Shown here one piece after another: positions 1-64,000 of a stretch of 64,000 bases of DNA. Source of the stretch: Halobacterium jilantaiense (lineage in GTDB: Archaea > Halobacteriota > Halobacteria > Halobacteriales > Halobacteriaceae); assembly GCF_900110535.1 (NCBI RefSeq), contig NZ_FOJA01000001.1:2453393-2517392 (forward strand). The letters are read 5' to 3'. The translations under genes were made by a program, and so were the position numbers. Under the pieces are notes generated by a model. The model searched no databases. It saw only the letters and a list, made by a program, of their open reading frames with translations, and was not told the origin of the DNA. Numbering within the stretch: the first letter of the stretch is position 1; each line of letters begins with the position of its first letter.

Positions 1-2
1 CG

Positions 3-398
3 ACGCTCGTCGCACTCGGGTCCGTCGCAGTGCTCCTCGCAGGGCTGTTCGTGGGACGCCGGGGTGCCGTTACGCTCGGCACAGCCGGACTGGGCGTCGC
101 GGTGACGATGGCCGGGCTCGCCGGGGCGAGTGCGACGGGTCTCGCCGCCGGTGCGGCGGCGACGGTTGTCGCGTGGACCACCGGGCAGACCGCCGTGGAG
201 TTCGCCAGCCGGGCGTCGGCGGTGGCGACCACCAGCCTCGAACTCGTGCACGTCGCCGGGACGACCGGAGTGGTTGGCGCGGCCGCCGCGCTCGCGGTTG
301 CGCCCCGGACGCTGTCGTTCGACTCGTCGCCGCTCGGGGTGGCGCTCGTGCTGTTCGGTGGCGTCGCGCTCACGGCGGCCGTCCTCCTCGCGGACTGA
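3..398 (+). CDS. C-terminal part of a haloarchaeal multi-pass membrane protein (DUF7519-like)
   Basis: The reading frame is open to the left edge, so only the C-terminal ~131 residues are present; a GTG at base 30 is an internal valine, not the start. The visible part is almost entirely hydrophobic, with about four membrane helices built from Ala, Gly, Val and Leu. A W-x2-G-x2-A segment followed by a 'SLELVH' motif resembles the end of the haloarchaeal DUF7519 family, whose genes often sit beside MoxR/DUF58 clusters; that assignment is from memory of the family and is tentative. It converges with the next gene, 7 bases away. No enzymatic residues are recognisable and the function is unknown. 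Confidence 0.7.
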   Translation, partial: TLVALGSVAVLLAGLFVGRRGAVTLGTAGLGVAVTMAGLAGASATGLAAGAAATVVAWTTGQTAVEFASRASAVATTSLELVHVAGTTGVVGAAAALAVAPRTLSFDSSPLGVALVLFGGVALTAAVLLAD

Positions 399-405
399 CC
401 TGTCG

Positions 406-930
406 CTACGCCGGCGGCCCACCGGCTTCGGGCGGGTGGGTGACCGTTCTGAGTCCCCACTCGACGGCGAACAGCGCGGCGGCCGCGAGGAGAAACACGG
501 GGACGAACACGGACCCCCAGATTGCGAGCGTGATGCTGCCGCCACCCTCGACGAGGAACGTGTACCACGTGAACGCCGTCGCCGCGAACAGCGCGAACAG
601 GGAGGTGGCGTACCGAAACCGGGCGTAGACGTAAGCCGACGCACCGGCCACCGCGGCTGCGCCGAGTGCGGCGAGTGCGACCCAGAACAGCGTGGCGGCC
701 GGGTCGAGTGAGAGCGGGTCGGGTCGCGCGAGGAGCGTCGTTCCGGCCCAGAGGGCGACGGTGACGACGGCGTACGCGACGCCGAAGCCGGCTGCGAACC
801 GACTGGGGGACGACGCGTGACTGCGGAGGGACGGGTGCCAGACGGCAGCGGTGACTGCGAGCCCAGCGACTCCGGCGACGAGGACTGTCGCGACTGTGCT
901 GCCGAGGAGTGGCCAGGAACCTCCGGGCAT
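406..930 (-). CDS. hypothetical membrane protein, 174 aa
   Basis: About five hydrophobic segments (residues roughly 8-30, 45-66, 80-104, 108-125 and 132-158) make this an integral membrane protein with a short charged tail. The first ATG is used; the N-terminus enters a hydrophobic stretch within eight residues, as a signal anchor does. I recognise no conserved catalytic or transport motif and cannot name the family. It converges with the upstream membrane-protein gene and is followed upstream (on its own strand) by the cation exporter after a 60-base gap, so it may have its own promoter. Confidence 0.75.
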   Translation of the reverse strand: MPGGSWPLLGSTVATVLVAGVAGLAVTAAVWHPSLRSHASSPSRFAAGFGVAYAVVTVALWAGTTLLARPDPLSLDPAATLFWVALAALGAAAVAGASAYVYARFRYATSLFALFAATAFTWYTFLVEGGGSITLAIWGSVFVPVFLLAAAALFAVEWGLRTVTHPPEAGGPPA

Positions 931-993
931 GGCGCAGTAGATGGATGGCTGACACTTAACGCTGCGGGCGGACTCACAGCGGCTGCGAGTGCG

Positions 994-1899
994 CTACTCG
1001 GTCGCGTTCACTGGGCTCTCGCCCTTCCACTCCCCGAGTTCCTTCGGGTCGACGTGGACGAACACGTCGTCGACCTCCGGGATGGATTCGAGGTCGAGGA
1101 TGAGTTCGGTCTCGATGTCGTGGGCCTCGTGCAGCGTCATCTCGCCCTCCACCTCGACGTGGAGACTCACGTCGATTTCGGGACCGACGTAGTGCGCGAC
1201 GACGTCGTGGGCACCCTCTACGTCGGGGTGGGCGAGCGCGCGGGACAGAATCTCCTCGCGGAGGTCCGCGGGCGGCGCGGCCCCGACGAGGTAGTTGAGG
1301 TTGTCGCGGACAATCTCGTAGCCGGTGTGGAGGATGCCGGCGGCGACGACGAACGCCGCCAGCGGGTCCAGCACCGGGTAGCCGGCGGCCGAGCCGAGGA
1401 CGCCGGCGAGCGCCGCCCCGGCAGTGAGGATGTCGTTGCGGTTGTCGAGTGCGGTCGCGCGCAGGGCGGGCGAGTGGTGGTTCTCGGCGACGCCGAGAAC
1501 GTACCGGTAGAGGACGTACTTCGCGACGGCTGTCCCCGCCAGCACGAGGACGCCCGGGAGGCCGGCGCTCCGACCGGGGTCGCCCGCGAGCAACGATGTG
1601 CTCGCCTGCCAGAGCACGGCCGCGCCCGCCGCGAGCACGCCGAGCGCGACCACGAGGGAGACGAACGGCTCGATGCGCTCGTGGCCGTGGGGGTGCTCGA
1701 AGTCCGGCGGCTGGGTCGTCAGGTAGAGGCCGCCGAGGACGACCACCGAGTACGCCACGTCCGCGAGGCTGTTGACGGCCTCGGAGCCGACCGCGAGGCT
1801 GCCGGTCGCCCACCACGCAGCGCCCTTCGCCGCGACCAGCCCGAGGTTCGCCGCGAGCACGAGGAGACCGACGCGGCGGACCGCCCGCTTGCGCTCCAT
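994..1899 (-). CDS. cation diffusion facilitator (CDF) family metal exporter
   Basis: A 301-residue CDF transporter, which exchanges a divalent metal for protons across the cytoplasmic membrane. Six membrane helices occupy residues ~10-190; the cytoplasmic metal-binding C-terminal domain (~205-285) is present, with the usual Asp/His-rich beta-alpha-beta pattern. The transport-site residues are N43/D47 in helix 2 and D152/D156 in helix 5, instead of the His/Asp pairs of zinc exporters. N-D-D-D sites are typical of Mn2+ (MntE-like) members, so manganese is the better guess and iron is possible. The His-rich loop 'HPHGHE' lies between helices 2 and 3. The gene stands alone. Confidence 0.93.
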   Translation of the reverse strand: MERKRAVRRVGLLVLAANLGLVAAKGAAWWATGSLAVGSEAVNSLADVAYSVVVLGGLYLTTQPPDFEHPHGHERIEPFVSLVVALGVLAAGAAVLWQASTSLLAGDPGRSAGLPGVLVLAGTAVAKYVLYRYVLGVAENHHSPALRATALDNRNDILTAGAALAGVLGSAAGYPVLDPLAAFVVAAGILHTGYEIVRDNLNYLVGAAPPADLREEILSRALAHPDVEGAHDVVAHYVGPEIDVSLHVEVEGEMTLHEAHDIETELILDLESIPEVDDVFVHVDPKELGEWKGESPVNATE

Positions 1900-1939
1900 C
1901 GACGCCTCCTACTCCGGCCCGTCACTTCGGGGTTTTGAT

Positions 1940-2482
1940 TCAGTCGAAAGTCACCCTGACCGCGCCGCTCGGACCCTCACTGGCGTCTTCGCGAGCGAGG
2001 AACGCGTCGTGGAGCCGGTCGTAGGTGTCGTCGAGCGCCTCCACGATGACCTTCGTGTCGCTGACGGTTGCCATGAAGTTCGTGTCGCCGTTCCAGCGCG
2101 GCACGACGTGCGTGTGCAGGTGGTCGTCGATGCTGCCGCCGGCCGCGCCGCCGCCGAGGTTCAGCCCGGTGTTGAAGCCGTCGGGCCCCATCGCGGCGTC
2201 GAGCGCGTCGACGGTCGCCTGCTTCAGGCGCGCGTGGTCCAGCAGCACGTCGTCATCGAGGTCGGTGTACTCGCCGGTGTGGACGTCCGGAATCACCATG
2301 CAGTGTCCGGGGTTGTACGGGTAGTTGTTCAGCATCACGGCGGCGTGCTCGGAGCGCGCCACGACGAGGTGTTCGCGGGCGTCCTCGCGGCCGGGGAACT
2401 CGCAGAACACGCAGTCGACGCCCTCGTTCTTGTCGTCGCGTTCGACCCACTCGATGCGCCACGGCGCGAACACCTGGTCCAT
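1940..2482 (-). CDS. HIT family hydrolase (diadenosine polyphosphate hydrolase-like)
   Basis: A 180-residue histidine-triad protein. The start is set at the ATG that gives 'MDQVFAPWRIEWV', because upstream codons of the longer frame look non-coding and the family begins here. The N-terminal CxxC ('CVFCEF') belongs to a zinc-binding version of the fold. The triad HLHTHVVPRW (residues ~130-139) supplies the nucleophilic His. Substrates in the family are nucleotide phosphoramidates or Ap4A-type dinucleotides; which one applies cannot be read from sequence. Divergent from a small zinc-ribbon gene, 105 bases away. Confidence 0.92.
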   Translation of the reverse strand: MDQVFAPWRIEWVERDDKNEGVDCVFCEFPGREDAREHLVVARSEHAAVMLNNYPYNPGHCMVIPDVHTGEYTDLDDDVLLDHARLKQATVDALDAAMGPDGFNTGLNLGGGAAGGSIDDHLHTHVVPRWNGDTNFMATVSDTKVIVEALDDTYDRLHDAFLAREDASEGPSGAVRVTFD

Positions 2483-2563
2483 GTCCGGGGCGTGGGCGGC
2501 CCGCGGCAGGAGGTTTTCGGTGCCGTTCGGTCCAGGGTCAAACAGCGACCAACCCCACCCGAG

Positions 2564-2570
2564 TTTATTT
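2564..2570 (+). promoter_or_regulatory. TATA box of the small zinc-ribbon gene
   Basis: TTTATTT lies 18-24 bases before the ATG at 2588, slightly short of the usual haloarchaeal spacing for a leaderless mRNA. It sits in the divergent gap shared with the HIT gene, for which I see no equally clear box. Confidence 0.5.
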
Positions 2571-2587
2571 GTGTCGAGGGCCCCTGA

Positions 2588-2806
2588 ATGCAACCGGTGG
2601 TTCCAGTGGCGAGCAAGACCCCCACGACGGACGCACTGACGGAGCGCTGCGAGAACTGCGGCGGCGTCACCGCCCACCGCGTCTCCGTCGAGGTCCGAAC
2701 GGAGAACGAGGGCGGGGAGAACGCCGCGTTCTCGCGGGAGCCCTACCGCGTCGCCACGTGCCGGACCTGCGGGGAGGAGACGAGCAAGCGCATGAACGAC
2801 GCCTGA
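2588..2806 (+). CDS. small zinc-ribbon protein (DUF7835-like)
   Basis: A 72-residue protein with one four-cysteine zinc ribbon: CENC (C21, C24) and CRTC (C58, C61), spaced 33 residues apart. No membrane segment or signal peptide is present, so it is probably cytoplasmic. Haloarchaeal genomes carry many such microproteins with no assigned biochemical role; the DUF7835 label is a tentative resemblance. The 3' end precedes the convergent methionine aminopeptidase gene by 55 bases. Confidence 0.82.
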   Translation: MQPVVPVASKTPTTDALTERCENCGGVTAHRVSVEVRTENEGGENAAFSREPYRVATCRTCGEETSKRMNDA

Positions 2807-2861
2807 CCGGCCGGCCACACCCCACCTCCTCCGATATTTCTCGACCTGCCGAGCGCGACAG

Positions 2862-3752
2862 TCAGTCCGTCACGACCTCGCAGCCGTCCTCGGTGACGAT
2901 GAGCGTGTGTTCGTCCTGACTGACGAGCGCGCCGTCGGACTCCTTCAGCACCGGGTACGACCGCACGATGTCGGCGCGCTCGAGCCGCTGGAGACTCATC
3001 TCGGCGCGCGCGCCGTCCAGCCAGCGCGCCGCGAACGGCAGCCCGTCGAAGCGTTCGAGGTCCTCCAGTAGCTGGCGGGCGCGCCGGTCGCGGACGTTCC
3101 CGGAGCCGACGACCTCGTAGATTTCGGTGTCGGTGCCCTCGCCGACCTTCCCGGTGCCCGTCGTCGCGAACGGCTCGATGGCGAGCACGTCACCGGCCTG
3201 CAACTCCACGCCCGAGTCGACGGCGCGGTTCGGGACATTCGGTCCGGTGTGCGCGTCGTAAACGTCCATCCCGTGGCCCGTGAGGTTCACGACCGGCTTG
3301 TAGCCGTACGCCTCGATGACGTCCTGAATCTCGGCCCCGATTTCGCCGGTGTGGACGCCCGGCTCGACCGCGTCGATGGCGGCGTCGAGGGCCTCCTCGG
3401 CGGCCTCCACGAGTTCGGGGTTCCCGGAGAGGTCGACGGTCGTCGCCGCGTCCGCGATGTGGCCGTCGACGTGCACGCCGACGTCCAGACACACCACGTC
3501 CTCGCCGAACTCGGTGTCGTCCTCGGCACCCGGCGCGGCGTGGCTCGCCTCCTCGTCGATGCTGATGTTCACGGGGAACGCCGGCTCGCCGCCGAGCTCT
3601 CGGATGCGCTCCTCCGCGTAGTCCGCCACTTCGAGGTGGGTCGCACCGACCTCGACGCGCTCCGCCGCCTCCGACATCACGGTGGTCAGGATGTCGCCGG
3701 CCTCCACGTACTTCTCGTAGGCCTCCGAACCGACCTCGACGCTGTCTGTCAT
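2862..3752 (-). CDS. map: methionine aminopeptidase, type II
   Basis: A 296-residue metalloprotease that removes the initiator methionine from nascent proteins. The start is the ATG giving 'MTDSVEVGSE'; a further in-frame ATG nine codons upstream only adds unrelated residues. All metal and catalytic residues of the family are in place: H71 (HAAPG), D90, D101, H160 (GHGMD), E193 (AIEPFAT) and E281 (EHT). The insert around 210-265, with a helical subdomain, marks the archaeal/eukaryotic type II form. No partner gene is adjacent; upstream lies a 240-base gap of unclear content. Confidence 0.96.
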   Translation of the reverse strand: MTDSVEVGSEAYEKYVEAGDILTTVMSEAAERVEVGATHLEVADYAEERIRELGGEPAFPVNISIDEEASHAAPGAEDDTEFGEDVVCLDVGVHVDGHIADAATTVDLSGNPELVEAAEEALDAAIDAVEPGVHTGEIGAEIQDVIEAYGYKPVVNLTGHGMDVYDAHTGPNVPNRAVDSGVELQAGDVLAIEPFATTGTGKVGEGTDTEIYEVVGSGNVRDRRARQLLEDLERFDGLPFAARWLDGARAEMSLQRLERADIVRSYPVLKESDGALVSQDEHTLIVTEDGCEVVTD

Positions 3753-3992
3753 ACACGGGGCTTCGCCCGAACGCGGCAAAGAGGTTGCGGGTCTCCCCCG
3801 ACGGCTACGTCTCGCTACGTGAGCCGATTAGCAATGTCTTGAGCGGTGGCCGGGATGGAGCCTGTAACCGAGCCGCTTCGACGATGCACGGCACGCTTCG
3901 GTTTAGCGGCGACCGCCCACTGGTCGACGTCGACGACCCGGTCGCGCCCGACGGCGGGACCCTCGGTCCCCGCGCGCTCATTCCGAGGGCTC
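3753..3992. other. gap with foldable sequence and a doubtful 47-codon ORF
   Basis: Between the starts/stops of two minus-strand genes. The segment at about 3844-3918 can fold: GGTGGCCG (from 3845) pairs with CGACCGCC (to 3917) around an inner helix of AACCGA-GC with GCTTCGGTT. A second short hairpin, GGGACC/GGTCCC with loop CTC, is at 3956-3970. A plus-strand ORF (3893-4036) has coding-like GC3 for its first 30 codons, then runs through the hairpin repeat into the asparaginase gene. I cannot decide between a structured RNA, a gene remnant and neither. Confidence 0.3.
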
Positions 3993-4012
3993 TCACTGCG
4001 TTCGAGCCCTCG
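3984..4012 (-). repeat. GANCGNAGNGA hairpin at the stop codon of the asparaginase gene
   Basis: A 9-bp perfect stem (CGAGGGCTC with GAGCCCTCG) encloses an 11-base loop. Read on the minus strand the loop is GAACGCAGTGA, an exact fit to the consensus GA-N-CG-N-AG-N-GA of the array at 61.7-61.9 kb; the 13-mer CGAACGCAGTGAG occurs identically there. The TGA inside the loop is the stop codon of the adjacent peptidase gene, and its last seven sense codons lie within the hairpin or directly beside it. Confidence 0.8.
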
Positions 4013-4910
4013 CCGTCTGCATCGCTTCGGAGTTGAACGCCTCCCCGTACTCGCCGTCGCTGTCCAGCACGATGACGCCGGCCGACGACCCGGTGAGTTC
4101 GCCGAACTCCTCGATGGCGCGGTCGGCGGCCGCCTGCGCGCCCAGCCCGTTCTCCAGGTGGCGGACGGCCCGCCGCGTCAGCGTGGTCTTCGCGATGTCC
4201 TCGCCGGCCCCCGTCGCGGACGCAGCGCCGGCGGGTGACGCGTAGAACCCGGAGCCGATCTGGGGGACGTCACCGACCCGGCCCGCGAGCGCGAGCCACC
4301 GGCCGCCCGTGGAGGTGGCGGCAGCCAGCGTCTCCCGGTCGAACGCGACGGCACCGACGGTGTCGTGGTCCTTCTCGTAGCCGGCTTCGTCGTCGCTCGA
4401 TCCGTCCTCGCGACCGCCGGGGTCCGTCTCGCCGAACTTGTCCCGAATCCAGTCGAGGTGGTCGGTCGGCGAGCCGTCGGGGTGGTTGTCGAGGTCGTCC
4501 CAGCGCTCCTGCGTGTCGTCGCTCCAGAGGTCGCACTCGACGTCGACGCCGACGTCGGCGGCGAAGTCGACGGCGTGAACGCCGGCCAGCTGGACGTGCG
4601 GGGTGTCTTCCATGACGGCGCGGGCGACGGAGACGGCCGCCTCGACGCCCGGCATCGAGGCTGCCGCGCCCGCCTCGCGGTCGCTGGTCATAACGCCCGC
4701 GTCCGTCCGAATCACGCCGTCGGACTGCACCGCGCCGCCCGTGCCGGCGTTGAAGCGGGTGTCGGCTTCCAGCACCCGAATCGCCGCTTCGACCGCGTCC
4801 ACCGGGTCGGTCTCGGCCGCGCCGACGTCGGCCGCTTCGTCCAGTGTCGCCTGTCGAGGCTCCGGCTCGTCCGGGCTCCCGCCCGCGCCGCCGTGTACGA
4901 TGACTCGCAT
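3993..4910 (-). CDS. isoaspartyl peptidase / plant-type L-asparaginase (Ntn hydrolase)
   Basis: A 305-residue member of the Thr-dependent asparaginase-2 family, which cleaves beta-aspartyl peptides and hydrolyses asparagine after self-cleavage. The start ATG gives 'MRVIVHGGAG', the family's usual opening. The autoproteolytic nucleophile is T184 in 'DHDTVGAVA'; the substrate-binding segments TSTGGR (199-204), GRVGD (~210-214) and IGSGFYA (~218-224) follow. The loop before the cleavage site (residues ~140-182) is long and acidic. The C-terminus 'QTARARTQ' is encoded by a repeat hairpin and may not be ancestral. Divergent from cetZ, with 102 bases between starts. Confidence 0.93.
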   Translation of the reverse strand: MRVIVHGGAGGSPDEPEPRQATLDEAADVGAAETDPVDAVEAAIRVLEADTRFNAGTGGAVQSDGVIRTDAGVMTSDREAGAAASMPGVEAAVSVARAVMEDTPHVQLAGVHAVDFAADVGVDVECDLWSDDTQERWDDLDNHPDGSPTDHLDWIRDKFGETDPGGREDGSSDDEAGYEKDHDTVGAVAFDRETLAAATSTGGRWLALAGRVGDVPQIGSGFYASPAGAASATGAGEDIAKTTLTRRAVRHLENGLGAQAAADRAIEEFGELTGSSAGVIVLDSDGEYGEAFNSEAMQTARARTQ

Positions 4911-5012
4911 GCTGTCGACTGCTCGGTCCGGCGGCTTAGTCCGTGGGGATACGGACGCGCCACCGCCGGTAGTCACTGTATACCAATGTGCGTGACGGCT
5001 GCGTTGCCTGCT

Positions 5013-6191
5013 ATGAAGCTCGCAGTCGTCGGGTTCGGGAACGCGGGCGGGAAAATCGCCGACCGCATCGTCGAGTACGAGACACAGACGGAGCGCTCGC
5101 TCTGTCAGTTCACCGCGGTCGTGAACTCGGCGCGCATCGACCTCCACAAACTGGGGTACGTCCCGCAGCGCCACCAGATTCTCGTCGGGCAGACCGATGA
5201 GCGCTCGAAGGGCCACGGTGCCGGCGCAGACCCCGACCTCGGGGCCGAGTTGACGCGCCAGGACCTCGCCGAGGTGCAGCGCGTCCTCGACAACGTCCCG
5301 CTGCACGACGTCGACGCCTTCCTCGTCGTCGCGGGGCTCGGCGGCGGCACCGGCTCCGGCGGCGGCCCCGTGTTCGCGGAGGCGCTCGGCGAACGGTACG
5401 GCGAACCGGTCTACGGGCTCGGGGTGCTGCCGAGCGGCGACGAGGGCGGCCGGGCGTCCCTGAACGCGGCGCGCTCGATTCGGTCGTTCGTCGACTCCAC
5501 CGACGCCACCATCGCGTTCGACAACGACGCGTGGCGAGAGGGCACGCAGTCCATCGAGTCCGGCTACGAGCAGACGAACGTCGAAATCGCGAAACGCGTC
5601 GTCTCGCTGCTGGCACCCGGCGAGTACGACGGGTCGCCGGTCTCCGAGAACGCGATGGACTCCAGCGACGTCAAACGGACGCTGTCCGTTGGCGGTGTCG
5701 CCACCGTCGCGTACGCCGAGGCGAGCCTGGAGGAGGAGACCCAGCGCCAGCGCGGCCTGCTCGGCCGGCTCCGGAACGACGGCGAGGCGGGCGAACGCGA
5801 GGGGGCCGCGACGAAGGTCCACGGCCTCGTGCGGCGCGCGGCGCGCTCCCGGCTGACGTGTCCAGCCGACATCACGTCCGCGGAGCGCGCGCTCGTCGTC
5901 GTCTCCGGGCCGCCCGCCGAGCTCTCACAGAAGGGGCTCGTTCGGTCGCGCAAGTGGCTCGAATCCCAGATCGACAGCGTCGAAGTGCTGGCCGGCGACG
6001 ACCCCCGGCCGGGGGCCGACCGGCTGCGCGCGACCGTCCTGCTGGCGAACGCCACGGACGTGCCCCGTATCGACGCCCTCCAGGAGCAGGCCGTCGACGC
6101 CCAGGAGAACATCGACGCGCAGGCCGCCGAGCGCGACACCGCAATCTCGGAGCTCGTCACCGACCCCGACGACGAGCTCGAACCGATATGA
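5013..6191 (+). CDS. cetZ: CetZ-family tubulin-like GTPase
   Basis: A 392-residue tubulin/FtsZ-superfamily protein. The N-terminal nucleotide-binding segment (GFGNAGGKIAD, ~7-17) replaces the FtsZ form, and the T4 signature GGGTGSG is at 110-116; a T7-like region 'SNxS' equivalent lies near 200-215. CetZ proteins form cytoskeletal filaments that control cell shape and motility in haloarchaea (established for Haloferax CetZ1). Cells carry several paralogues, so the number cannot be assigned. A long C-terminal tail (~345-392) is acidic and Gln/Ala-rich. A membrane-protein gene follows after 22 bases and is likely cotranscribed. Confidence 0.93.
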   Translation: MKLAVVGFGNAGGKIADRIVEYETQTERSLCQFTAVVNSARIDLHKLGYVPQRHQILVGQTDERSKGHGAGADPDLGAELTRQDLAEVQRVLDNVPLHDVDAFLVVAGLGGGTGSGGGPVFAEALGERYGEPVYGLGVLPSGDEGGRASLNAARSIRSFVDSTDATIAFDNDAWREGTQSIESGYEQTNVEIAKRVVSLLAPGEYDGSPVSENAMDSSDVKRTLSVGGVATVAYAEASLEEETQRQRGLLGRLRNDGEAGEREGAATKVHGLVRRAARSRLTCPADITSAERALVVVSGPPAELSQKGLVRSRKWLESQIDSVEVLAGDDPRPGADRLRATVLLANATDVPRIDALQEQAVDAQENIDAQAAERDTAISELVTDPDDELEPI

Positions 6192-6213
6192 CTGACGGGG
6201 TGTTCGGGCAGCG

Positions 6214-6984
6214 GTGAGTCGAGCGTCTCGCGAGGGACGCCGCGGCGGAACGCCGTCGCTGTGGGCGCGCGTCCAGACCGACCTGTCCGTCCTCCACGAC
6301 GCGTGGCTCGACTTCGGCTTCAGGAGTCGACGCGACCACCACCCCGCGCTCGGCGAGTGGGCACCGTCCTCGGCGGCCGGCCGGGTCGCGTTCTGGCTGT
6401 GGTCGGCGCTCGGCGTCCCCCTGATAGTGGCCCTCTACCCGTTCGTGCTCGTCGGCTTCGCGGTGCGGTTCTCCGTCCGGACGCTGTTCCGGACGGCCGT
6501 CTCGCTGGGCTGGCTCGGCGTCGCCATCGCGGCGACTGTCGTCTGGTCGGCGTTCACCGCTGGCGTCTGGCTGCTCGACGTGCCGCTGGTCGGCGTTCGG
6601 GCGGTCGCTGCGGGCGGCGCAGTCGCGGTGCCGGCGGCGGTGCTGTCGCTGACCGTCGCGCGGCGTGGCGGCCGGCTGTCGACAGTGCTGCTGGCCTACC
6701 CGCTGGGCGTCACGGCGCTCTGCCTGCCGCCCGTGGTCGCAGCGTTCTACTGGCCGCCGCTGGCCGACCGCGTGTTCCCGAGTAGTTACGCGCTCGCGGT
6801 CTGGCTGCTCGACAACCCCCTCTCGGCGGCTGGCGTCGCGTCGGTCCTCCGCGAGGAGTTCCGGCTCGCGGGGGTCGGCTACGTCTGGATGTGGGCGGGC
6901 ATCGCGACGGTCGCCGGCTGGACGCTCGGCGCGCTCGTCACGCTCGCGGACTTCGTGCGGCCGACGCCGGTCGACGAGGCGTGA
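6214..6984 (+). CDS. uncharacterised membrane protein downstream of cetZ, 256 aa
   Basis: The GTG start at the head of the frame is chosen because it lies just after cetZ and gives a basic N-terminus (MSRASREGRRGG). A soluble N-terminal ~55 residues rich in Arg and His is followed by five or six hydrophobic helices (about 60-90, 95-125, 130-150, 160-195 and 225-250). I know no family for it. The tight spacing after cetZ suggests cotranscription; a role in anchoring or regulating the cytoskeleton would be speculation from position only. Confidence 0.72.
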   Translation: MSRASREGRRGGTPSLWARVQTDLSVLHDAWLDFGFRSRRDHHPALGEWAPSSAAGRVAFWLWSALGVPLIVALYPFVLVGFAVRFSVRTLFRTAVSLGWLGVAIAATVVWSAFTAGVWLLDVPLVGVRAVAAGGAVAVPAAVLSLTVARRGGRLSTVLLAYPLGVTALCLPPVVAAFYWPPLADRVFPSSYALAVWLLDNPLSAAGVASVLREEFRLAGVGYVWMWAGIATVAGWTLGALVTLADFVRPTPVDEA

Positions 6985-7042
6985 ACACGGCCGGAGCAAC
7001 GGAGGCGGCAAGCCTTGACGCGGACAGCGCAAACAGCAGTCC

Positions 7043-7047
7043 TTTTA
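7043..7047 (+). promoter_or_regulatory. TATA box of icd
   Basis: TTTTA in the context CCTTTTAGG ends 26 bases before the icd ATG. The spacing predicts a transcript starting at or next to the start codon, as is usual for haloarchaeal leaderless mRNAs. Confidence 0.65.
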
Positions 7048-7073
7048 GGCGTCTCGCGAGAGGTCTAAACGAC

Positions 7074-8342
<1,269 letters not shown>

Positions 8343-8446
8343 CTCGCGTAACACCGCTGCACGGAGTCCGCGATTCTCTCTATTTTCGCGCCGCGTAGCC
8401 CCGGGTTCGGCGGCAACACTTTTGGTCTCTGTCACCTACATCGGGT

Positions 8447-8737
8447 GTGTCCGAAGACGACCCCTTCGAGGGGATCGACGTTCCCGGCATCGAAGACGTA
8501 GCGCGCGCCGAGCAGACGCTCTCGGTCCGCATCGAGCGCCGCACGTACGACAAGCCCGTCACCGTCGTAGAAGGGTTCGACCCCGACGTGACCGACGTCG
8601 ACGACGTGGCGACGACGCTGAAGAAGCGCCTCGGCGCTGGCGGCACCGCCAGGGAGACCAGCGTCGAAGTGCAGGGCGACCACGAGGACCGCGTGAAAGA
8701 CGTCCTCGAAGAGGACGGGTTCGCGGTCGAGCGCTGA
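8447..8737 (+). CDS. translation initiation factor aIF1 / SUI1-domain protein
   Basis: A 96-residue SUI1-fold protein with a GTG start (GTG TCC GAA), preceded by a TTTTGG promoter-like element about 30 bases upstream. The core (~30-95) shows the family's pattern KPVTVVEGFDP, then DVDDVATTLKKRLGAGGTA, which includes the basic-glycine loop that contacts the 30S P site, and a C-terminal 'VQGDHEDRVKDVLEEDGF' helix-strand. aIF1 promotes start-codon selection on the small subunit. The short acidic N-terminal extension (1-20) is ordinary for haloarchaea. Confidence 0.93.
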   Translation: MSEDDPFEGIDVPGIEDVARAEQTLSVRIERRTYDKPVTVVEGFDPDVTDVDDVATTLKKRLGAGGTARETSVEVQGDHEDRVKDVLEEDGFAVER

Positions 8738-8791
8738 CGTTCTCGATTCGAACCGGTACCAGATACGAGCCGGGTATCGGGTGCCAGCGCG

Positions 8792-9130
8792 CTACTCGAG
8801 CCAGTCCGGGTTGGCACGCGGCGGCGAGAAGACGTCGATGCCACGCACCGGGTCGTCGCCCTCGTTGACGGCGGCGTGGGCCTCCCCGCCCGGGATGGTG
8901 TAGGACTCACCGGGCGTCACGACGTGCTCCTCGCCGTCGACGACGAACGTGAGTTCGCCCTGATAGAGGTAGCCGACCTGCTCGTGGTGGTGCTCGTGTT
9001 CGGGCACCTCGGCACCGGCCTCTATCTGGAAGTGCTGGACGCTCATCTCGTCGCCGACCGCCAGCTGCGCGAGGTAGACGCCCTCGACGGCCTCGACGGT
9101 CTCCGTGTCTGTGAGGTCGACTGTCTCCAT
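8792..9130 (-). CDS. small cupin-domain protein
   Basis: A 112-residue single-domain cupin. The start is the ATG giving 'METVDLTDTE'. Both cupin motifs are complete: motif 1 PEHEHHHEQVGYLYQG (His, His and Glu ligands) and motif 2 GESYTIPGGEAHAAVN (His ligand), so it should bind one metal ion. Such stand-alone cupins include sugar or small-acid binding proteins and dioxygenases; nothing here identifies the ligand. It is convergent with the aIF1 gene and divergent from the zinc-ribbon/winged-helix gene. Confidence 0.9.
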   Translation of the reverse strand: METVDLTDTETVEAVEGVYLAQLAVGDEMSVQHFQIEAGAEVPEHEHHHEQVGYLYQGELTFVVDGEEHVVTPGESYTIPGGEAHAAVNEGDDPVRGIDVFSPPRANPDWLE

Positions 9131-9195
9131 GCCGGCACACACGGTACCACCCGGCAAAAAGCCGACCCCGAAGCCGACGGGTCGCCACCCGCGAG

Positions 9196-9200
9196 TTTAT
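9196..9200 (+). promoter_or_regulatory. TATA box of the DUF5817-like gene
   Basis: TTTAT ends 26 bases before the ATG at 9227, the usual distance for a leaderless haloarchaeal transcript. Confidence 0.6.
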
Positions 9201-9226
9201 CCGGGGCGACGCCCCACTCCCGCGTG

Positions 9227-9751
9227 ATGACGTACGCCGTCGTCGGCTGCTCGGACTGCAACGCGCTCTGGGTGGTGGAGGGCCGCCCCGAGACCACCGG
9301 CTGCCCGCGCTGCGAGAAACGCCACCAGTTCGGGACGCTCAAGCAGTTCGTCACCACCGACGACGAGGACCACGCCCGCGAGGTTCGGGCCTCGATTCTC
9401 GCGAACAAAGCCGGTCACGGCGACGCGTTCGCCGAAATCGACGACTTCGCCACCCTCGACGACTACGTCGCGGACGCGGGCATCGGCGACGACGAGTATC
9501 TCGCCGAGTCGGGCGTCGACACGGACGAGGTCGCGGCGGCCGCCGAGCGCGCCGAGTCCTCGACCCGCAGCCTCTCGAAGCGGGAGGCCGTCAGGACGGC
9601 GCTCCGCGAACTGGACGAGCCGACGGCAGGAGAGGTGAAGGCGTTCGCCGCCGAACACGGCGTCGACGGCGATTACGTCGAGGACGCGCTGGCGAAGTTC
9701 GAGCGGGCGGGCGAGGTCGTGACGGACGGCGACGGCTACCGGCTGTTGTAG
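9227..9751 (+). CDS. zinc-ribbon / winged-helix protein (DUF5817-like)
   Basis: A 174-residue soluble protein with two modules. The N-terminal ribbon has C8-x2-C11 and C26-x2-C29 within 'VGCSDCNALWVV...GCPRC'. A long acidic linker (~45-110) leads to a C-terminal helical/winged-helix domain (~112-174, 'SKREAVRTALRELDEPTAGEV...AGEVV') of the kind that binds nucleic acid. The arrangement matches what I recall as the haloarchaeal DUF5817 family. Function is unknown; nucleic-acid binding is inferred from the fold only. Confidence 0.85.
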   Translation: MTYAVVGCSDCNALWVVEGRPETTGCPRCEKRHQFGTLKQFVTTDDEDHAREVRASILANKAGHGDAFAEIDDFATLDDYVADAGIGDDEYLAESGVDTDEVAAAAERAESSTRSLSKREAVRTALRELDEPTAGEVKAFAAEHGVDGDYVEDALAKFERAGEVVTDGDGYRLL

Positions 9752-9775
9752 CGGGTCGCGGGCGACTCCGGGCCG

Positions 9776-9913
9776 TCAGAGCGGGCCGCCTGCGAGCCCG
9801 CGAGCGAGCGTAAGCGCCAGCACGAGCACCGTCAACAGCAGTTTGAGGAGGCGGAGCGCGCGCTCCGCGCGGGCGGTCGGGTCGTCACCGTCGCCGTCGG
9901 GGTGAGCGCGCAT
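9776..9913 (-). CDS. small single-helix membrane protein, 45 aa
   Basis: A 46-codon frame (with stop) beginning MRAHPDGDGDDPTARAERA and continuing into one hydrophobic helix 'LLKLLLTVLVLALTLA' before a short tail. A TTATTTT element lies about 25-30 bases upstream on the minus strand, matching leaderless promoter spacing. An acidic N-terminus plus one membrane span is a common design for haloarchaeal microproteins. No homologue is known to me; proteomic support would be needed to be sure. Confidence 0.6.
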   Translation of the reverse strand: MRAHPDGDGDDPTARAERALRLLKLLLTVLVLALTLARGLAGGPL

Positions 9914-9976
9914 ACATCACAGTTCGGCGTCGGAGAAAATAACGCTGTGTCTGCCGCCGAGTGAAAGTGAAACTGG

Positions 9977-10318
9977 TCAGGCGGCGGCCGCCACGACGAC
10001 GAGGCCGACGACACCCACCCCGCTGAGCCAGCAGGCGACCTGGAGGCTGTTCGGAATCGGGAGGACGCGGCCGGGTTCGTACTGCCCGGGGTCGCCGGCG
10101 CTGAACCCGATGCGAGTCGCACCGGCCGTCGTGTCGAGTCGCGTGTTTGTCACCCCGAAGATGAGCGGGACGACCATCAGCGGGACGCCGAACAGAATCA
10201 TCCCGAGCAGGAGCAGCGGGAACGACTGCACCACCGCCAGCGCGGTCGCGATGGCGGCGCAGGCCGCCCCGATACTACCCCAGCGGAACACCGACTGTCG
10301 GAGGGAGCGCTCTGTCAC
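9977..10318 (-). CDS. small membrane protein, 113 aa
   Basis: Three to four hydrophobic segments: a pair of close helices at ~12-55 ('SIGAACAAIATALAVVQSF', 'LLLLGMILFGVPLMVVPLIFGV') and one at ~92-113, separated by a polar loop 'TNTRLDTTAGATRIGFSAGDPGQYEPG'. The ATG lies 25 bases downstream of a good TATA box. No family is recognised. It is the nearest upstream-strand neighbour of HMG-CoA reductase, but there is nothing to tie it to isoprenoid synthesis. Confidence 0.75.
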   Translation of the reverse strand: MTERSLRQSVFRWGSIGAACAAIATALAVVQSFPLLLLGMILFGVPLMVVPLIFGVTNTRLDTTAGATRIGFSAGDPGQYEPGRVLPIPNSLQVACWLSGVGVVGLVVVAAAA

Positions 10319-10342
10319 GACCCGCGGTTCACTGTCACTCGT

Positions 10343-10350
10343 GATAAAAT
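10343..10350 (-). promoter_or_regulatory. TATA box of the 113-aa membrane protein gene
   Basis: Read on the minus strand the sequence is ATTTTATC, centred about 28 bases before the ATG at 10318. Confidence 0.6.
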
Positions 10351-10372
10351 TTTGTCCCGTCAGCGGCCCGCG

Positions 10373-11584
10373 TCAGCGACCGAGTTCGGCGTGCGCCGAG
10401 GAGAGGTTCCGGGACGCGAGCGCGGCGAGCAGATTGATTTCGCCGGCGAGCGCGCCCGCGGCGATGATTTCGGCGAGGGCGTCGGCGTTCGAGCCGGCGG
10501 GGTCGCCGCCGCCGCGCACACCGAGCACGTCCAGCGCCTCGCGCTGAGTCGGAAGCTTCGTCCCGCCGCCCACGGTGCCGACTTCGAGACTCGCCAGGTT
10601 CACCGACGCGTAGAGCCCGTCCTCGCGGGCTTCGGCTGTCGTGATGGCGTTCGAGCCCTCGACGACCTGCGCGGCGTCCTGTCCCGTCGCGAGGAAGACG
10701 GCGGCGACGACGTTCGCGGCGTGCGCGTTGAAGCCGAGGCTCCCGGCCTTCGCCGACCCGACGAGGTTCTTCCGCGTGTTCGCTTCCTCGATGGCCTCCG
10801 GCGTCGTGTCGAAGCGCTCCTCGACGATATCACGGGGGATGGTCACGTCGGCGGTGACCGTTCGCCCGCGGCCCTCGATGGCGTTGATGGCGGCGGGCTT
10901 CTTGTCCGTGCAGAGGTTCCCGGAGACGGCGACGAGTTCGGCCGGCGTCTCCGCCTCGACGACCTCGGTCGCGGCCTCGGTCGCGATGGTGGCCATGTTC
11001 ATCCCCATCGCGTCCTTCGTCTCGTAGCGGAACCGCAGGTAGACGCTGTCGCCGACGACGTACGGTGTGACATCGGTGAGTTCGCCGTGGCTCGTCGTCT
11101 CCTCGGCGGCCGCCTTCAGCGCGTCGTGGTTGTCCTTCGCCCACTCGGCGACCTCCGCACCCTCTGTCACGTCCGCGACGCGGAAGACCGGAGCCCGGGT
11201 CATCCCGGTCTTCGTGACGCGAGCGTTCGCGCCGCCCGCGGCCGTGATGGCCGAGCAGCCGCGGTTCACGGACGCGACGAGCGCGCCCTCCGTGGTCGCC
11301 ATCGGGAGGTGGAACTCGTCGTCGGCGGCGTCACCGTTCACGGCGAGCGGGCCGGCGACGCCCAGCGGGAGTTGGGTGCCGCCCGCGAGGTTCTCGATGT
11401 TCGAGTCGACCCCGTCGGCGTCGAAAGAGAACGACCCGAGAGCCTCCGTCTCCGCGCCGGTCTCGCGTTCGAGGAGTTCGCGGCGCGCGGCCGCGGCGGT
11501 GTCGGCGTCGGCGTGGTCCTCCAGTTCGTACAGCCGGAGGTCGCCGGCCTGCACTCGGTCCGCGAGGTCGCTGGCGTCGGTCAT
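10373..11584 (-). CDS. hmgA: 3-hydroxy-3-methylglutaryl-CoA reductase (NADPH)
   Basis: A 403-residue class I HMG-CoA reductase, which reduces HMG-CoA to mevalonate for the isoprenoid lipids and carotenoids of the archaeal membrane; it is the target of mevinolin. The start is 'MTDASDLADR'. Family motifs in order: ENLAGGTQLPLGVAGPL (substrate), EGALVASVNRGCSAI (catalytic Glu), DAMGMNM (catalytic Asp), GNLCTDKKPAAIN (catalytic Lys), GTVGGGT (coenzyme) and the C-terminal SSAHAELGR with catalytic H398. No N-terminal membrane anchor is present, as expected in archaea. It is divergent from the thiamine-binding operon. Confidence 0.97.
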   Translation of the reverse strand: MTDASDLADRVQAGDLRLYELEDHADADTAAAARRELLERETGAETEALGSFSFDADGVDSNIENLAGGTQLPLGVAGPLAVNGDAADDEFHLPMATTEGALVASVNRGCSAITAAGGANARVTKTGMTRAPVFRVADVTEGAEVAEWAKDNHDALKAAAEETTSHGELTDVTPYVVGDSVYLRFRYETKDAMGMNMATIATEAATEVVEAETPAELVAVSGNLCTDKKPAAINAIEGRGRTVTADVTIPRDIVEERFDTTPEAIEEANTRKNLVGSAKAGSLGFNAHAANVVAAVFLATGQDAAQVVEGSNAITTAEAREDGLYASVNLASLEVGTVGGGTKLPTQREALDVLGVRGGGDPAGSNADALAEIIAAGALAGEINLLAALASRNLSSAHAELGR

Positions 11585-11670
11585 GCCCGGGAGTCGGCGG
11601 CCCGCCGCCCTGAAGGTTGCCCTTCCGGGCGGGTGAGCGGTCGCGACCACTCGTCGGCGTCGGCCCGAAC

Positions 11671-11686
11671 AGTGAGTTATATCACT
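11671..11686 (+). promoter_or_regulatory. palindrome overlapping the TATA box of the thiamine-binding operon
   Basis: AGTGA-gttata-TCACT is a perfect inverted repeat with 5-base arms. Its spacer contains TTATAT, centred 28 bases before the GTG start of the downstream gene, so a protein bound here would block TBP. The divergent hmgA gene starts 87 bases away on the other side. The regulator is not known; control by thiamine is an inference from the downstream genes. Confidence 0.5.
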
Positions 11687-11707
11687 GGCTAATCGGCTAG
11701 GGCGACC

Positions 11708-12025
11708 GTGACACTCACTGCGATGCTGTCCGTCGCGCCACTGGACAGCCCAGCGGCCGACTTCGACGCCGAGATAGCCAGCGCCATCGACGCCCTGGAG
11801 GACTTCGACGTGCGCTACGAGACGCACCCGATGGAGACCACCATCGAGGCCGACGACATGGACGAACTCCTCGCGGCGGTCAAGGCCGCCCACGAGTCCG
11901 TCGACGCGCCCCGGGTGTCGACGAAGCTCAAGATCGACCACTACCGCGAGGACGACCTCGCTGTCGAGGAGAAGGTCGACCGCGTCGAGGCACACCTCGG
12001 TCGGGAGGCGTCGAGCGACCGATGA
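11708..12025 (+). CDS. MTH1187/YkoF-family thiamine-binding protein
   Basis: A 105-residue ferredoxin-like-fold protein of the MTH1187 family; YkoF relatives bind thiamine or its precursor HMP. The GTG start is chosen because 'MTLTAMLSVAPLDS' matches the family's opening strand and leaves the TATA box at leaderless distance. The characteristic 'FDVRYETHPMETTIEAD' strand-turn lies at ~37-53. Its stop overlaps the next start by four bases (ATGA), so translation is coupled to the substrate-binding lipoprotein, supporting a shared role in thiamine handling. Confidence 0.88.
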   Translation: MTLTAMLSVAPLDSPAADFDAEIASAIDALEDFDVRYETHPMETTIEADDMDELLAAVKAAHESVDAPRVSTKLKIDHYREDDLAVEEKVDRVEAHLGREASSDR

Positions 12026-13170
12026 CGTCCCGACGCAAGTTCGTCGCGACCGTCGGCTCCGCGGCCGCACTCGGGCTCGCGGGCTGCATCGAGACGAGCG
12101 ACACCAGTGGAGACGACACGACGACGAACGCAACCGAGACCAGCGACGGGACGACCACGACCACCGGCGGCACGACCGCGAGCGAGAGCGGCGAACCCCC
12201 GAAACTCCGAATCGGCACCACCGAGTCGTACGTCGGCGCGGTGTCGACGAGCGCCGGCGGCTGGGTCGAGGAGGCCTTCGAGTCCGAGCGCAAGGTCGAC
12301 TTCGACTGGGTCGTCCGGGACAACGAACTGAACGACTTCATCCGCCGCAAGCAGCAGGGCGTCGAGCTGGGCGCGGACGGCTACGTCGGCGTGACGCCGA
12401 CGGGGCTCGTGCGCGCCGACCGTGAACTCGACGAGTCGCTGTTCGCGGGTTTCGACACCGGGAGCGTCGACAACACCGACGACGTGGTGGAGCCGTACTG
12501 GTTCGACCCGCAGCGCCGCGTGCTGCCGACCGGGGCCTCGTACGTCTGCATCGTCTACGACGAGAACGAGGTCGACGAACCGGAGACGCTGGAGGCCCTC
12601 ACGACCGAGGCCTACAGCGACGGCCTGCTGCTCCCGAACCCGCAGGACACCGTCACGGGGCTGAGCTTCCTGCTGTGGACCGTCCACGAGTTCGGGGAGG
12701 ACGGCTACCTCGACTACTGGGACCGCCTCGTCGACAACGGCCTCCGCACCACCGGCTCCTGGAACGCCGCCTACAGCGCGTACTCCGGGAAGGAGGCCCC
12801 GATGGTGATGTCCTACAGCACCGACCAGGTGTACGCCAGTCAGGCCGAGGACACCGACATGGCCCGCCACCAGATTGCGTTCCCGAACGACCAGGGGTAC
12901 GCGTACGTCTCCGGCACCGCGAAGTTCGCGGACACCGAGCGCGGCGGCCTCGTTGACGACTTCGCGTCGTTCATGCTGGAAGCCGACACTCAGGCCAACG
13001 TCGCCGAGAAGAACGTCGGCATCCCTACCGTCTCCGACGCCAGCCTCCCCGAGGAACTCCAGCAGTACGTCCACGTCCCCGAAACCCCCATCCAGTACGG
13101 CTACGAGACGCTCCGCGACAGCGCCGACGACTGGCGCGAAGCCGTCTCCCAGCGAATCGCGAGCCAGTAA
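12022..13170 (+). CDS. thiamine-type ABC transporter substrate-binding lipoprotein (ThiB-like)
   Basis: A 382-residue periplasmic-type binding protein. The N-terminus has a Tat motif (SRRKF) and a lipobox ending 'GLAGC', then a Thr-rich linker (~25-60) typical of haloarchaeal lipoproteins on the outer face. The core resembles ThiB: 'RIGTTESYV' opens domain 1, 'GADGYVGVTPTGLVRAD' and 'VEPYWFDPQRRVLPTGASYVCIVYDE' are near-family signatures, and 'NPQDTVTGLSFLLWTV' and 'WNAAYSAYSGKEAPMVMSYSTD' follow. It should deliver thiamine or a phosphate ester to a permease. No permease or ATPase gene is adjacent, so the partner must be elsewhere. Confidence 0.88.
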   Translation: MTSRRKFVATVGSAAALGLAGCIETSDTSGDDTTTNATETSDGTTTTTGGTTASESGEPPKLRIGTTESYVGAVSTSAGGWVEEAFESERKVDFDWVVRDNELNDFIRRKQQGVELGADGYVGVTPTGLVRADRELDESLFAGFDTGSVDNTDDVVEPYWFDPQRRVLPTGASYVCIVYDENEVDEPETLEALTTEAYSDGLLLPNPQDTVTGLSFLLWTVHEFGEDGYLDYWDRLVDNGLRTTGSWNAAYSAYSGKEAPMVMSYSTDQVYASQAEDTDMARHQIAFPNDQGYAYVSGTAKFADTERGGLVDDFASFMLEADTQANVAEKNVGIPTVSDASLPEELQQYVHVPETPIQYGYETLRDSADDWREAVSQRIASQ

Positions 13171-13256
13171 GCAGTCGAGGACTGCGACCCGCCCGGGTTC
13201 GCGCGCACCGCTGACACTCCGGCCCTCCCTTCCGTCCGAGCTGAGTGCGGGACAAA

Positions 13257-13264
13257 ACTTATTG
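13257..13264 (+). promoter_or_regulatory. TATA-like element of the 172-aa lipoprotein gene
   Basis: CTTATTG in an A-rich stretch lies about 26-30 bases before the GTG start at 13289. Confidence 0.45.
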
Positions 13265-13288
13265 TAGAAATGATGCAAACCACTGCGT

Positions 13289-13807
13289 GTGAAGCGACGA
13301 GCAGCGCTTCGGACACTCTCCGTGGCTGGTGCCCTCTCCCTCACAGCCGGCTGTCTGACCCGCGGCCGCTCTGGAAGTGGCGGGACGACACCGCCAGAGA
13401 CCACTACAGACTCGGTGTCGTCCGACTCGAACGGTGATGTAGCGGTACTGCCCGAGCGGCCGCCAGACGACGACCCGGACTGCGGGGGCCTGGACCCAAT
13501 TCGTCGGCCGAGTGGCGGGCCGTTCCCGGCGGAGGCCGCCGGGCTGGAACTGACTGCTTCGACGGACACGGTCGCAATCGGAGACGACATCACGTTCTCG
13601 CTCCGGAACCACACCGACGAGGAGACACTGGTGGGGACGCTCCACAAGTACAACATCGAGCGGCAGGACGGGGACGCGTGGCGACCGGTGTTCTCATCGC
13701 CTGACCGCGAGTACTACGACATCGGGGTGACCCTCCCGCCCGGCGGTGGCTACGACTGGCCGGTTCCCGAAGTTCTTTGCGCGCAGCCCTCCGGCGTAGA
13801 CGTATGA
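13289..13807 (+). CDS. Tat lipoprotein, probably truncated at its C-terminus
   Basis: A 172-residue protein with a GTG start, twin-arginine signal (KRRAALR) and lipobox 'LSLTAGC'. A Gly/Ser/Thr linker leads to an Ig-like beta domain (~75-160, 'LELTASTDTVAIGDDITFSLRNHTDEE'). The family's closing strands, normally ending in a 'LxPGxYRFxY' type segment, are missing: the frame ends 'GYDWPVPEVLCAQPSGVDV' inside the promoter of the next gene and stops in an ATGA overlap with its start. Loss of the 3' end by rearrangement is likely; a short natural variant is possible. Confidence 0.7.
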   Translation: MKRRAALRTLSVAGALSLTAGCLTRGRSGSGGTTPPETTTDSVSSDSNGDVAVLPERPPDDDPDCGGLDPIRRPSGGPFPAEAAGLELTASTDTVAIGDDITFSLRNHTDEETLVGTLHKYNIERQDGDAWRPVFSSPDREYYDIGVTLPPGGGYDWPVPEVLCAQPSGVDV

Positions 13808-15333
13808 CAGCGGCTGCCGACCTGATTCTCTACGGTGGCGAGGTCCACACGCTCGGCGACGAGGACGAGGTGTACGACGCGGTGGCGGTGCGGGACGGCC
13901 GGGTCGTCGGGCTGGCGAACGACTACGACGCCGAGTTCCTGGCGGGGACCGGGACCGAGACAATCGACCTCGGGGGTCGCGTGGTGATTCCGGGGTTCGT
14001 GGACGCCCACACGCACATGGAGACCGTCGGCCAGCACGGCGTCCACGCGGACCTTCGGGGGGCGAGCGGCCCGGAAGAAGTCACGGAGCGCCTCGCCGAG
14101 CGCGCGAGCGAGACCGCCGGCGACGAGTGGGTGCTGGGCTTCGGGTACGACGAGAGCCAGTGGGGTGGCGACGCGGACCTCTCGCAGGCCGACCTCGACG
14201 CCGTCAGCGAGACGCAGCCGGTCGCCGCGATTCGGGAGGACATGCACACGGCGACGGTGAACGGCGTCGCGCTCGCCGAGTACGGCGACGGGATGCCCGA
14301 GGGCGACGTGGTCGGGGACGGCCGCATCGTGGAGGACGCGGTCGAAGTCGTCTACGACGCGACGGAGCCCGACCCCGAGGAGACGAAGTCCCTCGTGACG
14401 GCCGCGCAGCGCGAGGCCAACGAGAAGGGTGTAACGGCCGTCCACGACATGGTGCGGCGCTCGCACGCGCCCCGAGCGTACCGCGAACTCGACGCGGCGG
14501 GCGACCTCTCCGTGCGGGTGCGAGTGAACTACTGGGCGGACCACCTCGACGCCGTCCTGGAGACGGGGCTGGCGACGAACCACGGCAGCGACATGGTCGA
14601 GGTCGGTGCAATCAAGACGTACACGGACGGCAGCCTCGGCGGGCACACGGCGAAGCTCCACGAGCCGTACGCCGACGCGCCCGACGAGACCGGGACGTGG
14701 GTCGTCGACCCGGAGGAACTGGCGGATATCGTGGAGCGCGCCGACGACGCGGGCCTGCAAGTCACCGCGCACGCCATCGGCGACGCCGCCGTCGACGCCG
14801 TCCTCGACGCCTACGAGGACGCGGCCGACGACGCGGGCGAGCGCCGGCACCGCGTCGAGCACGCCGAACTCGCGAGCGACGACGCCATCGAGCGCATGGC
14901 AGCCCTCGGCGTCGTGGCGTCCCCGCAGCCGAACTTCCTGAAGTGGGCGGGCAGCGACGGCCTCTACGAGGACCGGCTCGGGACCGAGCGCCGGGAGGCG
15001 AGTAACCGCTTCGGCGACATGCTCGACGCGGGCGTGGCAGTGGCGTTCGGCAGCGACTGCATGCCGCTCGACCCGCTGCTCGGCGTCCACCACGCCGTGA
15101 ACGCGCCCGCCGACGGCCAGTCGGTGTCGGTCACGGACGCGCTGCGGGCGTACACGAGCGGCGGGGCGTACGCCGGATTCCGCGAGGACGAGCAGGGGAC
15201 GGTTCGCGAGGGGGCGCTGGCGGACTTCACGGTGCTGGACGCCTCGCCGTGGGAGCACGTGGACGCAATCGTCGACGAGGTCGGCGTGGCGATGACCGTC
15301 GTCGACGGCGACGTCGTGTACGACGCGCGGTAG
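13804..15333 (+). CDS. amidohydrolase of the YtcJ / imidazolonepropionase-like family
   Basis: A 509-residue metal-dependent hydrolase. The start 'MTAAADLILYGGEVHTLG' begins the usual small beta domain. The TIM barrel carries VIPGFVDAHTHM (metal His pair, ~62-73), the Lys/Thr segment 'GAIKTYTDGSLGGHTAK' typical of the YtcJ subgroup (~273-289), 'VTAHAIGDAAVDAVLDA' (His), 'HRVEHAEL' (His) and 'VAFGSDCMPLDPL' (Asp). YtcJ relatives act on amide-type substrates, and the true substrate is unknown. It has a TTCTTTG promoter-like element 25-30 bases upstream, inside the preceding lipoprotein frame. Confidence 0.88.
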   Translation: MTAAADLILYGGEVHTLGDEDEVYDAVAVRDGRVVGLANDYDAEFLAGTGTETIDLGGRVVIPGFVDAHTHMETVGQHGVHADLRGASGPEEVTERLAERASETAGDEWVLGFGYDESQWGGDADLSQADLDAVSETQPVAAIREDMHTATVNGVALAEYGDGMPEGDVVGDGRIVEDAVEVVYDATEPDPEETKSLVTAAQREANEKGVTAVHDMVRRSHAPRAYRELDAAGDLSVRVRVNYWADHLDAVLETGLATNHGSDMVEVGAIKTYTDGSLGGHTAKLHEPYADAPDETGTWVVDPEELADIVERADDAGLQVTAHAIGDAAVDAVLDAYEDAADDAGERRHRVEHAELASDDAIERMAALGVVASPQPNFLKWAGSDGLYEDRLGTERREASNRFGDMLDAGVAVAFGSDCMPLDPLLGVHHAVNAPADGQSVSVTDALRAYTSGGAYAGFREDEQGTVREGALADFTVLDASPWEHVDAIVDEVGVAMTVVDGDVVYDAR

Positions 15334-15371
15334 CCCACAGACCTAACTTCCGGGGCGGAGAACCCCCGCAT

Positions 15372-15527
15372 ATGGCAGCAGCAGGCGTCGCGTTCGGGCT
15401 GTTCCTCGTCGTGGGTGTCGGCGGCGCACTCCTCCTGTACCTGCTGGTGCGCCGCGAGGCCGACGACACCACCCGGATGACTCGCGAGGAGGCCCACGAG
15501 CAGGTCTCGCGCGAACGCGACGAGTAG
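15372..15527 (+). CDS. small single-helix membrane protein, 51 aa
   Basis: The 51-residue product starts MAAAGVAFGLFLVVGVGG and has one membrane helix (~4-26) followed by a charged tail of Arg, Asp and Glu that looks helical. The ATG lies 38 bases after the amidohydrolase stop, so it may be cotranscribed. No family is recognised. Confidence rests on composition and a conserved-looking start context only. Confidence 0.6.
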   Translation: MAAAGVAFGLFLVVGVGGALLLYLLVRREADDTTRMTREEAHEQVSRERDE

Positions 15528-15600
15528 CGAACTACTCGTTCTCGCTCTCTCGTTCCTCCCGAGTAGCGCCTGCTGTCTCCGACAGCCGAGATTGAAGAAA

Positions 15601-15633
15601 TAATCTTTTCATACTAGGCTTCCGAAGTGTAGT
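15601..15633 (+). promoter_or_regulatory. nadA promoter with an imperfect palindrome
   Basis: A TATA-like TAATCTTTT (from 15601) is followed at 15613-15633 by an imperfect 21-base palindrome: ACTA, two mismatched bases, CTTC, a central C, GAAG, two bases, TAGT. Eight of ten positions pair. It spans the predicted transcription start, an effective place for a repressor of NAD synthesis. No such regulator gene is obvious nearby except the TrmB-like gene after nadC. Confidence 0.5.
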
Positions 15634-15661
15634 GTACGTTGGTGACCTGAACGTGGCAGAG

Positions 15662-16786
15662 ATGGACACGTCGTCGTTCGATACAGACCTGAGTCTCTTC
15701 AAGTACGACGACCTCGAAGCGCTTCCCGAGGAGTACCGAGAACTGACCGAAGACGAGCGAACGGAACGCATCGAGGCGGCGCGCGCCGAACTCGGCGACG
15801 ACGTCGTCGTCCTCGGCCACAACTACCAGCGCCGCGAAATCGTCGAGCACGCCGACTTCATCGGCGACTCCTACCAGCTCTCGAAGGAGGCCGCGAACGC
15901 GGACGCCGACTACGTCATCTTCGGCGGCGTGACGTTCATGGCCGAGAGCGCGGACATCATCACGGACGACAGTCAGTCCGTCATCCTGCCGTCGATGGAG
16001 GCGTCGTGCCCGATGGCGGGGATGGCTGAAGCCCTCCAGGTCGACGCCGCGTGGGCGGACATCACCGACGCCGCCCCCGACGAGACCATCATCCCGATCA
16101 CGTACATGAACAGCTACGCCGACCTGAAGGCGTTCTGCGCCGAGCAGGGCGGGCTGGTCTGCACGTCCTCGAACGCCCACCGCGCCTTCGAGTGGGCGTT
16201 CGAGCGCGGCGACAAGGTGCTGTTCCTCCCCGACAAGCACCTCGGCGAGAACACCGCCCACCGACTCGGCCTCGAGGACTCGACCGTCGAGTGGGACCCG
16301 TGGGACGCCGAGGGGAAGACCGCCGAGGAGGTCGCCGACGCCGACATCGTGCTCTGGGACGGCTACTGCCAGGTCCACGAGCGCTTCACTCCCGACCACG
16401 TCGCGCAGGTCCGCGAGGAGCACGAGGACGCGAACGTCGTCGTCCACCCCGAGTGCCGGCGGGAAGTCGTGGAAGCGGCCGACGTGGTCGGCTCCACGTC
16501 GACGATTACGCAGACCGTCGAGGACGCCGACCCCGGCGAGACGTGGGCCATCGGCACCGAGATTCACCTCGCGAACCACCTCCAGCGCTGGCACCCCGAG
16601 GTGAACGTCGTGCCGCTGTGCGGGGACGCCTGCATGGACTGCAACGCGATGCGCCAGATCGACCCGAACTACCTCGCGTGGGTGCTGGAGGAGCTCGTCG
16701 AGGGCCGCGAGCGCAACGTCATCGAGGTCGCGCCCGACGAGAAGGAGCTGGCGCAGGTCGCGCTCGACCGCATGCTCGACATCTGA
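15662..16786 (+). CDS. nadA: quinolinate synthase
   Basis: A 374-residue [4Fe-4S] enzyme that condenses iminoaspartate with dihydroxyacetone phosphate to quinolinate, the first committed steps of NAD synthesis with NadB. The ATG giving 'MDTSSFDTDLSLF' is preferred; an in-frame GTG at 15632 is possible, lying at leaderless distance from the TATA box but within the palindrome. Family landmarks are VVVLGHNYQRREIVEHADFIGDS, SMEASCPMAGMAE (cluster Cys), ITYMNSYADLKAF, HPECRREV and VPLCGDACMDCNAM (cluster Cys). nadB starts two bases after the stop codon. Confidence 0.96.
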   Translation: MDTSSFDTDLSLFKYDDLEALPEEYRELTEDERTERIEAARAELGDDVVVLGHNYQRREIVEHADFIGDSYQLSKEAANADADYVIFGGVTFMAESADIITDDSQSVILPSMEASCPMAGMAEALQVDAAWADITDAAPDETIIPITYMNSYADLKAFCAEQGGLVCTSSNAHRAFEWAFERGDKVLFLPDKHLGENTAHRLGLEDSTVEWDPWDAEGKTAEEVADADIVLWDGYCQVHERFTPDHVAQVREEHEDANVVVHPECRREVVEAADVVGSTSTITQTVEDADPGETWAIGTEIHLANHLQRWHPEVNVVPLCGDACMDCNAMRQIDPNYLAWVLEELVEGRERNVIEVAPDEKELAQVALDRMLDI

Positions 16787-16788
16787 CC

Positions 16789-18321
16789 ATGACGGAGTAC
16801 GCCACCGCCGACGTGCTCGTGCTGGGCTCCGGCATCGCGGGCTGTGCGGCCGCGCTCGCCGCCGCCCGGGAGGGCCAGCGTGTGCTGGTCGCGACGAAGG
16901 CCGAGCGCCCCGCCGACGCGAGCACGGACTGGGCGCAGGGCGGCATCGCCACGACGCGGGACAGTCCCGAGTCCCTGAAACGAGACATCCTGACGGCGGG
17001 CGACGGCGAAGCCGACCCCGACGCGGTCGACGCGCTCGTCGAGGACGCCGCGGCCGCCGTCGAGGACGTGCTCGTGGACACCCTGGACGTGTCCTTCGAC
17101 GGCGACGGCGACGGCTTCGACTACGCGCAGGAGGCGGCTCACTCCGAGCCCCGCATCCTGCACGTGGACGCGGCCACCGGCCGCCACCTCCTCCGGCCGT
17201 TCCTCCGGCACCTCGACGACCACGACCACGTCCGGATGCTGGAGGACACCGCCGCCCTCGACCTGATTACCGACGAGGGCCGCGTGACGGGCGCGCTGCT
17301 CGACCGCGACCCCGAGACGGGCGAGCGCGCCGCCACGGGCGCGCCGGTCTTCGCCGGGTCGACGGTGCTCGCGACGGGCGGCATCGGCGACCTCTACCGG
17401 CGGTCAACGAACCCCGGCGGGTCGACCGGCGACGGCCTCGCGATGGCCGCGCTCGCCGGTGCTGACGTCGAGGACGCCGAGTACGTCCAGTTCCACCCGA
17501 CCGCCTACGACGACGAGGACCCGTTCCTCGTCTCCGAGGCGGTTCGGGGCGAGGGTGCCGTCCTGCGGAACGCCGACGGCGAGCGCTTCATGCCGGACTA
17601 CCACGAGGACGCCGAACTCGCGCCCCGCGACGTGGTCGCGCGCGCCGTCGCCGCAGAGCGCGACGCGACCGGCGAGGTCCGACTGGACGTCTCCCCGCTG
17701 GACTTCGCCGGCGAGTTCCCCGGGCTCGCGGAGACCTGCGAGGACCGCGGCGTCGACTGGGAGGCCGGTATCCCGGTCGCGCCCTGCGAGCACTTCCTCT
17801 GTGGCGGCGTCGCTGTCGACACCGAGGGCCGCACGAGCCTCGACGCCCTGTACGCGGTCGGGGAGTGCGCTCGCACCGGCGTCCACGGCGCGAACCGCCT
17901 CGCGTCCACGAGCCTGCTCGAAGGACTCGTGTGGGGGCTGCGGGCCGGCGAGGCGGCGGCCGGCGACGGCTGGACGCCCGACCCCGGCGACCCGCCCGAA
18001 CTCCGGGACCGCGACCCCGACCTGCCGGCCGGCTTCGCCGACGAGAAGTTCCGGCGGCTGCGCCGCGTGATGGACGAGCACGTCGGGCTCCACCGGTCCG
18101 GCGACGACCTCCGGCGCGCACAGGGCGTGCTCCGCCGGCTCAAGGGCGAGGTCGACTCCTACGTCCGCACGCGGACGAGCCGCGACCTCTACGAACTGCG
18201 GAACGCCGCGGTCGTCGGGCTGCTGGTCTCGCGGGCCGCCGCCGAGAACCCGGAGAGCGCCGGCTGCCACCACCGCACCGACGACGCCGCACCCGAGGGG
18301 ACTCCGGATGCCGGTCACTGA
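16789..18321 (+). CDS. nadB: L-aspartate oxidase
   Basis: A 510-residue flavoprotein that oxidises aspartate to iminoaspartate, the substrate of NadA. It has the N-terminal FAD-binding dinucleotide fold (VLVLGSGIAGCAAALAA, ~8-24), 'STDWAQGGIA' (~42-51), the succinate-dehydrogenase-like capping domain, and the closing FAD segment 'YAVGECARTGVHGANRLAS' (~354-372). The C-terminal helical domain with repeated Arg residues is present. It starts directly after nadA and its 3' end overlaps nadC by 14 bases, so the three genes form one operon. Confidence 0.96.
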   Translation: MTEYATADVLVLGSGIAGCAAALAAAREGQRVLVATKAERPADASTDWAQGGIATTRDSPESLKRDILTAGDGEADPDAVDALVEDAAAAVEDVLVDTLDVSFDGDGDGFDYAQEAAHSEPRILHVDAATGRHLLRPFLRHLDDHDHVRMLEDTAALDLITDEGRVTGALLDRDPETGERAATGAPVFAGSTVLATGGIGDLYRRSTNPGGSTGDGLAMAALAGADVEDAEYVQFHPTAYDDEDPFLVSEAVRGEGAVLRNADGERFMPDYHEDAELAPRDVVARAVAAERDATGEVRLDVSPLDFAGEFPGLAETCEDRGVDWEAGIPVAPCEHFLCGGVAVDTEGRTSLDALYAVGECARTGVHGANRLASTSLLEGLVWGLRAGEAAAGDGWTPDPGDPPELRDRDPDLPAGFADEKFRRLRRVMDEHVGLHRSGDDLRRAQGVLRRLKGEVDSYVRTRTSRDLYELRNAAVVGLLVSRAAAENPESAGCHHRTDDAAPEGTPDAGH

Positions 18322-19123
18322 CGCCGACGTCGAGCGGTGGCTGCGCGAGGACCTCGGCCACCACGACGTGACCAACGACGTGCCAGGCGAGACGACCGGC
18401 CGGCTCGTCGCCAAGCAGCCGGGCGTCGTGGCCGGCCTCGACGCCGCAGTCCGGGTGTTCGCGTACCTCGGCTGCGAGGCCGCCGCGCTCGCGAACGACG
18501 GCGACCGAATCGACGCCGGTGACGCCGTCCTCCGGGTCGCCGGCGACGCACAGAGCGTGCTGCGGGCCGAGCGGGTCGCCGTGAACGTCGCCGGGCACGC
18601 CTCCGGAATCGCGACGAAGACCCGGCGCGCCGTCGACGCCGCGCGCGACGTGAGCGACGACGTGGTGATTGCGGGCACCCGGAAGACCACGCCGGGCCTC
18701 CGGGGCGTCGAGAAGCGCGCGGTGGTCGCGGGCGGCGGCGATACCCACCGCCTCGACCTCTCGCACATGGTGATGGTGAAAGACAACCACGTCGCTGAGA
18801 TGGGGCTCGAGGGCGCAATCGAGCGCTTCCGAGAAGCCAAGAGCTTCGCGACGAACCTCGAAGTCGAGGTCGAGGCTCCCGAGGACGCGCCCCGGGCCGC
18901 CGAGGCCGGCGCGGACATCGTCCTGCTGGACAACATGACGCCCGCCGAGACCGAGCGGGCCGTCGACCTGCTCGACGGCGCGGCGCTCGCGGAGGCCAGC
19001 GGCGGCATCACCGTCGAGGACGTTCCCGCGTACGCGGCGACCGGCGTGGACGTCATCTCGATGGGGTCGCTGACCCACTCCGCGCCGAGCCTGGACTACT
19101 CCTTCCGGACCGAGCCAGCGTAG
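18308..19123 (+). CDS. nadC: nicotinate-nucleotide pyrophosphorylase (carboxylating)
   Basis: A 271-residue quinolinate phosphoribosyltransferase, which converts quinolinate and PRPP into nicotinate mononucleotide, CO2 and pyrophosphate. Substrate-site residues are seen in 'LRAERVAVN', 'IAGTRKTTPGLR' (Arg/Lys for quinolinate), 'GGGDTHRLDLS', 'MVKDNHV' and 'VLLDNM'. The fold and length are normal. Its 3' end overlaps the convergent TrmB-like gene by 28 bases, so the ends of the two transcripts are antisense to each other. Confidence 0.96.
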   Translation: MPVTDADVERWLREDLGHHDVTNDVPGETTGRLVAKQPGVVAGLDAAVRVFAYLGCEAAALANDGDRIDAGDAVLRVAGDAQSVLRAERVAVNVAGHASGIATKTRRAVDAARDVSDDVVIAGTRKTTPGLRGVEKRAVVAGGGDTHRLDLSHMVMVKDNHVAEMGLEGAIERFREAKSFATNLEVEVEAPEDAPRAAEAGADIVLLDNMTPAETERAVDLLDGAALAEASGGITVEDVPAYAATGVDVISMGSLTHSAPSLDYSFRTEPA

Positions 19124-19905
19124 GCGGACAGCGTCTCGGCGCGCTCCCACGCCCCCTCGAAGCGGTTCTGGAGTCGTGTGAGCAGGGCGTCGTCGCGGAG
19201 CTCCACAGCGCCGAGCCGCTCGCCGTCGTCGAGGGGGTGTGGCACGTGGAGGTAGACGCGGTCGTCGTCCACGAGGTCGAAGGTCACCGACAGGTCCGCG
19301 GTGACGCGCAGCGACACGTCGTCGCGGTCGAGGTACGCGTCGCGGACCGCCTCCGGGACCGTGTCGAGGACGGGGGCGGCCACGAGCACGCGCACCGACT
19401 GCTCGGCCGGCAGCGCCTCGTCGAACGCCGCCATCTCCGCGTCGTAGCGCTCCCAGGGCGCGTCGACGTAGGGGTGGCTCATCGCCGACCGGACCTCGTC
19501 GCTGGCATCTTCGAACACTTGCCGAGTGAGCGAGACGGCCGTCTCGCCCCCGAGCGGCGCGGTCCAGAAGCGGCTCTCGGTCGGCGGGACGGCCGCGAGT
19601 TCGTCGCCGAGTTCGTCGGCGAGTCGCTCGTAGCGGGCGGTCTGTTCGGCGAGTTCGCGCTCCCGTTCCGCCAGCAGCCGGTCGGCCGCCGTCTCCGGGT
19701 CGACGGCGCGGTACCGCGTCGGCTCTCCGCGACGCGTCTCGACGAGGTCGCGCGCGGCGAGGCCGTTCAGCACGTCGTACACGCGCCCCATCGGCACGCC
19801 GCTGGCGTCCGAGACGCCGCGCGCCGTCGACGGTCCGCGCGCCAGCAGGGCGCGGTAGCACTGCTCCTCGTACGCCGAGAGCCCGAGTTCGGCTAGCCGC
19901 GACAT
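19096..19905 (-). CDS. TrmB-family transcriptional regulator
   Basis: A 269-residue protein beginning MSRLAELGLSAYEEQCYRALL, the characteristic TrmB winged-helix domain (1-70; recognition helix 'SGVPMGRVYDVLNGL'). A helical, possibly coiled segment (~75-105, rich in Glu, Arg and Leu) leads to a C-terminal alpha/beta domain like that used for ligand binding. TrmB proteins in archaea control sugar or redox metabolism. The ligand here is unknown. It is divergent from a small multidrug transporter and convergent with nadC; either could be a target. Upstream are two direct repeats, a possible operator. Confidence 0.88.
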   Translation of the reverse strand: MSRLAELGLSAYEEQCYRALLARGPSTARGVSDASGVPMGRVYDVLNGLAARDLVETRRGEPTRYRAVDPETAADRLLAERERELAEQTARYERLADELGDELAAVPPTESRFWTAPLGGETAVSLTRQVFEDASDEVRSAMSHPYVDAPWERYDAEMAAFDEALPAEQSVRVLVAAPVLDTVPEAVRDAYLDRDDVSLRVTADLSVTFDLVDDDRVYLHVPHPLDDGERLGAVELRDDALLTRLQNRFEGAWERAETLSAYAGSVRKE

Positions 19906-19926
19906 ACCGGTCTGCCGGCGGCCGGA

Positions 19927-19961
19927 CCGCAAGTAGCTGCCGGAAACGCGCCGCAAGTGGC
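19927..19961 (+). promoter_or_regulatory. direct repeats between the TrmB-like gene and the SMR gene
   Basis: CCGCAAGTAGC (19927-19937) and CCGCAAGTGGC (19951-19961) match at ten of eleven bases and are 24 bases apart, in the 102-base divergent gap. They could be binding sites for the TrmB-like protein; this is an inference. Confidence 0.4.
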
Positions 19962-20007
19962 ACCGCGTTCGGAAACCCACTTTCCCCGGCCGAGCGACAC
20001 GGCACTC

Positions 20008-20346
20008 GTGCAACCATACGTGTACCTCGCCGTGGCCATCGCTGCGGAAGTGACCGGGACCACCGCGCTGAAGCTCTCGGCGGGATTCTCGAAACCCCTG
20101 CCGAGCGTCGTCGTCCTCGCGGGCTACGCGAGTTCGTTCTACTTCCTCGGTCTCGTCTTGGAGGAGCTTCCGGTCGGGGTGGTGTACGGGACGTGGGCGG
20201 CCGTCGGCATCGTCGCCACGGCGCTCGTCGGCGTGGTCGTGTTCGAGGAGACCGTCGACGTGGCCGGGCTCGTCGGACTCGCGCTCATCGTCGCCGGCGT
20301 CGTCGTGCTGAACGTCGTCTCGGACGCCTACACGCCGGCGCACTGA
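20008..20346 (+). CDS. small multidrug resistance (SMR/EmrE-type) transporter
   Basis: A 112-residue, four-helix protein. A GTG start is chosen, giving 'MQPYVYLAVAIAAEV' with the essential membrane-embedded E14 exactly where EmrE has it; the longer frame upstream adds a non-family polar tail. Helix 2 (~28-50), helix 3 with 'LPVGVVYGTWAAVGI' (the GxxxG-like dimer packing and the Trp/Tyr of the binding site) and helix 4 (~85-105) follow. SMR proteins export cationic compounds as proton antiporters or exchange guanidinium. Divergent from the TrmB-like regulator. Confidence 0.92.
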   Translation: MQPYVYLAVAIAAEVTGTTALKLSAGFSKPLPSVVVLAGYASSFYFLGLVLEELPVGVVYGTWAAVGIVATALVGVVVFEETVDVAGLVGLALIVAGVVVLNVVSDAYTPAH

Positions 20347-20350
20347 CGCG

Positions 20351-21949
20351 TCACTCCAGCAGCGACGACCCCGTCATCGCCGCTGGCCGGTCGAGGCCGA
20401 GCACGTCCAGCAGCGTCGGGGCGACGTCCCGGAGCGCGCCGCCGTCGCGGATGGAGTGCCCGCCCGACAGGTCCGCACCGGTCGTCGACGGGTCCAGCGA
20501 GACGAACGGCACGGGGTTGAACGTGTGAGCGGTGTGGGGCTCGTCGGCCGTCCCCATGTCGTCGGCGTTCCCGTGGTCGGCAGTCAGGAAGACGTGCGCG
20601 CCCTGCTCGCGGGTCGCTCCACTCCCCGCTCGCCCATTCGGCGACTCGCTCTGCTCGTCGCCCGCCTCGGTGAGCGCGGGTACCAGCCGCCCGAGTTCCC
20701 GGTCGACGGCCTCGACCGCTTCGACGGCGGCGTCGAAGTCGCCGGTGTGCCCGACCATGTCTGGGTTCGCGTAGTTCAGGACGAGCACGTCCGGGTCGTC
20801 GGTCGCGAGCGCGTCCAGCACGGCGTCGGTGACCGCGGGCGCGCTCATCTCGGGCTGCTGGTCGTAGGTCGGCACGTCCGGGCTCTCGACGATGCTCCGG
20901 CGCTCGCCCTCGAACTCGACCTCGCGGCCGCCGTTCAGGAAGTACGTCACGTGGGCGTACTTCTCGGACTCGGCGACTCGGAACTGGGTGCGCCCGGCGT
21001 CGGAGAGCACCGAGCCGAGCGTGTCCGCTGGCTCCTCGGCCGGGAACGCCACCGGGAGGTCGAACGTCTCGTCGTACTCGGTCATCGTCACGACGTGGGC
21101 GTCCGGCGGACTCGTCTCGACGCCCTCGGCTTCCCAGTCTCCGGGCTCGATGTCGGCGAGCAGCCGCGTGAGCTGTCGGGCGCGGTCGGCGCGGAAGTTC
21201 GCGAACACGACGGCGTCGCCGTCCGAGAGCGCCGCGCCGCCCTCGACGAGCGTGGGTTCGACGAACTCGTCGGTGTCGCCGCGCTCGTACGAGTCGGTGA
21301 CAGCGTCGACCGCCGAGGCGGCGCGGTGGTCGGCGTCCCGGTCAACGATCGCATTGTACGCGGCTTTCGTACGCGCCCAGTTCTGGTCGCGGTCCATCGC
21401 GTAGTACCGCCCCGAGGCGGTCGCCACGTCGCTGGTCCCGTGCTCGTCGGCGACGGCTTCGAGGCTGGCGAGGTAGTCCTCGCCGCCGGTCGGAGACGTG
21501 TCCCGGCCGTCCGTGAACGCGTGGACGGCCGCCTCGACGCCCCGGTCGGCGGCGCACTCCACGAGCGCGTGGATGTGTGTCTGGTCGGAGTGGACGCCGC
21601 CGTCAGAGACGAGGCCGAGGACGTGCAGCGTCCCGCCGGTCTCGGCGACGTGGTCGAGCGCGCCCGCGATGGCGTCGTTCCCGCAGAGTTCGCCGGCCGC
21701 GATGGCGTCCTCGATGCGCGTGTACGCCTGCTTCACGACGCGGCCCGCGCCGATAGTGAGGTGGCCGACCTCGCTGTTGCCCATCTGTCCGTCGGGCAGC
21801 CCCACATCCCGGCCGGACGTGGTCAGCGTCCCGAACGCGCCTCGGTCGGCGTACTCGTCGAAGTTCGGAGTGTCGGCGGCTTTCACGGCGTCTCTCCTGT
21901 CGTGGTCGCCGAGCCCCCAGCCGTCCAGAATCACGAGCGCGGCCTGCAT
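20351..21949 (-). CDS. gpmI: 2,3-bisphosphoglycerate-independent phosphoglycerate mutase
   Basis: A 532-residue glycolytic/gluconeogenic enzyme of the alkaline-phosphatase superfamily, interconverting 3- and 2-phosphoglycerate with two metal ions. 'LVILDGWGLGDH' gives the first metal Asp; the phosphoserine is S59 in GQMGNSEVGH; 'SDGGVHSDQTHIHAL', 'FTDGRDTSPTGG', 'GRYYAMDRDQNW', 'FRADRARQL', 'MVGHTGDFDAAVEAVE' and 'TADHGNADDM' complete the sites. An unusual insertion near residues 429-447 ('GDEQSESPNGRAGSGATRE') is encoded by two repeat hairpins; it lies between conserved blocks, probably in a surface loop. Confidence 0.95.
   Translation of the reverse strand: MQAALVILDGWGLGDHDRRDAVKAADTPNFDEYADRGAFGTLTTSGRDVGLPDGQMGNSEVGHLTIGAGRVVKQAYTRIEDAIAAGELCGNDAIAGALDHVAETGGTLHVLGLVSDGGVHSDQTHIHALVECAADRGVEAAVHAFTDGRDTSPTGGEDYLASLEAVADEHGTSDVATASGRYYAMDRDQNWARTKAAYNAIVDRDADHRAASAVDAVTDSYERGDTDEFVEPTLVEGGAALSDGDAVVFANFRADRARQLTRLLADIEPGDWEAEGVETSPPDAHVVTMTEYDETFDLPVAFPAEEPADTLGSVLSDAGRTQFRVAESEKYAHVTYFLNGGREVEFEGERRSIVESPDVPTYDQQPEMSAPAVTDAVLDALATDDPDVLVLNYANPDMVGHTGDFDAAVEAVEAVDRELGRLVPALTEAGDEQSESPNGRAGSGATREQGAHVFLTADHGNADDMGTADEPHTAHTFNPVPFVSLDPSTTGADLSGGHSIRDGGALRDVAPTLLDVLGLDRPAAMTGSSLLE
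20609..20629 (-). repeat. GANCGNAGNGA-type hairpin inside gpmI (copy 1)
   Basis: On the minus strand GCGGG and CCCGC enclose an 11-base loop GAGTGGAGCGA. The stem sequence equals that of unit 2 in the 61.7-kb array. The inner G:C pair is kept and the triloop is closed by T.G. Confidence 0.65.
20640..20662 (-). repeat. GANCGNAGNGA-type hairpin inside gpmI (copy 2)
   Basis: On the minus strand GGCGAC and GTCGCC enclose the 11-base loop GAGCAGAGCGA. The loop differs from the consensus at one fixed position (A for G in the triloop). Together with copy 1, ten bases away, it forms an in-frame insertion. Confidence 0.65.
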
Positions 21950-22261
21950 GCCCGGGACTGCGGCAGCCGGGAGTATGTAGGTGTCGTCTCTCTGGAGCAG
22001 GGTTCGACGTAGCAGGCGGCGTCTCGTACTCCCCGCTCGATTCCCTGCTCGCTACCGGTTGTGGAATCCAGCGTGGTTCTGCTGGCTTACCGGCCGGTAG
22101 CTGGGCGGACTGAAAGGGGCGGGCGGCTCGCGTTTACGTGGTCGCTTCGCCGGCCACTATCCCGAGTGTAACGAGGGATATGCCGGCGAACGACTGCGAG
22201 CCGCCCGGGGCTTTCGAAGGCGTGTTGTCAAGAGAATCGTCAGAGAATCAGCCCGCTCTCC
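21950..22261. other. 312-base gap holding a rod-like inverted repeat
   Basis: Between the start of gpmI and the stop of a zinc-ribbon gene. No ORF with coding character is seen. The main content is the long hairpin described separately; the flanks contain GGACTGAAAGG just before it and a purine-rich AAGAGAATCGTCAGAGAATCA after it. The gpmI promoter should lie near 21975-21985, where I see only a weak box. Confidence 0.6.
22120..22207 (+). ncRNA. rod-like inverted repeat; candidate structured RNA or non-autonomous element
   Basis: Three helices stack in line. The outer 12 bp are CGGGCGGCTCGC (22120-22131) with GCGAGCCGCCCG (22196-22207). The middle helix is GTCG-c-TTCGCCGGC (22141-22154) with GCCGGCGAA-CGAC (22182-22194), one bulged base. 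The apical helix is TATCCC (22158-22163) with GGGATA (22175-22180). The terminal 11-base loop GAGTGTAACGA is a variant of the GANCGNAGNGA loop, with inner pairs G:C and T:A closing a GTA triloop. Orientation is unknown because inverted repeats fold on both strands. Transcription is not proven. Confidence 0.5.
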
Positions 22262-22498
22262 CTAGTCGTCGTTGTCGAATTCGGCACCGCACTCGCCACA
22301 GACCATGTGGTCCGTGGGCGGCGTTCGCTGGGCGGCCACGGTGCCGCAGTCGGGGCAGACGCTGTACGGGCGTTCGTCGGCGGGCGCGCCCGGGTCGACG
22401 TCGACGTGAATCCAGGCGTCGGGGTTGGTCTCGTCGTAGAGTTCGACGCCGTCGTCGGTGCGCCGCCAGTTCACCGAGTTCGCGCGGTGTTGCTGCAT
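22262..22498 (-). CDS. small zinc-ribbon protein, 78 aa
   Basis: A soluble 78-residue protein with a C-terminal ribbon, C48-x2-C51 (VCPDCGTV) and C67-x2-C70 (VCGECGAEF), behind an N-terminal ~40-residue beta-rich part starting MQQHRANSVNWRRTDDGVELY. Good TATA spacing (ATTGTTAA on its strand, 22525-22532) supports the ATG. The family is common in haloarchaea but has no assigned function. Divergent from nurA with 110 bases between starts. Confidence 0.83.
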   Translation of the reverse strand: MQQHRANSVNWRRTDDGVELYDETNPDAWIHVDVDPGAPADERPYSVCPDCGTVAAQRTPPTDHMVCGECGAEFDNDD

Positions 22499-22608
22499 CC
22501 ACGGCGAGCTACCACGCCCGAGCAGTTAACAATTCTGACAAAAGTTGCTTCGGTCGCGAGTAAACGCCGGTCGGGAGCTACTTGTGGCTCGCCCGTCCAC
22601 TCCCCGGC

Positions 22609-23847
22609 ATGACCCTCGACCCCGTCCACTTCGACGGCATCGCGGACCTCGCGGCGCGCATCCGCCACGAGGTGGACGCCGAGGAGCACCGCGACCTCGC
22701 CGACGAGACGTGGCGCGACTTCCTCGACCCGCTGTACGGCGACGACGGTCCGGTCCTCGAACCCCTCGACGACCTCGCGAAACGCGCCGCCCCAATCGAG
22801 GAACTCGCGCTCCAGCCCGAGCCCTTCGACACCGCCCACGGCCTCGATTCCGGCACCATCAACCCCCGGACGTTCACGAACGGCCTCGTCCTCGACCTCG
22901 CGCAGGCCGCGATGAGCGCGACGCCCTCGGAGTTGGACTGCCACCGCGCTCGCACCACCATCACGAGCGTCCACTCCAACGACGCCACCGTCGACATGGG
23001 CACCGACTGGCAGAAAGCGGACGAGGGCTACTGGCGCGGTCGCATCGTCCAGACCGCGCCCCTCGCCCGCGACCAGGAGCGCGTCGTCCACGGGCTCGCG
23101 CTCTATCTCGCGGAGAGCCACCACGCGCTCGAACACGCCCACCGCGTCGACGACCTCCTCCTCCTCGACGGCCCGGTCTACCCGAAACAGCTCGTGAAGT
23201 GGGCGGACCGCCACGCCAGCCTCGCCGACCTCGTCACGCAGAACGAACTCGTCGGCGAAGTGCTGGAGAACTACGTCCGGCTCGTCGAGGACTTCGCGGA
23301 CCGGGGGGTCCCGCTCGCCGGCTTCGTGAAGAGCCCCGCCAGTCAGGCCCTCGTGCGCGCGCTCCGCGACCGCGGCCGCCCCACGCCGTGGGCGACCGAC
23401 GCCGCGTTCTTCGGGCAAGTGCTCGAACGACGCGAGTTCGACGGTGAGAACTATCGGCGGCTCACCGACGAACTCACGTGGACGTGCTGGTTCACGTCGA
23501 CGCTCGGCGCGGACGGCGTGTTCGCGGACGCGGAGGAACTCGGCGTGGACCGCGACCTCGACGCCGCCTGCTACGAGGTCGCGTTCTTCGTCGTCTACGA
23601 CCCCCGGACGGACCTCGTCCACAAGGTCGAACTCCCGCGCGTGTTCGCCGACGACCCCGAGTGCCGAGCGGCCGTCGAGCGCTACGTCACCAGTCAGGTC
23701 GCCGCCGAGGCCGGGCCGCCCGAGCCCGTCGGGAAGGCCGACGAGCTCGCGCGCATCGGCAGCGACGAGAAACAGGAACTCGTCCGCAAACTCGAACAGT
23801 CCTTCGAGAGCCGCGAGGACCGCAACTACGACGACCACCGCTGGTAG
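22609..23847 (+). CDS. nurA: NurA-domain nuclease
   Basis: A 412-residue NurA family protein, the 5'-3' nuclease that works with the HerA helicase to resect DNA double-strand breaks. The start 'MTLDPVHFDGIADLAARI' is chosen over an ATG nine codons upstream. The metal-binding Asp residues are seen as D80 in 'HGLDSGTINPRTF' and D187 in 'DDLLLLDGPVYPKQ'; conserved 'SVHSNDATVDM' and 'TWTCWFTSTL' segments follow. It is longer than crenarchaeal NurA (about 330 aa). HerA lies about 3 kb downstream on the same strand, past an ABC transporter. Confidence 0.87.
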   Translation: MTLDPVHFDGIADLAARIRHEVDAEEHRDLADETWRDFLDPLYGDDGPVLEPLDDLAKRAAPIEELALQPEPFDTAHGLDSGTINPRTFTNGLVLDLAQAAMSATPSELDCHRARTTITSVHSNDATVDMGTDWQKADEGYWRGRIVQTAPLARDQERVVHGLALYLAESHHALEHAHRVDDLLLLDGPVYPKQLVKWADRHASLADLVTQNELVGEVLENYVRLVEDFADRGVPLAGFVKSPASQALVRALRDRGRPTPWATDAAFFGQVLERREFDGENYRRLTDELTWTCWFTSTLGADGVFADAEELGVDRDLDAACYEVAFFVVYDPRTDLVHKVELPRVFADDPECRAAVERYVTSQVAAEAGPPEPVGKADELARIGSDEKQELVRKLEQSFESREDRNYDDHRW

Positions 23848-23937
23848 CCAGCAGCGGTCCGTGACGGCACCAGAGCCGGTGTCGGCCGCGAGAACACCCG
23901 CCCGGTTTTAAGCCACCCGAGCAGAGACGAGTCACCA

Positions 23938-24687
23938 ATGACCGACCGCGCCATCGAAACCCAGAACCTCGCGAAGCGGTACGGGGACACGACGGCCGTC
24001 GAACGCCTGAACCTCGCAATCCCCGAACGCTCGGTGTACGGCTTCCTCGGGCCGAACGGAGCCGGGAAGACGACGACGATGCGGATGCTCACGACGCTCA
24101 CGAAGCCCAGCGGCGGCACCGGCACCGTCGCCGGCGCGGACATCACTGACCGCGACGCCGTCGTCTCGAACATCGGCTACCTCCCCGAGGAACCACCGCT
24201 GCACGCCGAACTCACGGCGCGCGAACAGCTCCGGTACGTCGCCGGGCTCCGTGACCTCCCCAAGGCCCGTGCCGAGGAGCGCATCGACGACCTCCTGGCG
24301 CGGTTCTCGCTCGCCGACGACGCCGACCGCCGCATCTCCGCGTACTCGAAGGGCATGAAACAGAAGACCGGCATCATCCAGGCGATGCTCCACGACCCGG
24401 ACGTCCTCTTCCTCGACGAACCCACGTCCGGCCTCGACCCGCGAGCCGCCCGCACCGTCCGGGACACCATCGCCGACCTCGCCGACGGCGACGCCACGGT
24501 CTTCCTCTCCACGCACATCCTCCCCGTCGTCGACGAACTCGCCGACACCGTCGGCGTGCTCTACGACGGCTCGCTCGTCACCGAGGGCTCCCCGGACGCG
24601 CTCAAGCAGCGCGCCGAGACCGGCGACGAACGCACCCTCGAGGACGTCTTCCTCGAGGTGACCGGCGGCATCGGCGAGGAGGCGTAG
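23938..24687 (+). CDS. ABC transporter ATP-binding protein
   Basis: A 249-residue ABC ATPase of the ABC-2/CcmA-like class. Walker A GPNGAGKTT (38-46), Q-loop region 'NIGYLPEEPPLH', signature SKGMKQK (138-144; a divergent LSGGQ as usual in this class), Walker B VLFLDEP (157-163) with D-loop SGLDP, and the switch His in 'STHILPV' are all present. It pairs with the permease that begins one base after its stop. Substrate is not evident; exporters of lipids, peptides or drugs use this class. Confidence 0.94.
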   Translation: MTDRAIETQNLAKRYGDTTAVERLNLAIPERSVYGFLGPNGAGKTTTMRMLTTLTKPSGGTGTVAGADITDRDAVVSNIGYLPEEPPLHAELTAREQLRYVAGLRDLPKARAEERIDDLLARFSLADDADRRISAYSKGMKQKTGIIQAMLHDPDVLFLDEPTSGLDPRAARTVRDTIADLADGDATVFLSTHILPVVDELADTVGVLYDGSLVTEGSPDALKQRAETGDERTLEDVFLEVTGGIGEEA

Positions 24688-26304
24688 ATGCCGGGGCTCC
24701 CCGACACCGGACACGCCACCAGCATCGCGTACACCCAACTCCGCGTCGGCTGGCGGAAGGTCCGTGACAAGAGCATCGCCCAGGTGCTCGCGTACGGCCT
24801 CCTCGCCCTGCTGATGGTCGTGTTCACCGCGGCCGGCACCTGGCTCGCCCACCTCGCCGGCCAGGAGTACGTCGACGACCCCGGTGCGGCCGGCGAGCTC
24901 GTCGGCCTGATTCCGGCCGCAGTCGGCGTGTTCACGCTCACGATGACCGCCTACCTCACCGCGCTCCAGCTCGGCGACATCGACGTCCGCGACGGCTACC
25001 TCACGACGGTGCCCGCCCGAGACGTCGTCGGCGGGCTGCTCGCCGCCGGCTACCTCCGCGTCACCGGCATCTTCGCCGCCCCGCTCGTGGTCGCCGGCGC
25101 GGGATTCGCTGTCGGCGCGGACGCGCCGCTCGCGTTCCTCTCTGTCGCCGTCGCCGTCCTCGCGCTCACCGCCACAACGTACCTCGTCGGCTTCCCCGTC
25201 GGCGCTGCTATCGCCTACCTCCTCGGGCAGTCCGAGTTCGTCGACCGCTACAAGACCGCGCTCGGCGCGGCGGCCTTCCTCGCCTACCTCGCGTTGCTGT
25301 TCACGAACAACCTCTACGAGGTCGCCCGGCCCGCCGTCGAGGCCGTGCAGGCGTCGCCGGTCGCGTGGTACACGGACCTCGCGTTGCTTCCCGTCCCGGG
25401 TGCCGACGCGAGCGCCGCCCGGGCCGTCGGCGTTCTCGCCGGCTCGGTGGTTGTCGGCGTCCTCGCCGTCCTCGCCAGCGTTCGCGCCTCCGAACGCCGC
25501 TGGTACGACGACAGCGCCCACGCCGAAGTCAGAGCCACCGATTCCGCCTCTAGCGGCCGCCTGGACGACCTGCTCGGCCGCCGGACCGCGTGGGTCGCCC
25601 GGAAGACCTGGCTGCGCGCGCGCCGCGCGCCGCTCAAACTCGTCTACGTCGTCTACCCCGTCTTCGTGCTGTTCGCACCCCTTCAGGGGAGCATCGAGGC
25701 CGGCCGCGTCACCGCCTCGCTGCCCGCGACCGTGACGCTGTACGCCGCTTGGGCGACCGGCGCGCTGTTCACGCTCAACCCGCTCGGCGACGAGGGTGCC
25801 GTCCTCCCCATCAGCGTCACGTCCGGGGTCTCCGGCCGCCAGTTCGTCGGCGGACTCGTCGCCGCGAGCACGCTCGTCGGCACGCCGGTCACACTCGTAC
25901 TCGCCGCCGCGCTCGGCGTCCTCGGCCCGCTCTCGGCGGTCGCCGTCGGCTGCCTCGTCGTCGCCGGCGCGGTCCTCCCCGCGCTCGCGGCGACCGTCGC
26001 CGCCGGCGTCGGCACCGCGTTCCCGAAGTACGAGGCCACGAACATCACGCGCAGCCGCGAGGCCGTCGTCCCCTCGCTGTGGTCGTTCGGCATCTACACC
26101 ATCGTCTTCCTGGTCACGGCCGGCCTCGCCACCGGCGTCCAGTCGCCGACGGTCGCCGACGCGCTCGCCGACCTGCTCGGCGTCTCGCCGGCAGCCGTCC
26201 ACGTCGGCGGGCTCGTCGTCGGACTCGCGCTCGCCGGCACTGCAGCAGCCGTCGCCGCTCGCACCGCTGTCGGAGCGTTCGACGACTACACGAGCGACGG
26301 CTGA
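24688..26304 (+). CDS. ABC-2-type transporter permease
   Basis: A 538-residue membrane protein with around 12 hydrophobic helices in two halves joined by a polar, Arg-rich segment (~270-310, 'SERRWYDDSAHAEVRATDSASSGRLDDLLGRRTAWVARKTWL'). It starts immediately after the ATPase gene, so the pair is an operon. The two-lobed layout fits haloarchaeal ABC-2 exporters. There is no binding protein, which argues for export rather than import. Confidence 0.88.
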   Translation: MPGLPDTGHATSIAYTQLRVGWRKVRDKSIAQVLAYGLLALLMVVFTAAGTWLAHLAGQEYVDDPGAAGELVGLIPAAVGVFTLTMTAYLTALQLGDIDVRDGYLTTVPARDVVGGLLAAGYLRVTGIFAAPLVVAGAGFAVGADAPLAFLSVAVAVLALTATTYLVGFPVGAAIAYLLGQSEFVDRYKTALGAAAFLAYLALLFTNNLYEVARPAVEAVQASPVAWYTDLALLPVPGADASAARAVGVLAGSVVVGVLAVLASVRASERRWYDDSAHAEVRATDSASSGRLDDLLGRRTAWVARKTWLRARRAPLKLVYVVYPVFVLFAPLQGSIEAGRVTASLPATVTLYAAWATGALFTLNPLGDEGAVLPISVTSGVSGRQFVGGLVAASTLVGTPVTLVLAAALGVLGPLSAVAVGCLVVAGAVLPALAATVAAGVGTAFPKYEATNITRSREAVVPSLWSFGIYTIVFLVTAGLATGVQSPTVADALADLLGVSPAAVHVGGLVVGLALAGTAAAVAARTAVGAFDDYTSDG

Positions 26305-26311
26305 CTCGCCC

Positions 26312-26659
26312 TCAGAAGTCCGCGTCCGCCTCGTGTTCGCGCACGACCTCGACGTCGACGTCCTCGCGGTCGACGCCGATGCGCGCGAACTGCGTCCGCA
26401 CGTGTTCGCGGGCGGCCTCCAGCGCGGCGTCCCGCGTCTCGAACCCGCGGGGCATCGGCGACTCGAAGGCGACGTTGACGTCCTCGCCGTCCACGGTCTG
26501 GACCTGGCCGCCGCTGTCCACCGCGTAGAACTCGTCGCACACCCAGACGTAGGGCGCGGCCTCGTCGGGTGCCCCCTTGAACGACGGCGCGGACTCGCCG
26601 CGCTCGTAGAGGGTGCCCGTCAGGGCCGTTCCGCCCGCAGACCCGCGTACCAGCAACAT
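26312..26659 (-). CDS. conserved haloarchaeal protein, 115 aa (DUF7113-like)
   Basis: A soluble 115-residue protein with no membrane segment, opening MLLVRGSAGGTALTGTLYERGESAPSF and containing 'PYVWVCDEFYAVDSGGQ'. The C-terminal part (~70-105) looks like an amphipathic helix and strand. It resembles what I recall as DUF7113, a haloarchaeal family of unknown function. Convergent with the ABC permease (seven bases apart) and divergent from herA. Confidence 0.75.
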   Translation of the reverse strand: MLLVRGSAGGTALTGTLYERGESAPSFKGAPDEAAPYVWVCDEFYAVDSGGQVQTVDGEDVNVAFESPMPRGFETRDAALEAAREHVRTQFARIGVDREDVDVEVVREHEADADF

Positions 26660-26826
26660 ACCCGGAGTAGGGAGCCGACACGGAAAAGACCGCGGAACGG
26701 GGGCTACGTGACCGCTGCCACGAGGTCCGAGCGAACGACCCAGCGGCGGCCGCGGCGGATGCCGGCCGGCTGAACTGGTGTACCTCAGGGGAAAGGAGTT
26801 AGGCGCTGGGCGGTCACCGCTCGTCC

Positions 26827-28620
26827 ATGAGCGACCTGGGGGACTTCGCGGACCACGGCCGCGACACTACCGACGACGCGGACGACGGGAACGCGAGCGA
26901 GGACGATTACGACCGGCCGGAACTGGACGACGTCGGCAGCGACGACGGCCTCGGCGCGCTCGCCGTCTCCGAGGGTCTCCGCATCCACGAGGACGGCCGC
27001 GAGACCGAACTGAAGGCGTACGTCACGGCGGGCAATCGGTCGGCCGTCCGCCTGGGCACGTACCTTGTCGCGCCCTATCCGGGCGGCGAGAAGCTGTTCT
27101 GCAAGATTACCGGCCTGGAGTACGTGCAGGCCTTCGAGAGCGACGACGCGACCGAGATTCACGCCCGGCGCGCGATGCGCACCGACGGCGTCGACGAACA
27201 GGACTACAAGTTCCTCGCGGACCTGGAGCCGGTCGCCGTCCTCTACGACGAGGGCGACGACCTCAAGCGCCGAATGGCCGACCGCGTGCCGAAGCCCGAG
27301 ACCGTGGTTCGGGCGGCCGACGACGCCACCGAAATCAAGACCGGGCTCAAGATTCCGGAGGACGGCGTGTTCCTCGGGCACCTCTCCGTCGGCGGCGAGA
27401 AGGTGCGGACGGCCGCCGAGCCGCCGACCATCGACTACCGCGTGAAAGACGACTACGAGGCCGGCGACCCGCTGGTCTTCCGGCACACCCTCATCGCGGG
27501 CGGCACGGGCTCCGGGAAGACCCACGGCGCGAAGAACGTCCTCCGGCAGTACCTCCACGAGGACCGCCGGTACCCCGTCTCCTCCGGCGGCCCCGAGCGG
27601 CGGATGGCGGTCGTGCAGTTCGACCCGCAGGACGAGTACGCCCAGATGCACGACGACAACCCCGACGCCGACGCCAGCGACGAGCGCCAGTGGGAGACTC
27701 AGGGGCTCGCGCACGGCGGCCACGACGACACCGTCGCGTTCGTCCCGAAGGTCGGGTCGGCATCGTACGCCGCCGACCACCACGCCGCCGAACAGGTCGA
27801 GTTCACGGTGCCGTTCTCGATGGTGCGGGACAACCCCTGGCTGGTCGCGTCCAGCGGCCTCAACGACAATCAGTACGGCGCGCTCCACCTGCTGCTCGGG
27901 CGGTTCTTCGACCAGTACGGCGAGTCCGGGACCTACCGCGAGTTCTGCTCGTTCCTCGACGACCCCGCGCTGAAGGAGGAACTCGACGAGTCCGGGCGCG
28001 TCCACGAGGCGACCTACGAGGCCGTCCTGCGCCGGGTGAACGGCATGCCGAACGGGCTGTTCGACCAGGACGCGCGCTCGATTACGGACCTCGTCGAGGA
28101 CCGCCAGTTCGTGCGCCCGGGTCGGCTCTCGGTGGTGCCGACCTACCACGTCAGCGACTCGCGAGCCGCCGAGACCGTCGTACTCGCGGTGTCGAGCCTG
28201 CTCGTCGACCAGAAGCTCTCGAACGACCCGCGCTACGAGACGATCAAGGAGACGCCGCTGCTCGTGGGGATGGACGAGGCGCACAACTTCCTCTCTGACG
28301 CGGACAGCGTGCAGGCCCGCAAAGTCGTCGGGAAGTTCACCGAGGCCGCCAAGCAGGGCCGCAAGGAGCGACTGGGCCTGTTCCTCATCACGCAGGACCC
28401 GCAGGACATCGCCGACCCCGTGTTCAAACAGGTGAACACCACCGTCGTCCTGAACCTCGGTGACGAGGACGCGATTCAGGCCGTGAACATCCCGTCGTCG
28501 CTCCAGTCGAAGGTCCCCTACATGGAGAAGGGCCAGATGGTCGTCTACTCGCCGGACAACTCCGAGCCCGTGGAGATTCAGGGGCTGGCGACGTGCGTGA
28601 CGCGGCACGGTCGCGACTGA
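26827..28620 (+). CDS. herA: HerA-type ATPase/helicase (DUF87/HAS-barrel family)
   Basis: A 597-residue hexameric DNA translocase-type ATPase. An acidic disordered N-terminus (1-45) precedes a HAS-barrel-like domain (~50-200). Walker A is GGTGSGKT (225-232), followed by 'AKNVLRQYL'; Walker B is 'LLVGMDEAHNFL' (~479-490); the arginine-rich 'RKVVGKFTEAAKQGRKERLGLFLITQDPQDI' region is the sensor motif, and 'NTTVVLNLGDEDA' follows. With NurA it would form the end-resection machine acting alongside Mre11-Rad50. It is not adjacent to nurA, so cotranscription is uncertain. Confidence 0.9.
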   Translation: MSDLGDFADHGRDTTDDADDGNASEDDYDRPELDDVGSDDGLGALAVSEGLRIHEDGRETELKAYVTAGNRSAVRLGTYLVAPYPGGEKLFCKITGLEYVQAFESDDATEIHARRAMRTDGVDEQDYKFLADLEPVAVLYDEGDDLKRRMADRVPKPETVVRAADDATEIKTGLKIPEDGVFLGHLSVGGEKVRTAAEPPTIDYRVKDDYEAGDPLVFRHTLIAGGTGSGKTHGAKNVLRQYLHEDRRYPVSSGGPERRMAVVQFDPQDEYAQMHDDNPDADASDERQWETQGLAHGGHDDTVAFVPKVGSASYAADHHAAEQVEFTVPFSMVRDNPWLVASSGLNDNQYGALHLLLGRFFDQYGESGTYREFCSFLDDPALKEELDESGRVHEATYEAVLRRVNGMPNGLFDQDARSITDLVEDRQFVRPGRLSVVPTYHVSDSRAAETVVLAVSSLLVDQKLSNDPRYETIKETPLLVGMDEAHNFLSDADSVQARKVVGKFTEAAKQGRKERLGLFLITQDPQDIADPVFKQVNTTVVLNLGDEDAIQAVNIPSSLQSKVPYMEKGQMVVYSPDNSEPVEIQGLATCVTRHGRD

Positions 28621-28638
28621 CGGGAACCAGCCACCCCC

Positions 28639-28643
28639 TTTAT
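28639..28643 (+). promoter_or_regulatory. TATA box of the usp gene
   Basis: TTTAT in CCCTTTATCTCGG ends 25 bases before the ATG at 28669; leaderless spacing. Confidence 0.6.
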
Positions 28644-28668
28644 CTCGGGGGGCGTCGAACTGCTAGGT

Positions 28669-29094
28669 ATGACACACGTACTACTTCCCATCGACGGCTC
28701 GCCGCAGTCCGACGCCGCCCTCGAGTACGCGCTCGAAGAGTTCGAAACGGCCGAAATCACCGCCCTGAACGTCATCGACCCCATCGAGGCCGGGTACACG
28801 TCGCAGGCGACGGTGCCGGGCTACTCCGAGGAGTGGTTCGAGCAGTCGAAGGCCGCGGCCGACGAACTGTTCGCGGACGCCCAGGAGGTGGCCGACGAGT
28901 ACGACGTCGAACTGCAGACGGCGACCGAGGTCGGGCGGCCGAGCCGCACCATCGTGAACTACGCCGAGGACGAGGGCGTCGACCACATCGTGATGGGGAG
29001 CCACGGCCGCTCGGGCGTCTCCCGCATCCTGCTCGGCAGCGTCGCCGAGAACGTCGTGCGGCGCTCGCCGATGCCGGTGACCATCGTCCGGTAA
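28669..29094 (+). CDS. universal stress protein (UspA family), ATP-binding type
   Basis: A 141-residue UspA-fold protein. The ATP-binding signature is intact in 'IVMGSHGRSGVSRILLGSVAENVVRRSPMPV' (G-x2-G-x9-G-S), so it probably binds ATP and forms dimers. The N-terminal strand 'HVLLPIDGSPQS' carries the usual D-G-S. It has its own promoter and stands 48 bases after herA. Confidence 0.93.
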   Translation: MTHVLLPIDGSPQSDAALEYALEEFETAEITALNVIDPIEAGYTSQATVPGYSEEWFEQSKAAADELFADAQEVADEYDVELQTATEVGRPSRTIVNYAEDEGVDHIVMGSHGRSGVSRILLGSVAENVVRRSPMPVTIVR

Positions 29095-29255
29095 CTGGCA
29101 GCCCGCACCGACGCCTCCTGCGGACGGCTGGTCTTCTTTCTCGGTCTGTCGCGAACAGCGAGAACGCAGCGTGCCGGCGTCAGCGAACGGGCAGCGAAGA
29201 AGATAGCGTGACGCGGCGGACTGCGGACGTACCGCGCCCGCCGACCTCTAACCGA

Positions 29256-30398
29256 TTAGAGCTCGTTCAGCTTCCGGAGGAGCTGGCCCTCGTACTCCTC
29301 GTCGTGTTCGATGCCCTTCAGCTCGAGGACGTTGCGTTCGAGCTTGTCGAGGGCGACGTGGAAGGAGTTGTCCGCGCCGTAGCCCTCGCCCGTTCCCGCA
29401 ATCTGGCCCTTGTTCGTCCGCAGCCGAATCTGGGACTGAATCAGGGGGGTGCCGCGGAGCTTCTCCTTGTGCTTGGAGAGGCGGACGTGAGCGTGGTGGA
29501 CGCGCATGTCGCCGTACTTGGCGGCGACGTCCTCGATGCGCTCCCGGACTTCCTGTCGGGAGAGCGCGTCCAGCAGGTCGATGTTCGTGATCTGGACGTC
29601 GAGGTGCTCCTCCTCGGTGTAGGAGAGCGCGCGCAGGACGTCCGTCTTGGTGAGGATGCCGCCGACCACGCGGTCGTCGTCCTCGGGCGTGACGATGACG
29701 CCGGAGTAGTCGTTCTCCAGCATGCCCTCAACGGCGTCGCGCACGGAGTCGCCGAGGCTGGCGGTCTCGACGGGGCTGGTCATCTCGTCGTAGACCGGGA
29801 GGTCGAGCAGGCGCTCGACTTCGCCGCGGCGGTCGCCGCGAGTGGTCTTCTCAGTGTCGCGGACGACGAAGTCCACGATGTCGTACCGCGTCACGATACC
29901 GGAGAGGAAGCCGTCGTCGTCGACGACGGGGAGCCGCGAGATGCCGTGCTCGCGGAGGAGGTTGATGACGCGCCCCATCGTCTCGTCCTCCTCGACGGTG
30001 ACGACGTGCTCCGTGTAGATGTCGCCGACGTCGAGGGCGTCGAGGTTCTCCAGGACGGCGGCGAGAATCGCGTCCTCGGTGACGACGCCCCAGAGCTTGT
30101 CGGCCTCGAAGACGGGCGCGATTTTTGTGCCGCCCTCGACCAGCATCCGGGCGGTGTCGCGGACGTCCTCGGTCCGCTCGACCTTGGGCGCGTCCGTGAC
30201 CATGGCGGCGACCTTCGTGTCGTCGCCGATGTGGGACTGAATGAGCTGGCGCTCCGTGACGACGCCGGCGTACTGGCCGGCCTCGGTCACGATGATGCCT
30301 TTCGGGTTCTCGCTCTCGAAGATAGACCGCACTTTGCCCAGTCGCTCTTCGGCTTCGACCTCGATGTAGTCGTTCGTCGCAATGTCAGAGATATCCAT
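29256..30398 (-). CDS. four-CBS-domain protein with a C-terminal HPF/S30AE-like domain
   Basis: A 380-residue soluble protein. Four CBS motifs occupy about 1-58, 66-120, 124-180 and 206-264, forming two Bateman modules that usually sense adenine nucleotides. The last ~110 residues, 'ERIEDVAAKYGDMRVHHAH' then 'VRLSKHKEKLRGTPLIQ', 'RLRTNKGQIAGTGEGYGAD' and 'FHVALDKLERNVLELK', follow the strand-helix pattern of ribosome hibernation factors (HPF/RaiA), including basic Lys/Arg in the second strand. The likely role is nucleotide-gated binding to ribosomal subunits; this is an inference. Only 110 bases separate it from the divergent lycopene-cyclase-like gene. Confidence 0.85.
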   Translation of the reverse strand: MDISDIATNDYIEVEAEERLGKVRSIFESENPKGIIVTEAGQYAGVVTERQLIQSHIGDDTKVAAMVTDAPKVERTEDVRDTARMLVEGGTKIAPVFEADKLWGVVTEDAILAAVLENLDALDVGDIYTEHVVTVEEDETMGRVINLLREHGISRLPVVDDDGFLSGIVTRYDIVDFVVRDTEKTTRGDRRGEVERLLDLPVYDEMTSPVETASLGDSVRDAVEGMLENDYSGVIVTPEDDDRVVGGILTKTDVLRALSYTEEEHLDVQITNIDLLDALSRQEVRERIEDVAAKYGDMRVHHAHVRLSKHKEKLRGTPLIQSQIRLRTNKGQIAGTGEGYGADNSFHVALDKLERNVLELKGIEHDEEYEGQLLRKLNEL

Positions 30399-30478
30399 GG
30401 GCCTTCACTCGGAGAGACGCCCACCATCGTCTTGAACCTTGTTGCGTGTCTCAGTCTACTGGACGACCGGGGGTGGAG

Positions 30479-30482
30479 TTTA
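30479..30482 (+). promoter_or_regulatory. TATA box of the lycopene-cyclase-like gene
   Basis: TTTA in GGAGTTTACTCG lies 26-29 bases before the GTG at 30508, which decides that start over an earlier in-frame TTG at 30439. Confidence 0.5.
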
Positions 30483-30507
30483 CTCGTCGGGGATCGTAGG
30501 TGCGGTC

Positions 30508-30843
30508 GTGCTCCCCGACATCGGCGCGGTGTTCGGCCCGTACACGTACCTGGCCTCCGAGGTGGCGTTCGGGACGCTGGCAGTCGTGTTGCTGTCCCGC
30601 GCGGCGGCGCTGCGGCGCGCGGCCGTCACCGTAGCCGCGCTCTACCCCGTGGCGTACGTCTGGGACTGGTACACGCTCACTATCGGCGTGTTCAGTATCG
30701 AGTTACGGACCGGCGTGGACCTGCTGGGCATCCCGGTGGAGGAACACATCTTCATGGTGGTGGTGCCGGCGCTCGTGGTGGCGTTCCACGAGACGATACA
30801 CGGCCGCGAGCGCGACGACGACCGGGGTGGCGATGGTGTGTGA
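30508..30843 (+). CDS. single lycopene-cyclase-domain membrane protein
   Basis: A 111-residue, three-helix protein. 'PVAYVWDWYTLTIGVFSIELRTGVDLLGIPVEEHIFMVVVPALV' contains the features of CrtYc/CrtYd/CruY-type heterodimeric lycopene cyclases: a PVEEHIF motif with two acidic residues in the membrane interface and an aromatic DWYT. Full haloarchaeal CrtY has two such repeats; here only one is encoded, with a GTG start set by the promoter. It may act as half of an oligomeric cyclase on C40/C50 carotenoids or have lost activity. No other carotenoid gene is nearby. Confidence 0.75.
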   Translation: MLPDIGAVFGPYTYLASEVAFGTLAVVLLSRAAALRRAAVTVAALYPVAYVWDWYTLTIGVFSIELRTGVDLLGIPVEEHIFMVVVPALVVAFHETIHGRERDDDRGGDGV

Positions 30844-31107
30844 GTCGGTAGCGACACCACCAGACACTTAGTTATGTATTACCAACACGTTACTGGGCAC
30901 GGAGCGTGCCCGACCCGACCCACCCACCCGGAACCCGAGCGGTGACGCGGCCCCCTCCGCGGCCGCTCCGCCCTTCGACGCGACGCTCCCCGCCGCGCGA
31001 CCGCGTTCTCGCCGATACGTCCCCGAGTAGGCCGCGCGTTCCACACCCGCAACGAGATTACGACTGGTAACCGCAGGCTGATAGCGGTCCTCCGCCAAGC
31101 GGATGGC

Positions 31108-31539
31108 ATGTACGACAGCGTCCTGGTTCCGACCGACGGCTCTGACGGGACCGACGAAGCGGTCACGCACGCCATCGATATCGCCGGACAGTACGACGCC
31201 ACCCTCCACACGCTCTACGTCGTCGAGTCCACGCGCTCGAACGAGACACCGGGCGACGACCCGCTCGGGCGCGTGCAGGACGCCGGCGAGGACGCGGTCG
31301 ACGAGGTCGCCGAGCGCGCCCGGTCGGCGGGCGTCACGTCGGTCGAGACGACCGTGACCCGCGGCGTCCCCGCGAACGAGATTCTCGACTACGTCGCGGA
31401 CCACGGCGTCGACGTGGCCGTGATGGCGACGGCCGGCCGCAGCGGCGAGTCCCGTGACCTGCTCGGCAGCGTCGCCGAGAGCGTCGTCCGCGAGTCGCCC
31501 GTGCCCGTGTTGCTCGTGAACGTCGGCGAAGCGCTCTGA
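31108..31539 (+). CDS. universal stress protein (UspA family)
   Basis: A 143-residue UspA protein starting MYDSVLVPTDGSDGTDEA. The C-terminal signature 'AVMATAGRSGESRDLLGSVAESVVRESPVPVLLV' is close to the ATP-binding form, but the first glycine of G-x2-G is replaced by alanine, so ATP binding is less certain than in the paralogue 2.4 kb upstream. The 264 bases before it contain a small hairpin (GGGCACG/CGTGCCC, 30895-30911) and an AT-rich stretch TTAGTTATGTATTA (30869-30882). Convergent with the next gene by one base. Confidence 0.92.
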   Translation: MYDSVLVPTDGSDGTDEAVTHAIDIAGQYDATLHTLYVVESTRSNETPGDDPLGRVQDAGEDAVDEVAERARSAGVTSVETTVTRGVPANEILDYVADHGVDVAVMATAGRSGESRDLLGSVAESVVRESPVPVLLVNVGEAL

Positions 31540-31540
31540 G

Positions 31541-31993
31541 CTACTCGCCGTCGGCGGCCGGCGTCCCGGTCTCGGCGCGCTCGTCGAGCACCCACTGGAC
31601 GAGCAGCGCCTGCACGCGCTCGCTGTCGGACGCGTCGCCGTCGCCGGACAGCGCCCGCTCGCTCCGTTCGAGCAGGTCGGCCTCCACGCCCGAGTGGTCG
31701 GGCTCGTCCCTGATGTCGTTCAGCAGCGCCTCGAAGTCCTCCCGGAGGTCGAACGACGCCCGGGCGACGTTGCACTTCCCGAGGGGGTTCTGCCCGAGGT
31801 CGAGCACGAGGTCCCGCACCAGCTCCCAGTCGCTCGCACAGAAGTGAATCGACACCTCGCCCTCGACGTCCTGCCACGCGATGGGGTCGCTGTTCGCCAT
31901 CTCGGGGATGGCGGCCGGCGGCAGGTCGACGCGGGCCGCGGTGTCTGGGTCGTCGCAGAGACAGCACGGCTGCTCTGTCTTCCCCGTGTACAT
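31541..31993 (-). CDS. hypothetical cysteine-containing protein, 150 aa
   Basis: A soluble, acidic 150-residue protein. Near the N-terminus are C10, C11 and C13 ('PCCLCDD'), with further cysteines in 'IHFCASDWELV' and 'GKCNVA', so a metal site is possible. The C-terminal half is helical and charged, ending in a disordered acidic tail. I do not recognise the family. It is 67 bases downstream, on the same strand, of the Usp-like gene and may be the last gene of the permease/Usp unit. Confidence 0.65.
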   Translation of the reverse strand: MYTGKTEQPCCLCDDPDTAARVDLPPAAIPEMANSDPIAWQDVEGEVSIHFCASDWELVRDLVLDLGQNPLGKCNVARASFDLREDFEALLNDIRDEPDHSGVEADLLERSERALSGDGDASDSERVQALLVQWVLDERAETGTPAADGE

Positions 31994-32060
31994 GTTCGGC
32001 GCTACGGACGCGAGGGTCTTCTGTCTGCCCGTGCCGGCACTCGGGACGGCGGCGGGCGGA

Positions 32061-32798
32061 TTACGCGCCGTCGTCCTCGTCGGCGGGCCGCTCGCGCTGG
32101 ACGACGAGTACCGGCCCGAGGAACCGGTCGGCGACCTGGTCGGCCGGCAGTCCGAAGACGTACGTCGCCAGCGAGGGGTCGGTCTCCCCCATGACGACGG
32201 CGTCGTAGTCGTCGGCAGCGCCCACGATGGCGTCCGGCGCGTTGCCGTCGTGTTCGACCCGCGTCTCCAGCCGGTCCTCGTCGACGCCGAGCCCGACCAG
32301 CCGCTCCACGAGACCGTCCAGGAGCGTCTCGCCGTCCTCCTCGGTCTCCCCCTGGCCGACGAGGTGGTACAGCGTGACCGTCACGTCCCGGTCGCCGAAG
32401 ACGCCCGCGACCACCCGCGTCAGCCTATCGGCACCGACGGTCCCCCGGACAGCCACGAGCACGTCCTCGATGTCACCGGTCGAGTTCGGCGCGAGCACCG
32501 CCAGGCAGTCCTGCTCGTAGATGGTCCGGTCAATGGTCTGCTGGCCGTCGTGGGTGAACACGAGCCGGGTCTCGACGGTCGCGCCCGCCCCTTCGAACAG
32601 TTCCCGGAACTCGGCGAGGCGGCGGTTCGCCCGGTCCTCGAACTGGAGGCGGGCCTGCCCGGCCGCCGTCTGGTCGGGAATGACGTGGTAGCCCAGCAGG
32701 ACGACGTTCGCGTCCGCGAGCAGTTCGGGGACGCCGTCGGGAATCGATTCGCCTTCGAGCACGCGCACCGGAACGAGTATCGAGGGTATGTCTGTCAT
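32061..32798 (-). CDS. universal-stress-type protein paired with an amino-acid permease
   Basis: A 245-residue protein. The start 'MTDIPSILVPVRVLEG' places it two bases after the permease stop, so the two are one operon. It looks like a double or extended Usp fold: an N-terminal half (~1-115, 'ILVPVRV ... VVLLGYHVIPD') and a C-terminal half ending 'AVVMGETDPSLATYVFGLPADQVADRFLGPVLVV', a degenerate ATP motif. Haloarchaeal and bacterial transporters of the APC family are often followed by such genes, suggesting nucleotide-dependent control of transport. Confidence 0.83.
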   Translation of the reverse strand: MTDIPSILVPVRVLEGESIPDGVPELLADANVVLLGYHVIPDQTAAGQARLQFEDRANRRLAEFRELFEGAGATVETRLVFTHDGQQTIDRTIYEQDCLAVLAPNSTGDIEDVLVAVRGTVGADRLTRVVAGVFGDRDVTVTLYHLVGQGETEEDGETLLDGLVERLVGLGVDEDRLETRVEHDGNAPDAIVGAADDYDAVVMGETDPSLATYVFGLPADQVADRFLGPVLVVQRERPADEDDGA

Positions 32799-32800
32799 GG

Positions 32801-34228
32801 TCAGATTGCTCCCTGGAGGTCGACGCTGCCCGCGTAGTAGCGGTACCAGCCGTACGACGCCGCCATCACGACGACGCCGACGCCGATGGACGCCGGCTGC
32901 ATGAACGCCACGAGCGCGAAGCTCGCGAGCGCGCCCAGCACCGGCACCACCGGATAGCCGGGCACTTCGAAGCTCGGGTCGTACCACTCGGGGTCGCGAC
33001 GGCGGAGCACGACCAGCGTCACGCACATCAGGCCGTACATCACGAGGTGGAGGAACGACGCCACCTCCGCGAGGAGTTCGACCTGCCCGGTCGCGACGAG
33101 TACGACGATGGGGCCGCCGGCCGCGAGCAAGGCGATGTGCGGCGTCCCGTACCGGAGGTTCACTTCGCTGGCCTTCCGCGGCAGCAGGGCGTCCCGGCTC
33201 AGCGCGTACACCGACCGGGACGCGCTCAGAATCGAGGCGTTCGCCGAGGAGAACGTCGCCAGCAGTCCGGCAGCGAGGATTGCGATTGCGCCCGGCGTCC
33301 CGAGCAGGTCGCGGGCGACTTCCACCATCGCCGTCTCACCGAACTGCCCGAGGCGGTCGGCACCGAACGCGCTCGTCGCGACGAAGATGGTGACGACGTA
33401 GAACACGGTGACGACGACCACCGACCCGACCATCGCCAGCGGGAGGTTCCGGCTGGGGTCTTTGATTTCGCCGGCGACGGTCGCGACCTGCGCGAACCCC
33501 AGGTAGGAGGTGAACACGAGCGCCGCGGTCGACAGCACCGGGAAGTAGCCCTGCGAGAAGAACGTCTCCGGCGCGGTCTGCCGACCGAACACGCCGACGG
33601 CGTCGAGCACGCCGTACGAGAGGAACACCGTTAGCACCACCAGCAGCACGCCGACGACGACGTTCTGCACCGCCGACGTGTTCTCGGTGCCGCCGATGCT
33701 CACGGCGGTGAGCACGACGCCGAACACCAGCCCGGTGGCGATGACGGGACTGAACCCGAGCGAGACGCCGAGTTCGGTGAGGACGGCGCTGGCGTAGTGC
33801 CCGAGCCCCACGAGGTAGAACGCCGACGCGAACATCAGTCCGAGCCAGAGCCCGAGCCCGACGATAGCGCCGTACGCCGTCCCCATCCCGCGGGAGACGA
33901 AGTAGTACCCGCCGCCGCTGCGCGGCATCGCGGTCGCGAGCTCCGAGGTCGGGAGCGCCACGAGCAGTGCGACCACGCCGCCGATGGCGAACGACAGCGT
34001 CGCCGCCAGTCCGGCGTTCTCGGCGGCCAGTCCGGGGAACACGAAGATGCCGGCTCCGATCATCGTCCCGACGCCGATGGCGAGCCCGCCCGTCAGTCCG
34101 ATGGTGCGTTCGAGCTGGGTGTCGTCGTGTTCGGTCGTCTCGTCTGTGACCGTCCCGGCGTCCGTCTCGGGAGTCTCGCCCGCGACGTTCTCGCCGCCCC
34201 GGTCTGCGTCTGTCGGCTCGTTCGACAC
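32801..34228 (-). CDS. APC-superfamily amino-acid permease
   Basis: A 475-residue transporter with 12 predicted helices behind a 42-residue acidic, disordered N-terminal tail. A GTG start is used (GTG TCG AAC), at leaderless distance from a TATA box. Helix 1 has the unwound GxG-type motif '[22 protein letters not shown]' that binds the substrate amino group; '[16 protein letters not shown]' and '[13 protein letters not shown]' are family landmarks. Substrate specificity (cationic or neutral amino acids, or amines) cannot be read. Followed by a Usp-type gene. Confidence 0.92.
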
Positions 34229-34253
34229 GCGGTACTGTTCTCACAGCGATGCG

Positions 34254-34258
34254 ATAAA
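34254..34258 (-). promoter_or_regulatory. TATA box of the amino-acid permease operon
   Basis: On the minus strand the sequence is ATTTAT, lying 26-30 bases before the GTG at 34228. Confidence 0.6.
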
Positions 34259-34393
34259 TCCGGGTGGTGGTCGGACCGAGGCGACACCGAGTGGTTCCGG
34301 CCGTGGACCCTCAGTGGGGCGGCGACCGGGTCGGAGAGAAATTCCACCGACGTAACCACAAGACACTTGACGTTTATCGGGCCACGAGGTGGC

Positions 34394-35398
34394 ATGGACC
34401 GCGAACGGCTCCTCGCTGTCGGCATCGGCGTCGTCGTCGTCGCGTCGGCGCTCGCGGCCGTCGCGATACCGGGCGTCGTCGCCGACACCGACCGCGAGGA
34501 CGTCCGGCCCGGCCGCGTCGACGTCGAAGAGGTAACCATCGCGGCCGACGGCACGTCGTCGGGGACTGTCGACCTCTCGGTCACCGCCTACCTCGACCAC
34601 CGCGGGGGTGACTCGGAGAACGTCACCGTCGACGTGCGCGCGGTCGGTCTCGACTCCGGACTGGTCGAGACCACTCGCAGCGTCGACGTCGACACCATCT
34701 CGGGCGACCGCGAGGTCCCCGTGACCGTGGACGTGCCGGTCGCCCGCGACGGCGGCTACCGGGTCGAGACCGTGCTGTACGCCGACGACCAGCGCGTCGC
34801 CACGGTCGCCAAGTCCGTCCGCGGCGTCGGCAGCGTGCAGGCCGGCGGGCACGTCACCTTCCACCGGTTCGGTGCCGGATTCCCCGCCGTCCAGTACTCG
34901 GTCCGCGACGTCGACGGCAACACCACGACCCTCGACGTGTCGACCTACCTCACGAACCGCGGCGCGGAGCCGTCCAGCGACGTCTCCGTGGCGCTGGTCG
35001 TCAGGCAGGCCGACTCGAACGTGATTGCGGCCCGGACGACCGTCCCGGTTGACGACGTCGACCCCGGAGCGACGGTGACGCCGCAGGCGACCGTCGACGT
35101 GCCCTCGGAGTACAACTACTACCTCGACGCCATCCTCCGGAAAGACGGTGTCGTCGTCGACACCGCGCGCGGCGCTGCCAACCTCGACCCGCAGGAGCGC
35201 ATCGAGGCGAACACGACGGTCCGAGACACCGGCCTGCGCGTCGAGGACTTCGAGACAACGGGCGGCGAGCAATCGGAGATCGACGCGGACGGCGGCGGGG
35301 CGTCGGGCGGCGACGTCCCGGGATTCGGCCCGGTCGTCGCCCTCCTCGCTGTCGCCGCAGCAACCATCCTCACCGCCGCACGGAGGCGGTCACCATGA
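34394..35398 (+). CDS. secreted surface protein with PGF-CTERM signal (DUF7490-like)
   Basis: A 334-residue exported protein. A signal peptide (1-30, 'LLAVGIGVVVVASALAAVAIPGVVA') is followed by two tandem ~115-residue beta-sandwich repeats (about 40-150 and 155-275), each with a pattern of 'TVDLSVTAYL...RG', 'VTVDVR...', 'VPVTVDVP' and 'Y..ETVLY.D'. The acidic Gly/Ser linker ends in 'PGFGPVVALLAVAAATIL' plus Arg residues, a PGF-CTERM signal for archaeosortase-dependent lipid anchoring. DUF7490 is a tentative label. The stop overlaps the next start (ATGA). Function unknown; a surface-layer associated role is inferred. Confidence 0.85.
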   Translation: MDRERLLAVGIGVVVVASALAAVAIPGVVADTDREDVRPGRVDVEEVTIAADGTSSGTVDLSVTAYLDHRGGDSENVTVDVRAVGLDSGLVETTRSVDVDTISGDREVPVTVDVPVARDGGYRVETVLYADDQRVATVAKSVRGVGSVQAGGHVTFHRFGAGFPAVQYSVRDVDGNTTTLDVSTYLTNRGAEPSSDVSVALVVRQADSNVIAARTTVPVDDVDPGATVTPQATVDVPSEYNYYLDAILRKDGVVVDTARGAANLDPQERIEANTTVRDTGLRVEDFETTGGEQSEIDADGGGASGGDVPGFGPVVALLAVAAATILTAARRRSP

Positions 35399-35757
35399 GT
35401 GACACAGACCGAACCCAGTCGACCACCGACGACGGCGACGCGCCAGCGGCATCGACAGCCGAGACCGACACCGACGACGGTAGCGATGGTAGCGGCCGTC
35501 GCACCGCCGATAGCGCTCGTGACGACCGCAGCGACGTTCGCGACCTCATCCTCCGGGGAGCCCTCGTTGTCCTCGGGTTCGTCGCCGTCGTCGCGCTCGT
35601 CCAGTTCTACACCAGCGCCGTCGCCGTCATCAACGAGTGGGTCGGCCGCGAGTACCGGGCGCTGTTCCGCGCGGCGTTCAACCTCGTCGTCCTGCTCGCC
35701 GCCGGCATCGGCATCTCCGCCGTCGTCCGCGAGCTCACCGGGGGCGACGCCGCGTGA
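35395..35757 (+). CDS. membrane partner of the PGF-CTERM surface protein, 120 aa
   Basis: A 120-residue protein with a long disordered, acidic Ser/Thr/Asp-rich N-terminal region (1-50) and two membrane helices (~53-75 and ~90-112) separated by 'VAVINEWVGREYRALFRA'. Translation is coupled to the preceding surface-protein gene by a four-base overlap, so the two probably work together at the membrane. I know no functional assignment. Confidence 0.75.
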   Translation: MSDTDRTQSTTDDGDAPAASTAETDTDDGSDGSGRRTADSARDDRSDVRDLILRGALVVLGFVAVVALVQFYTSAVAVINEWVGREYRALFRAAFNLVVLLAAGIGISAVVRELTGGDAA

Positions 35758-35826
35758 CCTCGGGCACGGCTTCGTAGCCGGACGAGCCCCCGGGAGTGGA
35801 GCGTCGGCGGGCGGCCGGCCGGCGTC

Positions 35827-37155
35827 TCACCACGGTTCGATGGTCTCCATGTCCGCCGGCGGCACCGGCCCGTCGAGCAGCGGGTCGTCCGTCCGCCGCA
35901 TCCACGCCACCAGCCGCTCCTCTAGTTCCGCACGGACGGACTCGTAGGCCGCCTCGCCCGCGAGGTTCGTGGACTCGGTCGGGTCCGATTCGAGGTCGTA
36001 CAGCTCCTCGTACGGCCGGTCGGCCGAGTAGTACTGTTCGCGGACCTCGCGGCCCGCCCGGCTGACGAAGACGTCGGTCGTCAGCGTCACCGTCGGGAGG
36101 TGCCAGAAGTTCCGGACGTACTTGTACTGGTCCGTGCGGACGGCCCGAATCGGGTTGTAGCGGCCGTGCCAGGTCAGCTCCGAGAACACCTGCTCGCGGG
36201 GGAGGTACTTCTGGTCCGTGAGCAGCGGGAGGAAGCTCCGCCCGTCCACGTCGCCCGGGTGGGTGACGTCTACCAGGTCGAGAACTGTCGGGAGCACGTC
36301 GACGTTGCTCACGAGTTCGTCGTACCGTCGGCCGGCGTCGACGACGCCGGGCAGGCGCGCGACGAGCGCGGCCTCGATGCCGCCGTCGTAACACGACCCC
36401 TTCGCGCGCGGGAACGCGATGCCGTGCTCGGTCGTGAACAGGACGAGCGTGTCGTCCCGCAGGCCGCTGTCGTCGAGCGCGTCGACGATTCGCCCGACGG
36501 CGTCGTCGATGGCGGCGACCATCCCCTCCAGTTCGGCGAGGTCCTCGCGGACGCCCGGTCCGTCTGGGAGGAACGGCGGGCAGTCCACGTCCTCGGGGTC
36601 CGGCGGGTCGTAGGAACCGTCGTCGAAGCGGAAGAGGCCGTCCACGTCGATACGGTGGGCCTCGAAGAAGCCGACAGACGCGAAGAACGGCTCCGCGTAG
36701 GCGTCCGCTTCGAGGAACGTCTCGACGGTGTCGGCGACGGTGCGGGCGCGAGTGTCCGCCAGCAGCGCCGCGGCCGAGGGCTTGACCCGCCACGTCGTGT
36801 GGTCGTGCTGGAAGCCGACGCTGCGCGGGTCCTCGGTGACGTGCTGGAGGCCGAAGAGGTGCGTCTCGTAGCCGGCGTCCGCGAGCAACTCCGGCATCGC
36901 TGGCACGTCGTCGTCGAGTTCCCAGTGGTGGTGGGCCAGCCCCATCAGTCCGTTCACGTGCGGGTAGCAGCCCGTGTGGAGGCTCCCCCGTGACGGCGAA
37001 CACTGCGGTGCCGTGACGAAGTGGTTCTCGAAGACCGCGCCCTCTCCAGCCAGCGCGTCGAGGTTCGGCGTGTCGACGCTCCGGCCGTAGCTGCCGACGT
37101 GTCGGCCGAGGTCGTGGCTGTGGACGAGGACCACGTTCGGCCGTTCGTCAGTCAT
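35827..37155 (-). CDS. sulfatase-family hydrolase
   Basis: A 442-residue type I sulfatase-fold protein. The start 'MTDERPNVVLVHSHDLG' is preferred over a longer frame. The formylglycine motif is complete: C52-S-P-S-R in 'APQCSPSRGSLHTG'. The first metal ligands are atypical ('HSHDLGRH' for the usual D-D-x-G), and the distal site reads 'LFTTEHGIAFPRAKGSCYDGG', again without the standard S-D-H-G. It has no signal peptide and is probably cytoplasmic. It may hydrolyse sulfate esters or have moved to another ester; an anaerobic or FGE-type maturase would be required and none is adjacent. Confidence 0.88.
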   Translation of the reverse strand: MTDERPNVVLVHSHDLGRHVGSYGRSVDTPNLDALAGEGAVFENHFVTAPQCSPSRGSLHTGCYPHVNGLMGLAHHHWELDDDVPAMPELLADAGYETHLFGLQHVTEDPRSVGFQHDHTTWRVKPSAAALLADTRARTVADTVETFLEADAYAEPFFASVGFFEAHRIDVDGLFRFDDGSYDPPDPEDVDCPPFLPDGPGVREDLAELEGMVAAIDDAVGRIVDALDDSGLRDDTLVLFTTEHGIAFPRAKGSCYDGGIEAALVARLPGVVDAGRRYDELVSNVDVLPTVLDLVDVTHPGDVDGRSFLPLLTDQKYLPREQVFSELTWHGRYNPIRAVRTDQYKYVRNFWHLPTVTLTTDVFVSRAGREVREQYYSADRPYEELYDLESDPTESTNLAGEAAYESVRAELEERLVAWMRRTDDPLLDGPVPPADMETIEPW

Positions 37156-37323
37156 CGTCCTCCGGGCGTCGCTGGTGTCTCCGGCACAGTCATCGGTTCG
37201 TGTCAACGTACCACCTACAGTTCGGTAAAGCCTCGTGTCGCTGCCGCCCGCCGACGGCCAGCGGGACTGCGGACGCGCTTTTCCTGCTACGGACCCAAGT
37301 GTCGATACACGGTATCACTCAAC

Positions 37324-39189
37324 ATGGGATACCGACCACTCTCCGAGTACGGCGTCGTCGGCAACGACGACCGGTGTGCGCTCGTCGGGAGCGACGGCGC
37401 TGTCGACTGGTGTTGCTTCCCGACAGTCGACTCGCCCAGCGTGTTCGGCCGCCTTCTCGACGCCGAGCGCGGCGGCCACCTCTCGGTCGCGCCCACCGAC
37501 AGCTACGACAGCGGCCAGTCCTACCTGTCCCGGACGAACATCCTCGAGACGACGTTCCGGACCGACTCCGGCCGCGCGACGCTGGTCGACTTCATGCCGG
37601 CGGGCGGAGACGACCGAGACCCGGAGACCCAGCAGGAACTCTTCAGACATCTGCGCTGTGAGACCGGCCAACTCACCGTCGAAATCGACTGCAAGCCGCG
37701 GTTCGACTACGCTCGGGCAGACACGCGAGTTGAGGAGGAATCAGCGGGTATCGTCGCTCGCGGCGACGGTGACGCGCTCCACCTGCAGGTCTACGGCCCC
37801 GTCAGCCTCCGGCCGACCGATGGACGGGCCGTCGGGACGGTGACGCTCGAAGCCGGCGACTCTGTCTGGTTCGTCGTCCAGTACGACCACGTCCGACCGA
37901 CGTCGCCGGCCGCCTGCCGCCGAATCCGGGCTGAGACGGTGGCCTATTGGCGGCAGTACGCGTCGACAATCGAATCGCGCGCGAGCAGCGTCGTCGGCGA
38001 CGACCCCTGGCTCGACGAGGTGGTTCGCTCCGCGCTCGTCCTCAAGCTGCTGACGAACGACGACACCAGCGCCGTCTACGCCGCGCCGACCACCTCACTC
38101 CCCGAAGTGTTCGGCGGCCGCCGCAACTGGGACTACCGCTACAACTGGATTCGGGACTCGAACTTCGCTGTCCAGGCGCTGGCCAACCTCGGTGACTCCG
38201 ACGCCGCCGACCGGTACTACGAGTGGCTCCTCGACGTCTGCCACGACGACCCAGCCGAGATTCAGCCGCTGTACGGCGCACACGGCGAGACGGACCTCTC
38301 CGAGTCCTTCCTCGACCACCTCGACGGCTACCGGTTCTCCGCGCCCGTGCGCGTCGGCAACCTCGCCGCCGAACAGCGCCAGCTCGACGCCTACGGCATC
38401 CTCGTTCAGGGGCTCTACGAGGCGGTCCAGCGTGGCTACGACCTCTCAGAGGGCGACTGGCAGTGGGTCCGGCGCGTCGTCGACCACGTCTGTGACGTCT
38501 GGGACGAGCCGGACAGCGGCATCTGGGAGTTCCGCGTGGAGCCCCGCCACTACGTCCACTCAAAGCTGCTGTGCTGGGTCGCCCTCGACCGCGGTATCGA
38601 ACTGGCGGCGCGCCGCGACGGCGACGCCGACACCGACCGCTGGACCGCCGAGCGCGCGTCGCTCCGTGCGGCAATCGAGGACCGCGGCTACAGCGAGACC
38701 GCCGGGAGCTTCGTCCAGCACTTCGACACCGACGAGACGCTCGACGCCGCCTGCCTCCTGATTCCGCTGTACGAGTTCCTCCCACCCGGCGACGGCCGCG
38801 TGCAGTCCACGCTCGACGCCGTCGTCGACGGCCTGCTCACCGACGACGGGCTGGTGCGGCGCGCGAAAGGCCCCGACATCCCGCCGGCGGGCCGCGGGGC
38901 GTTCCTCTTCTGCTCGTTCTGGCTGGTCGACGCCCTCGTCCTCGCGGACCGCGTCGACGAAGCCCGAGAGTGTTTCACGACAGTCCTCGACCACGTCGAC
39001 TCGCCCGCACTGCTCCCGGAGCGCATCGACCCAGCGACCGGCGAGTTCCTCGGGAACTACCCGCAGGCGTTCAGTCACACCGGCCTGATAAACAGCGTCA
39101 TCTACCTCGGGAGCGTCGACGACGACGACACCCTTCCCCCGGACGCCTTCCCGAACGACCGCGGCGTCCACCCGCTGTTCCGATTCTGA
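37324..39189 (+). CDS. glycoside hydrolase family 15 (glucoamylase/trehalase-like)
   Basis: A 621-residue protein: an N-terminal beta-sandwich (~1-230, opening 'MGYRPLSEYGVVGNDDRCALVGSDGAVDWCCFP') and an (alpha/alpha)6 barrel (~245-610). The two catalytic acids are E402 in 'SGIWEFR' and E566 in 'LLPERIDPATGEFLGNYPQAFSH', matching GH15. Other family segments are 'NWDYRYNWIRDSNFAVQAL' and 'PAGRGAFLFCSFWLVDAL'. No signal peptide is present, so a cytoplasmic substrate such as trehalose, maltooligosaccharide or glycogen-derived glucan is likely. Divergent from the sulfatase. Confidence 0.93.
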   Translation: MGYRPLSEYGVVGNDDRCALVGSDGAVDWCCFPTVDSPSVFGRLLDAERGGHLSVAPTDSYDSGQSYLSRTNILETTFRTDSGRATLVDFMPAGGDDRDPETQQELFRHLRCETGQLTVEIDCKPRFDYARADTRVEEESAGIVARGDGDALHLQVYGPVSLRPTDGRAVGTVTLEAGDSVWFVVQYDHVRPTSPAACRRIRAETVAYWRQYASTIESRASSVVGDDPWLDEVVRSALVLKLLTNDDTSAVYAAPTTSLPEVFGGRRNWDYRYNWIRDSNFAVQALANLGDSDAADRYYEWLLDVCHDDPAEIQPLYGAHGETDLSESFLDHLDGYRFSAPVRVGNLAAEQRQLDAYGILVQGLYEAVQRGYDLSEGDWQWVRRVVDHVCDVWDEPDSGIWEFRVEPRHYVHSKLLCWVALDRGIELAARRDGDADTDRWTAERASLRAAIEDRGYSETAGSFVQHFDTDETLDAACLLIPLYEFLPPGDGRVQSTLDAVVDGLLTDDGLVRRAKGPDIPPAGRGAFLFCSFWLVDALVLADRVDEARECFTTVLDHVDSPALLPERIDPATGEFLGNYPQAFSHTGLINSVIYLGSVDDDDTLPPDAFPNDRGVHPLFRF

Positions 39190-39270
39190 AGGGATACGCG
39201 AAGAAGGCCCCGCAGCGGCCACTACCGCGCTGTGACTTGCGGGATCGAACGTTCCGCAGACCGTACAACA

Positions 39271-39295
39271 GGCTCCGACGCGAAGCGACAGAGCC
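39271..39295 (+). repeat. degenerate hairpin with a GCGAAGC mini-loop
   Basis: GGCTC and GAGCC flank a 15-base loop containing GA-c-GCGAAGC-GA. It keeps the GNA mini-hairpin and flanking GA steps of the 61.7-kb repeat family but with extra bases, so it is a possible decayed copy. It lies between the GH15 gene and tRNA-Val. Confidence 0.35.
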
Positions 39296-39325
39296 GCCGC
39301 TTCGCGGTGAATGAAACGGGAGAAG

Positions 39326-39400
39326 TGGGTTGGGGCGGATTTGAACCGCCGACCTCCTCCATGTCAAGGAGGTGTCATAGCCTGACTAGACCACCAACCC
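39326..39400 (-). tRNA. tRNA-Val (anticodon GAC)
   Basis: On the minus strand the acceptor is GGGTTGG paired with CCAACCC, discriminator A. The anticodon arm is CCTCC-TTGACAT-GGAGG, with GAC at positions 34-36, and the T arm is GGCGG-TTCAAAT-CCGCC. There is no intron and no encoded CCA. A TATA-like ACTATAAC lies about 40 bases upstream. Confidence 0.96.
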
Positions 39401-39498
39401 GGGCGGCCTTCGAACTACACCCAATCGTTGCCCCGGGTTATAGTTGAAGGTTTCGAATCGGGAGAAGGCACTTACCCAGGCCGACAGATGCGGTTCGT

Positions 39499-40041
39499 AT
39501 GCCCGAAACGCGCAGACGAGCCCTCCTCGCGGCCGTCAGCGGCACGCTCGTCGCTGTGGCCGCCGGCTGTCTCTCCCCGGCGGACTCGAGCCCGCCCGCT
39601 GACCTCTCCGTTCGCGCTATCGACGCCGACGAGTACCGGGGCGTCCCGACTGCCCTCGACACCGTCCCCGACGGTGCCGACGCGACGCCGTTCACCGGAT
39701 TCGGTATCGGCGAGGAGCGCACCGACGAGGGCGACGACCCGCCGCACTGCGTGTGGGTGTGGAACGCCACCGACCGCGAACGTGAACTCACAGTCGGGTT
39801 CGAGACGGACGCGAACACGGTCTTCGAGCGGTCCCTGACGTTCGCACCTGACGCCTGCGCGGGCTTCGTGCTGTTCACGCCGGCCGCGTACACGGTCGCG
39901 GTCGAAGGCGGCGACTGGCGGGAGACGACGACCGTCGAGGCGTCGTGGTTCGACTGCAACGCGTCCGCGACGGACGTGGTCGTGGCCGAAGGCGGTCGGC
40001 TCGACGTCGGGAGCGTTATGCAGTCGATGTACTGTGGGTGA
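39499..40041 (+). CDS. Tat-type lipoprotein of unknown function, 180 aa
   Basis: A 180-residue exported protein: twin-arginine start 'PETRRRALLAAVSG', lipobox ending 'VAAGC' at about residue 24, then a soluble domain of mixed strands with three cysteines ('HCVWVWN', 'DACAGFVLF', 'WFDCNAS') that could form a disulfide. The pattern 'WNATDRERELTVGFETD' and 'EGGDWRETTTVEASWF' suggests an Ig-like fold common in haloarchaeal lipoproteins. It lies between tRNA-Val and the trp operon with no evident link to either. Confidence 0.8.
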   Translation: MPETRRRALLAAVSGTLVAVAAGCLSPADSSPPADLSVRAIDADEYRGVPTALDTVPDGADATPFTGFGIGEERTDEGDDPPHCVWVWNATDRERELTVGFETDANTVFERSLTFAPDACAGFVLFTPAAYTVAVEGGDWRETTTVEASWFDCNASATDVVVAEGGRLDVGSVMQSMYCG

Positions 40042-40082
40042 CGCGGGTGCGCGAGCGTGGATGCCAACGGCACCCGCGACAG

Positions 40083-40141
40083 GCTTAAGTCATCGTACAG
40101 ACTTGTACACTGTAACCCGAACTAGTACATTGGTGTCCACA
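40083..40141 (+). promoter_or_regulatory. trp operon control region with three phased GTACA boxes
   Basis: Three copies of a GTACA core, CGTACA (40094-40099), TGTACA (40104-40109) and AGTACA (40124-40129), lie just before trpD, offset by 10 and 20 bases, so all face the same side of the helix. TGTACA is the core of the TrpY operator ('TRP box') in Methanothermobacter. A TTAA element at 40085-40088 could be the TATA box. Repression by a tryptophan-responsive regulator is inferred; none is encoded here. Confidence 0.6.
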
Positions 40142-41155
40142 ATGCAGGAATACATCGAGCGCGTCACGGCCGGCGAGGACCTCGGACTCGAGGCCGCCCG
40201 CGACGCGGTCACGCGACTGCTCGAGGACGCGACCGACGCCGAAATCGGCGCGCTGCTCGCGGCGCTCCGCGCCAAAGGCGAGACAGAGACCGAGATTGCC
40301 GGGTTCGCGCAGGGGATGCGGGAGGCCGCCAACACCGTCGACCCCGACCGCTCACCGCTGGTCGACACCTGCGGCACCGGCGGCGACGACTACGACACCA
40401 TCAACGTCTCCACGACGGCCACGATGGTCGCGGCGGGCGCGGGCGTTCCCGTCGCCAAACACGGCAACTACTCAGTCTCCTCGTCGTCGGGCAGCTCGGA
40501 CGTTCTGGAGGCCGTCGGGGTCGACCTGGACACCGACCCCGCGGCCGTCGAAGCCCGCATCGAGGACGACGGCATCGGCTACATGCACGCGCCGGCGTTC
40601 CATCCCGCGATGAAGGCCGTCATCGGCCCGCGGCGCGAACTCGGCGTGCGCACCATCTTCAACGTTCTCGGCCCGCTCACGAACCCCGCAGGCGCTGACG
40701 CGCAAGTCGTCGGCGTCTACGACCCGGACCTCGTGCCGGTGCTCGCGCGCGCACTCTCCCACATGGGCGTCGACCGCGCGCTCGTCGTCCACGGCGACGG
40801 CCTCGACGAGTTCGCGCTCCACGCGCCCTCGACGGTCGCGGAACTCCACGAGGACGGCTCCATCGAGGAGTACTCGGTCACGCCCGAGGACTTCGGCGTC
40901 TCGGAGGCACCCATCGACGCCGTCGCGGGCGGCACGCCCGACGAGAACGCCGCGGACCTCCGCGACATCGTCACCGGCTACCTGACGGGGCCGAAGCGGG
41001 ACATCATCGTCGCGAACGCGGGCGCTGCCATCTACGTCGCGGGCGAGGCCGATTCGCTCCGCGACGGCGCTGAGCAGGCCGCCGAAGCCATCGACTCCGG
41101 TGCCGCCGCGAAGACGCTGGAGCGACTCCGCGAACCCCACGCGGCGACGCAATGA
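40142..41155 (+). CDS. trpD: anthranilate phosphoribosyltransferase
   Basis: A 337-residue enzyme joining anthranilate to PRPP, the second step of tryptophan synthesis. The start 'MQEYIERVTAGEDL' follows the control region directly. Motifs: the glycine loop 'DTCGTGGDDYDTINVST' that binds PRPP, 'KHGNYSVSSSSGSSDVLEA', 'FAPAFHPAMK'-like 'MHAPAFHPAMKAV' and 'RTIFNVLGPLTNP'. It leads the trpDFEG operon, an order known in other haloarchaea. Its stop overlaps trpF (ATGA). Confidence 0.96.
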   Translation: MQEYIERVTAGEDLGLEAARDAVTRLLEDATDAEIGALLAALRAKGETETEIAGFAQGMREAANTVDPDRSPLVDTCGTGGDDYDTINVSTTATMVAAGAGVPVAKHGNYSVSSSSGSSDVLEAVGVDLDTDPAAVEARIEDDGIGYMHAPAFHPAMKAVIGPRRELGVRTIFNVLGPLTNPAGADAQVVGVYDPDLVPVLARALSHMGVDRALVVHGDGLDEFALHAPSTVAELHEDGSIEEYSVTPEDFGVSEAPIDAVAGGTPDENAADLRDIVTGYLTGPKRDIIVANAGAAIYVAGEADSLRDGAEQAAEAIDSGAAAKTLERLREPHAATQ

Positions 41156-41814
41156 CGCGCGCGAAGGTCTGCGGACTGACGAACGAGACCGACCTCCGCG
41201 CGGCAGTCGACGCCGGCGCTGACGCCGTCGGCGTCGTCGCGGACGTCCCCGTCGACACGTCCCGGGAGGTCGACGTGGCTGTCGCCGCCGACCTCCTCGC
41301 GTCCGCGCCGCCGCTGGTCTCCAGCGTACTCGTCACGATGCCGGAGACCGCCGAGCGCGCCGTCGAACTCGCCGAGACAGTCGCTCCGGACGTGCTCCAA
41401 CTGCACGGCGACCTGCCCGTCGGTGACGTCGCGTTCGTCGCCGCGAACACCGACGTGGACGTATTGAAAGCCGTGGACGCCGGCGACCCGGGGGCCGCGC
41501 GCTACGCCGACGTGGTCGACGCGCTGCTCGTGGACTCCGTCGGCGAGGATGGCGGCGGCGGGACCGGCCGCACGCACGACTGGGACGCCACCCGCGAGTT
41601 CGCTGCGGGCGTGGACGCACCGGTCGTGCTTGCCGGCGGCCTCACGCCCGGGAACGTCCGGGCGGCCGTCGAGGCGGTCGACCCGTTCGCCGTCGACGTG
41701 GCGTCCGGCGTGGAGGCCGCGCCCGGCGAGAAGGACCACGCCGCCGTCCGCGAGTTCGTCGCGGCCGCGACCGACGCGCGAGCCGACGACGTGGTGGGGG
41801 CGGTGGACTCGTGA
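41152..41814 (+). CDS. trpF: phosphoribosylanthranilate isomerase
   Basis: A 220-residue TIM-barrel enzyme performing the Amadori rearrangement of the TrpD product. The catalytic Cys is in 'AKVCGLTNETDL' and the general acid Asp is in 'ALLVDSVGE'; 'VLQLHGD' and 'VVLAGGLTPGNV' close the active site. The C-terminal strand 'AVDVASGVEAAPGEKD' binds phosphate. It overlaps trpD and trpE, so all four genes are translationally coupled. Confidence 0.95.
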   Translation: MTRAKVCGLTNETDLRAAVDAGADAVGVVADVPVDTSREVDVAVAADLLASAPPLVSSVLVTMPETAERAVELAETVAPDVLQLHGDLPVGDVAFVAANTDVDVLKAVDAGDPGAARYADVVDALLVDSVGEDGGGGTGRTHDWDATREFAAGVDAPVVLAGGLTPGNVRAAVEAVDPFAVDVASGVEAAPGEKDHAAVREFVAAATDARADDVVGAVDS

Positions 41815-43394
41815 TGGACACCAGCCGCGAAGCGTTCGTCGACCTCGCCGACGACGGGCCGGCGGTCGTCCGCGTCGCCGCCGACCTTGACGTCGACGTG
41901 TCGCCGCTGACCGCACACGACACGCTGGTGGCGGGCGACCACGGCTTCCTCCTGGAGAGCGCCGAGAAGACCGCAGCCAGCGACCCGGACGGCGCGTTCC
42001 AGCCGTCCGGCGCGGACGAGAGCCGGCACGCCCGGTACTCGTTCGTCGGGTACGACCCCGCGGCGGTCGTCACGGTCGACCCCGACGAGACGACCGTCGA
42101 GCGCCTCCGCGACGACCGCGTCGTCGACTTCGTCGCTGGTGACGGCAGCGAGGGCGGCGACGTGCTCGACCACCTCCGCGGCGCGCTCCCGGGAGTCGAG
42201 CGCCGGAACTTCCCCGACGAGGACCGCCAACTGCTCGACGGCGGACTGGTGGGGTTCCTCGCGTACGACGCCGTCTACGACCTCTGGCTCGACGAGGTCG
42301 GCGTCGAGCGCCCCGACACGCCGCTGCCGGACGCCGAGTTCGCGCTCACCACGCGCACGCTCGTCTTCGACCGCGCGACGGACTCGGTCTCTCTGGTGTT
42401 CACGCCCGTCGTCGACGGCGCGGACGCCGGTTCCGTCTACGACGACCTGGAAGCCGAGGCCGAACGCGTGGCGGCCGCGCTCCGGGACGCCGACGACCCC
42501 GAGTTCGGTGGGTTCCGCGTGACCGACGAGCGCGCGGGGGACCGCGCGGACTACGAGGCGGCGGTCGAATCGGCCAAGGAGGCCGTCCTCGACGGCGAAG
42601 TCTATCAGGCAGTCGTCTCCCGCACCCGGGAGCTCGACGGCGACGTCGACCCGCGGGGGCTGTACGCCGCGCTCCGGGACGTGAACCCCTCGCCGTACAT
42701 GTTCCTGCTCGAACACGGCGACAGGACCGTGGTGGGCGCGAGCCCCGAGACGCTCGTGGCAGTCCACGGCGACACCGTGCTGAACAACCCCATCGCGGGC
42801 ACCTGCCCGCGCGGAGCCAGCCCGGTGGAGGACCGTCGGCTCGCGGGGGAGATGCTCGCAGACGAGAAGGAGCGCGCCGAACACACGATGCTCGTCGACC
42901 TCGCGCGCAACGACGTCCGCCGCGTCAGCGAACCGGGGAGCGTAGAGGTCCCCGAGTTCATGCGCGTCCTGAAGTACAGCCACGTCCAGCACATCGAGTC
43001 CACCGTGACCGGGACGCTCGACGGTGATTTAGACGCGTTCGACGCGACCCGGGCCTCCTTCCCGGCGGGCACGCTGTCGGGCGCGCCGAAGGTCCGCGCG
43101 ATGGAGCACATCGACGCCCTCGAAGCCAGCCCGCGGGGCATCTACGGCGGCGGCGTCGGCTACTTCTCGTGGACGGGCGACGCCGAGTTCGCCATCACGA
43201 TTCGGTCGGCGACGGTCGACCGCACCGGCGGCGAAGACACCCTCCGAGTGCGCGCCGGCGCGGGCATCGTCGCCGACAGCGACCCGGCTGCCGAGTTCGA
43301 CGAGACGGAGGCGAAGATGGACGGCGTGCTCGCGGCCGTCGACCGCGTGCGCGAGGAAGACAGCGGCGTCCCGGCCGCGGAGGCGAACCGATGA
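41814..43394 (+). CDS. trpE: anthranilate synthase component I
   Basis: A 526-residue chorismate-utilising subunit that makes anthranilate with ammonia from TrpG. The ATG is preferred over a GTG one codon earlier, both overlapping the trpF stop. N-terminal 'LLESAEK' carries the Ser of the tryptophan feedback site (L-L-E-S). The catalytic domain has 'VYQAVVSRTRELD', 'NPSPYMFLLEHGDRTVVGASPE', 'PIAGTCPRG', 'DEKERAEHTMLVDLARNDVRRVS', 'FPAGTLSGAPKVRAM' and 'AGAGIVADSDP'. Feedback inhibition by tryptophan is expected from the motif. Confidence 0.96.
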   Translation: MDTSREAFVDLADDGPAVVRVAADLDVDVSPLTAHDTLVAGDHGFLLESAEKTAASDPDGAFQPSGADESRHARYSFVGYDPAAVVTVDPDETTVERLRDDRVVDFVAGDGSEGGDVLDHLRGALPGVERRNFPDEDRQLLDGGLVGFLAYDAVYDLWLDEVGVERPDTPLPDAEFALTTRTLVFDRATDSVSLVFTPVVDGADAGSVYDDLEAEAERVAAALRDADDPEFGGFRVTDERAGDRADYEAAVESAKEAVLDGEVYQAVVSRTRELDGDVDPRGLYAALRDVNPSPYMFLLEHGDRTVVGASPETLVAVHGDTVLNNPIAGTCPRGASPVEDRRLAGEMLADEKERAEHTMLVDLARNDVRRVSEPGSVEVPEFMRVLKYSHVQHIESTVTGTLDGDLDAFDATRASFPAGTLSGAPKVRAMEHIDALEASPRGIYGGGVGYFSWTGDAEFAITIRSATVDRTGGEDTLRVRAGAGIVADSDPAAEFDETEAKMDGVLAAVDRVREEDSGVPAAEANR

Positions 43395-43984
43395 GAGTCC
43401 TGTTCGTCGACAACTTCGACTCGTTCACGTACAACCTCGTGGAGTACGTCTCCGAGCAAACCGTCGACGGTGCTCGGCCCGACACGACGGTGGTGAAAAA
43501 CACCGCCTCGCTGGCCGAGATTCGGGACTACGACCCGGACGCCGTCGTCGTCAGTCCGGGGCCCGGCCACCCGGAGAACGACCGCGACGTCGGTGTGACC
43601 GCGGACGTGCTTCGCGAGGTCAGCCCCGACGTGCCGACGCTCGGCGTCTGCCTCGGCATGGAGGCGGCCGTCTACGAGTACGGCGGCGAGGTCGGTCGGG
43701 CCGACGAACCGATGCACGGCAAGACCAGTCCGGTCGAACACGACGGGGAGGGCGTGTTCGCGGGCGTCCAGCAGGGGTTCCCGGCGGCGCGCTACCACTC
43801 GCTGGCCTGCACCGAGATTCCGGACTGCTTCGACGTGACCGCGGAGACCGCCGACGGAGCGCTGGCGATGGGCGTCCGCCACCGCGAACACCCGATCGAG
43901 TGCGTGCAGTTCCATCCGGAGTCCGTGCTCACCGGCGCTGGTCACGACCTCGTCGAGAACTTCCTTCTGATGGCGGCCGAGTGA
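43391..43984 (+). CDS. trpG: anthranilate synthase component II (glutamine amidotransferase)
   Basis: A 197-residue class I glutaminase subunit that supplies ammonia to TrpE. The catalytic triad is visible: C87 in 'TLGVCLGMEAAV', H175 and E177 in 'VQFHPESVL'. The oxyanion loop 'VVSPGPGHPEND' is intact. It overlaps the trpE stop by four bases. The last gene of the operon; a convergent small membrane-protein gene ends six bases beyond. Confidence 0.96.
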   Translation: MRVLFVDNFDSFTYNLVEYVSEQTVDGARPDTTVVKNTASLAEIRDYDPDAVVVSPGPGHPENDRDVGVTADVLREVSPDVPTLGVCLGMEAAVYEYGGEVGRADEPMHGKTSPVEHDGEGVFAGVQQGFPAARYHSLACTEIPDCFDVTAETADGALAMGVRHREHPIECVQFHPESVLTGAGHDLVENFLLMAAE

Positions 43985-43990
43985 CGGCCG

Positions 43991-44188
43991 TCAGAACAGT
44001 CCGCCGGCCACCGTCGAGGCGGCCCACAGGCCCGCGACGACGAGCGTCGCGAGCACGACCAGTTTCCACGCGACGCGCAGGACGAGCCGACCGACGAGGA
44101 CCACGACCCCGACGGCGACCAGCGCGAGCAGCAGCGTCCCCAGCGGGGACCCCGTCAGACCGCCGACTGCGAGCAGTGCCGGATGCAT
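43991..44188 (-). CDS. small membrane protein, 65 aa
   Basis: The ATG giving 'MHPALLAVGGLTGSPLG' is chosen; upstream codons of the longer frame are polar and unlike coding sequence. Two hydrophobic helices (~15-33 and ~38-60) are joined by a short 'GRLVLRVAWK' turn. Composition is entirely membrane-like. No family or role is known. Its promoter would lie in the gap before nrdJ. Confidence 0.65.
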   Translation of the reverse strand: MHPALLAVGGLTGSPLGTLLLALVAVGVVVLVGRLVLRVAWKLVVLATLVVAGLWAASTVAGGLF

Positions 44189-44523
44189 GTGTCGGCCCAC
44201 AGAGCGAGCGGTGATACACCTGTCGGCCGACACCCCCTGCATTCGTGTGGAAGCCGAAACTGAAGTTCCCGCGCCGTCCCCGGAATCTGGCGGCCAGATG
44301 CCGCCACTTTCACCACGCTTTGGGAGCCTTCATATCCGGTCCGGTCGTAGGCCGTAGACACGCCGAACTTGGGCGGCATGCGCGGTCCGGTTCGGGGGCT
44401 CCGAGAACACAACTACTAACCCCCCGTGCCGGCTACCAGTGTGTCGTTCCCGAACACCGACGTTCAGCCACACATGATACACGAACCCACCACCACACGG
44501 ACTGTCTCGCGGAGGGACGACGA
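44189..44523. other. leader region before nrdJ
   Basis: 335 bases between divergent genes. A strong hairpin, TGGCGGC/GCCGCCA with loop CAGAT, lies at 44287-44305. AACTACTAA (44411-44419) is a possible TATA-like element; a start about 25 bases after it leaves roughly 80 bases of leader containing a short ORF. I see no clear B12-box, so I do not call a cobalamin riboswitch although the downstream enzyme needs adenosylcobalamin. Confidence 0.5.
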
Positions 44524-44527
44524 ATGA
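44474..44527 (+). CDS. 17-codon upstream ORF coupled to nrdJ
   Basis: An ATG in the nrdJ leader opens the 17-residue frame MIHEPTTTRTVSRRDDE, whose TGA overlaps the nrdJ start (ATGA). A GGAGG Shine-Dalgarno-like sequence (44511-44515) lies inside it, eight bases before the nrdJ ATG. It may be a leader peptide or only a chance frame; translation is not shown. Confidence 0.4.
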   Translation: MIHEPTTTRTVSRRDDE

Positions 44528-47500
44528 GCTCGCACGACCTGTCCGCGGACGAACTCACGCTCCCGGTCAAGCGCGTCACCGGTGACTCGCTCGAAGACCG
44601 ACTCACCGCCAACGCCTACCACAACATCCTGCCGGCTCGCTACCTCCGGAAGAACACGGACGGCGAACTCGTCGAGGAGCAGGAGGACCTGTTCCCGCGC
44701 GTCGCGAAGAACATCGCGCTCGCCGAGGTCGTCTACGAGTCCGACGACCCCGTCGAGGTCACGCCCAGCCAGCTGAAGCCCGACCACCCGCGACGGGACG
44801 AACTCACCGAGGAGGTCTTCGGCGACGGCGTCGACCCGGACAGCGACGAGGAGACCGTCGCACTCACCGAGGACAACGTCAACAAGTTCGCGTACGACAC
44901 GGTCGTCCCCGAACTCGACGACCCCGAGGTACGCGAGCACGTCGAGGGCGTCGCGGCCGAGTTCCGTGGCCTGATGGAGGACCTCTCCTTCATGCCGAAC
45001 TCGCCGACCCTGATGAACGCCGGCGACGAACTCCAGCAGCTCTCGGCCTGCTTCGTCGACTCGCCGGGCGACGACATCACGGACATCCACCAGACCGCCA
45101 AGGAGGCCGCCGAGGTCTTCCAGTCCGGCGGCGGCATGGGGTACGCGTTCTGGCAGCTCCGGCCGTACGGCGACACCGTCGGCTCCACCGGCGGCATCGC
45201 CTCGGGGCCGCTGACGTTCATGGAGACGTTCGACCAGATGTGCGAGACCATCGCGCAGGGCGGCGCGCGACGCGGCGCACAGATGGCTGTCATGCGCGTC
45301 AGCCACCCGGACGTCGTGGAGTTCATCCACGCGAAGAACAAGGACGTCTCCCTGGCCCACGTCCTGAAGCTGAACGACCCCGACGACTACACGTACACCG
45401 AGTTCTCGGAAGCCCTCGAAGAGGCTCGCGGCCTCATCGACGACGACGGCCGCGTCCCCGAACACCTCCGGAACGCCGTCGAGGGCCACCTCTCGAACTT
45501 CAACATCTCCGTCGGCGTCACCGACGGCTTCATGGAGGCCCTCGAAGCCGGCGAGGAGTACACGTTCACGAACCCGCGCACGGGCGAAGCCCACATCGCG
45601 ACCGAGGAGACGAAGGAGATGTACTCCCGGTACGGCCTCGGCCACCACGTCGAGGTCGGCGAGCCCCTCACGCTCCCTGCCGAAGAGCTCTGGAGCCGCA
45701 TCGTCGAGGGTGCCCACGAGAACGGCGAACCCGGCGTCATCTACCTGGAGCGCGTCAACGACCAGCACTCCTTCGACGTCGAGGAACACCCCGAGCACCG
45801 CATCCTCGCGACGAACCCCTGCGGCGAGCAGCCCCTCGAGGAGTACGAGGCCTGCAACCTCGGTCACATCAACCTCTCGACGCTCGCGGCCGAGGACTCG
45901 CCTGACTGGCGGGTCTGGAGCGAGGAACACGACTTCGACAGCCTCGAGGCGGGCGTCAGCCAGTTCCTCGACGAAGCGGTCGACACCGAGGCGTTCCAGC
46001 ACCGCATCGAGATGGGGACGCGGTTCCTCGAGAACGTCGTCACGATGTCGGACTTCCCGGTTCCGGAGATCGAGGAGAAGGTCTCCGAGATGCGGAAGAT
46101 CGGCCTCGGCGTCATGGGCCTCGCGCAGCTCTACGTCCAGCTCGGCGTCGAGTACGGCAGCGAGGAGGGCAACGAGATTGCCAGCCAGCTGATGGAGACC
46201 ATCAACCACGGGTCGAAGACCGCGAGCCACGAGCTCGCTATGGAGCGCGGCAGCTTCGACGAGTGGGACAAGTCCAAGTACGCGAACCCGACGGAGTACG
46301 CCGAGTGGTTCGAGCACCACACCGGCGAGGACGCCGACGAGTGGGCGGACGGCTACCCGATTCGGAACCACAACACGACGACCATCGCGCCGACCGGCAC
46401 CACGTCGATGGTCGGCAACACCACGGGCGGCTGTGAGCCCATCTACAACGTCGCCTACTACAAGAACGTCAGCGACGACGTGCAGGGCGACGAGATGCTC
46501 GTGGAGTTCGACGACTACTTCCTCCGCACGCTGGAGGACAACGACATCGACGTTCAGGCCGTCAAAGAGGAGGCCCAGGAGCAGATGGCGAACAACGAGT
46601 TCGACGGCGTCGACGGGCTGACGACGGTCCCGGACGCCATCGGCGAGCTGTTCGTCGTCACGAGCGACCTCTCCGGGAAAGAGCACGCGGCGGTCCAGAC
46701 CGCCTGCCAGCAGGGCGTCGACTCCGCCATCTCGAAGACGTGTAACTTCCCGAACGACGCGTCCGTCGAGGACATGGACGAGGTGTACCGCTACATCTAC
46801 GAGAACGGCGGGAAGGGCGTCACCGTCTACCGCGACGGCACCCGCAGCAAGCAGGTGCTGACGACGCGCGCCGACAACACGGAGTTCTCGTCGATGGACG
46901 AGGACGAGGCCGCGGAGGCCATCGTCGAGACCATCGAGGAGACGTTCGGCGGCATCGAGGGCTTCCTCGACAACGAGGACGTGCAGGCCGCGTTCGGCGA
47001 CGACCTCCGCGAGATCTTCGCCGGCGACGCCGAAGACTTCGACGAGGAGTTCGCCGAGAAGCAGTCCCGTCCCGACCTCCTGCACGGCGTCACGCAGCGC
47101 GTCGACACGGGCTACGGGAAGCTCTACGTCACCATCAACGAGGACCCCGAGCGCGAGCGGCCGTTCGAGCTGTTCGCGAACACCGGGAACTCCGGCGGCT
47201 TCACGGGCTCGTTCACGGAGGCGCTCGCGAAGACCATCTCGGTCGCGCTCCGGTCGGGCGTCGACCCCGCCGAGATTGCGGACAAGCTTCAGGGCATCCG
47301 GTCGCCGAAGGTCGCCTGGGACAAGGGCGAGCAGGTCAACTCCATCCCGGACGCGTTCGGCACCGCGCTCCGCCGCTACCTCGACGGGGACGTCGACCGA
47401 GCGGCCTACCCCCAGCAGCAGCGCCTCGGCGACATCGAGGACGCTGCGGGCGCGCCCGAGACGGACGGCGGCGCTGCCGAGTCGCTCGGCGGCCCGCAGG

Positions 47501-47661
47501 GTCCGTCGGGTGCCGGCGACGAGACGCAGGACACCCAAGACGCCACGCAGTCGCTCATCGACGCCGGGGAGAGCCCCGAGTGTCCGGACTGCGGGTCGAT
47601 GACCCTCTACTACAGCGAGGGCTGCAAGACCTGCGAGTCCTGTGGCTGGAGCGAGTGCTGA
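44524..47661 (+). CDS. nrdJ: adenosylcobalamin-dependent (class II) ribonucleotide reductase
   Basis: A 1045-residue class II reductase making deoxynucleotides from ribonucleotides without oxygen, using B12. The start follows a GGAGG sequence. Barrel motifs include 'FMPNSPTLMNAG', 'LSACFVDSPGDDI' (first redox Cys), 'GGGMGYAFWQLRP', 'NPCGEQPLEEYEACNLGHINLS' (catalytic N-x-CGE-x-P with radical Cys and partner Cys) and 'IAPTGTTSMVGNTTGGCEP'. A ~200-residue C-terminal region ends in a zinc ribbon, CPDC...CKTCESCGWSEC, whose last cysteines can re-reduce the active site. No partner subunit is needed. Confidence 0.96.
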   Translation: MSSHDLSADELTLPVKRVTGDSLEDRLTANAYHNILPARYLRKNTDGELVEEQEDLFPRVAKNIALAEVVYESDDPVEVTPSQLKPDHPRRDELTEEVFGDGVDPDSDEETVALTEDNVNKFAYDTVVPELDDPEVREHVEGVAAEFRGLMEDLSFMPNSPTLMNAGDELQQLSACFVDSPGDDITDIHQTAKEAAEVFQSGGGMGYAFWQLRPYGDTVGSTGGIASGPLTFMETFDQMCETIAQGGARRGAQMAVMRVSHPDVVEFIHAKNKDVSLAHVLKLNDPDDYTYTEFSEALEEARGLIDDDGRVPEHLRNAVEGHLSNFNISVGVTDGFMEALEAGEEYTFTNPRTGEAHIATEETKEMYSRYGLGHHVEVGEPLTLPAEELWSRIVEGAHENGEPGVIYLERVNDQHSFDVEEHPEHRILATNPCGEQPLEEYEACNLGHINLSTLAAEDSPDWRVWSEEHDFDSLEAGVSQFLDEAVDTEAFQHRIEMGTRFLENVVTMSDFPVPEIEEKVSEMRKIGLGVMGLAQLYVQLGVEYGSEEGNEIASQLMETINHGSKTASHELAMERGSFDEWDKSKYANPTEYAEWFEHHTGEDADEWADGYPIRNHNTTTIAPTGTTSMVGNTTGGCEPIYNVAYYKNVSDDVQGDEMLVEFDDYFLRTLEDNDIDVQAVKEEAQEQMANNEFDGVDGLTTVPDAIGELFVVTSDLSGKEHAAVQTACQQGVDSAISKTCNFPNDASVEDMDEVYRYIYENGGKGVTVYRDGTRSKQVLTTRADNTEFSSMDEDEAAEAIVETIEETFGGIEGFLDNEDVQAAFGDDLREIFAGDAEDFDEEFAEKQSRPDLLHGVTQRVDTGYGKLYVTINEDPERERPFELFANTGNSGGFTGSFTEALAKTISVALRSGVDPAEIADKLQGIRSPKVAWDKGEQVNSIPDAFGTALRRYLDGDVDRAAYPQQQRLGDIEDAAGAPETDGGAAESLGGPQGPSGAGDETQDTQDATQSLIDAGESPECPDCGSMTLYYSEGCKTCESCGWSEC

Positions 47662-47716
47662 CCTGAGGACAGCGTAGCGCGACCGTTCTCTTCCCCGTCT
47701 CCGAGAGGGACACGCC

Positions 47717-47720
47717 TTTA
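47717..47720 (+). promoter_or_regulatory. TATA box of the zinc-finger microprotein gene
   Basis: TTTA in CGCCTTTACTCG ends 24 bases before the ATG at 47745. Confidence 0.5.
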
Positions 47721-47744
47721 CTCGCCGCGTTCGACCGTCCAGTC

Positions 47745-47864
47745 ATGGCAGCAGACGCGCCGGCGTGCCCGCGGTGTGACGCCGACCTGTTCAAGCGCCA
47801 CTGCAAGTACGTCTGCCCGCAGCACGGCGTGATAGTGGACTGCAGCGACCCGTTCACGCTCTGA
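47745..47864 (+). CDS. zinc-finger microprotein, 39 aa
   Basis: MAADAPACPRCDADLFKRHC is followed by KYVCPQHGVIVDCSDPFTL: 39 residues with C8, C11, C20, C24 and C33 plus H19 and H27, enough for one zinc knuckle. It closely resembles what I remember as the HVO_2523 family of haloarchaeal zinc-finger microproteins, whose role is unknown. The stop is directly adjacent to the stop of the convergent VTT gene. A TATA box at leaderless distance and a compact motif make it likely real despite its size. Confidence 0.8.
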   Translation: MAADAPACPRCDADLFKRHCKYVCPQHGVIVDCSDPFTL

Positions 47865-48485
47865 CTACGCCGCCAGCTCGCGGTACGCGACGGGACCGAG
47901 CAGCGCCGCCGCCGCGAGCACCCCGACGGCGAGCAGCAGCGGGTCGACGCTGCTGGCGGCTACTGCGAACGTATCGAGGCCGCTGCCGAGCGCGACAGTC
48001 GCGACGACCCACGGGAGTTCGCCGACGAGCGTGCCGGCCGCGAACGACCGCAGGGGGACGCCGCCGGCTCCCGCCGCGGCCGACACCGGCTCAGCGGGCG
48101 TGGGTGCGAACCGCGCGGCGACTAGCCCGCGGACGTCGCCCGTCGCTGCGAAGAACCGCCGGCTGCCGTCCGAGAACCGTCCGACGAGCAGCCCGTCGGC
48201 GGGCGCGTACCGGCCCGCGGCGTACGCCGGCAGACTGGTTGCGAGCGCGCCGACGAGCGCGACGGGGACGCCCACCACGAGGCCGTACTTGAAGCCGACG
48301 AGCGCGGACAGCACGCTGATGGGCCACGCGAGGAACGGCCGGACGGCGTACAGACCGACCAGAACGAGGGGAAACCACGGGCTCGCGACGGCGACCCGCA
48401 GCGCGTCGAGGGCTCGCGACGGCCGCGCGAGCACTGCCAGCGCGACGACGAGGGCGGCGGCAGCGCCGGCGAGGTAGCGTCGCAT
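47865..48485 (-). CDS. VTT-domain (DedA/TVP38-like) membrane protein
   Basis: A 206-residue membrane protein with about six helices. The central stretch 'RPFLAWPISVLSALVGFKYGLVVGVPVALVGALATSLPAYAAGRY' and the later 'GGVPLRSFAAGTLVGELPWVVATVALG' match the VTT/SNARE-associated fold, with re-entrant Pro-containing loops and conserved Arg and Gly-Thr. Members of this superfamily scramble or translocate lipids in other organisms; the haloarchaeal substrate is not known. Alone, between a microprotein and a DUF5830-like gene. Confidence 0.83.
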   Translation of the reverse strand: MRRYLAGAAAALVVALAVLARPSRALDALRVAVASPWFPLVLVGLYAVRPFLAWPISVLSALVGFKYGLVVGVPVALVGALATSLPAYAAGRYAPADGLLVGRFSDGSRRFFAATGDVRGLVAARFAPTPAEPVSAAAGAGGVPLRSFAAGTLVGELPWVVATVALGSGLDTFAVAASSVDPLLLAVGVLAAAALLGPVAYRELAA

Positions 48486-48564
48486 CGCCGCCCGCTATCC
48501 GGGGCAGGCACAAAACGGCTGCCATCGGGCAACGCTGAAGTACGGCGTCGACTGACTGGATGAC

Positions 48565-48942
48565 ATGAGCCACGGTGGCGTCGACGACGACGCCGACCCG
48601 GTCGAGGTCGGCGTGGAACTCCTCGCGAACCTCGAGTTCGGGTCGCTGTCGGTCGCGGACGCCATCGACCGCATCGAGACGGTCACGACACACCCGCGGA
48701 CGACCCGGGAGATACTCGACGAGGCCGAGCGCCGCGGCGTCATCGAACGCGAGTCCGGCGAGGTCTACCCGCAGGGCGGCAGCTACGTCTCCTTCGAGTC
48801 GCAGGTCGTTCAGAAAGACGGCGAGTTCTCGTGTCGGCGCTGCGGGTCGTCCCTGTCGACCGGCTACTTCGTGAAGCTGAACGCCGGCGAACTCGGCCCG
48901 TTCGGCTCCTCGTGCATCCGCAAAGTCACTGGTCGGGAGTGA
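48565..48942 (+). CDS. winged-helix/zinc-containing protein (DUF5830-like)
   Basis: A 125-residue soluble protein. The N-terminal two-thirds (~12-68) look like a winged-helix domain ('GSLSVADAIDRIETVTTHPRTTREILDEAERRGVIERE'); the C-terminal part has C90-x2-C93 ('FSCRRCGSS') and C117 ('GSSCIRK'), a possible zinc site with a His or further ligand missing. I recall this as DUF5830, function unknown. Its 3' end overlaps the convergent DUF7115-like gene by 17 bases. Confidence 0.82.
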   Translation: MSHGGVDDDADPVEVGVELLANLEFGSLSVADAIDRIETVTTHPRTTREILDEAERRGVIERESGEVYPQGGSYVSFESQVVQKDGEFSCRRCGSSLSTGYFVKLNAGELGPFGSSCIRKVTGRE

Positions 48943-49972
48943 GTTCGCGGAGCGCATCGAGGCGCTCGCGCTGCGCCTCGATGGCGGCTTGCTGTGCCTC
49001 GATGACCTCCTGCTGTCGCTCGACGGTGTCAGCGAGACTCTCGATGACGTCGGCCATCTCGTCCAGTTCGACCTCCAGTTCCTCTGGGTCGACCGGCGGC
49101 TCGACCTTCTCGGCCGCCGTCCGGAAGCCGCTGGACTCGAACTCGTCGCCCTCTGCGCTCGCGTCCTCGCTCGCCGCCTGCGCGCTCACCGCCGACGCGC
49201 TCCCGCCGCCACCCGCAGCGGCTTCCCGCTCGCTGCCCGCGTCCGCGTCATCGTCCTCGCCGACACCGCTCGTGTCGATTGGGTCGACGCCACCTCCGAA
49301 CGACACCTCGCCCGTGTTGGTTTGACTGGCGTCGCCGGCGCTCGCGGCGCTCAACTCGGCGGCGCTGTCGACGCCGTGGTAAGCGAACACGGCGTCCTGG
49401 ACGGCTTCGCGGACGGCGCGGAACTGCTCGTTCGGCGCTTTGATGCGCTCGGTGCGTGCCGTGGTTTCGAGGACGAGCTGGCTGGAGACGTTGCCGTCCT
49501 CGGTGTCGATGCCAGTCACCGTCGCGTACGCGATCTCCTCGTAGTCGGGCCCCCAGACGGCCGACCCGATGTGTTTCACGACGCGGTCGCTGGTGACGAC
49601 GAGGGTGAGTTCGCTGAAGCGATACGTGCGCTTGACCGTCTCCCCGGGGTCGGTGACGTCGGCGGCGTTCAGCACGCCGGCGAGAATCGGGTGGAGAACG
49701 TCGTCGAGGCTGGCCGACGGGACGGAGAAGGATTCGTCGCCGTCGAGCCCGTAGTCGAGGGTGACTTTCGCCTTCCGGCGGCCCTCGCTGACCCCGATTC
49801 CCTCGGCGTCGTGGGGGAACTCGTCGACCGATTCGTCGCTCAGCAGGCCGTCGGCGGTGTACAGCAGCGTGCGCGTCGGCGTGACGAACAGCGCGTCCTC
49901 GCCCTTCAGCGCGACGTGGGCTGCGACGTCCTCGTCGCCGAGCGAGGACTGTACGAGCGCAGGTACGTCCAT
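48926..49972 (-). CDS. haloarchaeal protein with tandem PH-like domains and coiled-coil tail (DUF7115-like)
   Basis: A 348-residue acidic soluble protein. Residues 1-190 form beta-rich repeats ('VAAHVALKGEDALFVTPTRTLLYTADGLL' and 'RTYRFSELTLVVTSDRVVKHIG') resembling bacterial PH-like/short-PH domains. A disordered Gly/Ala/Asp linker (~215-285) leads to a C-terminal coiled coil (~295-345, 'ELDEMADVIESLADTVERQQEVIEAQQAAIEAQRERLDAL'). The coil suggests oligomerisation. Tentatively DUF7115; function unknown. The ATG follows a TTTAAG box at leaderless spacing. Confidence 0.83.
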   Translation of the reverse strand: MDVPALVQSSLGDEDVAAHVALKGEDALFVTPTRTLLYTADGLLSDESVDEFPHDAEGIGVSEGRRKAKVTLDYGLDGDESFSVPSASLDDVLHPILAGVLNAADVTDPGETVKRTYRFSELTLVVTSDRVVKHIGSAVWGPDYEEIAYATVTGIDTEDGNVSSQLVLETTARTERIKAPNEQFRAVREAVQDAVFAYHGVDSAAELSAASAGDASQTNTGEVSFGGGVDPIDTSGVGEDDDADAGSEREAAAGGGGSASAVSAQAASEDASAEGDEFESSGFRTAAEKVEPPVDPEELEVELDEMADVIESLADTVERQQEVIEAQQAAIEAQRERLDALRELTPDQ

Positions 49973-49996
49973 GTAGGCTCGAAACCACCGGCTCGG

Positions 49997-50002
49997 CTTA
50001 AA
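49997..50002 (-). promoter_or_regulatory. TATA box of the DUF7115-like gene
   Basis: TTTAAG on the minus strand, 25-30 bases before the ATG at 49972. Confidence 0.6.
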
Positions 50003-50064
50003 CCCGGCGGGTGGCCGGCCGAGATGAGAACGTTAAAGAGCAAGACCGGCATACGGCGAAACGA

Positions 50065-50222
50065 GCCCGGGTGGCTTAGCTGGTCATAGCGCCGCACTCA
50101 TAGGGTATCGAGCTTCGGTGCGGCATCCCACTGCCACGTGGATGCTCAGCATGTCCGCGAGGCCCGCCGAGCCTCGAACCTGGGACATGCGGAGATCGAG
50201 GGTTCAAAACCCTCCCCGGGCA
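50065..50222 (+). tRNA. elongator tRNA-Met (anticodon CAT) with an 84-base intron
   Basis: Exon 1 is 50065-50102 and exon 2 is 50187-50222. The acceptor is GCCCGGG with CCCGGGC and discriminator A; the anticodon stem CCGCA/TGCGG closes loop CT-CAT-A plus A38; the T arm is GAGGG-TTCAAAA-CCCTC. The intron lies between positions 37 and 38 and forms a bulge-helix-bulge: the 4-bp helix CTCA/TGGG sits between three-base bulges TAG and ACA, each cut after its second base. A GGT-a-TCGAG/CTCGA-ACC helix extends into the intron. Introns at this site are usual in haloarchaeal tRNA-Met. Confidence 0.95.
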
Positions 50223-50681
50223 CTTCTCTGCTGCAACGACGGACTGCAGCGACGCGTCCGTCGAGTGAACACTACGCGACGACGAGCGGTAGCGAGCGGC
50301 CGCAGTCTGTGTTCGTCCCGAGCGACGGCTGTCCTCGATATGCGTTCTCACGACGAGATGGCGCTTCCTACTAGCTGCGTCTGGACGCACACCTCAGCGT
50401 AGGTCTGCCCTACCTCGGCCCGGACCGCGAGCCGTCAGTCCGGGTGGAGCGCGCTCGACGCCGGGACGAGCCCCAGTGGAGCCGACGAAACCGTTCGAGA
50501 ACCCTGAATTAGCGAAACTCTCTCAGAAGCCGCGATAAACTGTTAGCTGCGTTCTGGTGGCGTTGTAAATCGTAGATAGCCGTCGACATAACCACCTAAA
50601 ACGGAGTGAAACGCCGACAACGGTCGACCTACTATATGCGGTGGGCCGTCCTACGATAGAGTAGACGAGGTGCCCCCCGAC
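50223..50681. other. 459-base gap with an AT-richer segment
   Basis: Between tRNA-Met and a small membrane-protein gene. The first 180 bases are ordinary GC-rich sequence with an open but non-coding-looking frame. From about 50500 to 50640 the G+C content drops sharply (CTGAATTAGCG, GATAAACTGTTAGC, GTTGTAAATCGTAGATAGCC, AACCACCTAAAACGG). This patch contrasts with its surroundings and may be a remnant of a transferred or mobile sequence; no terminal repeat pair or transposase was found. TATAT at 50633-50637 is the likely promoter of the next gene. Confidence 0.5.
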
Positions 50682-50927
50682 ATGTCAACTCCCTCCCGAT
50701 CCGCGCTCGCCGACGCCGCAACGGACGTGGTGACCACGCCCGGCTCCGCGACGCTCCTGAAGCCCCTCGAGGTCGCGGGCTTCTGGGCGGCCGTCGCGCT
50801 GCCGTTCCTCTACGTCCCGCTCGTGGTCGCCGGTCCGTCGTCGTCGGCCGAACAGACCGCCCTCGCCGTCATGGTGCTCGCGCACGTCGCCGCGCTCGTG
50901 CTCGGTCACCGCCACCAGACCGAATAG
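50682..50927 (+). CDS. small two-helix membrane protein, 81 aa
   Basis: The ATG giving 'MSTPSRSALADAATDVVTTP' is preferred; an in-frame GTG four codons earlier is possible. Two helices (~35-53 and ~60-77) are preceded by a polar N-terminal 30 residues and followed by 'HRHQTE'. No family is recognised. A TATAT element about 45 bases upstream predicts a short leader. Confidence 0.68.
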   Translation: MSTPSRSALADAATDVVTTPGSATLLKPLEVAGFWAAVALPFLYVPLVVAGPSSSAEQTALAVMVLAHVAALVLGHRHQTE

Positions 50928-51097
50928 CTCGCCGCTCGACCCCCTCCAGCCGCCCTCCCCAACCGTTCTCGTCGCTGCTGTTCTCGCCCGTTCCGTTCAT
51001 TCCGCTCGCGTTCGTCGCCCAGCGCCGCCGCCGACAGGGACCCGCACGGCGACGAGAAGACGGACCGCTTAACCACTCCGTTGCCGTGCGTCGGCGT

Positions 51098-52066
51098 ATG
51101 GCGCTGGACGCTGTGCCGCTCGGCCGCACCGGGCTGAGAGTGACGGAACTCGCGTTCGGGACGTGGCGGTTCGGGCGGGAGAACGACGCCGGCGAGGTGG
51201 AGGTCGGGGAGCAGCGCGCCCACGACCTCCTCGACGCGTACGCCGACGCCGGCGGGCGATTCATCGACACCGCCGACATGTACGGCGGCGGGCGCGCCGA
51301 GCGCTACATCGGCGACTGGCTGTCGGAGCGCGACCGCGAGGACTACGTCGTCGCGTCGAAGATGTACTGGCCGACCCGCCAGGGCCCGAACGGCCGCGGG
51401 CTGAACCGGAAACACCTCCGGGAGAGCCTCGACGCCGTCCTCGACCGGCTCGGCACCGACTACGTCGACCTCCTCTACGTCCACCGGTGGGACGACGACA
51501 CGCCGGCTGCGGAGTTCATGCGCACGCTCGACGGGTTCGTGCGGGACGGGACAGTCCACTACCTCGGCGCGTCGACGTTCCAGCCGAACGCCTGGAAGGT
51601 CGCGAAGGCGAACGAAATCGCGAAACGAGAGGGGTACGAGCCGTTCACCGTCGTCCAGCCGCGGTTCAACGCGGTGAACCGCGAAATCGCCGGGAACTAC
51701 CTCGACATGTGCCGGGACTACGACATCGGCGTGGTGCCGTGGTCGCCGCTCGCCGGCGGCTTCCTCACGGGGAAGTACGAACGCGGCGAGGACCCGCCCG
51801 ACGGCACGCGGGGCGCGACCGACCAGCAGTTCGTCGACTCCTACCTCACGTCGTCGAACTTCGACGTCCTCGACGCGGTCGAGGCGGTCGCCGACGAGGT
51901 CGGCGCGACGCCCGCGCAGGTGTCGCTGGCGTGGCTGCTCCACCACGACCAGGTGGTCGCACCCATCACCGGCGCTCGAACCCCCGACCAGCTCCGAGAG
52001 AACGTCGAAGCCGCGGACGTGACACTCTCTGCCGACCAGTTCGAGCGCATCGCGGACGCGCGGTAG
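51098..52066 (+). CDS. aldo/keto reductase
   Basis: A 322-residue (beta/alpha)8 NADPH-dependent oxidoreductase. The start 'MALDAVPLGRTGLRV' lies about 30 bases after a TTAACC promoter-like box. The catalytic tetrad is in place: Asp and Tyr in 'FIDTADMYGGG', Lys in 'VVASKMYW' and His in 'LLYVHRWD'. 'GASTFQPNAW', 'PRFNAVNRE' and the C-terminal 'VAPITGARTPDQLRENVEAADV' bind NADPH. Substrate is unknown. Convergent with the DMT exporter gene. Confidence 0.94.
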   Translation: MALDAVPLGRTGLRVTELAFGTWRFGRENDAGEVEVGEQRAHDLLDAYADAGGRFIDTADMYGGGRAERYIGDWLSERDREDYVVASKMYWPTRQGPNGRGLNRKHLRESLDAVLDRLGTDYVDLLYVHRWDDDTPAAEFMRTLDGFVRDGTVHYLGASTFQPNAWKVAKANEIAKREGYEPFTVVQPRFNAVNREIAGNYLDMCRDYDIGVVPWSPLAGGFLTGKYERGEDPPDGTRGATDQQFVDSYLTSSNFDVLDAVEAVADEVGATPAQVSLAWLLHHDQVVAPITGARTPDQLRENVEAADVTLSADQFERIADAR

Positions 52067-52096
52067 CGGCGGGGAGCGAGTCTGTTCCGCCCGCAG

Positions 52097-53014
52097 CTAC
52101 GCCCAGACAGCCCGCGCTTTCCGCAGTTCTGCGACGAGCGCGCGGCGCTTCAGCAGACAGAACCCCGAGAAGATGACGAGGAACCCCGCGACCGTGTTGG
52201 GGGTGATGGGTTCGGCGAGCCACACCAGCCCGACAATCGCGGCGAACACGGGCGCGACGTAGCTCACGAGGTTGATCTCGATGGGGCCGAGACGCTCCAG
52301 CAGCTCGAAGTAGACGAGAAAGCCCAGCGCGCTGGCGACCAGCGAGAGGTAGCCGATGGCGAACAGCGCCTCCGTGTTCCGGGGGACGACCTGCGGTTCG
52401 CCGGCGGCGACGCTGGCGACGTGCATCAGACCGGCTCCGAGCAGCATCGACCACGCCTCCATGGTCTCGATGGAGAGGTCGTCGTCGACGCGCTGTGTGA
52501 GGACGCTCCCGAGCGCGAAACACGTCGACGCCGACAGCACGAGCAACACGCCGACGGTGTTCCCGCCGAGGAGGTTCGACGGGTCGGGGTTCGACAGCAC
52601 GACGACCCCGACGAGGCCGAGCGCGAGGCCCGTGAGGCCCGCGACAGAGAGTCGCTCCGAGGGAAGGAACGTACGAGCGAACCCCGTCGTGAGCACGGGG
52701 CTGAGGCTGACGACGACGGCCGCGACGGCGCTCGTCGTCTGCTGTTCGCCGACGAACAGGAAGGCGTGGTAGGCGGCGATCATCAGCACGGCGGCGATGC
52801 CGACGGTCGTCCAGTCGGCCCGCGTGCGCGGCAGCCAGCGGTCGCTGACGCGGGCGGCGTACGCGAGCATCACGACGCCGGCCACGTCGTAGCGCACCGC
52901 CGCGAACAGCACGGGCTCGAAGCCGGCTTCCAGACCGGCCTTGATCGCGGGGAACGCCGACCCCCAGACGGCCGCGAGCAGCAGAAACAGGACAGCGTCG
53001 CGATAGTTGGTCAC
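52097..53014 (-). CDS. EamA-type (drug/metabolite transporter superfamily) exporter
   Basis: A 305-residue protein with ten helices arranged as two EamA repeats (~5-140 and ~150-290). A GTG start ('MTNYRDAVLFLLLAAVWGSAFPAIKAGL') is chosen because the family begins here; an in-frame ATG five codons earlier adds 'MWSGG'. 'LLAAVWGSAFPAIKAGL' and 'PVFAAIVGLVWLAEPITPNTVAGFLVIFSG' are the signature ends of the two repeats. Members export amino acids and other metabolites; the substrate cannot be predicted. Confidence 0.9.
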   Translation of the reverse strand: MTNYRDAVLFLLLAAVWGSAFPAIKAGLEAGFEPVLFAAVRYDVAGVVMLAYAARVSDRWLPRTRADWTTVGIAAVLMIAAYHAFLFVGEQQTTSAVAAVVVSLSPVLTTGFARTFLPSERLSVAGLTGLALGLVGVVVLSNPDPSNLLGGNTVGVLLVLSASTCFALGSVLTQRVDDDLSIETMEAWSMLLGAGLMHVASVAAGEPQVVPRNTEALFAIGYLSLVASALGFLVYFELLERLGPIEINLVSYVAPVFAAIVGLVWLAEPITPNTVAGFLVIFSGFCLLKRRALVAELRKARAVWA

Positions 53015-53106
53015 GCCACCACTCCACACCGCGGGGAATTGACCGTTTCGGAGGCGTGACGGTTTTGCCGGCTACGCCGTGAGAGCGGGCAGGCCGGCGT
53101 TACACG

Positions 53107-53601
53107 TCACTCCCCGGAGCGCTCCGCGTGCAGCGCGCGCAGCACGTCCTGACGGGTGACGATGCCGACGAGGTCGCCGTCTTCGACGACGGGGACGCGG
53201 TTCACGTCGCGGTCGTCGTGCGCGAGAATCTCGAGGATGTCGTCGACGGAGTCGTCTGGTTCGACGGTCAGCACGTCTTCGGTCATGATGCGTTTGACCG
53301 GCTTGCCCGCGCTCGACGCGAGGTCGAGGCTGGCCTCCAGGTCGTCCCAGGAGAGTTCGAAGCCGTACTCCAGCGATTCGAGGAACGGCGGCAGCCCGAT
53401 TGGAATCCAGACCGTGCGGTGTTCCGGCTGGAACAGCTCCACCATGTCCCGCTGCGTGACGACGCCGACGAGCCGGCCGTCGTCGTCCACGACGGGGAAG
53501 CCGGTGAAGTGGCGCTCGGCGAGCTTCTGGAGCACCGTGCTCACGTCCTCGGACTCCTGTACCGTCTCGACGTCGGCCGTCATCAGCTCCCGGACCAGCA
53601 T
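53107..53601 (-). CDS. two-CBS-domain protein
   Basis: A 164-residue Bateman module. The start 'MLVRELMTADVETVQ' begins CBS1 (~1-58, 'HFTGFPVVDDDGRLVGVVTQRDMVE'); CBS2 is at ~108-162 ('RIMTEDVLTVEPDDSVDDIL', 'VNRVPVVEDGDLVGIVTRQDVL'). A 50-residue insert between them, 'TVWIPIGLPPFLESLEYGFELSWDDLEASLDLAS', is typical of stand-alone archaeal CBS pairs. It probably binds adenosine nucleotides and regulates a partner that is not encoded next to it. Divergent from RNase HI. Confidence 0.93.
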   Translation of the reverse strand: MLVRELMTADVETVQESEDVSTVLQKLAERHFTGFPVVDDDGRLVGVVTQRDMVELFQPEHRTVWIPIGLPPFLESLEYGFELSWDDLEASLDLASSAGKPVKRIMTEDVLTVEPDDSVDDILEILAHDDRDVNRVPVVEDGDLVGIVTRQDVLRALHAERSGE

Positions 53602-53711
53602 ACGTGAGGGGAGACGGCGCGGGACCGTATGCCTACCGGCTCGCGCCACGAATCGCGTGAGTGCGCGCCGACCGGCGGAGGATTTACGTCGAACGACCCG
53701 CTATTCGGCGT

Positions 53712-54332
53712 ATGGCCATTGTGGGCCAACCGAGCCTGCGGGACATCTTCGACGACGCGCCGACCCCTCACATCGCCCACCCGCCGCGGTCGCACCGCCG
53801 CGACTTCTACGTGGCGACGGACGGTTCGTACGCCAGCGACGGTGCTGGTCTCGGGGTCATCATCGAGACGCGGGACGGCGACCGCGTCGCGCGACTGTCG
53901 GTGCCCGACGAAGCGCCGGACAACAACGTCGCGGAGTATCGGGCGCTCCACCTCGGGCTGGACACGCTCGCCGCGCGCGTGCCGCCGGGTGCGAGCGTCG
54001 GCGTGCTTGTCGACCACGACGCCCTCGCCGCGGACGTCAACACCGCGGTGCTCGCGGCGAAACGCCGCGACTACCGGCCGCTGCGGGAGTTTTCGGTGCC
54101 GGCGGCCGCGCGCCACCACTGGCGCGGCATCCGGGCCCGCGTCGTCGGGTTCTCCGAGATTCGGGCCGCGCAGGTCGACAGCGCCCGCAACCCCGCGCAC
54201 GTCCTCGCGAACCAGCCCGACCAGTACGCCCACGTGAACGACGAGGCCGACCGCTGCCTGCTGCCTGACGCCGATTCGACGGACCCACAGATTCCGCCGC
54301 CGTCGCGGTCGGACCGCCGGGCCGGCGACTGA
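53712..54332 (+). CDS. rnhA: ribonuclease HI
   Basis: A 206-residue RNase HI-fold enzyme that degrades the RNA strand of RNA-DNA hybrids. The active-site carboxylates are D37 (TDGSY), E75 (NNVAEYRAL), D101 or D103 (LVDHDAL) and D156 (QVDSARNPAH). An N-terminal extension (1-30) precedes the fold and a disordered polar tail (~180-206) follows. This matches the archaeal type 1 RNase H described from Halobacterium, which differs from the bacterial enzyme in lacking the basic protrusion. Start is the ATG giving 'MAIVGQPSLRD'. Confidence 0.92.
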   Translation: MAIVGQPSLRDIFDDAPTPHIAHPPRSHRRDFYVATDGSYASDGAGLGVIIETRDGDRVARLSVPDEAPDNNVAEYRALHLGLDTLAARVPPGASVGVLVDHDALAADVNTAVLAAKRRDYRPLREFSVPAAARHHWRGIRARVVGFSEIRAAQVDSARNPAHVLANQPDQYAHVNDEADRCLLPDADSTDPQIPPPSRSDRRAGD

Positions 54333-54343
54333 ACGGGGCGGTC

Positions 54344-54363
54344 CGACGCGTCGCTCCGCGTCG
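54344..54363. terminator. hairpin between the convergent rnhA and maeB genes
   Basis: CGACGCG and CGCGTCG form a 7-bp stem around TCGCTC, in the 74-base gap between two stop codons. Its position suits transcript 3'-end formation for either gene, but no T-run follows directly, so the role is uncertain. Confidence 0.35.
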
Positions 54364-54406
54364 TCCGTGTCGCTTTCGCCCTCGAAAACTGAAGCCGCCG
54401 GAGCCG

Positions 54407-56659
<2,253 letters not shown>

Positions 56660-56795
56660 GTAGGTGACACCGCCGGCATCCAGCAAAAGCCTGTCCCAAC
56701 GCGTCGAACGAGATTACGACAGACGACGAACCGACTGTTCTCGGTCCGCTGGAGAACCCGACACGCATACGTACCGTCGCCCGAAAATTCGGACC

Positions 56796-57638
56796 ATGGC
56801 TCGTCGCTCGTACCAGCTCGCGGCCGTGACCACTGTACTCACGTTCGCGCTCATCCTCCTCGGGGAGTTCACCGCCGTCTCGGGCTCTGGTGCCACTTGC
56901 GGGCTCCAGTGGCCGGACTGCAGCGGCCGACTGCTGCCGTTCGGGCTCCCGGTCAACGACTTCATCGAGCAGTTCCACCGCTCGGTCGCGATGGTCGTCG
57001 GCTTCTTCATCCTCGGCACCGGCGCTGTCGCCTACCGAAACTTCGACGACCGCGACATCCAGGTGTCGGGCGTCCTCGCCGTCGTCCTGCTCCCCCTGCA
57101 GGTCATTCTGGGCGGCACCACCGTCACCTTCAGCGGGCTCCTCCCGTGGGGCTACCAGCCCATCACGCAGGCCATCCACCACCTCGCCGCGCTCGCCATC
57201 TTCGGGACACTCATCTACGCCACGCTCCGCATGCGCGAGAAAACCGGCCTCGGGCTCGGGCGCGTCCGGACCGCCGCGCTCGCCGGCCTCGCGATGCTCC
57301 CGCTGGAACTCGCGTTCTCTCGGAACACCCTCTTCGCCGTCTACGGCACGCGCGTCCAGTTGCTCAACCACACCTTCGAACTCGCGGTGTTCGCCGCCGC
57401 GCTCACGGGGTACGTCTGGGCGCGCCAGCGCGGCGCGACGCGCGCCGCCAGAGCGTGCGCAGCAGCCACCCTGCTGGTCGTCGTCCAGGTGCTGTCGATG
57501 GTCGGGGTCTTCGAGTTCTCGGCGGCCCTCCAGCTCACGTACTACGCGCTCGCCGCCGCCGTCGCCGCGCTGCTCGTGCTCAGCGCACGAACGCAGTGGC
57601 ACGTCGACCTCTCGGTCGACGGCGCAGCGAGTCGCTGA
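56796..57638 (+). CDS. ctaA: heme A synthase (COX15/CtaA family)
   Basis: A 280-residue, eight-helix membrane enzyme that oxidises heme O to heme A for terminal oxidases. The first extracellular loop has the paired cysteines of the type B2/CtaA enzymes, 'SGATCGLQWPDCSG'. Conserved heme-ligand histidines are seen in 'EQFHRSVAM' (with the essential Glu), 'QAIHHLAALA' and 'LLNHTFELA'. It has a promoter region shared with the divergent maeB gene; no oxidase subunit is adjacent. Confidence 0.93.
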   Translation: MARRSYQLAAVTTVLTFALILLGEFTAVSGSGATCGLQWPDCSGRLLPFGLPVNDFIEQFHRSVAMVVGFFILGTGAVAYRNFDDRDIQVSGVLAVVLLPLQVILGGTTVTFSGLLPWGYQPITQAIHHLAALAIFGTLIYATLRMREKTGLGLGRVRTAALAGLAMLPLELAFSRNTLFAVYGTRVQLLNHTFELAVFAAALTGYVWARQRGATRAARACAAATLLVVVQVLSMVGVFEFSAALQLTYYALAAAVAALLVLSARTQWHVDLSVDGAASR

Positions 57639-57660
57639 CGGCGCGACGCGACCGGTGCGG

Positions 57661-58401
57661 CTACAGGAGCCGCGACAGGAACCGACGGCCCCGCTCGGTC
57701 GTCGGCTCCTCGAAGAACTGTTCGGCTGGTGTTTTCTCGACGACCTTCCCGTCCGCCATCAACACGATGCGGTCGCCCACTTCGCGGGCGAACCCCATCT
57801 CGTGTGTGACGACCAGCATCGTCATCCCCTCCTCCGCGAGATTCCGCATGACGTCCAGCACCTCGCCGACGAGTTCGGGGTCGAGCGCGCTCGTCACCTC
57901 GTCGAACAGCATCACCTGTGGGTTCATCGCCAGCGCGCGAGCGATGGCGACCCGCTGCTGCTGGCCGCCGGACAGCTGGTTCGGGTACGACGACCCCTGG
58001 CCGTCGAGCCCGACACGTTCGAGGAGGTCGTCGGCGTCCCCCTTGGCGTCGGACTCCGGCGTCCCCTTGACCTTCTCGGGAGCCAGCGAGATGTTCTCCA
58101 GCGCGGTCTTGTGCGGGAAGAGGTTGAAGCTCTGGAACACCATTCCGATGCGCTGTCGGAGCGCGTTGATGTCCGTCTCCGGGTCCGTCAGCGACACGCC
58201 GTCGAGGCGAATCTCCCCGTCCTGAACCTCTTCGAGCCGGTTCGTGCAGCGGAGGAGCGTCGACTTCCCGGACCCCGACGGGCCGATGACCACGACGACC
58301 TCTCGCTCCTCGACGGACAGATCGACGTCTTTCAGCACGTGGTTCTGTCCGAAGTACTTGTCCACACCCTCGAACTCCAGTAAGGCGTCAGTGTCTTGCA
58401 T
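57661..58401 (-). CDS. polar amino-acid ABC transporter ATP-binding protein (GlnQ-like)
   Basis: A 246-residue ATPase with Walker [10 protein letters not shown] (40-48), Q-loop '[12 protein letters not shown]', signature LSGGQQQR, Walker B '[13 protein letters not shown]', and switch His in 'LVVTHEMGF'. The 'FGxxxVLKDVDL' opening is of the glutamine/arginine type. It is the third gene of a binding protein-permease-ATPase operon and starts three bases after the permease stop. Energises uptake of an amino acid. Confidence 0.95.
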
Positions 58402-58404
58402 CTG

Positions 58405-59301
58405 TCAGGCACCCCCGAAGCGACGCTCGAAGAACCCATCCGCTTCGTCCTCGTCGTCCTCGCCGTCGGTCGCGTACTGGCTGCCGCCCCAGTCGGCCCT
58501 CCGTTCGAGCAGGCTCACCAGCTGACTCATCGTCATCGTGATCGCGAGGTAGAACACGCACAGCCAGACCAGCGGCGTCCACGGGTCGAGCTGGTTGCTG
58601 TTGACGCTCCGGAACACGCTCATCAGCTCCGGCACCGCGATGACGGTGAGCAGTGAGGTGTCTTTCACCAGAATAATCTGGTCGTTCCCGATTGCCGCCA
58701 GCGCGTTCCGCCACGCCTGCGGCAACACGACCTCTCGGAGTGCCATGACGCGGGACATCCCCAGGGAGCGAGCGGCCTCCATCTGGCCGTCCGGCACGGC
58801 GTCGATGCCGCCGCGGATGGCTTCGCCCACGTACGCCGCGTGGTTGAGTGTCAGTCCGATGACTGCGGCCGGGACCGCCCAGTTGACAATCGGGAACTCC
58901 CCCGTCGCCCACAGCCGCGGGATACCGAAGAAGATGATGAACAACTGGAACAGCAGCGGCGTCCCGCGGAAGAACTCGACGTAGCCTTTCGCTATCTTCC
59001 CGGTGATCCGGGAGGTCGAGATGCGACCGAGGCCGACGAACACGCCGAGTGTCACGGACAGCACGCTGGAGATAGCGACGATGCGGATGACGAGCCAGAA
59101 CGCCTCCACGAACCGCGGAAAGATGGTTTCGAGGAGACTGAAATCGACCTGTGTGGAGACAATCCACGTGACGAGTGACCCGACGAGCGCCAGGAACGCG
59201 AGCGAGACCACGACCCCGAGCCGCCGCACGAGGCGGTCCCGCATCAACACGCCGCCGCTCGTCTCACTGCTTGGTTCTCCGTCGACGGTAGAGTCAGACA
59301 T
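58405..59301 (-). CDS. polar amino-acid ABC transporter permease (GlnP-like)
   Basis: A 298-residue permease with a 20-residue acidic N-terminal tail and five or six helices. The EAA loop 'EAARSLGMSRVMALREVVLPQA', which docks with the ATPase, is at ~170-191. 'FFRGTPLLFQLFIIFFGIP' and 'NHAAYVGEAIRGGIDAVPDGQ' are the signature of the HisM/GlnP branch. One permease gene suggests a homodimer. Between the binding-protein and ATPase genes. Confidence 0.94.
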   Translation of the reverse strand: MSDSTVDGEPSSETSGGVLMRDRLVRRLGVVVSLAFLALVGSLVTWIVSTQVDFSLLETIFPRFVEAFWLVIRIVAISSVLSVTLGVFVGLGRISTSRITGKIAKGYVEFFRGTPLLFQLFIIFFGIPRLWATGEFPIVNWAVPAAVIGLTLNHAAYVGEAIRGGIDAVPDGQMEAARSLGMSRVMALREVVLPQAWRNALAAIGNDQIILVKDTSLLTVIAVPELMSVFRSVNSNQLDPWTPLVWLCVFYLAITMTMSQLVSLLERRADWGGSQYATDGEDDEDEADGFFERRFGGA

Positions 59302-59322
59302 TGTAGGAGCGTGAATCCGCAG

Positions 59323-60129
59323 TTATCCGTCGAAGTACTCGTTGTAGATCTCGTCGTACGTGCCGTCCTCCCGAATCGCGGCGAGCGCGTCGTTGACCTC
59401 TTGGCGGAACTCGTCGTCGTCCTGCCGGAAGCCGATGCCGTAGTTCTCGACAGTGAGCGTGTAGTACGGCGGCGCGTTCTCGTCCTGCGCTGCGGCCTCG
59501 CCCTCGCCCTCCAGGAACATGACACCATCATTCTCGTTGACGAAGGACGCGGTGACGGTGTTGTCGTTGATGACGGCAGACACCTGGTTGTTCAGCAGAG
59601 CGTCGAACGCGCCCGTAATCTGGTCGAAGCTCTTGATTTCGAGGTCGCCGGACAGGTCCTCTTTGAGCCCTTCGGCGGCCGTCTCACCGGTCGTCCCCTT
59701 CTGGACGCCGACGTTCTTCCCGGCGAGGTCCTCGGGGGACGTGATGTTGTCCGCCTCGAGGACGGCGATAGTCTGGTAGGCGGTGAAGTACGGGTCCGAG
59801 AAGTCGACGGACTCCTTCCGCGTCTCGTTGATGGTCATCGCGCTCATGATGATGCGGAAGTTCCCGTTGTTCAGCGACCCCATGATGCCGTCGAAGGACG
59901 TCCGCTTGAACTCGTAGTCGCGGTCCATCTGCTCCGCGAAGATTGCCTCGGCGATGTCCACGTCGAACCCGACGAGTTCGCCCTCCTTGGTCTCGTACTC
60001 GAAGGGCTTGTACGGGATGTCCGACCCGATGACGATTTTGTCGCTGTTGCCGAACAGTCCGAGACAGCCACTCAGCGCCAGTGCTGACGATGCACCCGCG
60101 GTCGTTTTGAGGTAGTCACGTCGTTGCAT
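59323..60129 (-). CDS. polar amino-acid binding lipoprotein (GlnH-like)
   Basis: A 268-residue substrate-binding protein with a Tat motif (QRRDYLK) and lipobox 'ALALSGC'. The mature part has 'IGSDIPYKPFEYETKEGELVGFDVDIAEAI' (alpha-amino-acid clamp with Asp), 'SFDGIMGSLNNGNFRIIMSAMTINETRKESVDFSDPY', 'GKNVGVQKGTTGE' and 'AALAAIREDGTYDEIYNEYF', all of family 3. It binds a polar amino acid on the outer face. Promoter TATAAAA lies at leaderless spacing; first gene of the operon, 21 bases before the permease. Confidence 0.95.
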   Translation of the reverse strand: MQRRDYLKTTAGASSALALSGCLGLFGNSDKIVIGSDIPYKPFEYETKEGELVGFDVDIAEAIFAEQMDRDYEFKRTSFDGIMGSLNNGNFRIIMSAMTINETRKESVDFSDPYFTAYQTIAVLEADNITSPEDLAGKNVGVQKGTTGETAAEGLKEDLSGDLEIKSFDQITGAFDALLNNQVSAVINDNTVTASFVNENDGVMFLEGEGEAAAQDENAPPYYTLTVENYGIGFRQDDDEFRQEVNDALAAIREDGTYDEIYNEYFDG

Positions 60130-60151
60130 ACCACCCGCGTTGAACTCCACC

Positions 60152-60158
60152 TATAAAA
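60152..60158 (-). promoter_or_regulatory. TATA box of the amino-acid ABC operon
   Basis: TTTTATA on the minus strand, 23-29 bases before the ATG at 60129, in an A/T-rich context (CTATAAAACATTTTTTCG on the plus strand). Confidence 0.65.
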
Positions 60159-60226
60159 CATTTTTTCGGGTGTCGGGCTGTTTCCCCCGCAAATTCTGCA
60201 CGTCTCGGTAACCGATGACACCCGCC

Positions 60227-61663
60227 TCAGAAGAACTCGTCGAGGCCGCGCTGGCTGTCGTCGTCGCCCGAGTCGTGCTCGTCGTCGGCCGCTGTCTCCT
60301 CGTCGTCGTCCGCCAGCACGTCTTGGTCGTCCTCGTCTTCGTCGTCTCTGACCGCGCCCTCGAACGCGCCGCCCGAGTGGTCGACGGCCGCCGCCTCGCG
60401 GAGCTCCTCGGCGTCGGCGACGATGGACTCCACCTTGTTCGTCGTCTCCCCCGAGCCCGTGACGAAGGAGACGTGTTCTTCCTGCATCTCGTAGGCGGCC
60501 GCCATCGCCACCGTCAGCTCCCGGTTCTTGCAGTGGTGGGTCATCGCCGCGAGGAACGGCAGCACGTCGTTGCGCGCGGTCGCCATACTGCAGCCCGCCG
60601 TCTCGGCGATGTGGCGGGCGACGTAGTCGCGTTTCTCTCGGGTCGCCCGCGAACTCCCGAGTTTCCGCCAGTAGCTCGGCGGGCCGTAGCGCGTCCAGCC
60701 GCCGTGGTCGTGCTGGCGCGAGGCCGCGACGCCGGCGGCGATGTTGTCGGTCGCGTACCGCCAGTACGAGTAGTTCTGGGTCGCCCGCACGCGGCCCAGC
60801 CAGATGTCGGCGTTCGAGAGGAACTCGTACGCGACCGCGAGTTCGTCGCCGTAGTAGTCCTTCGGGACGTTGTCCTCCACCCAGTTCAGGAGGTCGTCAG
60901 GCGTCTCGTCCACGTCGTAGGCGGCCTGCAGCGCTTCCTCTGCGCCGTGGGTCTTGATGAGGCCGTCGAGGAAGTCGAAGACGCCCTGCGAGCGGTCGCG
61001 CTCGCCCATCACCACGTCGTCCTCGGTGAGTTTGCGGTCGGTCTCCGCGAGCGCCTGCAGGTCGTTGACCGCGGACCGCAGGTCTCCGGAGTTCTGCTCG
61101 GCGATGGCTTTCAGCGCGTCCTCGTCGTAGTCGATGTCCTCCCGTCGGCAGATGTCCCGCAGCACGGGGACGATGGAGCGCTTCGAGACGTCCCGGAACT
61201 CGATGTCCTGCGTGGCGTTCCGGAGCGCGGAACTCATGTCGTAGTACTCGTTCGCGACGAGGACGACGGGCTGCGGGGCCTCCTTCACGAGTCGCGTGAT
61301 GGCCGCGCTCCCGCCGCGGTCGACGTTCCCGTGGAGGTTGTCCGCCTCGTCCAGCAGGACGAGCTTCTTCCCGCCGGAGCCGCCGGTGAGCGTCCCCGAC
61401 TTCGCCGCCTCGCCCGCGACGCGCTCGACCACGTCGGCCGTGCGCTGGTCGCTGGCGTTCAACTCCACGACGTCCCAGCCGGCGTCGCTCGCGAGCGCGT
61501 GGGCCGCCGACGTCTTCCCGACGCCGGGGCTGCCGTGGACGACGACCGCCTCCCGGTGGTCCTCCCACGTCTCCGCCCACTCCGCCAGCGCGTCCCGGGC
61601 CTTGTCGTTGCCCCGGACCTCGGAGAGCGACGACGGACGGTACTTCTCCGTCCAGTCTACCAT
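60227..61663 (-). CDS. rfcL: replication factor C large subunit
   Basis: A 478-residue clamp-loader subunit that opens PCNA onto primed DNA with the small subunits. AAA+ motifs: Walker A GSPGVGKT (44-51), Walker B 'LVLLDEADN' (D105/E106), sensor 1 'VLVANEYYDMSSALRNATQ', and 'SGDLRSAVNDLQAL' (sensor 2). A collar domain follows (~215-400). The tail (~415-478) is a long run of Asp and Glu ending in 'QRGLDEFF', a PCNA-interacting (PIP) box. It has no archaeal RFC-small gene nearby. Start: 'MVDWTEKYRPSSLSEVRG'. Confidence 0.96.
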   Translation of the reverse strand: MVDWTEKYRPSSLSEVRGNDKARDALAEWAETWEDHREAVVVHGSPGVGKTSAAHALASDAGWDVVELNASDQRTADVVERVAGEAAKSGTLTGGSGGKKLVLLDEADNLHGNVDRGGSAAITRLVKEAPQPVVLVANEYYDMSSALRNATQDIEFRDVSKRSIVPVLRDICRREDIDYDEDALKAIAEQNSGDLRSAVNDLQALAETDRKLTEDDVVMGERDRSQGVFDFLDGLIKTHGAEEALQAAYDVDETPDDLLNWVEDNVPKDYYGDELAVAYEFLSNADIWLGRVRATQNYSYWRYATDNIAAGVAASRQHDHGGWTRYGPPSYWRKLGSSRATREKRDYVARHIAETAGCSMATARNDVLPFLAAMTHHCKNRELTVAMAAAYEMQEEHVSFVTGSGETTNKVESIVADAEELREAAAVDHSGGAFEGAVRDDEDEDDQDVLADDDEETAADDEHDSGDDDSQRGLDEFF

Positions 61664-61706
61664 TGCTCTCGGGTAGGCAGGAGTTCCGGTTAGGTGTTGC
61701 GGACAG

Positions 61707-61731
61707 CGTTCCCGACCGAAGGGAGGGAACG
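61707..61731 (+). repeat. array hairpin 1
   Basis: Stem CGTTCCC/GGGAACG, loop GACCGAAGGGA. Inner pair C:G, then C:G and triloop GAA. Confidence 0.8.
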
Positions 61732-61738
61732 AGGCGGA

Positions 61739-61759
61739 GCGGGGAGCGAAGCGACCCGC
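61739..61759 (+). repeat. array hairpin 2
   Basis: Stem GCGGG/CCCGC, loop GAGCGAAGCGA. Inner pair G:C, then C:G and triloop GAA. Confidence 0.75.
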
Positions 61760-61766
61760 GGAGCGT

Positions 61767-61789
61767 GGGGACGACCGGAGGGAGTCCCC
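61767..61789 (+). repeat. array hairpin 3
   Basis: Stem GGGGAC/GTCCCC, loop GACCGGAGGGA. Inner pair C:G, then C:G and triloop GGA. Confidence 0.78.
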
Positions 61790-61800
61790 CGGATGGTCGA

Positions 61801-61821
61801 ACGGCGAGCGGAGCGAGCCGT
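61801..61821 (+). repeat. array hairpin 4
   Basis: Stem ACGGC/GCCGT, loop GAGCGGAGCGA. Inner pair G:C, then C:G and triloop GGA. Confidence 0.75.
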
Positions 61822-61829
61822 GAGGAGAG

Positions 61830-61854
61830 CGTGCCCGAACGCAGTGAGGGCACG
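61830..61854 (+). repeat. array hairpin 5
   Basis: Stem CGTGCCC/GGGCACG, loop GAACGCAGTGA. Inner pair A:T, then C:G and triloop GCA. Loop identical to the copy at 3984-4012. Confidence 0.8.
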
Positions 61855-61890
61855 TTATTGTGAGCGGTGACTATCGGGAGCCGCGAACAG

Positions 61891-61915
61891 CGTTCCCGAG
61901 CGAAGTGAGGGAACG
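61891..61915 (+). repeat. array hairpin 6
   Basis: Stem CGTTCCC/GGGAACG, the same as hairpin 1, with loop GAGCGAAGTGA. Inner pair G.T wobble, then C:G and triloop GAA. Confidence 0.8.
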
Positions 61916-61981
61916 TGGCAGCCCATTCGTGAGCCGGCAGTCGCCCCCACAGTTTTGCGGCGGCCTCGCGTAGTTGTCAGT

Positions 61982-62428
61982 ATGAGTCACACGAGAGGCG
62001 TTCACCTGGACGCCGAGGAGCGCGACGCGTTCCTGGGTGCCGGTGGCACTGGCGTGGTCTCGTTCGCGGACGCGAGCGGGCCGCCGCACTCGATTCCGGT
62101 CTCGTACGGGTACGACGACGACACGGAGTCGTTCTTCTTCCGGCTCGCGTACCACGCGGACACGGAGAAGCCCGACCCCGAGGACGCCGCGGTGTCGTTC
62201 GTCGTGTACGGGGAGACCGACGAGGGGTGGCGCAGCGTAGTGGCGAAAGGCGACCTGGAGTCGACCGACGAGGACGCCGTCTCGACGTCGGCGCTGGAGG
62301 CGCTCCGGCGCGTGGACATCCCGCTCGTGGACGTCTTCGAGCGGGCACCCGTGGAGACGGATTTCGAGTTCTTCCGGCTGCAGCCGACCGAGTTCACGGG
62401 ACGGAAGGAGGCACCCCCCGACGAGTGA
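61982..62428 (+). CDS. PPOX-fold flavin/nucleotide-binding protein
   Basis: A 148-residue protein of the pyridoxamine 5'-phosphate oxidase-like split-barrel fold. The start 'MSHTRGVHLDAEERDAFL' follows a TTTT promoter element by about 26 bases. 'GTGVVSFADASGPPHSIPVSYGYDDDTESFFFRLAY' forms the core beta hairpins, and 'VSFVVYGETDEGWRSVVAKGDLE' is the second half. These proteins bind FMN or F420 and include reductases and heme-related enzymes. No neighbour indicates the cofactor. Confidence 0.88.
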   Translation: MSHTRGVHLDAEERDAFLGAGGTGVVSFADASGPPHSIPVSYGYDDDTESFFFRLAYHADTEKPDPEDAAVSFVVYGETDEGWRSVVAKGDLESTDEDAVSTSALEALRRVDIPLVDVFERAPVETDFEFFRLQPTEFTGRKEAPPDE

Positions 62429-62522
62429 CGCGCCGGGCGACCGCCGCGGGGAGCGAGCGCGACTCGCCGAAATCGGGGCCGGACGCCACACGAGTTTTCC
62501 AGATTGGTCGCGTACGTCCGGT

Positions 62523-63605
62523 ATGTCCGTACTGTCCGACGCGACCGGGTTCGGCGAGCGCGTCTTCTCGGAGTTCTCCGAGAAGAACGTCCCGTTCATG
62601 GCGGCGGGGCTCGCGTACAACGCCTTCGTCTCGCTCGCGCCGCTGCTCGTCGTGTTGTTCCTCGTGGTGTCAGTCGTGGGCGGCGGCCTCGAGGACCGCG
62701 TCGTGACGGCCAGCGGGACGTGGCTGCCCGGCCCCATCGCGGACGTCGTCCAGCAGGTGTTCCAGGGCGACGCCGCAGGCGGGACCGCCTCCGTCGTCGG
62801 TCTCGTCGTGGTGCTGTGGGGGACGCTGAAGATTTTCCGCGGGCTGGACACCGCGTTCTCGGAGATCTACGAGACGACCGGCGAGAGCAGCTTCGTGGAC
62901 ACGCTGAAGGACGGCGTCGTCGTGTTCGTCGCGCTGGTCGCTGCAGTCGTCGTCACGGTCGGTGCGGCTGCCGTCTTCGCGGCGTTCTCCGAGACGGTGC
63001 CGTACGTCGACGCGCTGACGCCGCTGGTGCTGGTCGCGGGGCTCGTCCTCGCGTTCTACCCGATGTTCTACGTCTTCCCCGACGTGGACCTCGGCTGGCG
63101 CAGCGTGCTGCCGGGCGTGCTGTTCGCGGCGGTCGGCTGGGCGGCGTTCCAGGCGCTCTTCCAGGTGTACCTCGCGTTCAGCGACCCGACCGCGGGGAGC
63201 TTCTTCGGCGGCGTCGTCATCGTCGTCACGTACCTCTACTTCTCGGCGTTCGTGTTGCTGCTGGGCGCGGTCGTCAACGCCGTGGTCGGGAACTACTCCT
63301 CGGGGACACCCGGCGGTGTCGGCGGCGGTGCGGTGGGGTACGACACGGACGTCGACGACTCGATGCGCGGCGACCGACTGGCGAAGTACCTCCAGGACCT
63401 CCGCGAGGACATCACGGGCCACTACCGGGGGATGCGGCCGCGCACGGACGGCCTGCCGCGCCGCGAGCGCCCCGGCGGTGACGTCGACGTCATCGAACAG
63501 CACAGCGAGGACGCCGACGGGGAGACCCGGCGCGTCACCCTCACGTGGCAGGCGTCCGGTGACGACAAGAAGTCGGGCGACGCAGCCGATTCGGGGGTGC
63601 GCTGA
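62523..63605 (+). CDS. YihY/BrkB-family inner-membrane protein
   Basis: A 360-residue protein with six helices (~25-55, 90-115, 140-165, 170-195, 200-235 and 240-265). 'FMAAGLAYNAFVSLAPLLVVLFLV' and 'PVLPGVLFAAVGW'-like 'SVLPGVLFAAVGWAAFQALFQVYLAF' are the family's signature regions. The C-terminal ~95 residues are soluble, acidic and variable. YihY/BrkB proteins are conserved but their function is unsettled. It may be cotranscribed with the following acetyltransferase gene, 12 bases away. Confidence 0.92.
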   Translation: MSVLSDATGFGERVFSEFSEKNVPFMAAGLAYNAFVSLAPLLVVLFLVVSVVGGGLEDRVVTASGTWLPGPIADVVQQVFQGDAAGGTASVVGLVVVLWGTLKIFRGLDTAFSEIYETTGESSFVDTLKDGVVVFVALVAAVVVTVGAAAVFAAFSETVPYVDALTPLVLVAGLVLAFYPMFYVFPDVDLGWRSVLPGVLFAAVGWAAFQALFQVYLAFSDPTAGSFFGGVVIVVTYLYFSAFVLLLGAVVNAVVGNYSSGTPGGVGGGAVGYDTDVDDSMRGDRLAKYLQDLREDITGHYRGMRPRTDGLPRRERPGGDVDVIEQHSEDADGETRRVTLTWQASGDDKKSGDAADSGVR

Positions 63606-63617
63606 CCGGGGCCAACG

Positions 63618-64000
63618 ATGACTGGTGACTCACACCCCGACCCCGGATTCCCCGAGGTCCTCACTACGCAACGCCTGCGTCTGGAGCGCTGCTGCCGCGA
63701 GAACGTTCCCGTCCTGGAGCTCTATCGCGCGGCCTCCGACCGGAATCCGCACATCGACGCGGTGACCGAACACCTCACCTGGGAGCCACACGAGTCGGTG
63801 CAGGCCTCGCGGGAGACGCTCGCGCACTTCGAGCAGACCTGGGCGGACGGCGACATCGCGACGTACGCCGTCCGACCGAAGGCGTCGGAGCCGACGCCGG
63901 ACTCCCTGACGGGGTCGCTCGACGGCGAGCGCGGCGTCCTCGCGGGCACCTGCGCGCTGACCTGCGACTGGGCTGCGGACTGCGCGACGCTCGGCGTCTG
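63618..64000 (+). CDS. GNAT-type N-acetyltransferase, 5' part (cut by the window end)
   Basis: The frame from 'MTGDSHPDPGFPEVLTTQRLRLERC' runs off the right edge with no stop. The opening 'LTTQRLRLERCCRENVPVLELYRA' and the spacing to 'TYAVRP...GVLAGTCALTCDW' match RimJ/RimL-type acetyltransferases, in which the acetyl-CoA pyrophosphate loop would lie just beyond the cut. The substrate, possibly a protein N-terminus or an amino compound, is not identifiable. Confidence 0.8.
   Translation, partial: MTGDSHPDPGFPEVLTTQRLRLERCCRENVPVLELYRAASDRNPHIDAVTEHLTWEPHESVQASRETLAHFEQTWADGDIATYAVRPKASEPTPDSLTGSLDGERGVLAGTCALTCDWAADCATLGV

Follow-up and report, generated by a model that had tools for sequence, protein, structure and literature searches.

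Introduction

The closest described system is HibA, a family of ribosome hibernation factors reported by Madru et al. in April 2026 for Pyrococcus abyssi and Thermococcus barophilus (PMC13324472). HibA proteins consist of an N-terminal tandem of four CBS domains (residues ∼1–269) and an HPF/RaiA domain, and are encoded in 47% of archaeal genomes. In P. abyssi, HibA is abundant on 70S ribosomes, was observed on single 70S particles and inhibits in vitro translation; deletion of hibA in T. barophilus lowered stationary-phase 70S by ∼60%, delayed regrowth and doubled the lag (PMC13324472). The P. abyssi structures place the tail of the protein in the mRNA/tRNA channel of the 30S subunit and show the CBS disk sampling the peptidyl-transferase centre, the uL5 side and the L1 stalk. 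The CBS module binds AMP (Kd 12 µM, one per module), ADP and ATP; native complexes were without nucleotide, and neither the binding of ribosomes nor their conformation clearly responded to AMP or ATP (PMC13324472). The other factor found on stressed P. abyssi ribosomes is aSBDS (PMC13324472).

Among haloarchaea, Haloferax HVO_2384 is a CBS protein already reported to carry a hibernation-factor domain; it co-purifies with inactive Pat2, and its residues K311 and K313 are acetylated when cells grow on glycerol (PMC12607858). It is not mentioned in the main text of the 2023 Haloferax acetylome paper, and we found no published ribosome phenotype for any haloarchaeal HibA. The idea of a hibernation factor of this type is thus already known, both from the published HibA family and from the earlier description of HVO_2384 (PMC13324472, PMC12607858). 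Here, we analyse a HibA-like gene of Halobacterium jilantaiense. It lies in a stretch of 64,000 nucleotides, called the window below, for which an earlier note, made from the letters alone, had proposed an energy-sensing hibernation protein.

Results

A single frame under purifying selection

The coordinates proposed in the earlier note, which gave no strand, proved correct: the minus strand carries one open frame of 380 codons at 29256–30398, running from ATG to TAA (Table 1). The best-matching named relatives of its product all belong to Halobacterium species, with identities of 77–96%. Changes relative to one Halobacterium sequence (L031) numbered 9, 7 and 63 at codon positions 1, 2 and 3, respectively. 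Since changes among the closer Halobacterium relatives fall mostly at the third position, purifying selection acts on this frame. An overlapping plus-strand frame of 752 codons (28593–30851) was rejected as a mirror of GC-rich coding DNA, because it is the minus frame that has the four CBS domains, the homologues and the third-position bias.

Upstream of the start codon, the BRE/TATA-like element GCAACAAGGTTCAAG is conserved in Halobacterium and several other haloarchaeal genera, as judged from the upstream regions of 35 homologous loci. Its position suggests that the hibA mRNA may be short-leader or leaderless.

The neighbourhood comprises a divergent lycopene-cyclase-like gene (30439–30843, plus strand), which adjoins hibA in 19 of 30 homologous loci and whose translation probably begins a good way past the listed TTG, as well as a HerA-like ATPase gene (26827–28620, plus strand) followed by a universal stress protein (Usp) gene (28669–29094). 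The Usp gene does not keep its place beside hibA in relatives and the lycopene-cyclase-like gene has no evident functional link to it, in line with the earlier view that the neighbours do not explain the protein.

Table 1. Features of the hibA locus, in window coordinates
Feature	Coordinates	Strand	Basis
Very probable hibA orthologue, 380 aa	29256..30398	-	ATG at 30398, TAA at 29258-29256; full-length match to P. abyssi HibA 9sr9_H
CBS domain 1	30237..30392	-	Pfam PF00571 match
CBS domain 2	30051..30203	-	Pfam PF00571 match
CBS domain 3, with T170 and D173 of the predicted adenylate-binding motif	29862..30029	-	Pfam PF00571 match
CBS3-CBS4 loop, residues 181-197, corresponding to the PTC loop of HibA	29808..29858	-	Alignment; PTC loop defined in PMC13324472
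CBS domain 4, with T250 and D253 of the predicted adenylate-binding motif	29622..29786	-	Pfam PF00571 match
C-terminal HPF/RaiA-type domain	29259..29606	-	Profile searches, predicted structure, Foldseek
Archaea-specific insertion 1, D274-L276	29571..29579	-	Aligns with P. abyssi SAL 283-285; PMC13324472
Archaea-specific insertion 2, K313-L319, KLRGTPL	29442..29462	-	Aligns with P. abyssi KFRGVHL 324-330; PMC13324472
K311-E312-K313, lysines acetylated in Haloferax HVO_2384	29460..29468	-	PMC12607858; numbering via putative orthologue L107
BRE/TATA-like element GCAACAAGGTTCAAG	30431..30445	-	∼38 nt upstream of hibA ATG; upstream regions of 35 homologous loci

The protein aligns with HibA from end to end

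Searched with phmmer, the window protein matched P. abyssi HibA (9sr9_H) over residues 3–377 (E 1.9e-44), with 31% identity in the CBS part and 25% in the HPF part. The four tandem N-terminal CBS domains that had been noticed in the sequence were recovered by Pfam as four stretches within residues 1–260 (PF00571, E 4.7e-40). In an alignment of 70 sequences, T170/D173 and T250/D253 of the predicted adenylate site are conserved, and the two aspartates are invariant in all 70, P. abyssi included. The CBS3–CBS4 (PTC) loop measures 17 residues in both the window protein and P. abyssi HibA.

A full-length AF2 model built from six sequences (mean pLDDT 64) was poor around the domain junction and gave PDB matches through its CBS part only, which resembled the ribosome-bound archaeal proteins SriA/SriB, SriD and Dri. 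We therefore modelled the C-terminal domain alone. This model (pLDDT 81) retrieved HPF/RaiA/YfiA chains as its top 26 Foldseek matches and superposed on the E. coli hibernating ribosome entry 6h4n with a best VIA-align Z of 12.7 (2.3 Å, 90 residues). The fold prediction that the earlier note had suggested as a check thus returned the HPF fold it had anticipated. Profile searches agreed. A profile built from six Halobacterium sequences, over their last 116 residues, found only two significant PDB chains, 9l96 (E 1.1e-22) and P. abyssi HibA 9sr9 (E 2.4e-10), both of them CBS–HPF proteins. A wider profile of 17 sequences, which counts P. abyssi HibA (9sr9) among its own members, reached 9l96 at E 1.7e-42 and weakly touched bacterial RaiA (E 0.38). 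The resemblance of the C-terminal part to HPF is real and not due to chance. Pfam Ribosomal_S30AE scored 21.4 bits on residues 268–361, below its own cut-off of 23.7, so that the domain is missed at the standard Pfam cut-off; the Pfam scan of the protein reported no domain beyond CBS and S30AE. Beyond the HPF core the chain runs on for 19 residues and ends in a single predicted helix.

Both archaea-specific insertions of HibA have counterparts in this domain. In P. abyssi, insertion 1 faces the uS19 tail and insertion 2 contacts uS12 and the decoding bases (PMC13324472). Few positions of the window protein are as well conserved as the residues of insertion 2 and a GEGYG strand.

The end-to-end alignment, the equal PTC loop, the two insertions and the adenylate-site aspartates place the protein in the HibA family. 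We consider it very probable that the gene is the Halobacterium orthologue of hibA, encoding a ribosome hibernation factor whose CBS disk and HPF tail would hold an inactive 70S ribosome. Membership is assigned here from architecture, fold, loop and insertions, and ribosome binding by the window protein would be expected by analogy.

HibA is near-universal in Halobacteria and has a patchy second group

Of the 194 Halobacteria genomes sampled, 193 gave an HPF-domain match with the 17-sequence profile. Its one match in the genome that contains the window was hibA. Pfam S30AE had no match in this genome, not even hibA, and is therefore too insensitive here to exclude a separate HPF. The same genome also encodes aSBDS.

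Two or more HibA copies are present in about a third of haloarchaeal genomes, as counted from the 194-genome profile table. In a tree of the 70 sequences rooted on P. abyssi, the window gene belongs to a near-universal clade of ∼380-residue proteins. A second haloarchaeal group (L036–L048 and L050–L055) is patchy, and its members are mostly ∼400 residues long (386–413). Their CBS3–CBS4 loop is Gly-rich and spans 28–42 residues, compared with 17–18 in the first clade and P. abyssi. HibA homologues also occur on 42 plasmid records; among the matches listed, identity is 63% for the top one and 38–44% for the others. We did not find this second copy, which about a third of haloarchaea have and whose PTC loop is in most cases longer, described in the literature.

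A haloarchaeal relative in large-subunit structures

A haloarchaeal HibA-like chain is present in PDB entries 9l96, 9l98, 9l9c and 9l9v, and is 40% identical to the window protein in the CBS part and 44% in the HPF part. The same four entries contain a haloarchaeal uL5 sequence, on which we base calling them large-subunit structures. Neither haloarchaeal uS12 nor uS7 was detected in them at E 1e-40, which suggests that the entries may have been modelled without a small subunit. No paper for 9l96 and its sister entries was found. As the 9l96 chain is a paralogue and its entries lack detected uS12 and uS7, 30S docking in halophiles is left unproven by these structures. The long loop could, we infer, anchor the second-group protein to the free 50S subunit.

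Acetylated lysines at the decoding-centre insertion

The lysines acetylated in HVO_2384 were located through a putative Haloferax orthologue, L107, whose mass and pI (42,520 Da, 4.87) compare with 42,521 and 4.87 published for HVO_2384 (PMC12607858). L107 is 65% identical to the window protein over all 380 residues, and the two are numbered alike. Residues 311 and 313 of L107 are the lysines of the motif HKEKLRG, of which K313 opens insertion 2 and K311 flanks it. A lysine at position 311 is found in 44 of 49 first-clade sequences, as opposed to 6 of 20 in the second group. We did not find this coincidence of the acetylated lysines with insertion 2 noted in the literature.

Acetylation at these sites could weaken ribosome binding. 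That it forms a second input besides adenylates, with loss of charge at the decoding centre tuning the interaction, seems to us rather unlikely; if true, it would join acetyl-CoA status, possibly via Pat2, to ribosome storage. Such control is made less plausible by the finding that P. abyssi HibA with both insertions deleted inhibits translation in vitro undiminished (PMC13324472), and the acetylation may be incidental.

Discussion

By analogy with the Thermococcales proteins, the HPF tail would plug the mRNA/tRNA channel of the 30S subunit and the N-terminal four-CBS disk would fill vacant tRNA sites of the 50S subunit, at the peptidyl-transferase centre, the uL5 side or the L1 stalk. Tail and disk would together keep the 70S ribosome intact and inactive, with translation blocked. 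Closed to mRNA, tRNA and nucleases, the ribosome would be guarded from degradation until regrowth. The CBS module would probably take up one adenylate between CBS3 and CBS4, with AMP preferred. We infer that the Halobacterium protein acts as Thermococcales HibA does in binding, inhibition and 70S preservation, and any energy control would likewise be presumed.

The hibernation role proposed in the earlier note thus receives strong support, by homology, from HibA (PMC13324472). Its energy switch fares less evenly: the P. abyssi CBS module does bind AMP, ADP and ATP, but AMP and ATP had no clear effect on ribosome binding (PMC13324472). The dimerisation of ribosomes that it also considered is not expected, given that HibA sits on single 70S particles and that we noticed no dimerisation domain.

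How far the CBS module senses anything at all bears on a variant of the HibA explanation, in which the disk merely fills vacant tRNA sites, adenylate binding is vestigial and there is no energy switch. The nucleotide-free native complexes and the lack of a clear effect of AMP and ATP on binding fit this (PMC13324472), whereas the 12 µM affinity for one AMP per module in P. abyssi (PMC13324472) and the invariance of the ribose-type aspartates D173 and D253 in 70 sequences speak for a site still in use. We put it at somewhat less than an even chance; as HibA function is kept, this estimate overlaps with that for the main explanation.

Two readings depart further from hibernation. RadB and GINS23 have each been found to co-purify with Pab0961, and a cited personal communication has Hvo_2384 interacting with both RadA and RadB in Haloferax (PMC3820547). 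The protein might then be mainly a regulator of DNA replication and recombination, its CBS domains binding adenylates and controlling RadA/RadB or GINS, with ribosome binding secondary; the HibA authors themselves raise this link as one to a possible sequestering partner (PMC13324472). We regard it as very improbable, because Pab0961 is HibA itself, abundant on 70S ribosomes and able to block translation (PMC13324472), because the C-terminal domain has a typical HPF fold, and because partners in a pulldown are not functions. Hardly more credible, and if anything slightly less so, is a sensor of adenylates in which, in halophiles, the HPF-like domain no longer binds ribosomes and is left only as a scaffold or a means of dimerisation. 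The domain is indeed divergent, falling below the Pfam cut-off and sharing 25% identity with P. abyssi HibA; yet its fold is intact, insertion 2 and the GEGYG strand are highly conserved, and a haloarchaeal homologue is present in large-subunit PDB entries.

HibA ranks among the main factors of ribosome storage in archaea. Its gene is near-universal in Halobacteria, which include tractable laboratory species. To the picture of HibA, haloarchaea add acetylated lysines at insertion 2 and a patchy second copy, whose PTC loop is longer in most cases and of which a solved relative appears with the large subunit.

Comparison with known systems

Bacterial HPF/RaiA/YfiA proteins are folded like the C-terminal domain (Z up to 12.7, ∼90 residues), but have no CBS module, are ∼12–22% identical to the domain in structure alignments and lack the archaeal insertions (PMC13324472). 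Four-CBS modules that bind archaeal ribosomes, as in the CBS architecture of the window protein, are known from Dri of Pyrobaculum and SriA–D of Methanosarcina. The description of Dri gives it two CBS modules and no HPF, in contrast to the one CBS module and HPF domain found here, and Sri chains match the window protein over the CBS part only. HVO_2384 is known for its acetylation and as a partner of Pat2, and a ribosome role was only suggested for it (PMC12607858); it is likened to the window protein through the putative orthologue L107, and the KEK motif is common to both. The 9l96 chain has the same domains, but is a second-group member with a longer CBS3–CBS4 loop. Closest of all is HibA itself (P. 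abyssi Pab0961, Q9UYR4; T. barophilus F0LKU5): identity to the P. abyssi protein is only 25–31%, and the window protein comes from a halophile and is known here from sequence, but the order of four CBS domains and HPF/RaiA is the same, and P. abyssi HibA shares with it the PTC-loop length, both archaea-specific insertions and the adenylate-site aspartates.

Follow-up and report, generated by a model that had tools for sequence, protein, structure and literature searches.

A haloarchaeal interspersed palindromic element that resembles REP and RPE repeats and is probably selected for its single-strand fold

REP-like repeats have so far been described mainly from bacteria and have been recognised by their sequence. 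GTAG REPs and REPINs, which go with a RAYT gene of the Y1 type, resemble the element described here in being imperfect palindromes that are interspersed in the genome and believed to work as hairpins of single-stranded DNA (ssDNA) (PMC2817692, PMC3733652). Like the haloarchaeal element, the CGTC-tagged REPs are short imperfect palindromes present in dozens to hundreds of copies per genome, mostly intergenic and in part in-frame within genes, where their dimers encode 20-30 residues; the paper on them, which describes bacterial species, names TGTC as a tag variant, lists intragenic copies including RPE-4 and RPE-6, and gives no known or dedicated transposase (Di Nocera et al. 2013, PMC3733652). 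Rickettsia RPEs are palindromes inserted in-frame in genes (PMC3733652; Ogata et al. cited in PMC10969869). A further parallel is provided by the telomere palindromes of Streptomyces, closely packed hairpins capped by GNA triloops, with sheared purine pairing and compensatory changes (PMC7205883). A search of the openly licensed literature for the loop sequences and for haloarchaeal repeats found no description of the present element as a repeat, so that an earlier description elsewhere may exist.

The window analysed here is the whole stretch of 64,000 nucleotides of Halobacterium jilantaiense DNA. The array under study occupies a 318-bp intergenic region (61664-61981) with divergent genes on either side, as called by a simple codon-usage caller. 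On its left, the start of rfcL, encoding the replication factor C large subunit (60227-61663, minus strand), faces the array, and the DNA of this gene matches a Natrinema thermotolerans gene that carries the annotation "replication factor C large subunit". The right neighbour encodes a 148-aa protein (61982-62428, plus strand) that presumably belongs to a pyridoxamine-oxidase-like family, judged by eye from its translation. The first-pass annotation had reported six hairpins with 11-base loops, and all six loops were found exactly as claimed on the plus strand (61714-61724, 61744-61754, 61773-61783, 61806-61816, 61837-61847 and 61898-61908), with the inner pair that flanks CG-N-AG formed in each of them. 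The stems, given there as 5-7 bp, do vary in length but are slightly longer, with 7, 5, 6, 5, 9 and 8 bp including G-T pairs. They were also said to differ, which holds for their letters, but they fall into two constrained, alternating families, A (CGTGNNC/GNNCACG) and B (GA-RCGNN/NNCGY-GA). The sole break in the spacing of the array is filled by a seventh hairpin, a variant with the loop GACTATCGGGA (61869-61879) that is absent from the earlier description. The array comprises about 3.5 copies of a 61-nt two-hairpin unit, the A-B dimer, all on one strand.

Two covariance models were used, R1 built from nine hairpins (25 nt) and R2 representing the A-B dimer, with E-values that are rough. All units of the array lie on the plus strand. 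Dimer 1 (61705-61763) joins hairpin A CGTTCCC-GACCGAAGGGA-GGGAACG to hairpin B GCGGG-GAGCGAAGCGA-CCCGC (R2 54.4 bits, E 2.5e-8). Dimer 2 (61764-61825) consists of A GGGGAC-GACCGGAGGGA-GTCCCC and B ACGGC-GAGCGGAGCGA-GCCGT with an outer GA/GA step (62.6 bits, E 4.5e-10), and dimer 3 (61828-61888) of A GCGTGCCC-GAACGCAGTGA-GGGCACGT and the variant B hairpin (75.5 bits, E 8.3e-13). The half unit at the end (61889-61922) holds only A CGTTCCC-GAGCGAAGTGA-GGGAACG, with a partial R2 match of 25.6 bits (E 0.035) and an R1 score of 32.2 bits. RNA folding of the region recovered all seven hairpins with a z-score of -5.2 against shuffles; the array has no T-tract, and Rfam covariance models gave no match up to E 1 in positions 59000-64000 of the window. 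As a query against plasmid and phage collections, the array returned one weak plasmid match and zero phage matches. An isolated hairpin with a 9-bp stem and the loop GAACGCAGTGA (3993-4003) lies elsewhere in the window on the minus strand (3950-4012), with an R1 score of 33.8 bits and a weak R2 match (E 0.003). It overlaps a gene (3993-4910), at the 3' end of the latter, that we take by eye to be asparaginase-like.

The motif is far more frequent than composition-matched sequence would give, a comparison that the first-pass annotation had itself named as one that could refute its reading. Strict hairpins with at least 5 Watson-Crick pairs occurred 52 times in 1.2 Mb of unselected DNA from five other haloarchaeal genomes and 0 times in dinucleotide shuffles, and 45 of the 52 were intergenic, though gaps make up only about 16 % of this DNA. 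A scan of the organism's own intergenic DNA (65 kb, stem of at least 6) showed a clear excess over shuffles at loop lengths of 11 (52 vs 19) and 3 (54 vs 23), where many of the 3-base loops are GNA, and a weaker excess at a length of 6 (32 vs 17); coding DNA had no such peaks. Since most matches to the loop pattern alone in the own genome are chance occurrences in genes that have no stem, the covariance models were used instead. The scan of haloarchaeal genomes with such models, which had also been proposed earlier, revealed dispersed matches in the own genome and in most relatives. With R1, the own 2.95-Mb genome gave about 50 matches (E<0.05), and 36 of 40 relatives were matched as well. Across the phylum R1 matched 113 of 296 genomes, those of the own order many times each and those outside it mostly once or twice. 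R2, whose per-genome counts are lower bounds, detected about 35 dimers (E<0.001) in the own genome, at least 88 in one other genome, and dimers in 47 of 59 relatives. Zero dimers were found by R2 in the 2.4-Mb genome of one congener (G006). Another genome (G011) carries seven tandem copies with identical scores and a spacing of 77 bp.

The constancy of the unit lies in its shape and not in its letters. Hairpin A has a stem of 7-9 bp and the form GCGTGNNC-[11]-GNNCACGTTA, while hairpin B has the form GCGA-RCGNN-[11]-NNCGY-GAGC with a second GA/GA step outside its 5-bp stem. Of 122 pairs of neighbouring hairpins on the same strand, 72 have a spacing of 28-34 nt; the peaks, at 29 and 32 nt, arise because the two hairpin types alternate at about these distances. 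In a gap-free alignment of 33 A-B dimers, 98.5 % of the cells are paired, a value in which the innermost stem pairs are favoured by selection since dimers were gathered by demanding at least 4 of the 5 innermost pairs per side. Changes on both sides are seen at 14 of 18 pairs and amount to 110 cells compared with 31.6 in shuffles, with 0 of 500 shuffles equalling the dimers, and all slid versions of the alignment used as controls fail. The inner loop pairs 12:18 and 44:50, which are outside the collection criteria, are paired in 33/33 and 33/33 dimers. Both GA/GA tandem mismatches are nearly invariant across the 33 dimers and more conserved than the pairs around them. Pair 7:23 is G-C in 19 and C-G in 14 dimers with no other state, and pair 37:57 is A-U in 17 and G-C in 14 with zero G-U intermediates. 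The earlier view that the shape is kept while the stems differ is supported by this covariation and by the paired inner loop positions.

The same rules hold in larger sets of single hairpins. Among 200 distinct intergenic hairpins whose inner positions pair and whose loop has the form GA...GA, positions 5/7 of the loop read G/A in 161, A/C in 23 and A/A in 5 cases and position 6 is free, so the triloop is GNA with ANC as its chief alternative. The inner pair is formed in 152 of 156 full-core hairpins picked regardless of it, 140 of these 156 have C or T as the stem base adjoining the GA step on its 5' side, and the step that flanks paired CGNAG cores is GA/GA in 152 of 190. In DNA, GNA triplets and, less so, ANC and AAA fold into loops of one residue closed by a sheared pair, and tandem G.A pairs adopt the sheared form in a Py-GA-Pu context. 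The constraint is strand-specific because these features could not form on the complement, whose loops would be TNC and whose mismatches TC/TC. We infer from the Py-GA-Pu steps and the GNA/ANC triloops that folded ssDNA, rather than RNA, is the selected form, which would retain the ssDNA part of the earlier suggestion of a protein-recognised ssDNA or RNA element.

Gaps with hairpins are long (median 380 bp vs 136 bp), and in 39 of 49 multi-hairpin gaps all hairpins lie on the same strand. In tandem gene pairs the motif is sense in 23 and antisense in 32 cases, a lack of sense-strand bias among intergenic copies that weakens a cis-UTR function; convergent gaps are somewhat enriched (7/74) compared with divergent ones (6/215). 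Some own-genome neighbours of hairpins are presumably rfcL, rfcS, smc/scpA, L37ae and others, as identified by eye, so that a bias in the functions of neighbouring genes may exist, and gaps at unrelated loci have mosaic pieces in common. The comparison of syntenic loci that had been suggested earlier showed that presence and absence vary between congeners, at rfcL, prs and phosphoglycerate mutase. At rfcL, 8 of 13 congeners carry the array, placed behind a common promoter-proximal sequence, and five lack it; unit number and stems of the array differ even between the own genome (G000) and G003, whose RfcL proteins are 95 % identical. Seven congeners have a prs gap of 25 bp, while that of G003 measures 149 bp and that of the own genome, which holds an array, at least 450 bp. 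At rfcS, the own genome has an array and G001 one hairpin, while eight others have none and two further loci were unreadable. These differences show that units have been gained or lost at orthologous positions, and losses could make up part of the patterns at prs and rfcL. Given this turnover between congeners and the missing sense bias, the replication or transcription signal considered at first is not supported as a fixed feature of the array site.

Several other observations were made during the survey of loci. Relatively few hairpin loci, about 4 of 38, seem to fall in the first third of the chromosome (C1:1-986000) compared with the rest. Near tRNA genes (L063, L071, L072, L074, L076 and L087), hairpins stand beside partial copies of tRNA 3' ends, as if these were remnants of integration or duplication. 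A second dispersed element combines the hairpin module with TTTTAGCGTAGCTTTTTGC...GCAGTAAAAAGGTAC at own-genome loci L064, L065, L073, L078, L079, L084, L086 and L087 (e.g. C1:986533-986790); it usually lies near the 3' end of a gene or tRNA, has related copies in other genera, among them a tandem array of 154-bp units (L292), and is possibly a two-way terminator-like or MITE-like repeat. In a 400-kb stretch of G011 (e.g. L305-L324), other intergenic repeats that end in CCCCTTTCAGTCC or CCCTTTCAATCCGCC occur beside hairpin elements. A contig of the genome collection (L216, positions 452-920) holds six near-identical CCCC-GAACGGAGTGA-GGGG units in tandem, one every 93-94 bp.

The element is also found inside genes. 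A second dimer in the window (20605-20665, minus strand; R2 60.9 bits, E 1.0e-9) lies in a gpmI-like phosphoglycerate mutase gene (20351-21949), where an in-frame stretch of 20 codons with the dimer encodes about 20 residues (AGDEQSESPNGRAGSGATRE) and has a short GGC repeat at both ends. This stretch is present in the own genome and in its sister G003, and the site is cleanly empty in 11 congeners. A Kae1-Bud32 gene carries an insert in its Bud32 portion in G000, G005, G011 and G012. In G001, G003 and perhaps G007 this insert is shortened or reduced to a remnant, and other congeners, among them G002, G004, G006 and G010, lack it; in several Bud32 copies the perfect stem of hairpin A is capped by nothing more than a GNA triloop, e.g. 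GTGACCGC-GAA-GCGGTCAC. Compared with the empty sites, both cases are in-frame insertions. All nine own-genome dimers listed inside genes are on the sense strand (9/9), and intragenic dimers encode related peptides, e.g. ...ERAGSxATRE and ...QRESxExASGxxAS; the comparison with empty sites covers the phosphoglycerate mutase and Bud32 genes, and the remaining in-frame cases are candidates. Dimers at the N-terminus of ScpA-like and MoaC-like frames (L067:3930-4100 and L485:3248-3320) may be in-frame insertions or else arrays lying upstream, over which the N-terminus has been extended in reading the frame.

Set against the known systems, the element shows the general features of REPs, being a short imperfect palindrome with many copies, mainly intergenic and variably present among close relatives. 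The feature typical of RPEs, in-frame insertion in unrelated protein genes with empty sites in relatives, is seen in phosphoglycerate mutase and Bud32. CGTC-tagged REPs carry an unpaired CGTC, TGTC or CCTC tag, whereas none flanks the hairpins in the 33 aligned haloarchaeal dimers, and their dimers are predominantly head-to-head and inverted, in contrast to the direct same-strand A-B arrays seen here. The variable stems with compensation and the second GA/GA step in hairpin B are further differences from them. GTAG REPs have a Y1 gene, a GTAG/GTGG head and conserved stems, while the own genome lacks the gene, the 33 dimers lack the head and the stems are not conserved. The telomere palindromes of Streptomyces sit at chromosome ends and involve Tap/Tpg, whereas the haloarchaeal arrays are dispersed and internal, the one in the window lying inside a 2.82-Mb contig, and have extra tandem GA steps. 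PATEs are larger, IS-related elements. PATEs and MITEs of Haloquadratum (PMC3119063), set beside the present element by description only, resemble it as palindrome-bearing, non-autonomous haloarchaeal elements.

A Y1 transposase gene (PF01797) was found neither in the own genome nor in G003, G007, G008, G012 and others, including several hairpin-rich relatives, and at 30 Y1 loci in relatives no hairpin lay within about 1.5 kb of the Y1 gene. The RAYT route is unlikely for these two reasons, and the earlier idea of a substrate for a REP-type transposase is not supported. Of the first-pass reading as a whole, the conserved shape and the REP-type repeat, the best of the options it offered, are retained, while the REP-type transposase and the fixed signal are not. 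The 61-nt dimer, the outer GA/GA step, the ANC loops, the in-frame insertions and the occurrence of the 11-base module in REP-like repeats of bacteria go beyond that reading. The module itself extends to bacteria. In a scan of 84,980 genomes for CCCGANCGNAGNGAGGG, the inner pair, which the pattern does not require, was formed in 138 of the 149 matches listed, compared with about 37 % by chance. Many of the matches listed are bacterial and have the form TGTCATCCC-GAGCGNAGCGA-GGGATCT, and among the bacterial module matches listed the tag position is TGTC or CGTC in 67 of 137. To judge by sequence, these bacterial repeats resemble the CGTC-tagged REP super-family, and their likeness to the haloarchaeal repeats would be one in kind.

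The array is best read, with a probability of about 0.7, as a haloarchaeal interspersed palindromic element of REP/RPE-like type, a 61-nt hairpin pair on one strand that is selected for its single-strand fold. In the single-stranded state, each half would fold compactly into a stem, a sheared tandem G.A step, one pair, a C:G pair and a GNA or ANC triloop, with the GA/GA steps and the triloop making the fold specific to one strand. A trans-acting factor that recognises this shape, and not the stem letters, would copy or insert the unit at new sites, a mobility suggested by the comparison of species. Tandem duplication and recombination between copies would build and reshuffle the arrays, and insertions would survive where they do little harm, that is between genes, at protein N-termini and in surface loops, with a short hydrophilic peptide added to the protein. 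The points against a REP/RPE-like element are that the search for a Y1 transposase partner found none, that no conserved unpaired tag was seen and that the stems vary far more than those of known REPs. More tentatively, and in our view rather doubtful, the 11-base module GA-N-CG-N-AG-N-GA with its ANC variant may be an ancient ssDNA shape code, read by a non-Y1 enzyme that mobilises structure-defined repeats in haloarchaea and bacteria, including into genes.

The main rival is that the arrays serve the host as sites of a protein that recognises DNA hairpins in replication, repair, nucleoid organisation or segregation, with turnover as expected for redundant sites. The very strong shape constraint, the dense regular spacing and the wide occurrence of the same module in bacteria are consistent with it, as are the GNA palindromes of Streptomyces telomeres with their compensatory changes (PMC7205883). 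Such a role is nevertheless unlikely given that sites are not conserved between congeners, that G006 does without any detected dimer, that insertions lie inside genes, and that the matches show no evident strand or position pattern. Some own-genome neighbours, which we take by eye to be rfcL, rfcS and smc/scpA, would suit it. Less probable again is an RNA element, whose hairpins would work at the transcript level, ending transcription, directing processing or binding proteins; individual copies, e.g. those with T-tracts near gene ends, may be of this kind. The folding z-score, the slight enrichment of convergent gaps, the hairpins followed by T-tracts near gene ends in the related element, and a large excess of G.T over A.C at the first unpaired position past the stem, in a count that includes related copies, speak for it. 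The sense and antisense counts in tandem gene pairs, the window array without a T-tract, the missing G-U intermediate at the covarying pair 37:57 and the absence of an Rfam match in the region searched speak against it.

Two further explanations have a low probability. Template switching between the arms (quasi-palindrome correction) could keep stems perfect as a mutational by-product, and paired positions do often change on both sides with few intermediates, as at pair 7:23. However, it would turn the GA/GA steps into ordinary pairs, yet these are nearly invariant, including the outer step between paired segments, and the greater conservation of the mismatches than of the surrounding pairs argues against pure correction. 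It also leaves the GNA/ANC loop rule and the new sites unexplained. As a full explanation template switching is contradicted and has very little probability, although it could contribute to stem homogenisation. Chance or base composition might be suspected in a GC-rich genome (69 %) where the loop pattern alone also arises in genes; it is ruled out by 0 hairpins in shuffles compared with 52 observed and by the covariance-model matches and their controls, and its probability is next to nothing.

If the REP/RPE-like reading is right, haloarchaea harbour a family of repeats, spread throughout the group, whose conserved trait is the single-strand fold, and a single genome supplies dozens of cases of base-pair covariation. 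Because the element invades genes in-frame, its insertions can be dated and serve as natural experiments on what proteins tolerate. Tagged REPs of bacteria contain a matching module and are likewise without a known transposase, which points to a common factor that mobilises or recognises the repeats. The contrast between congeners in which about 30-90 copies were detected and one that has none may offer a direct phyletic route to this factor.
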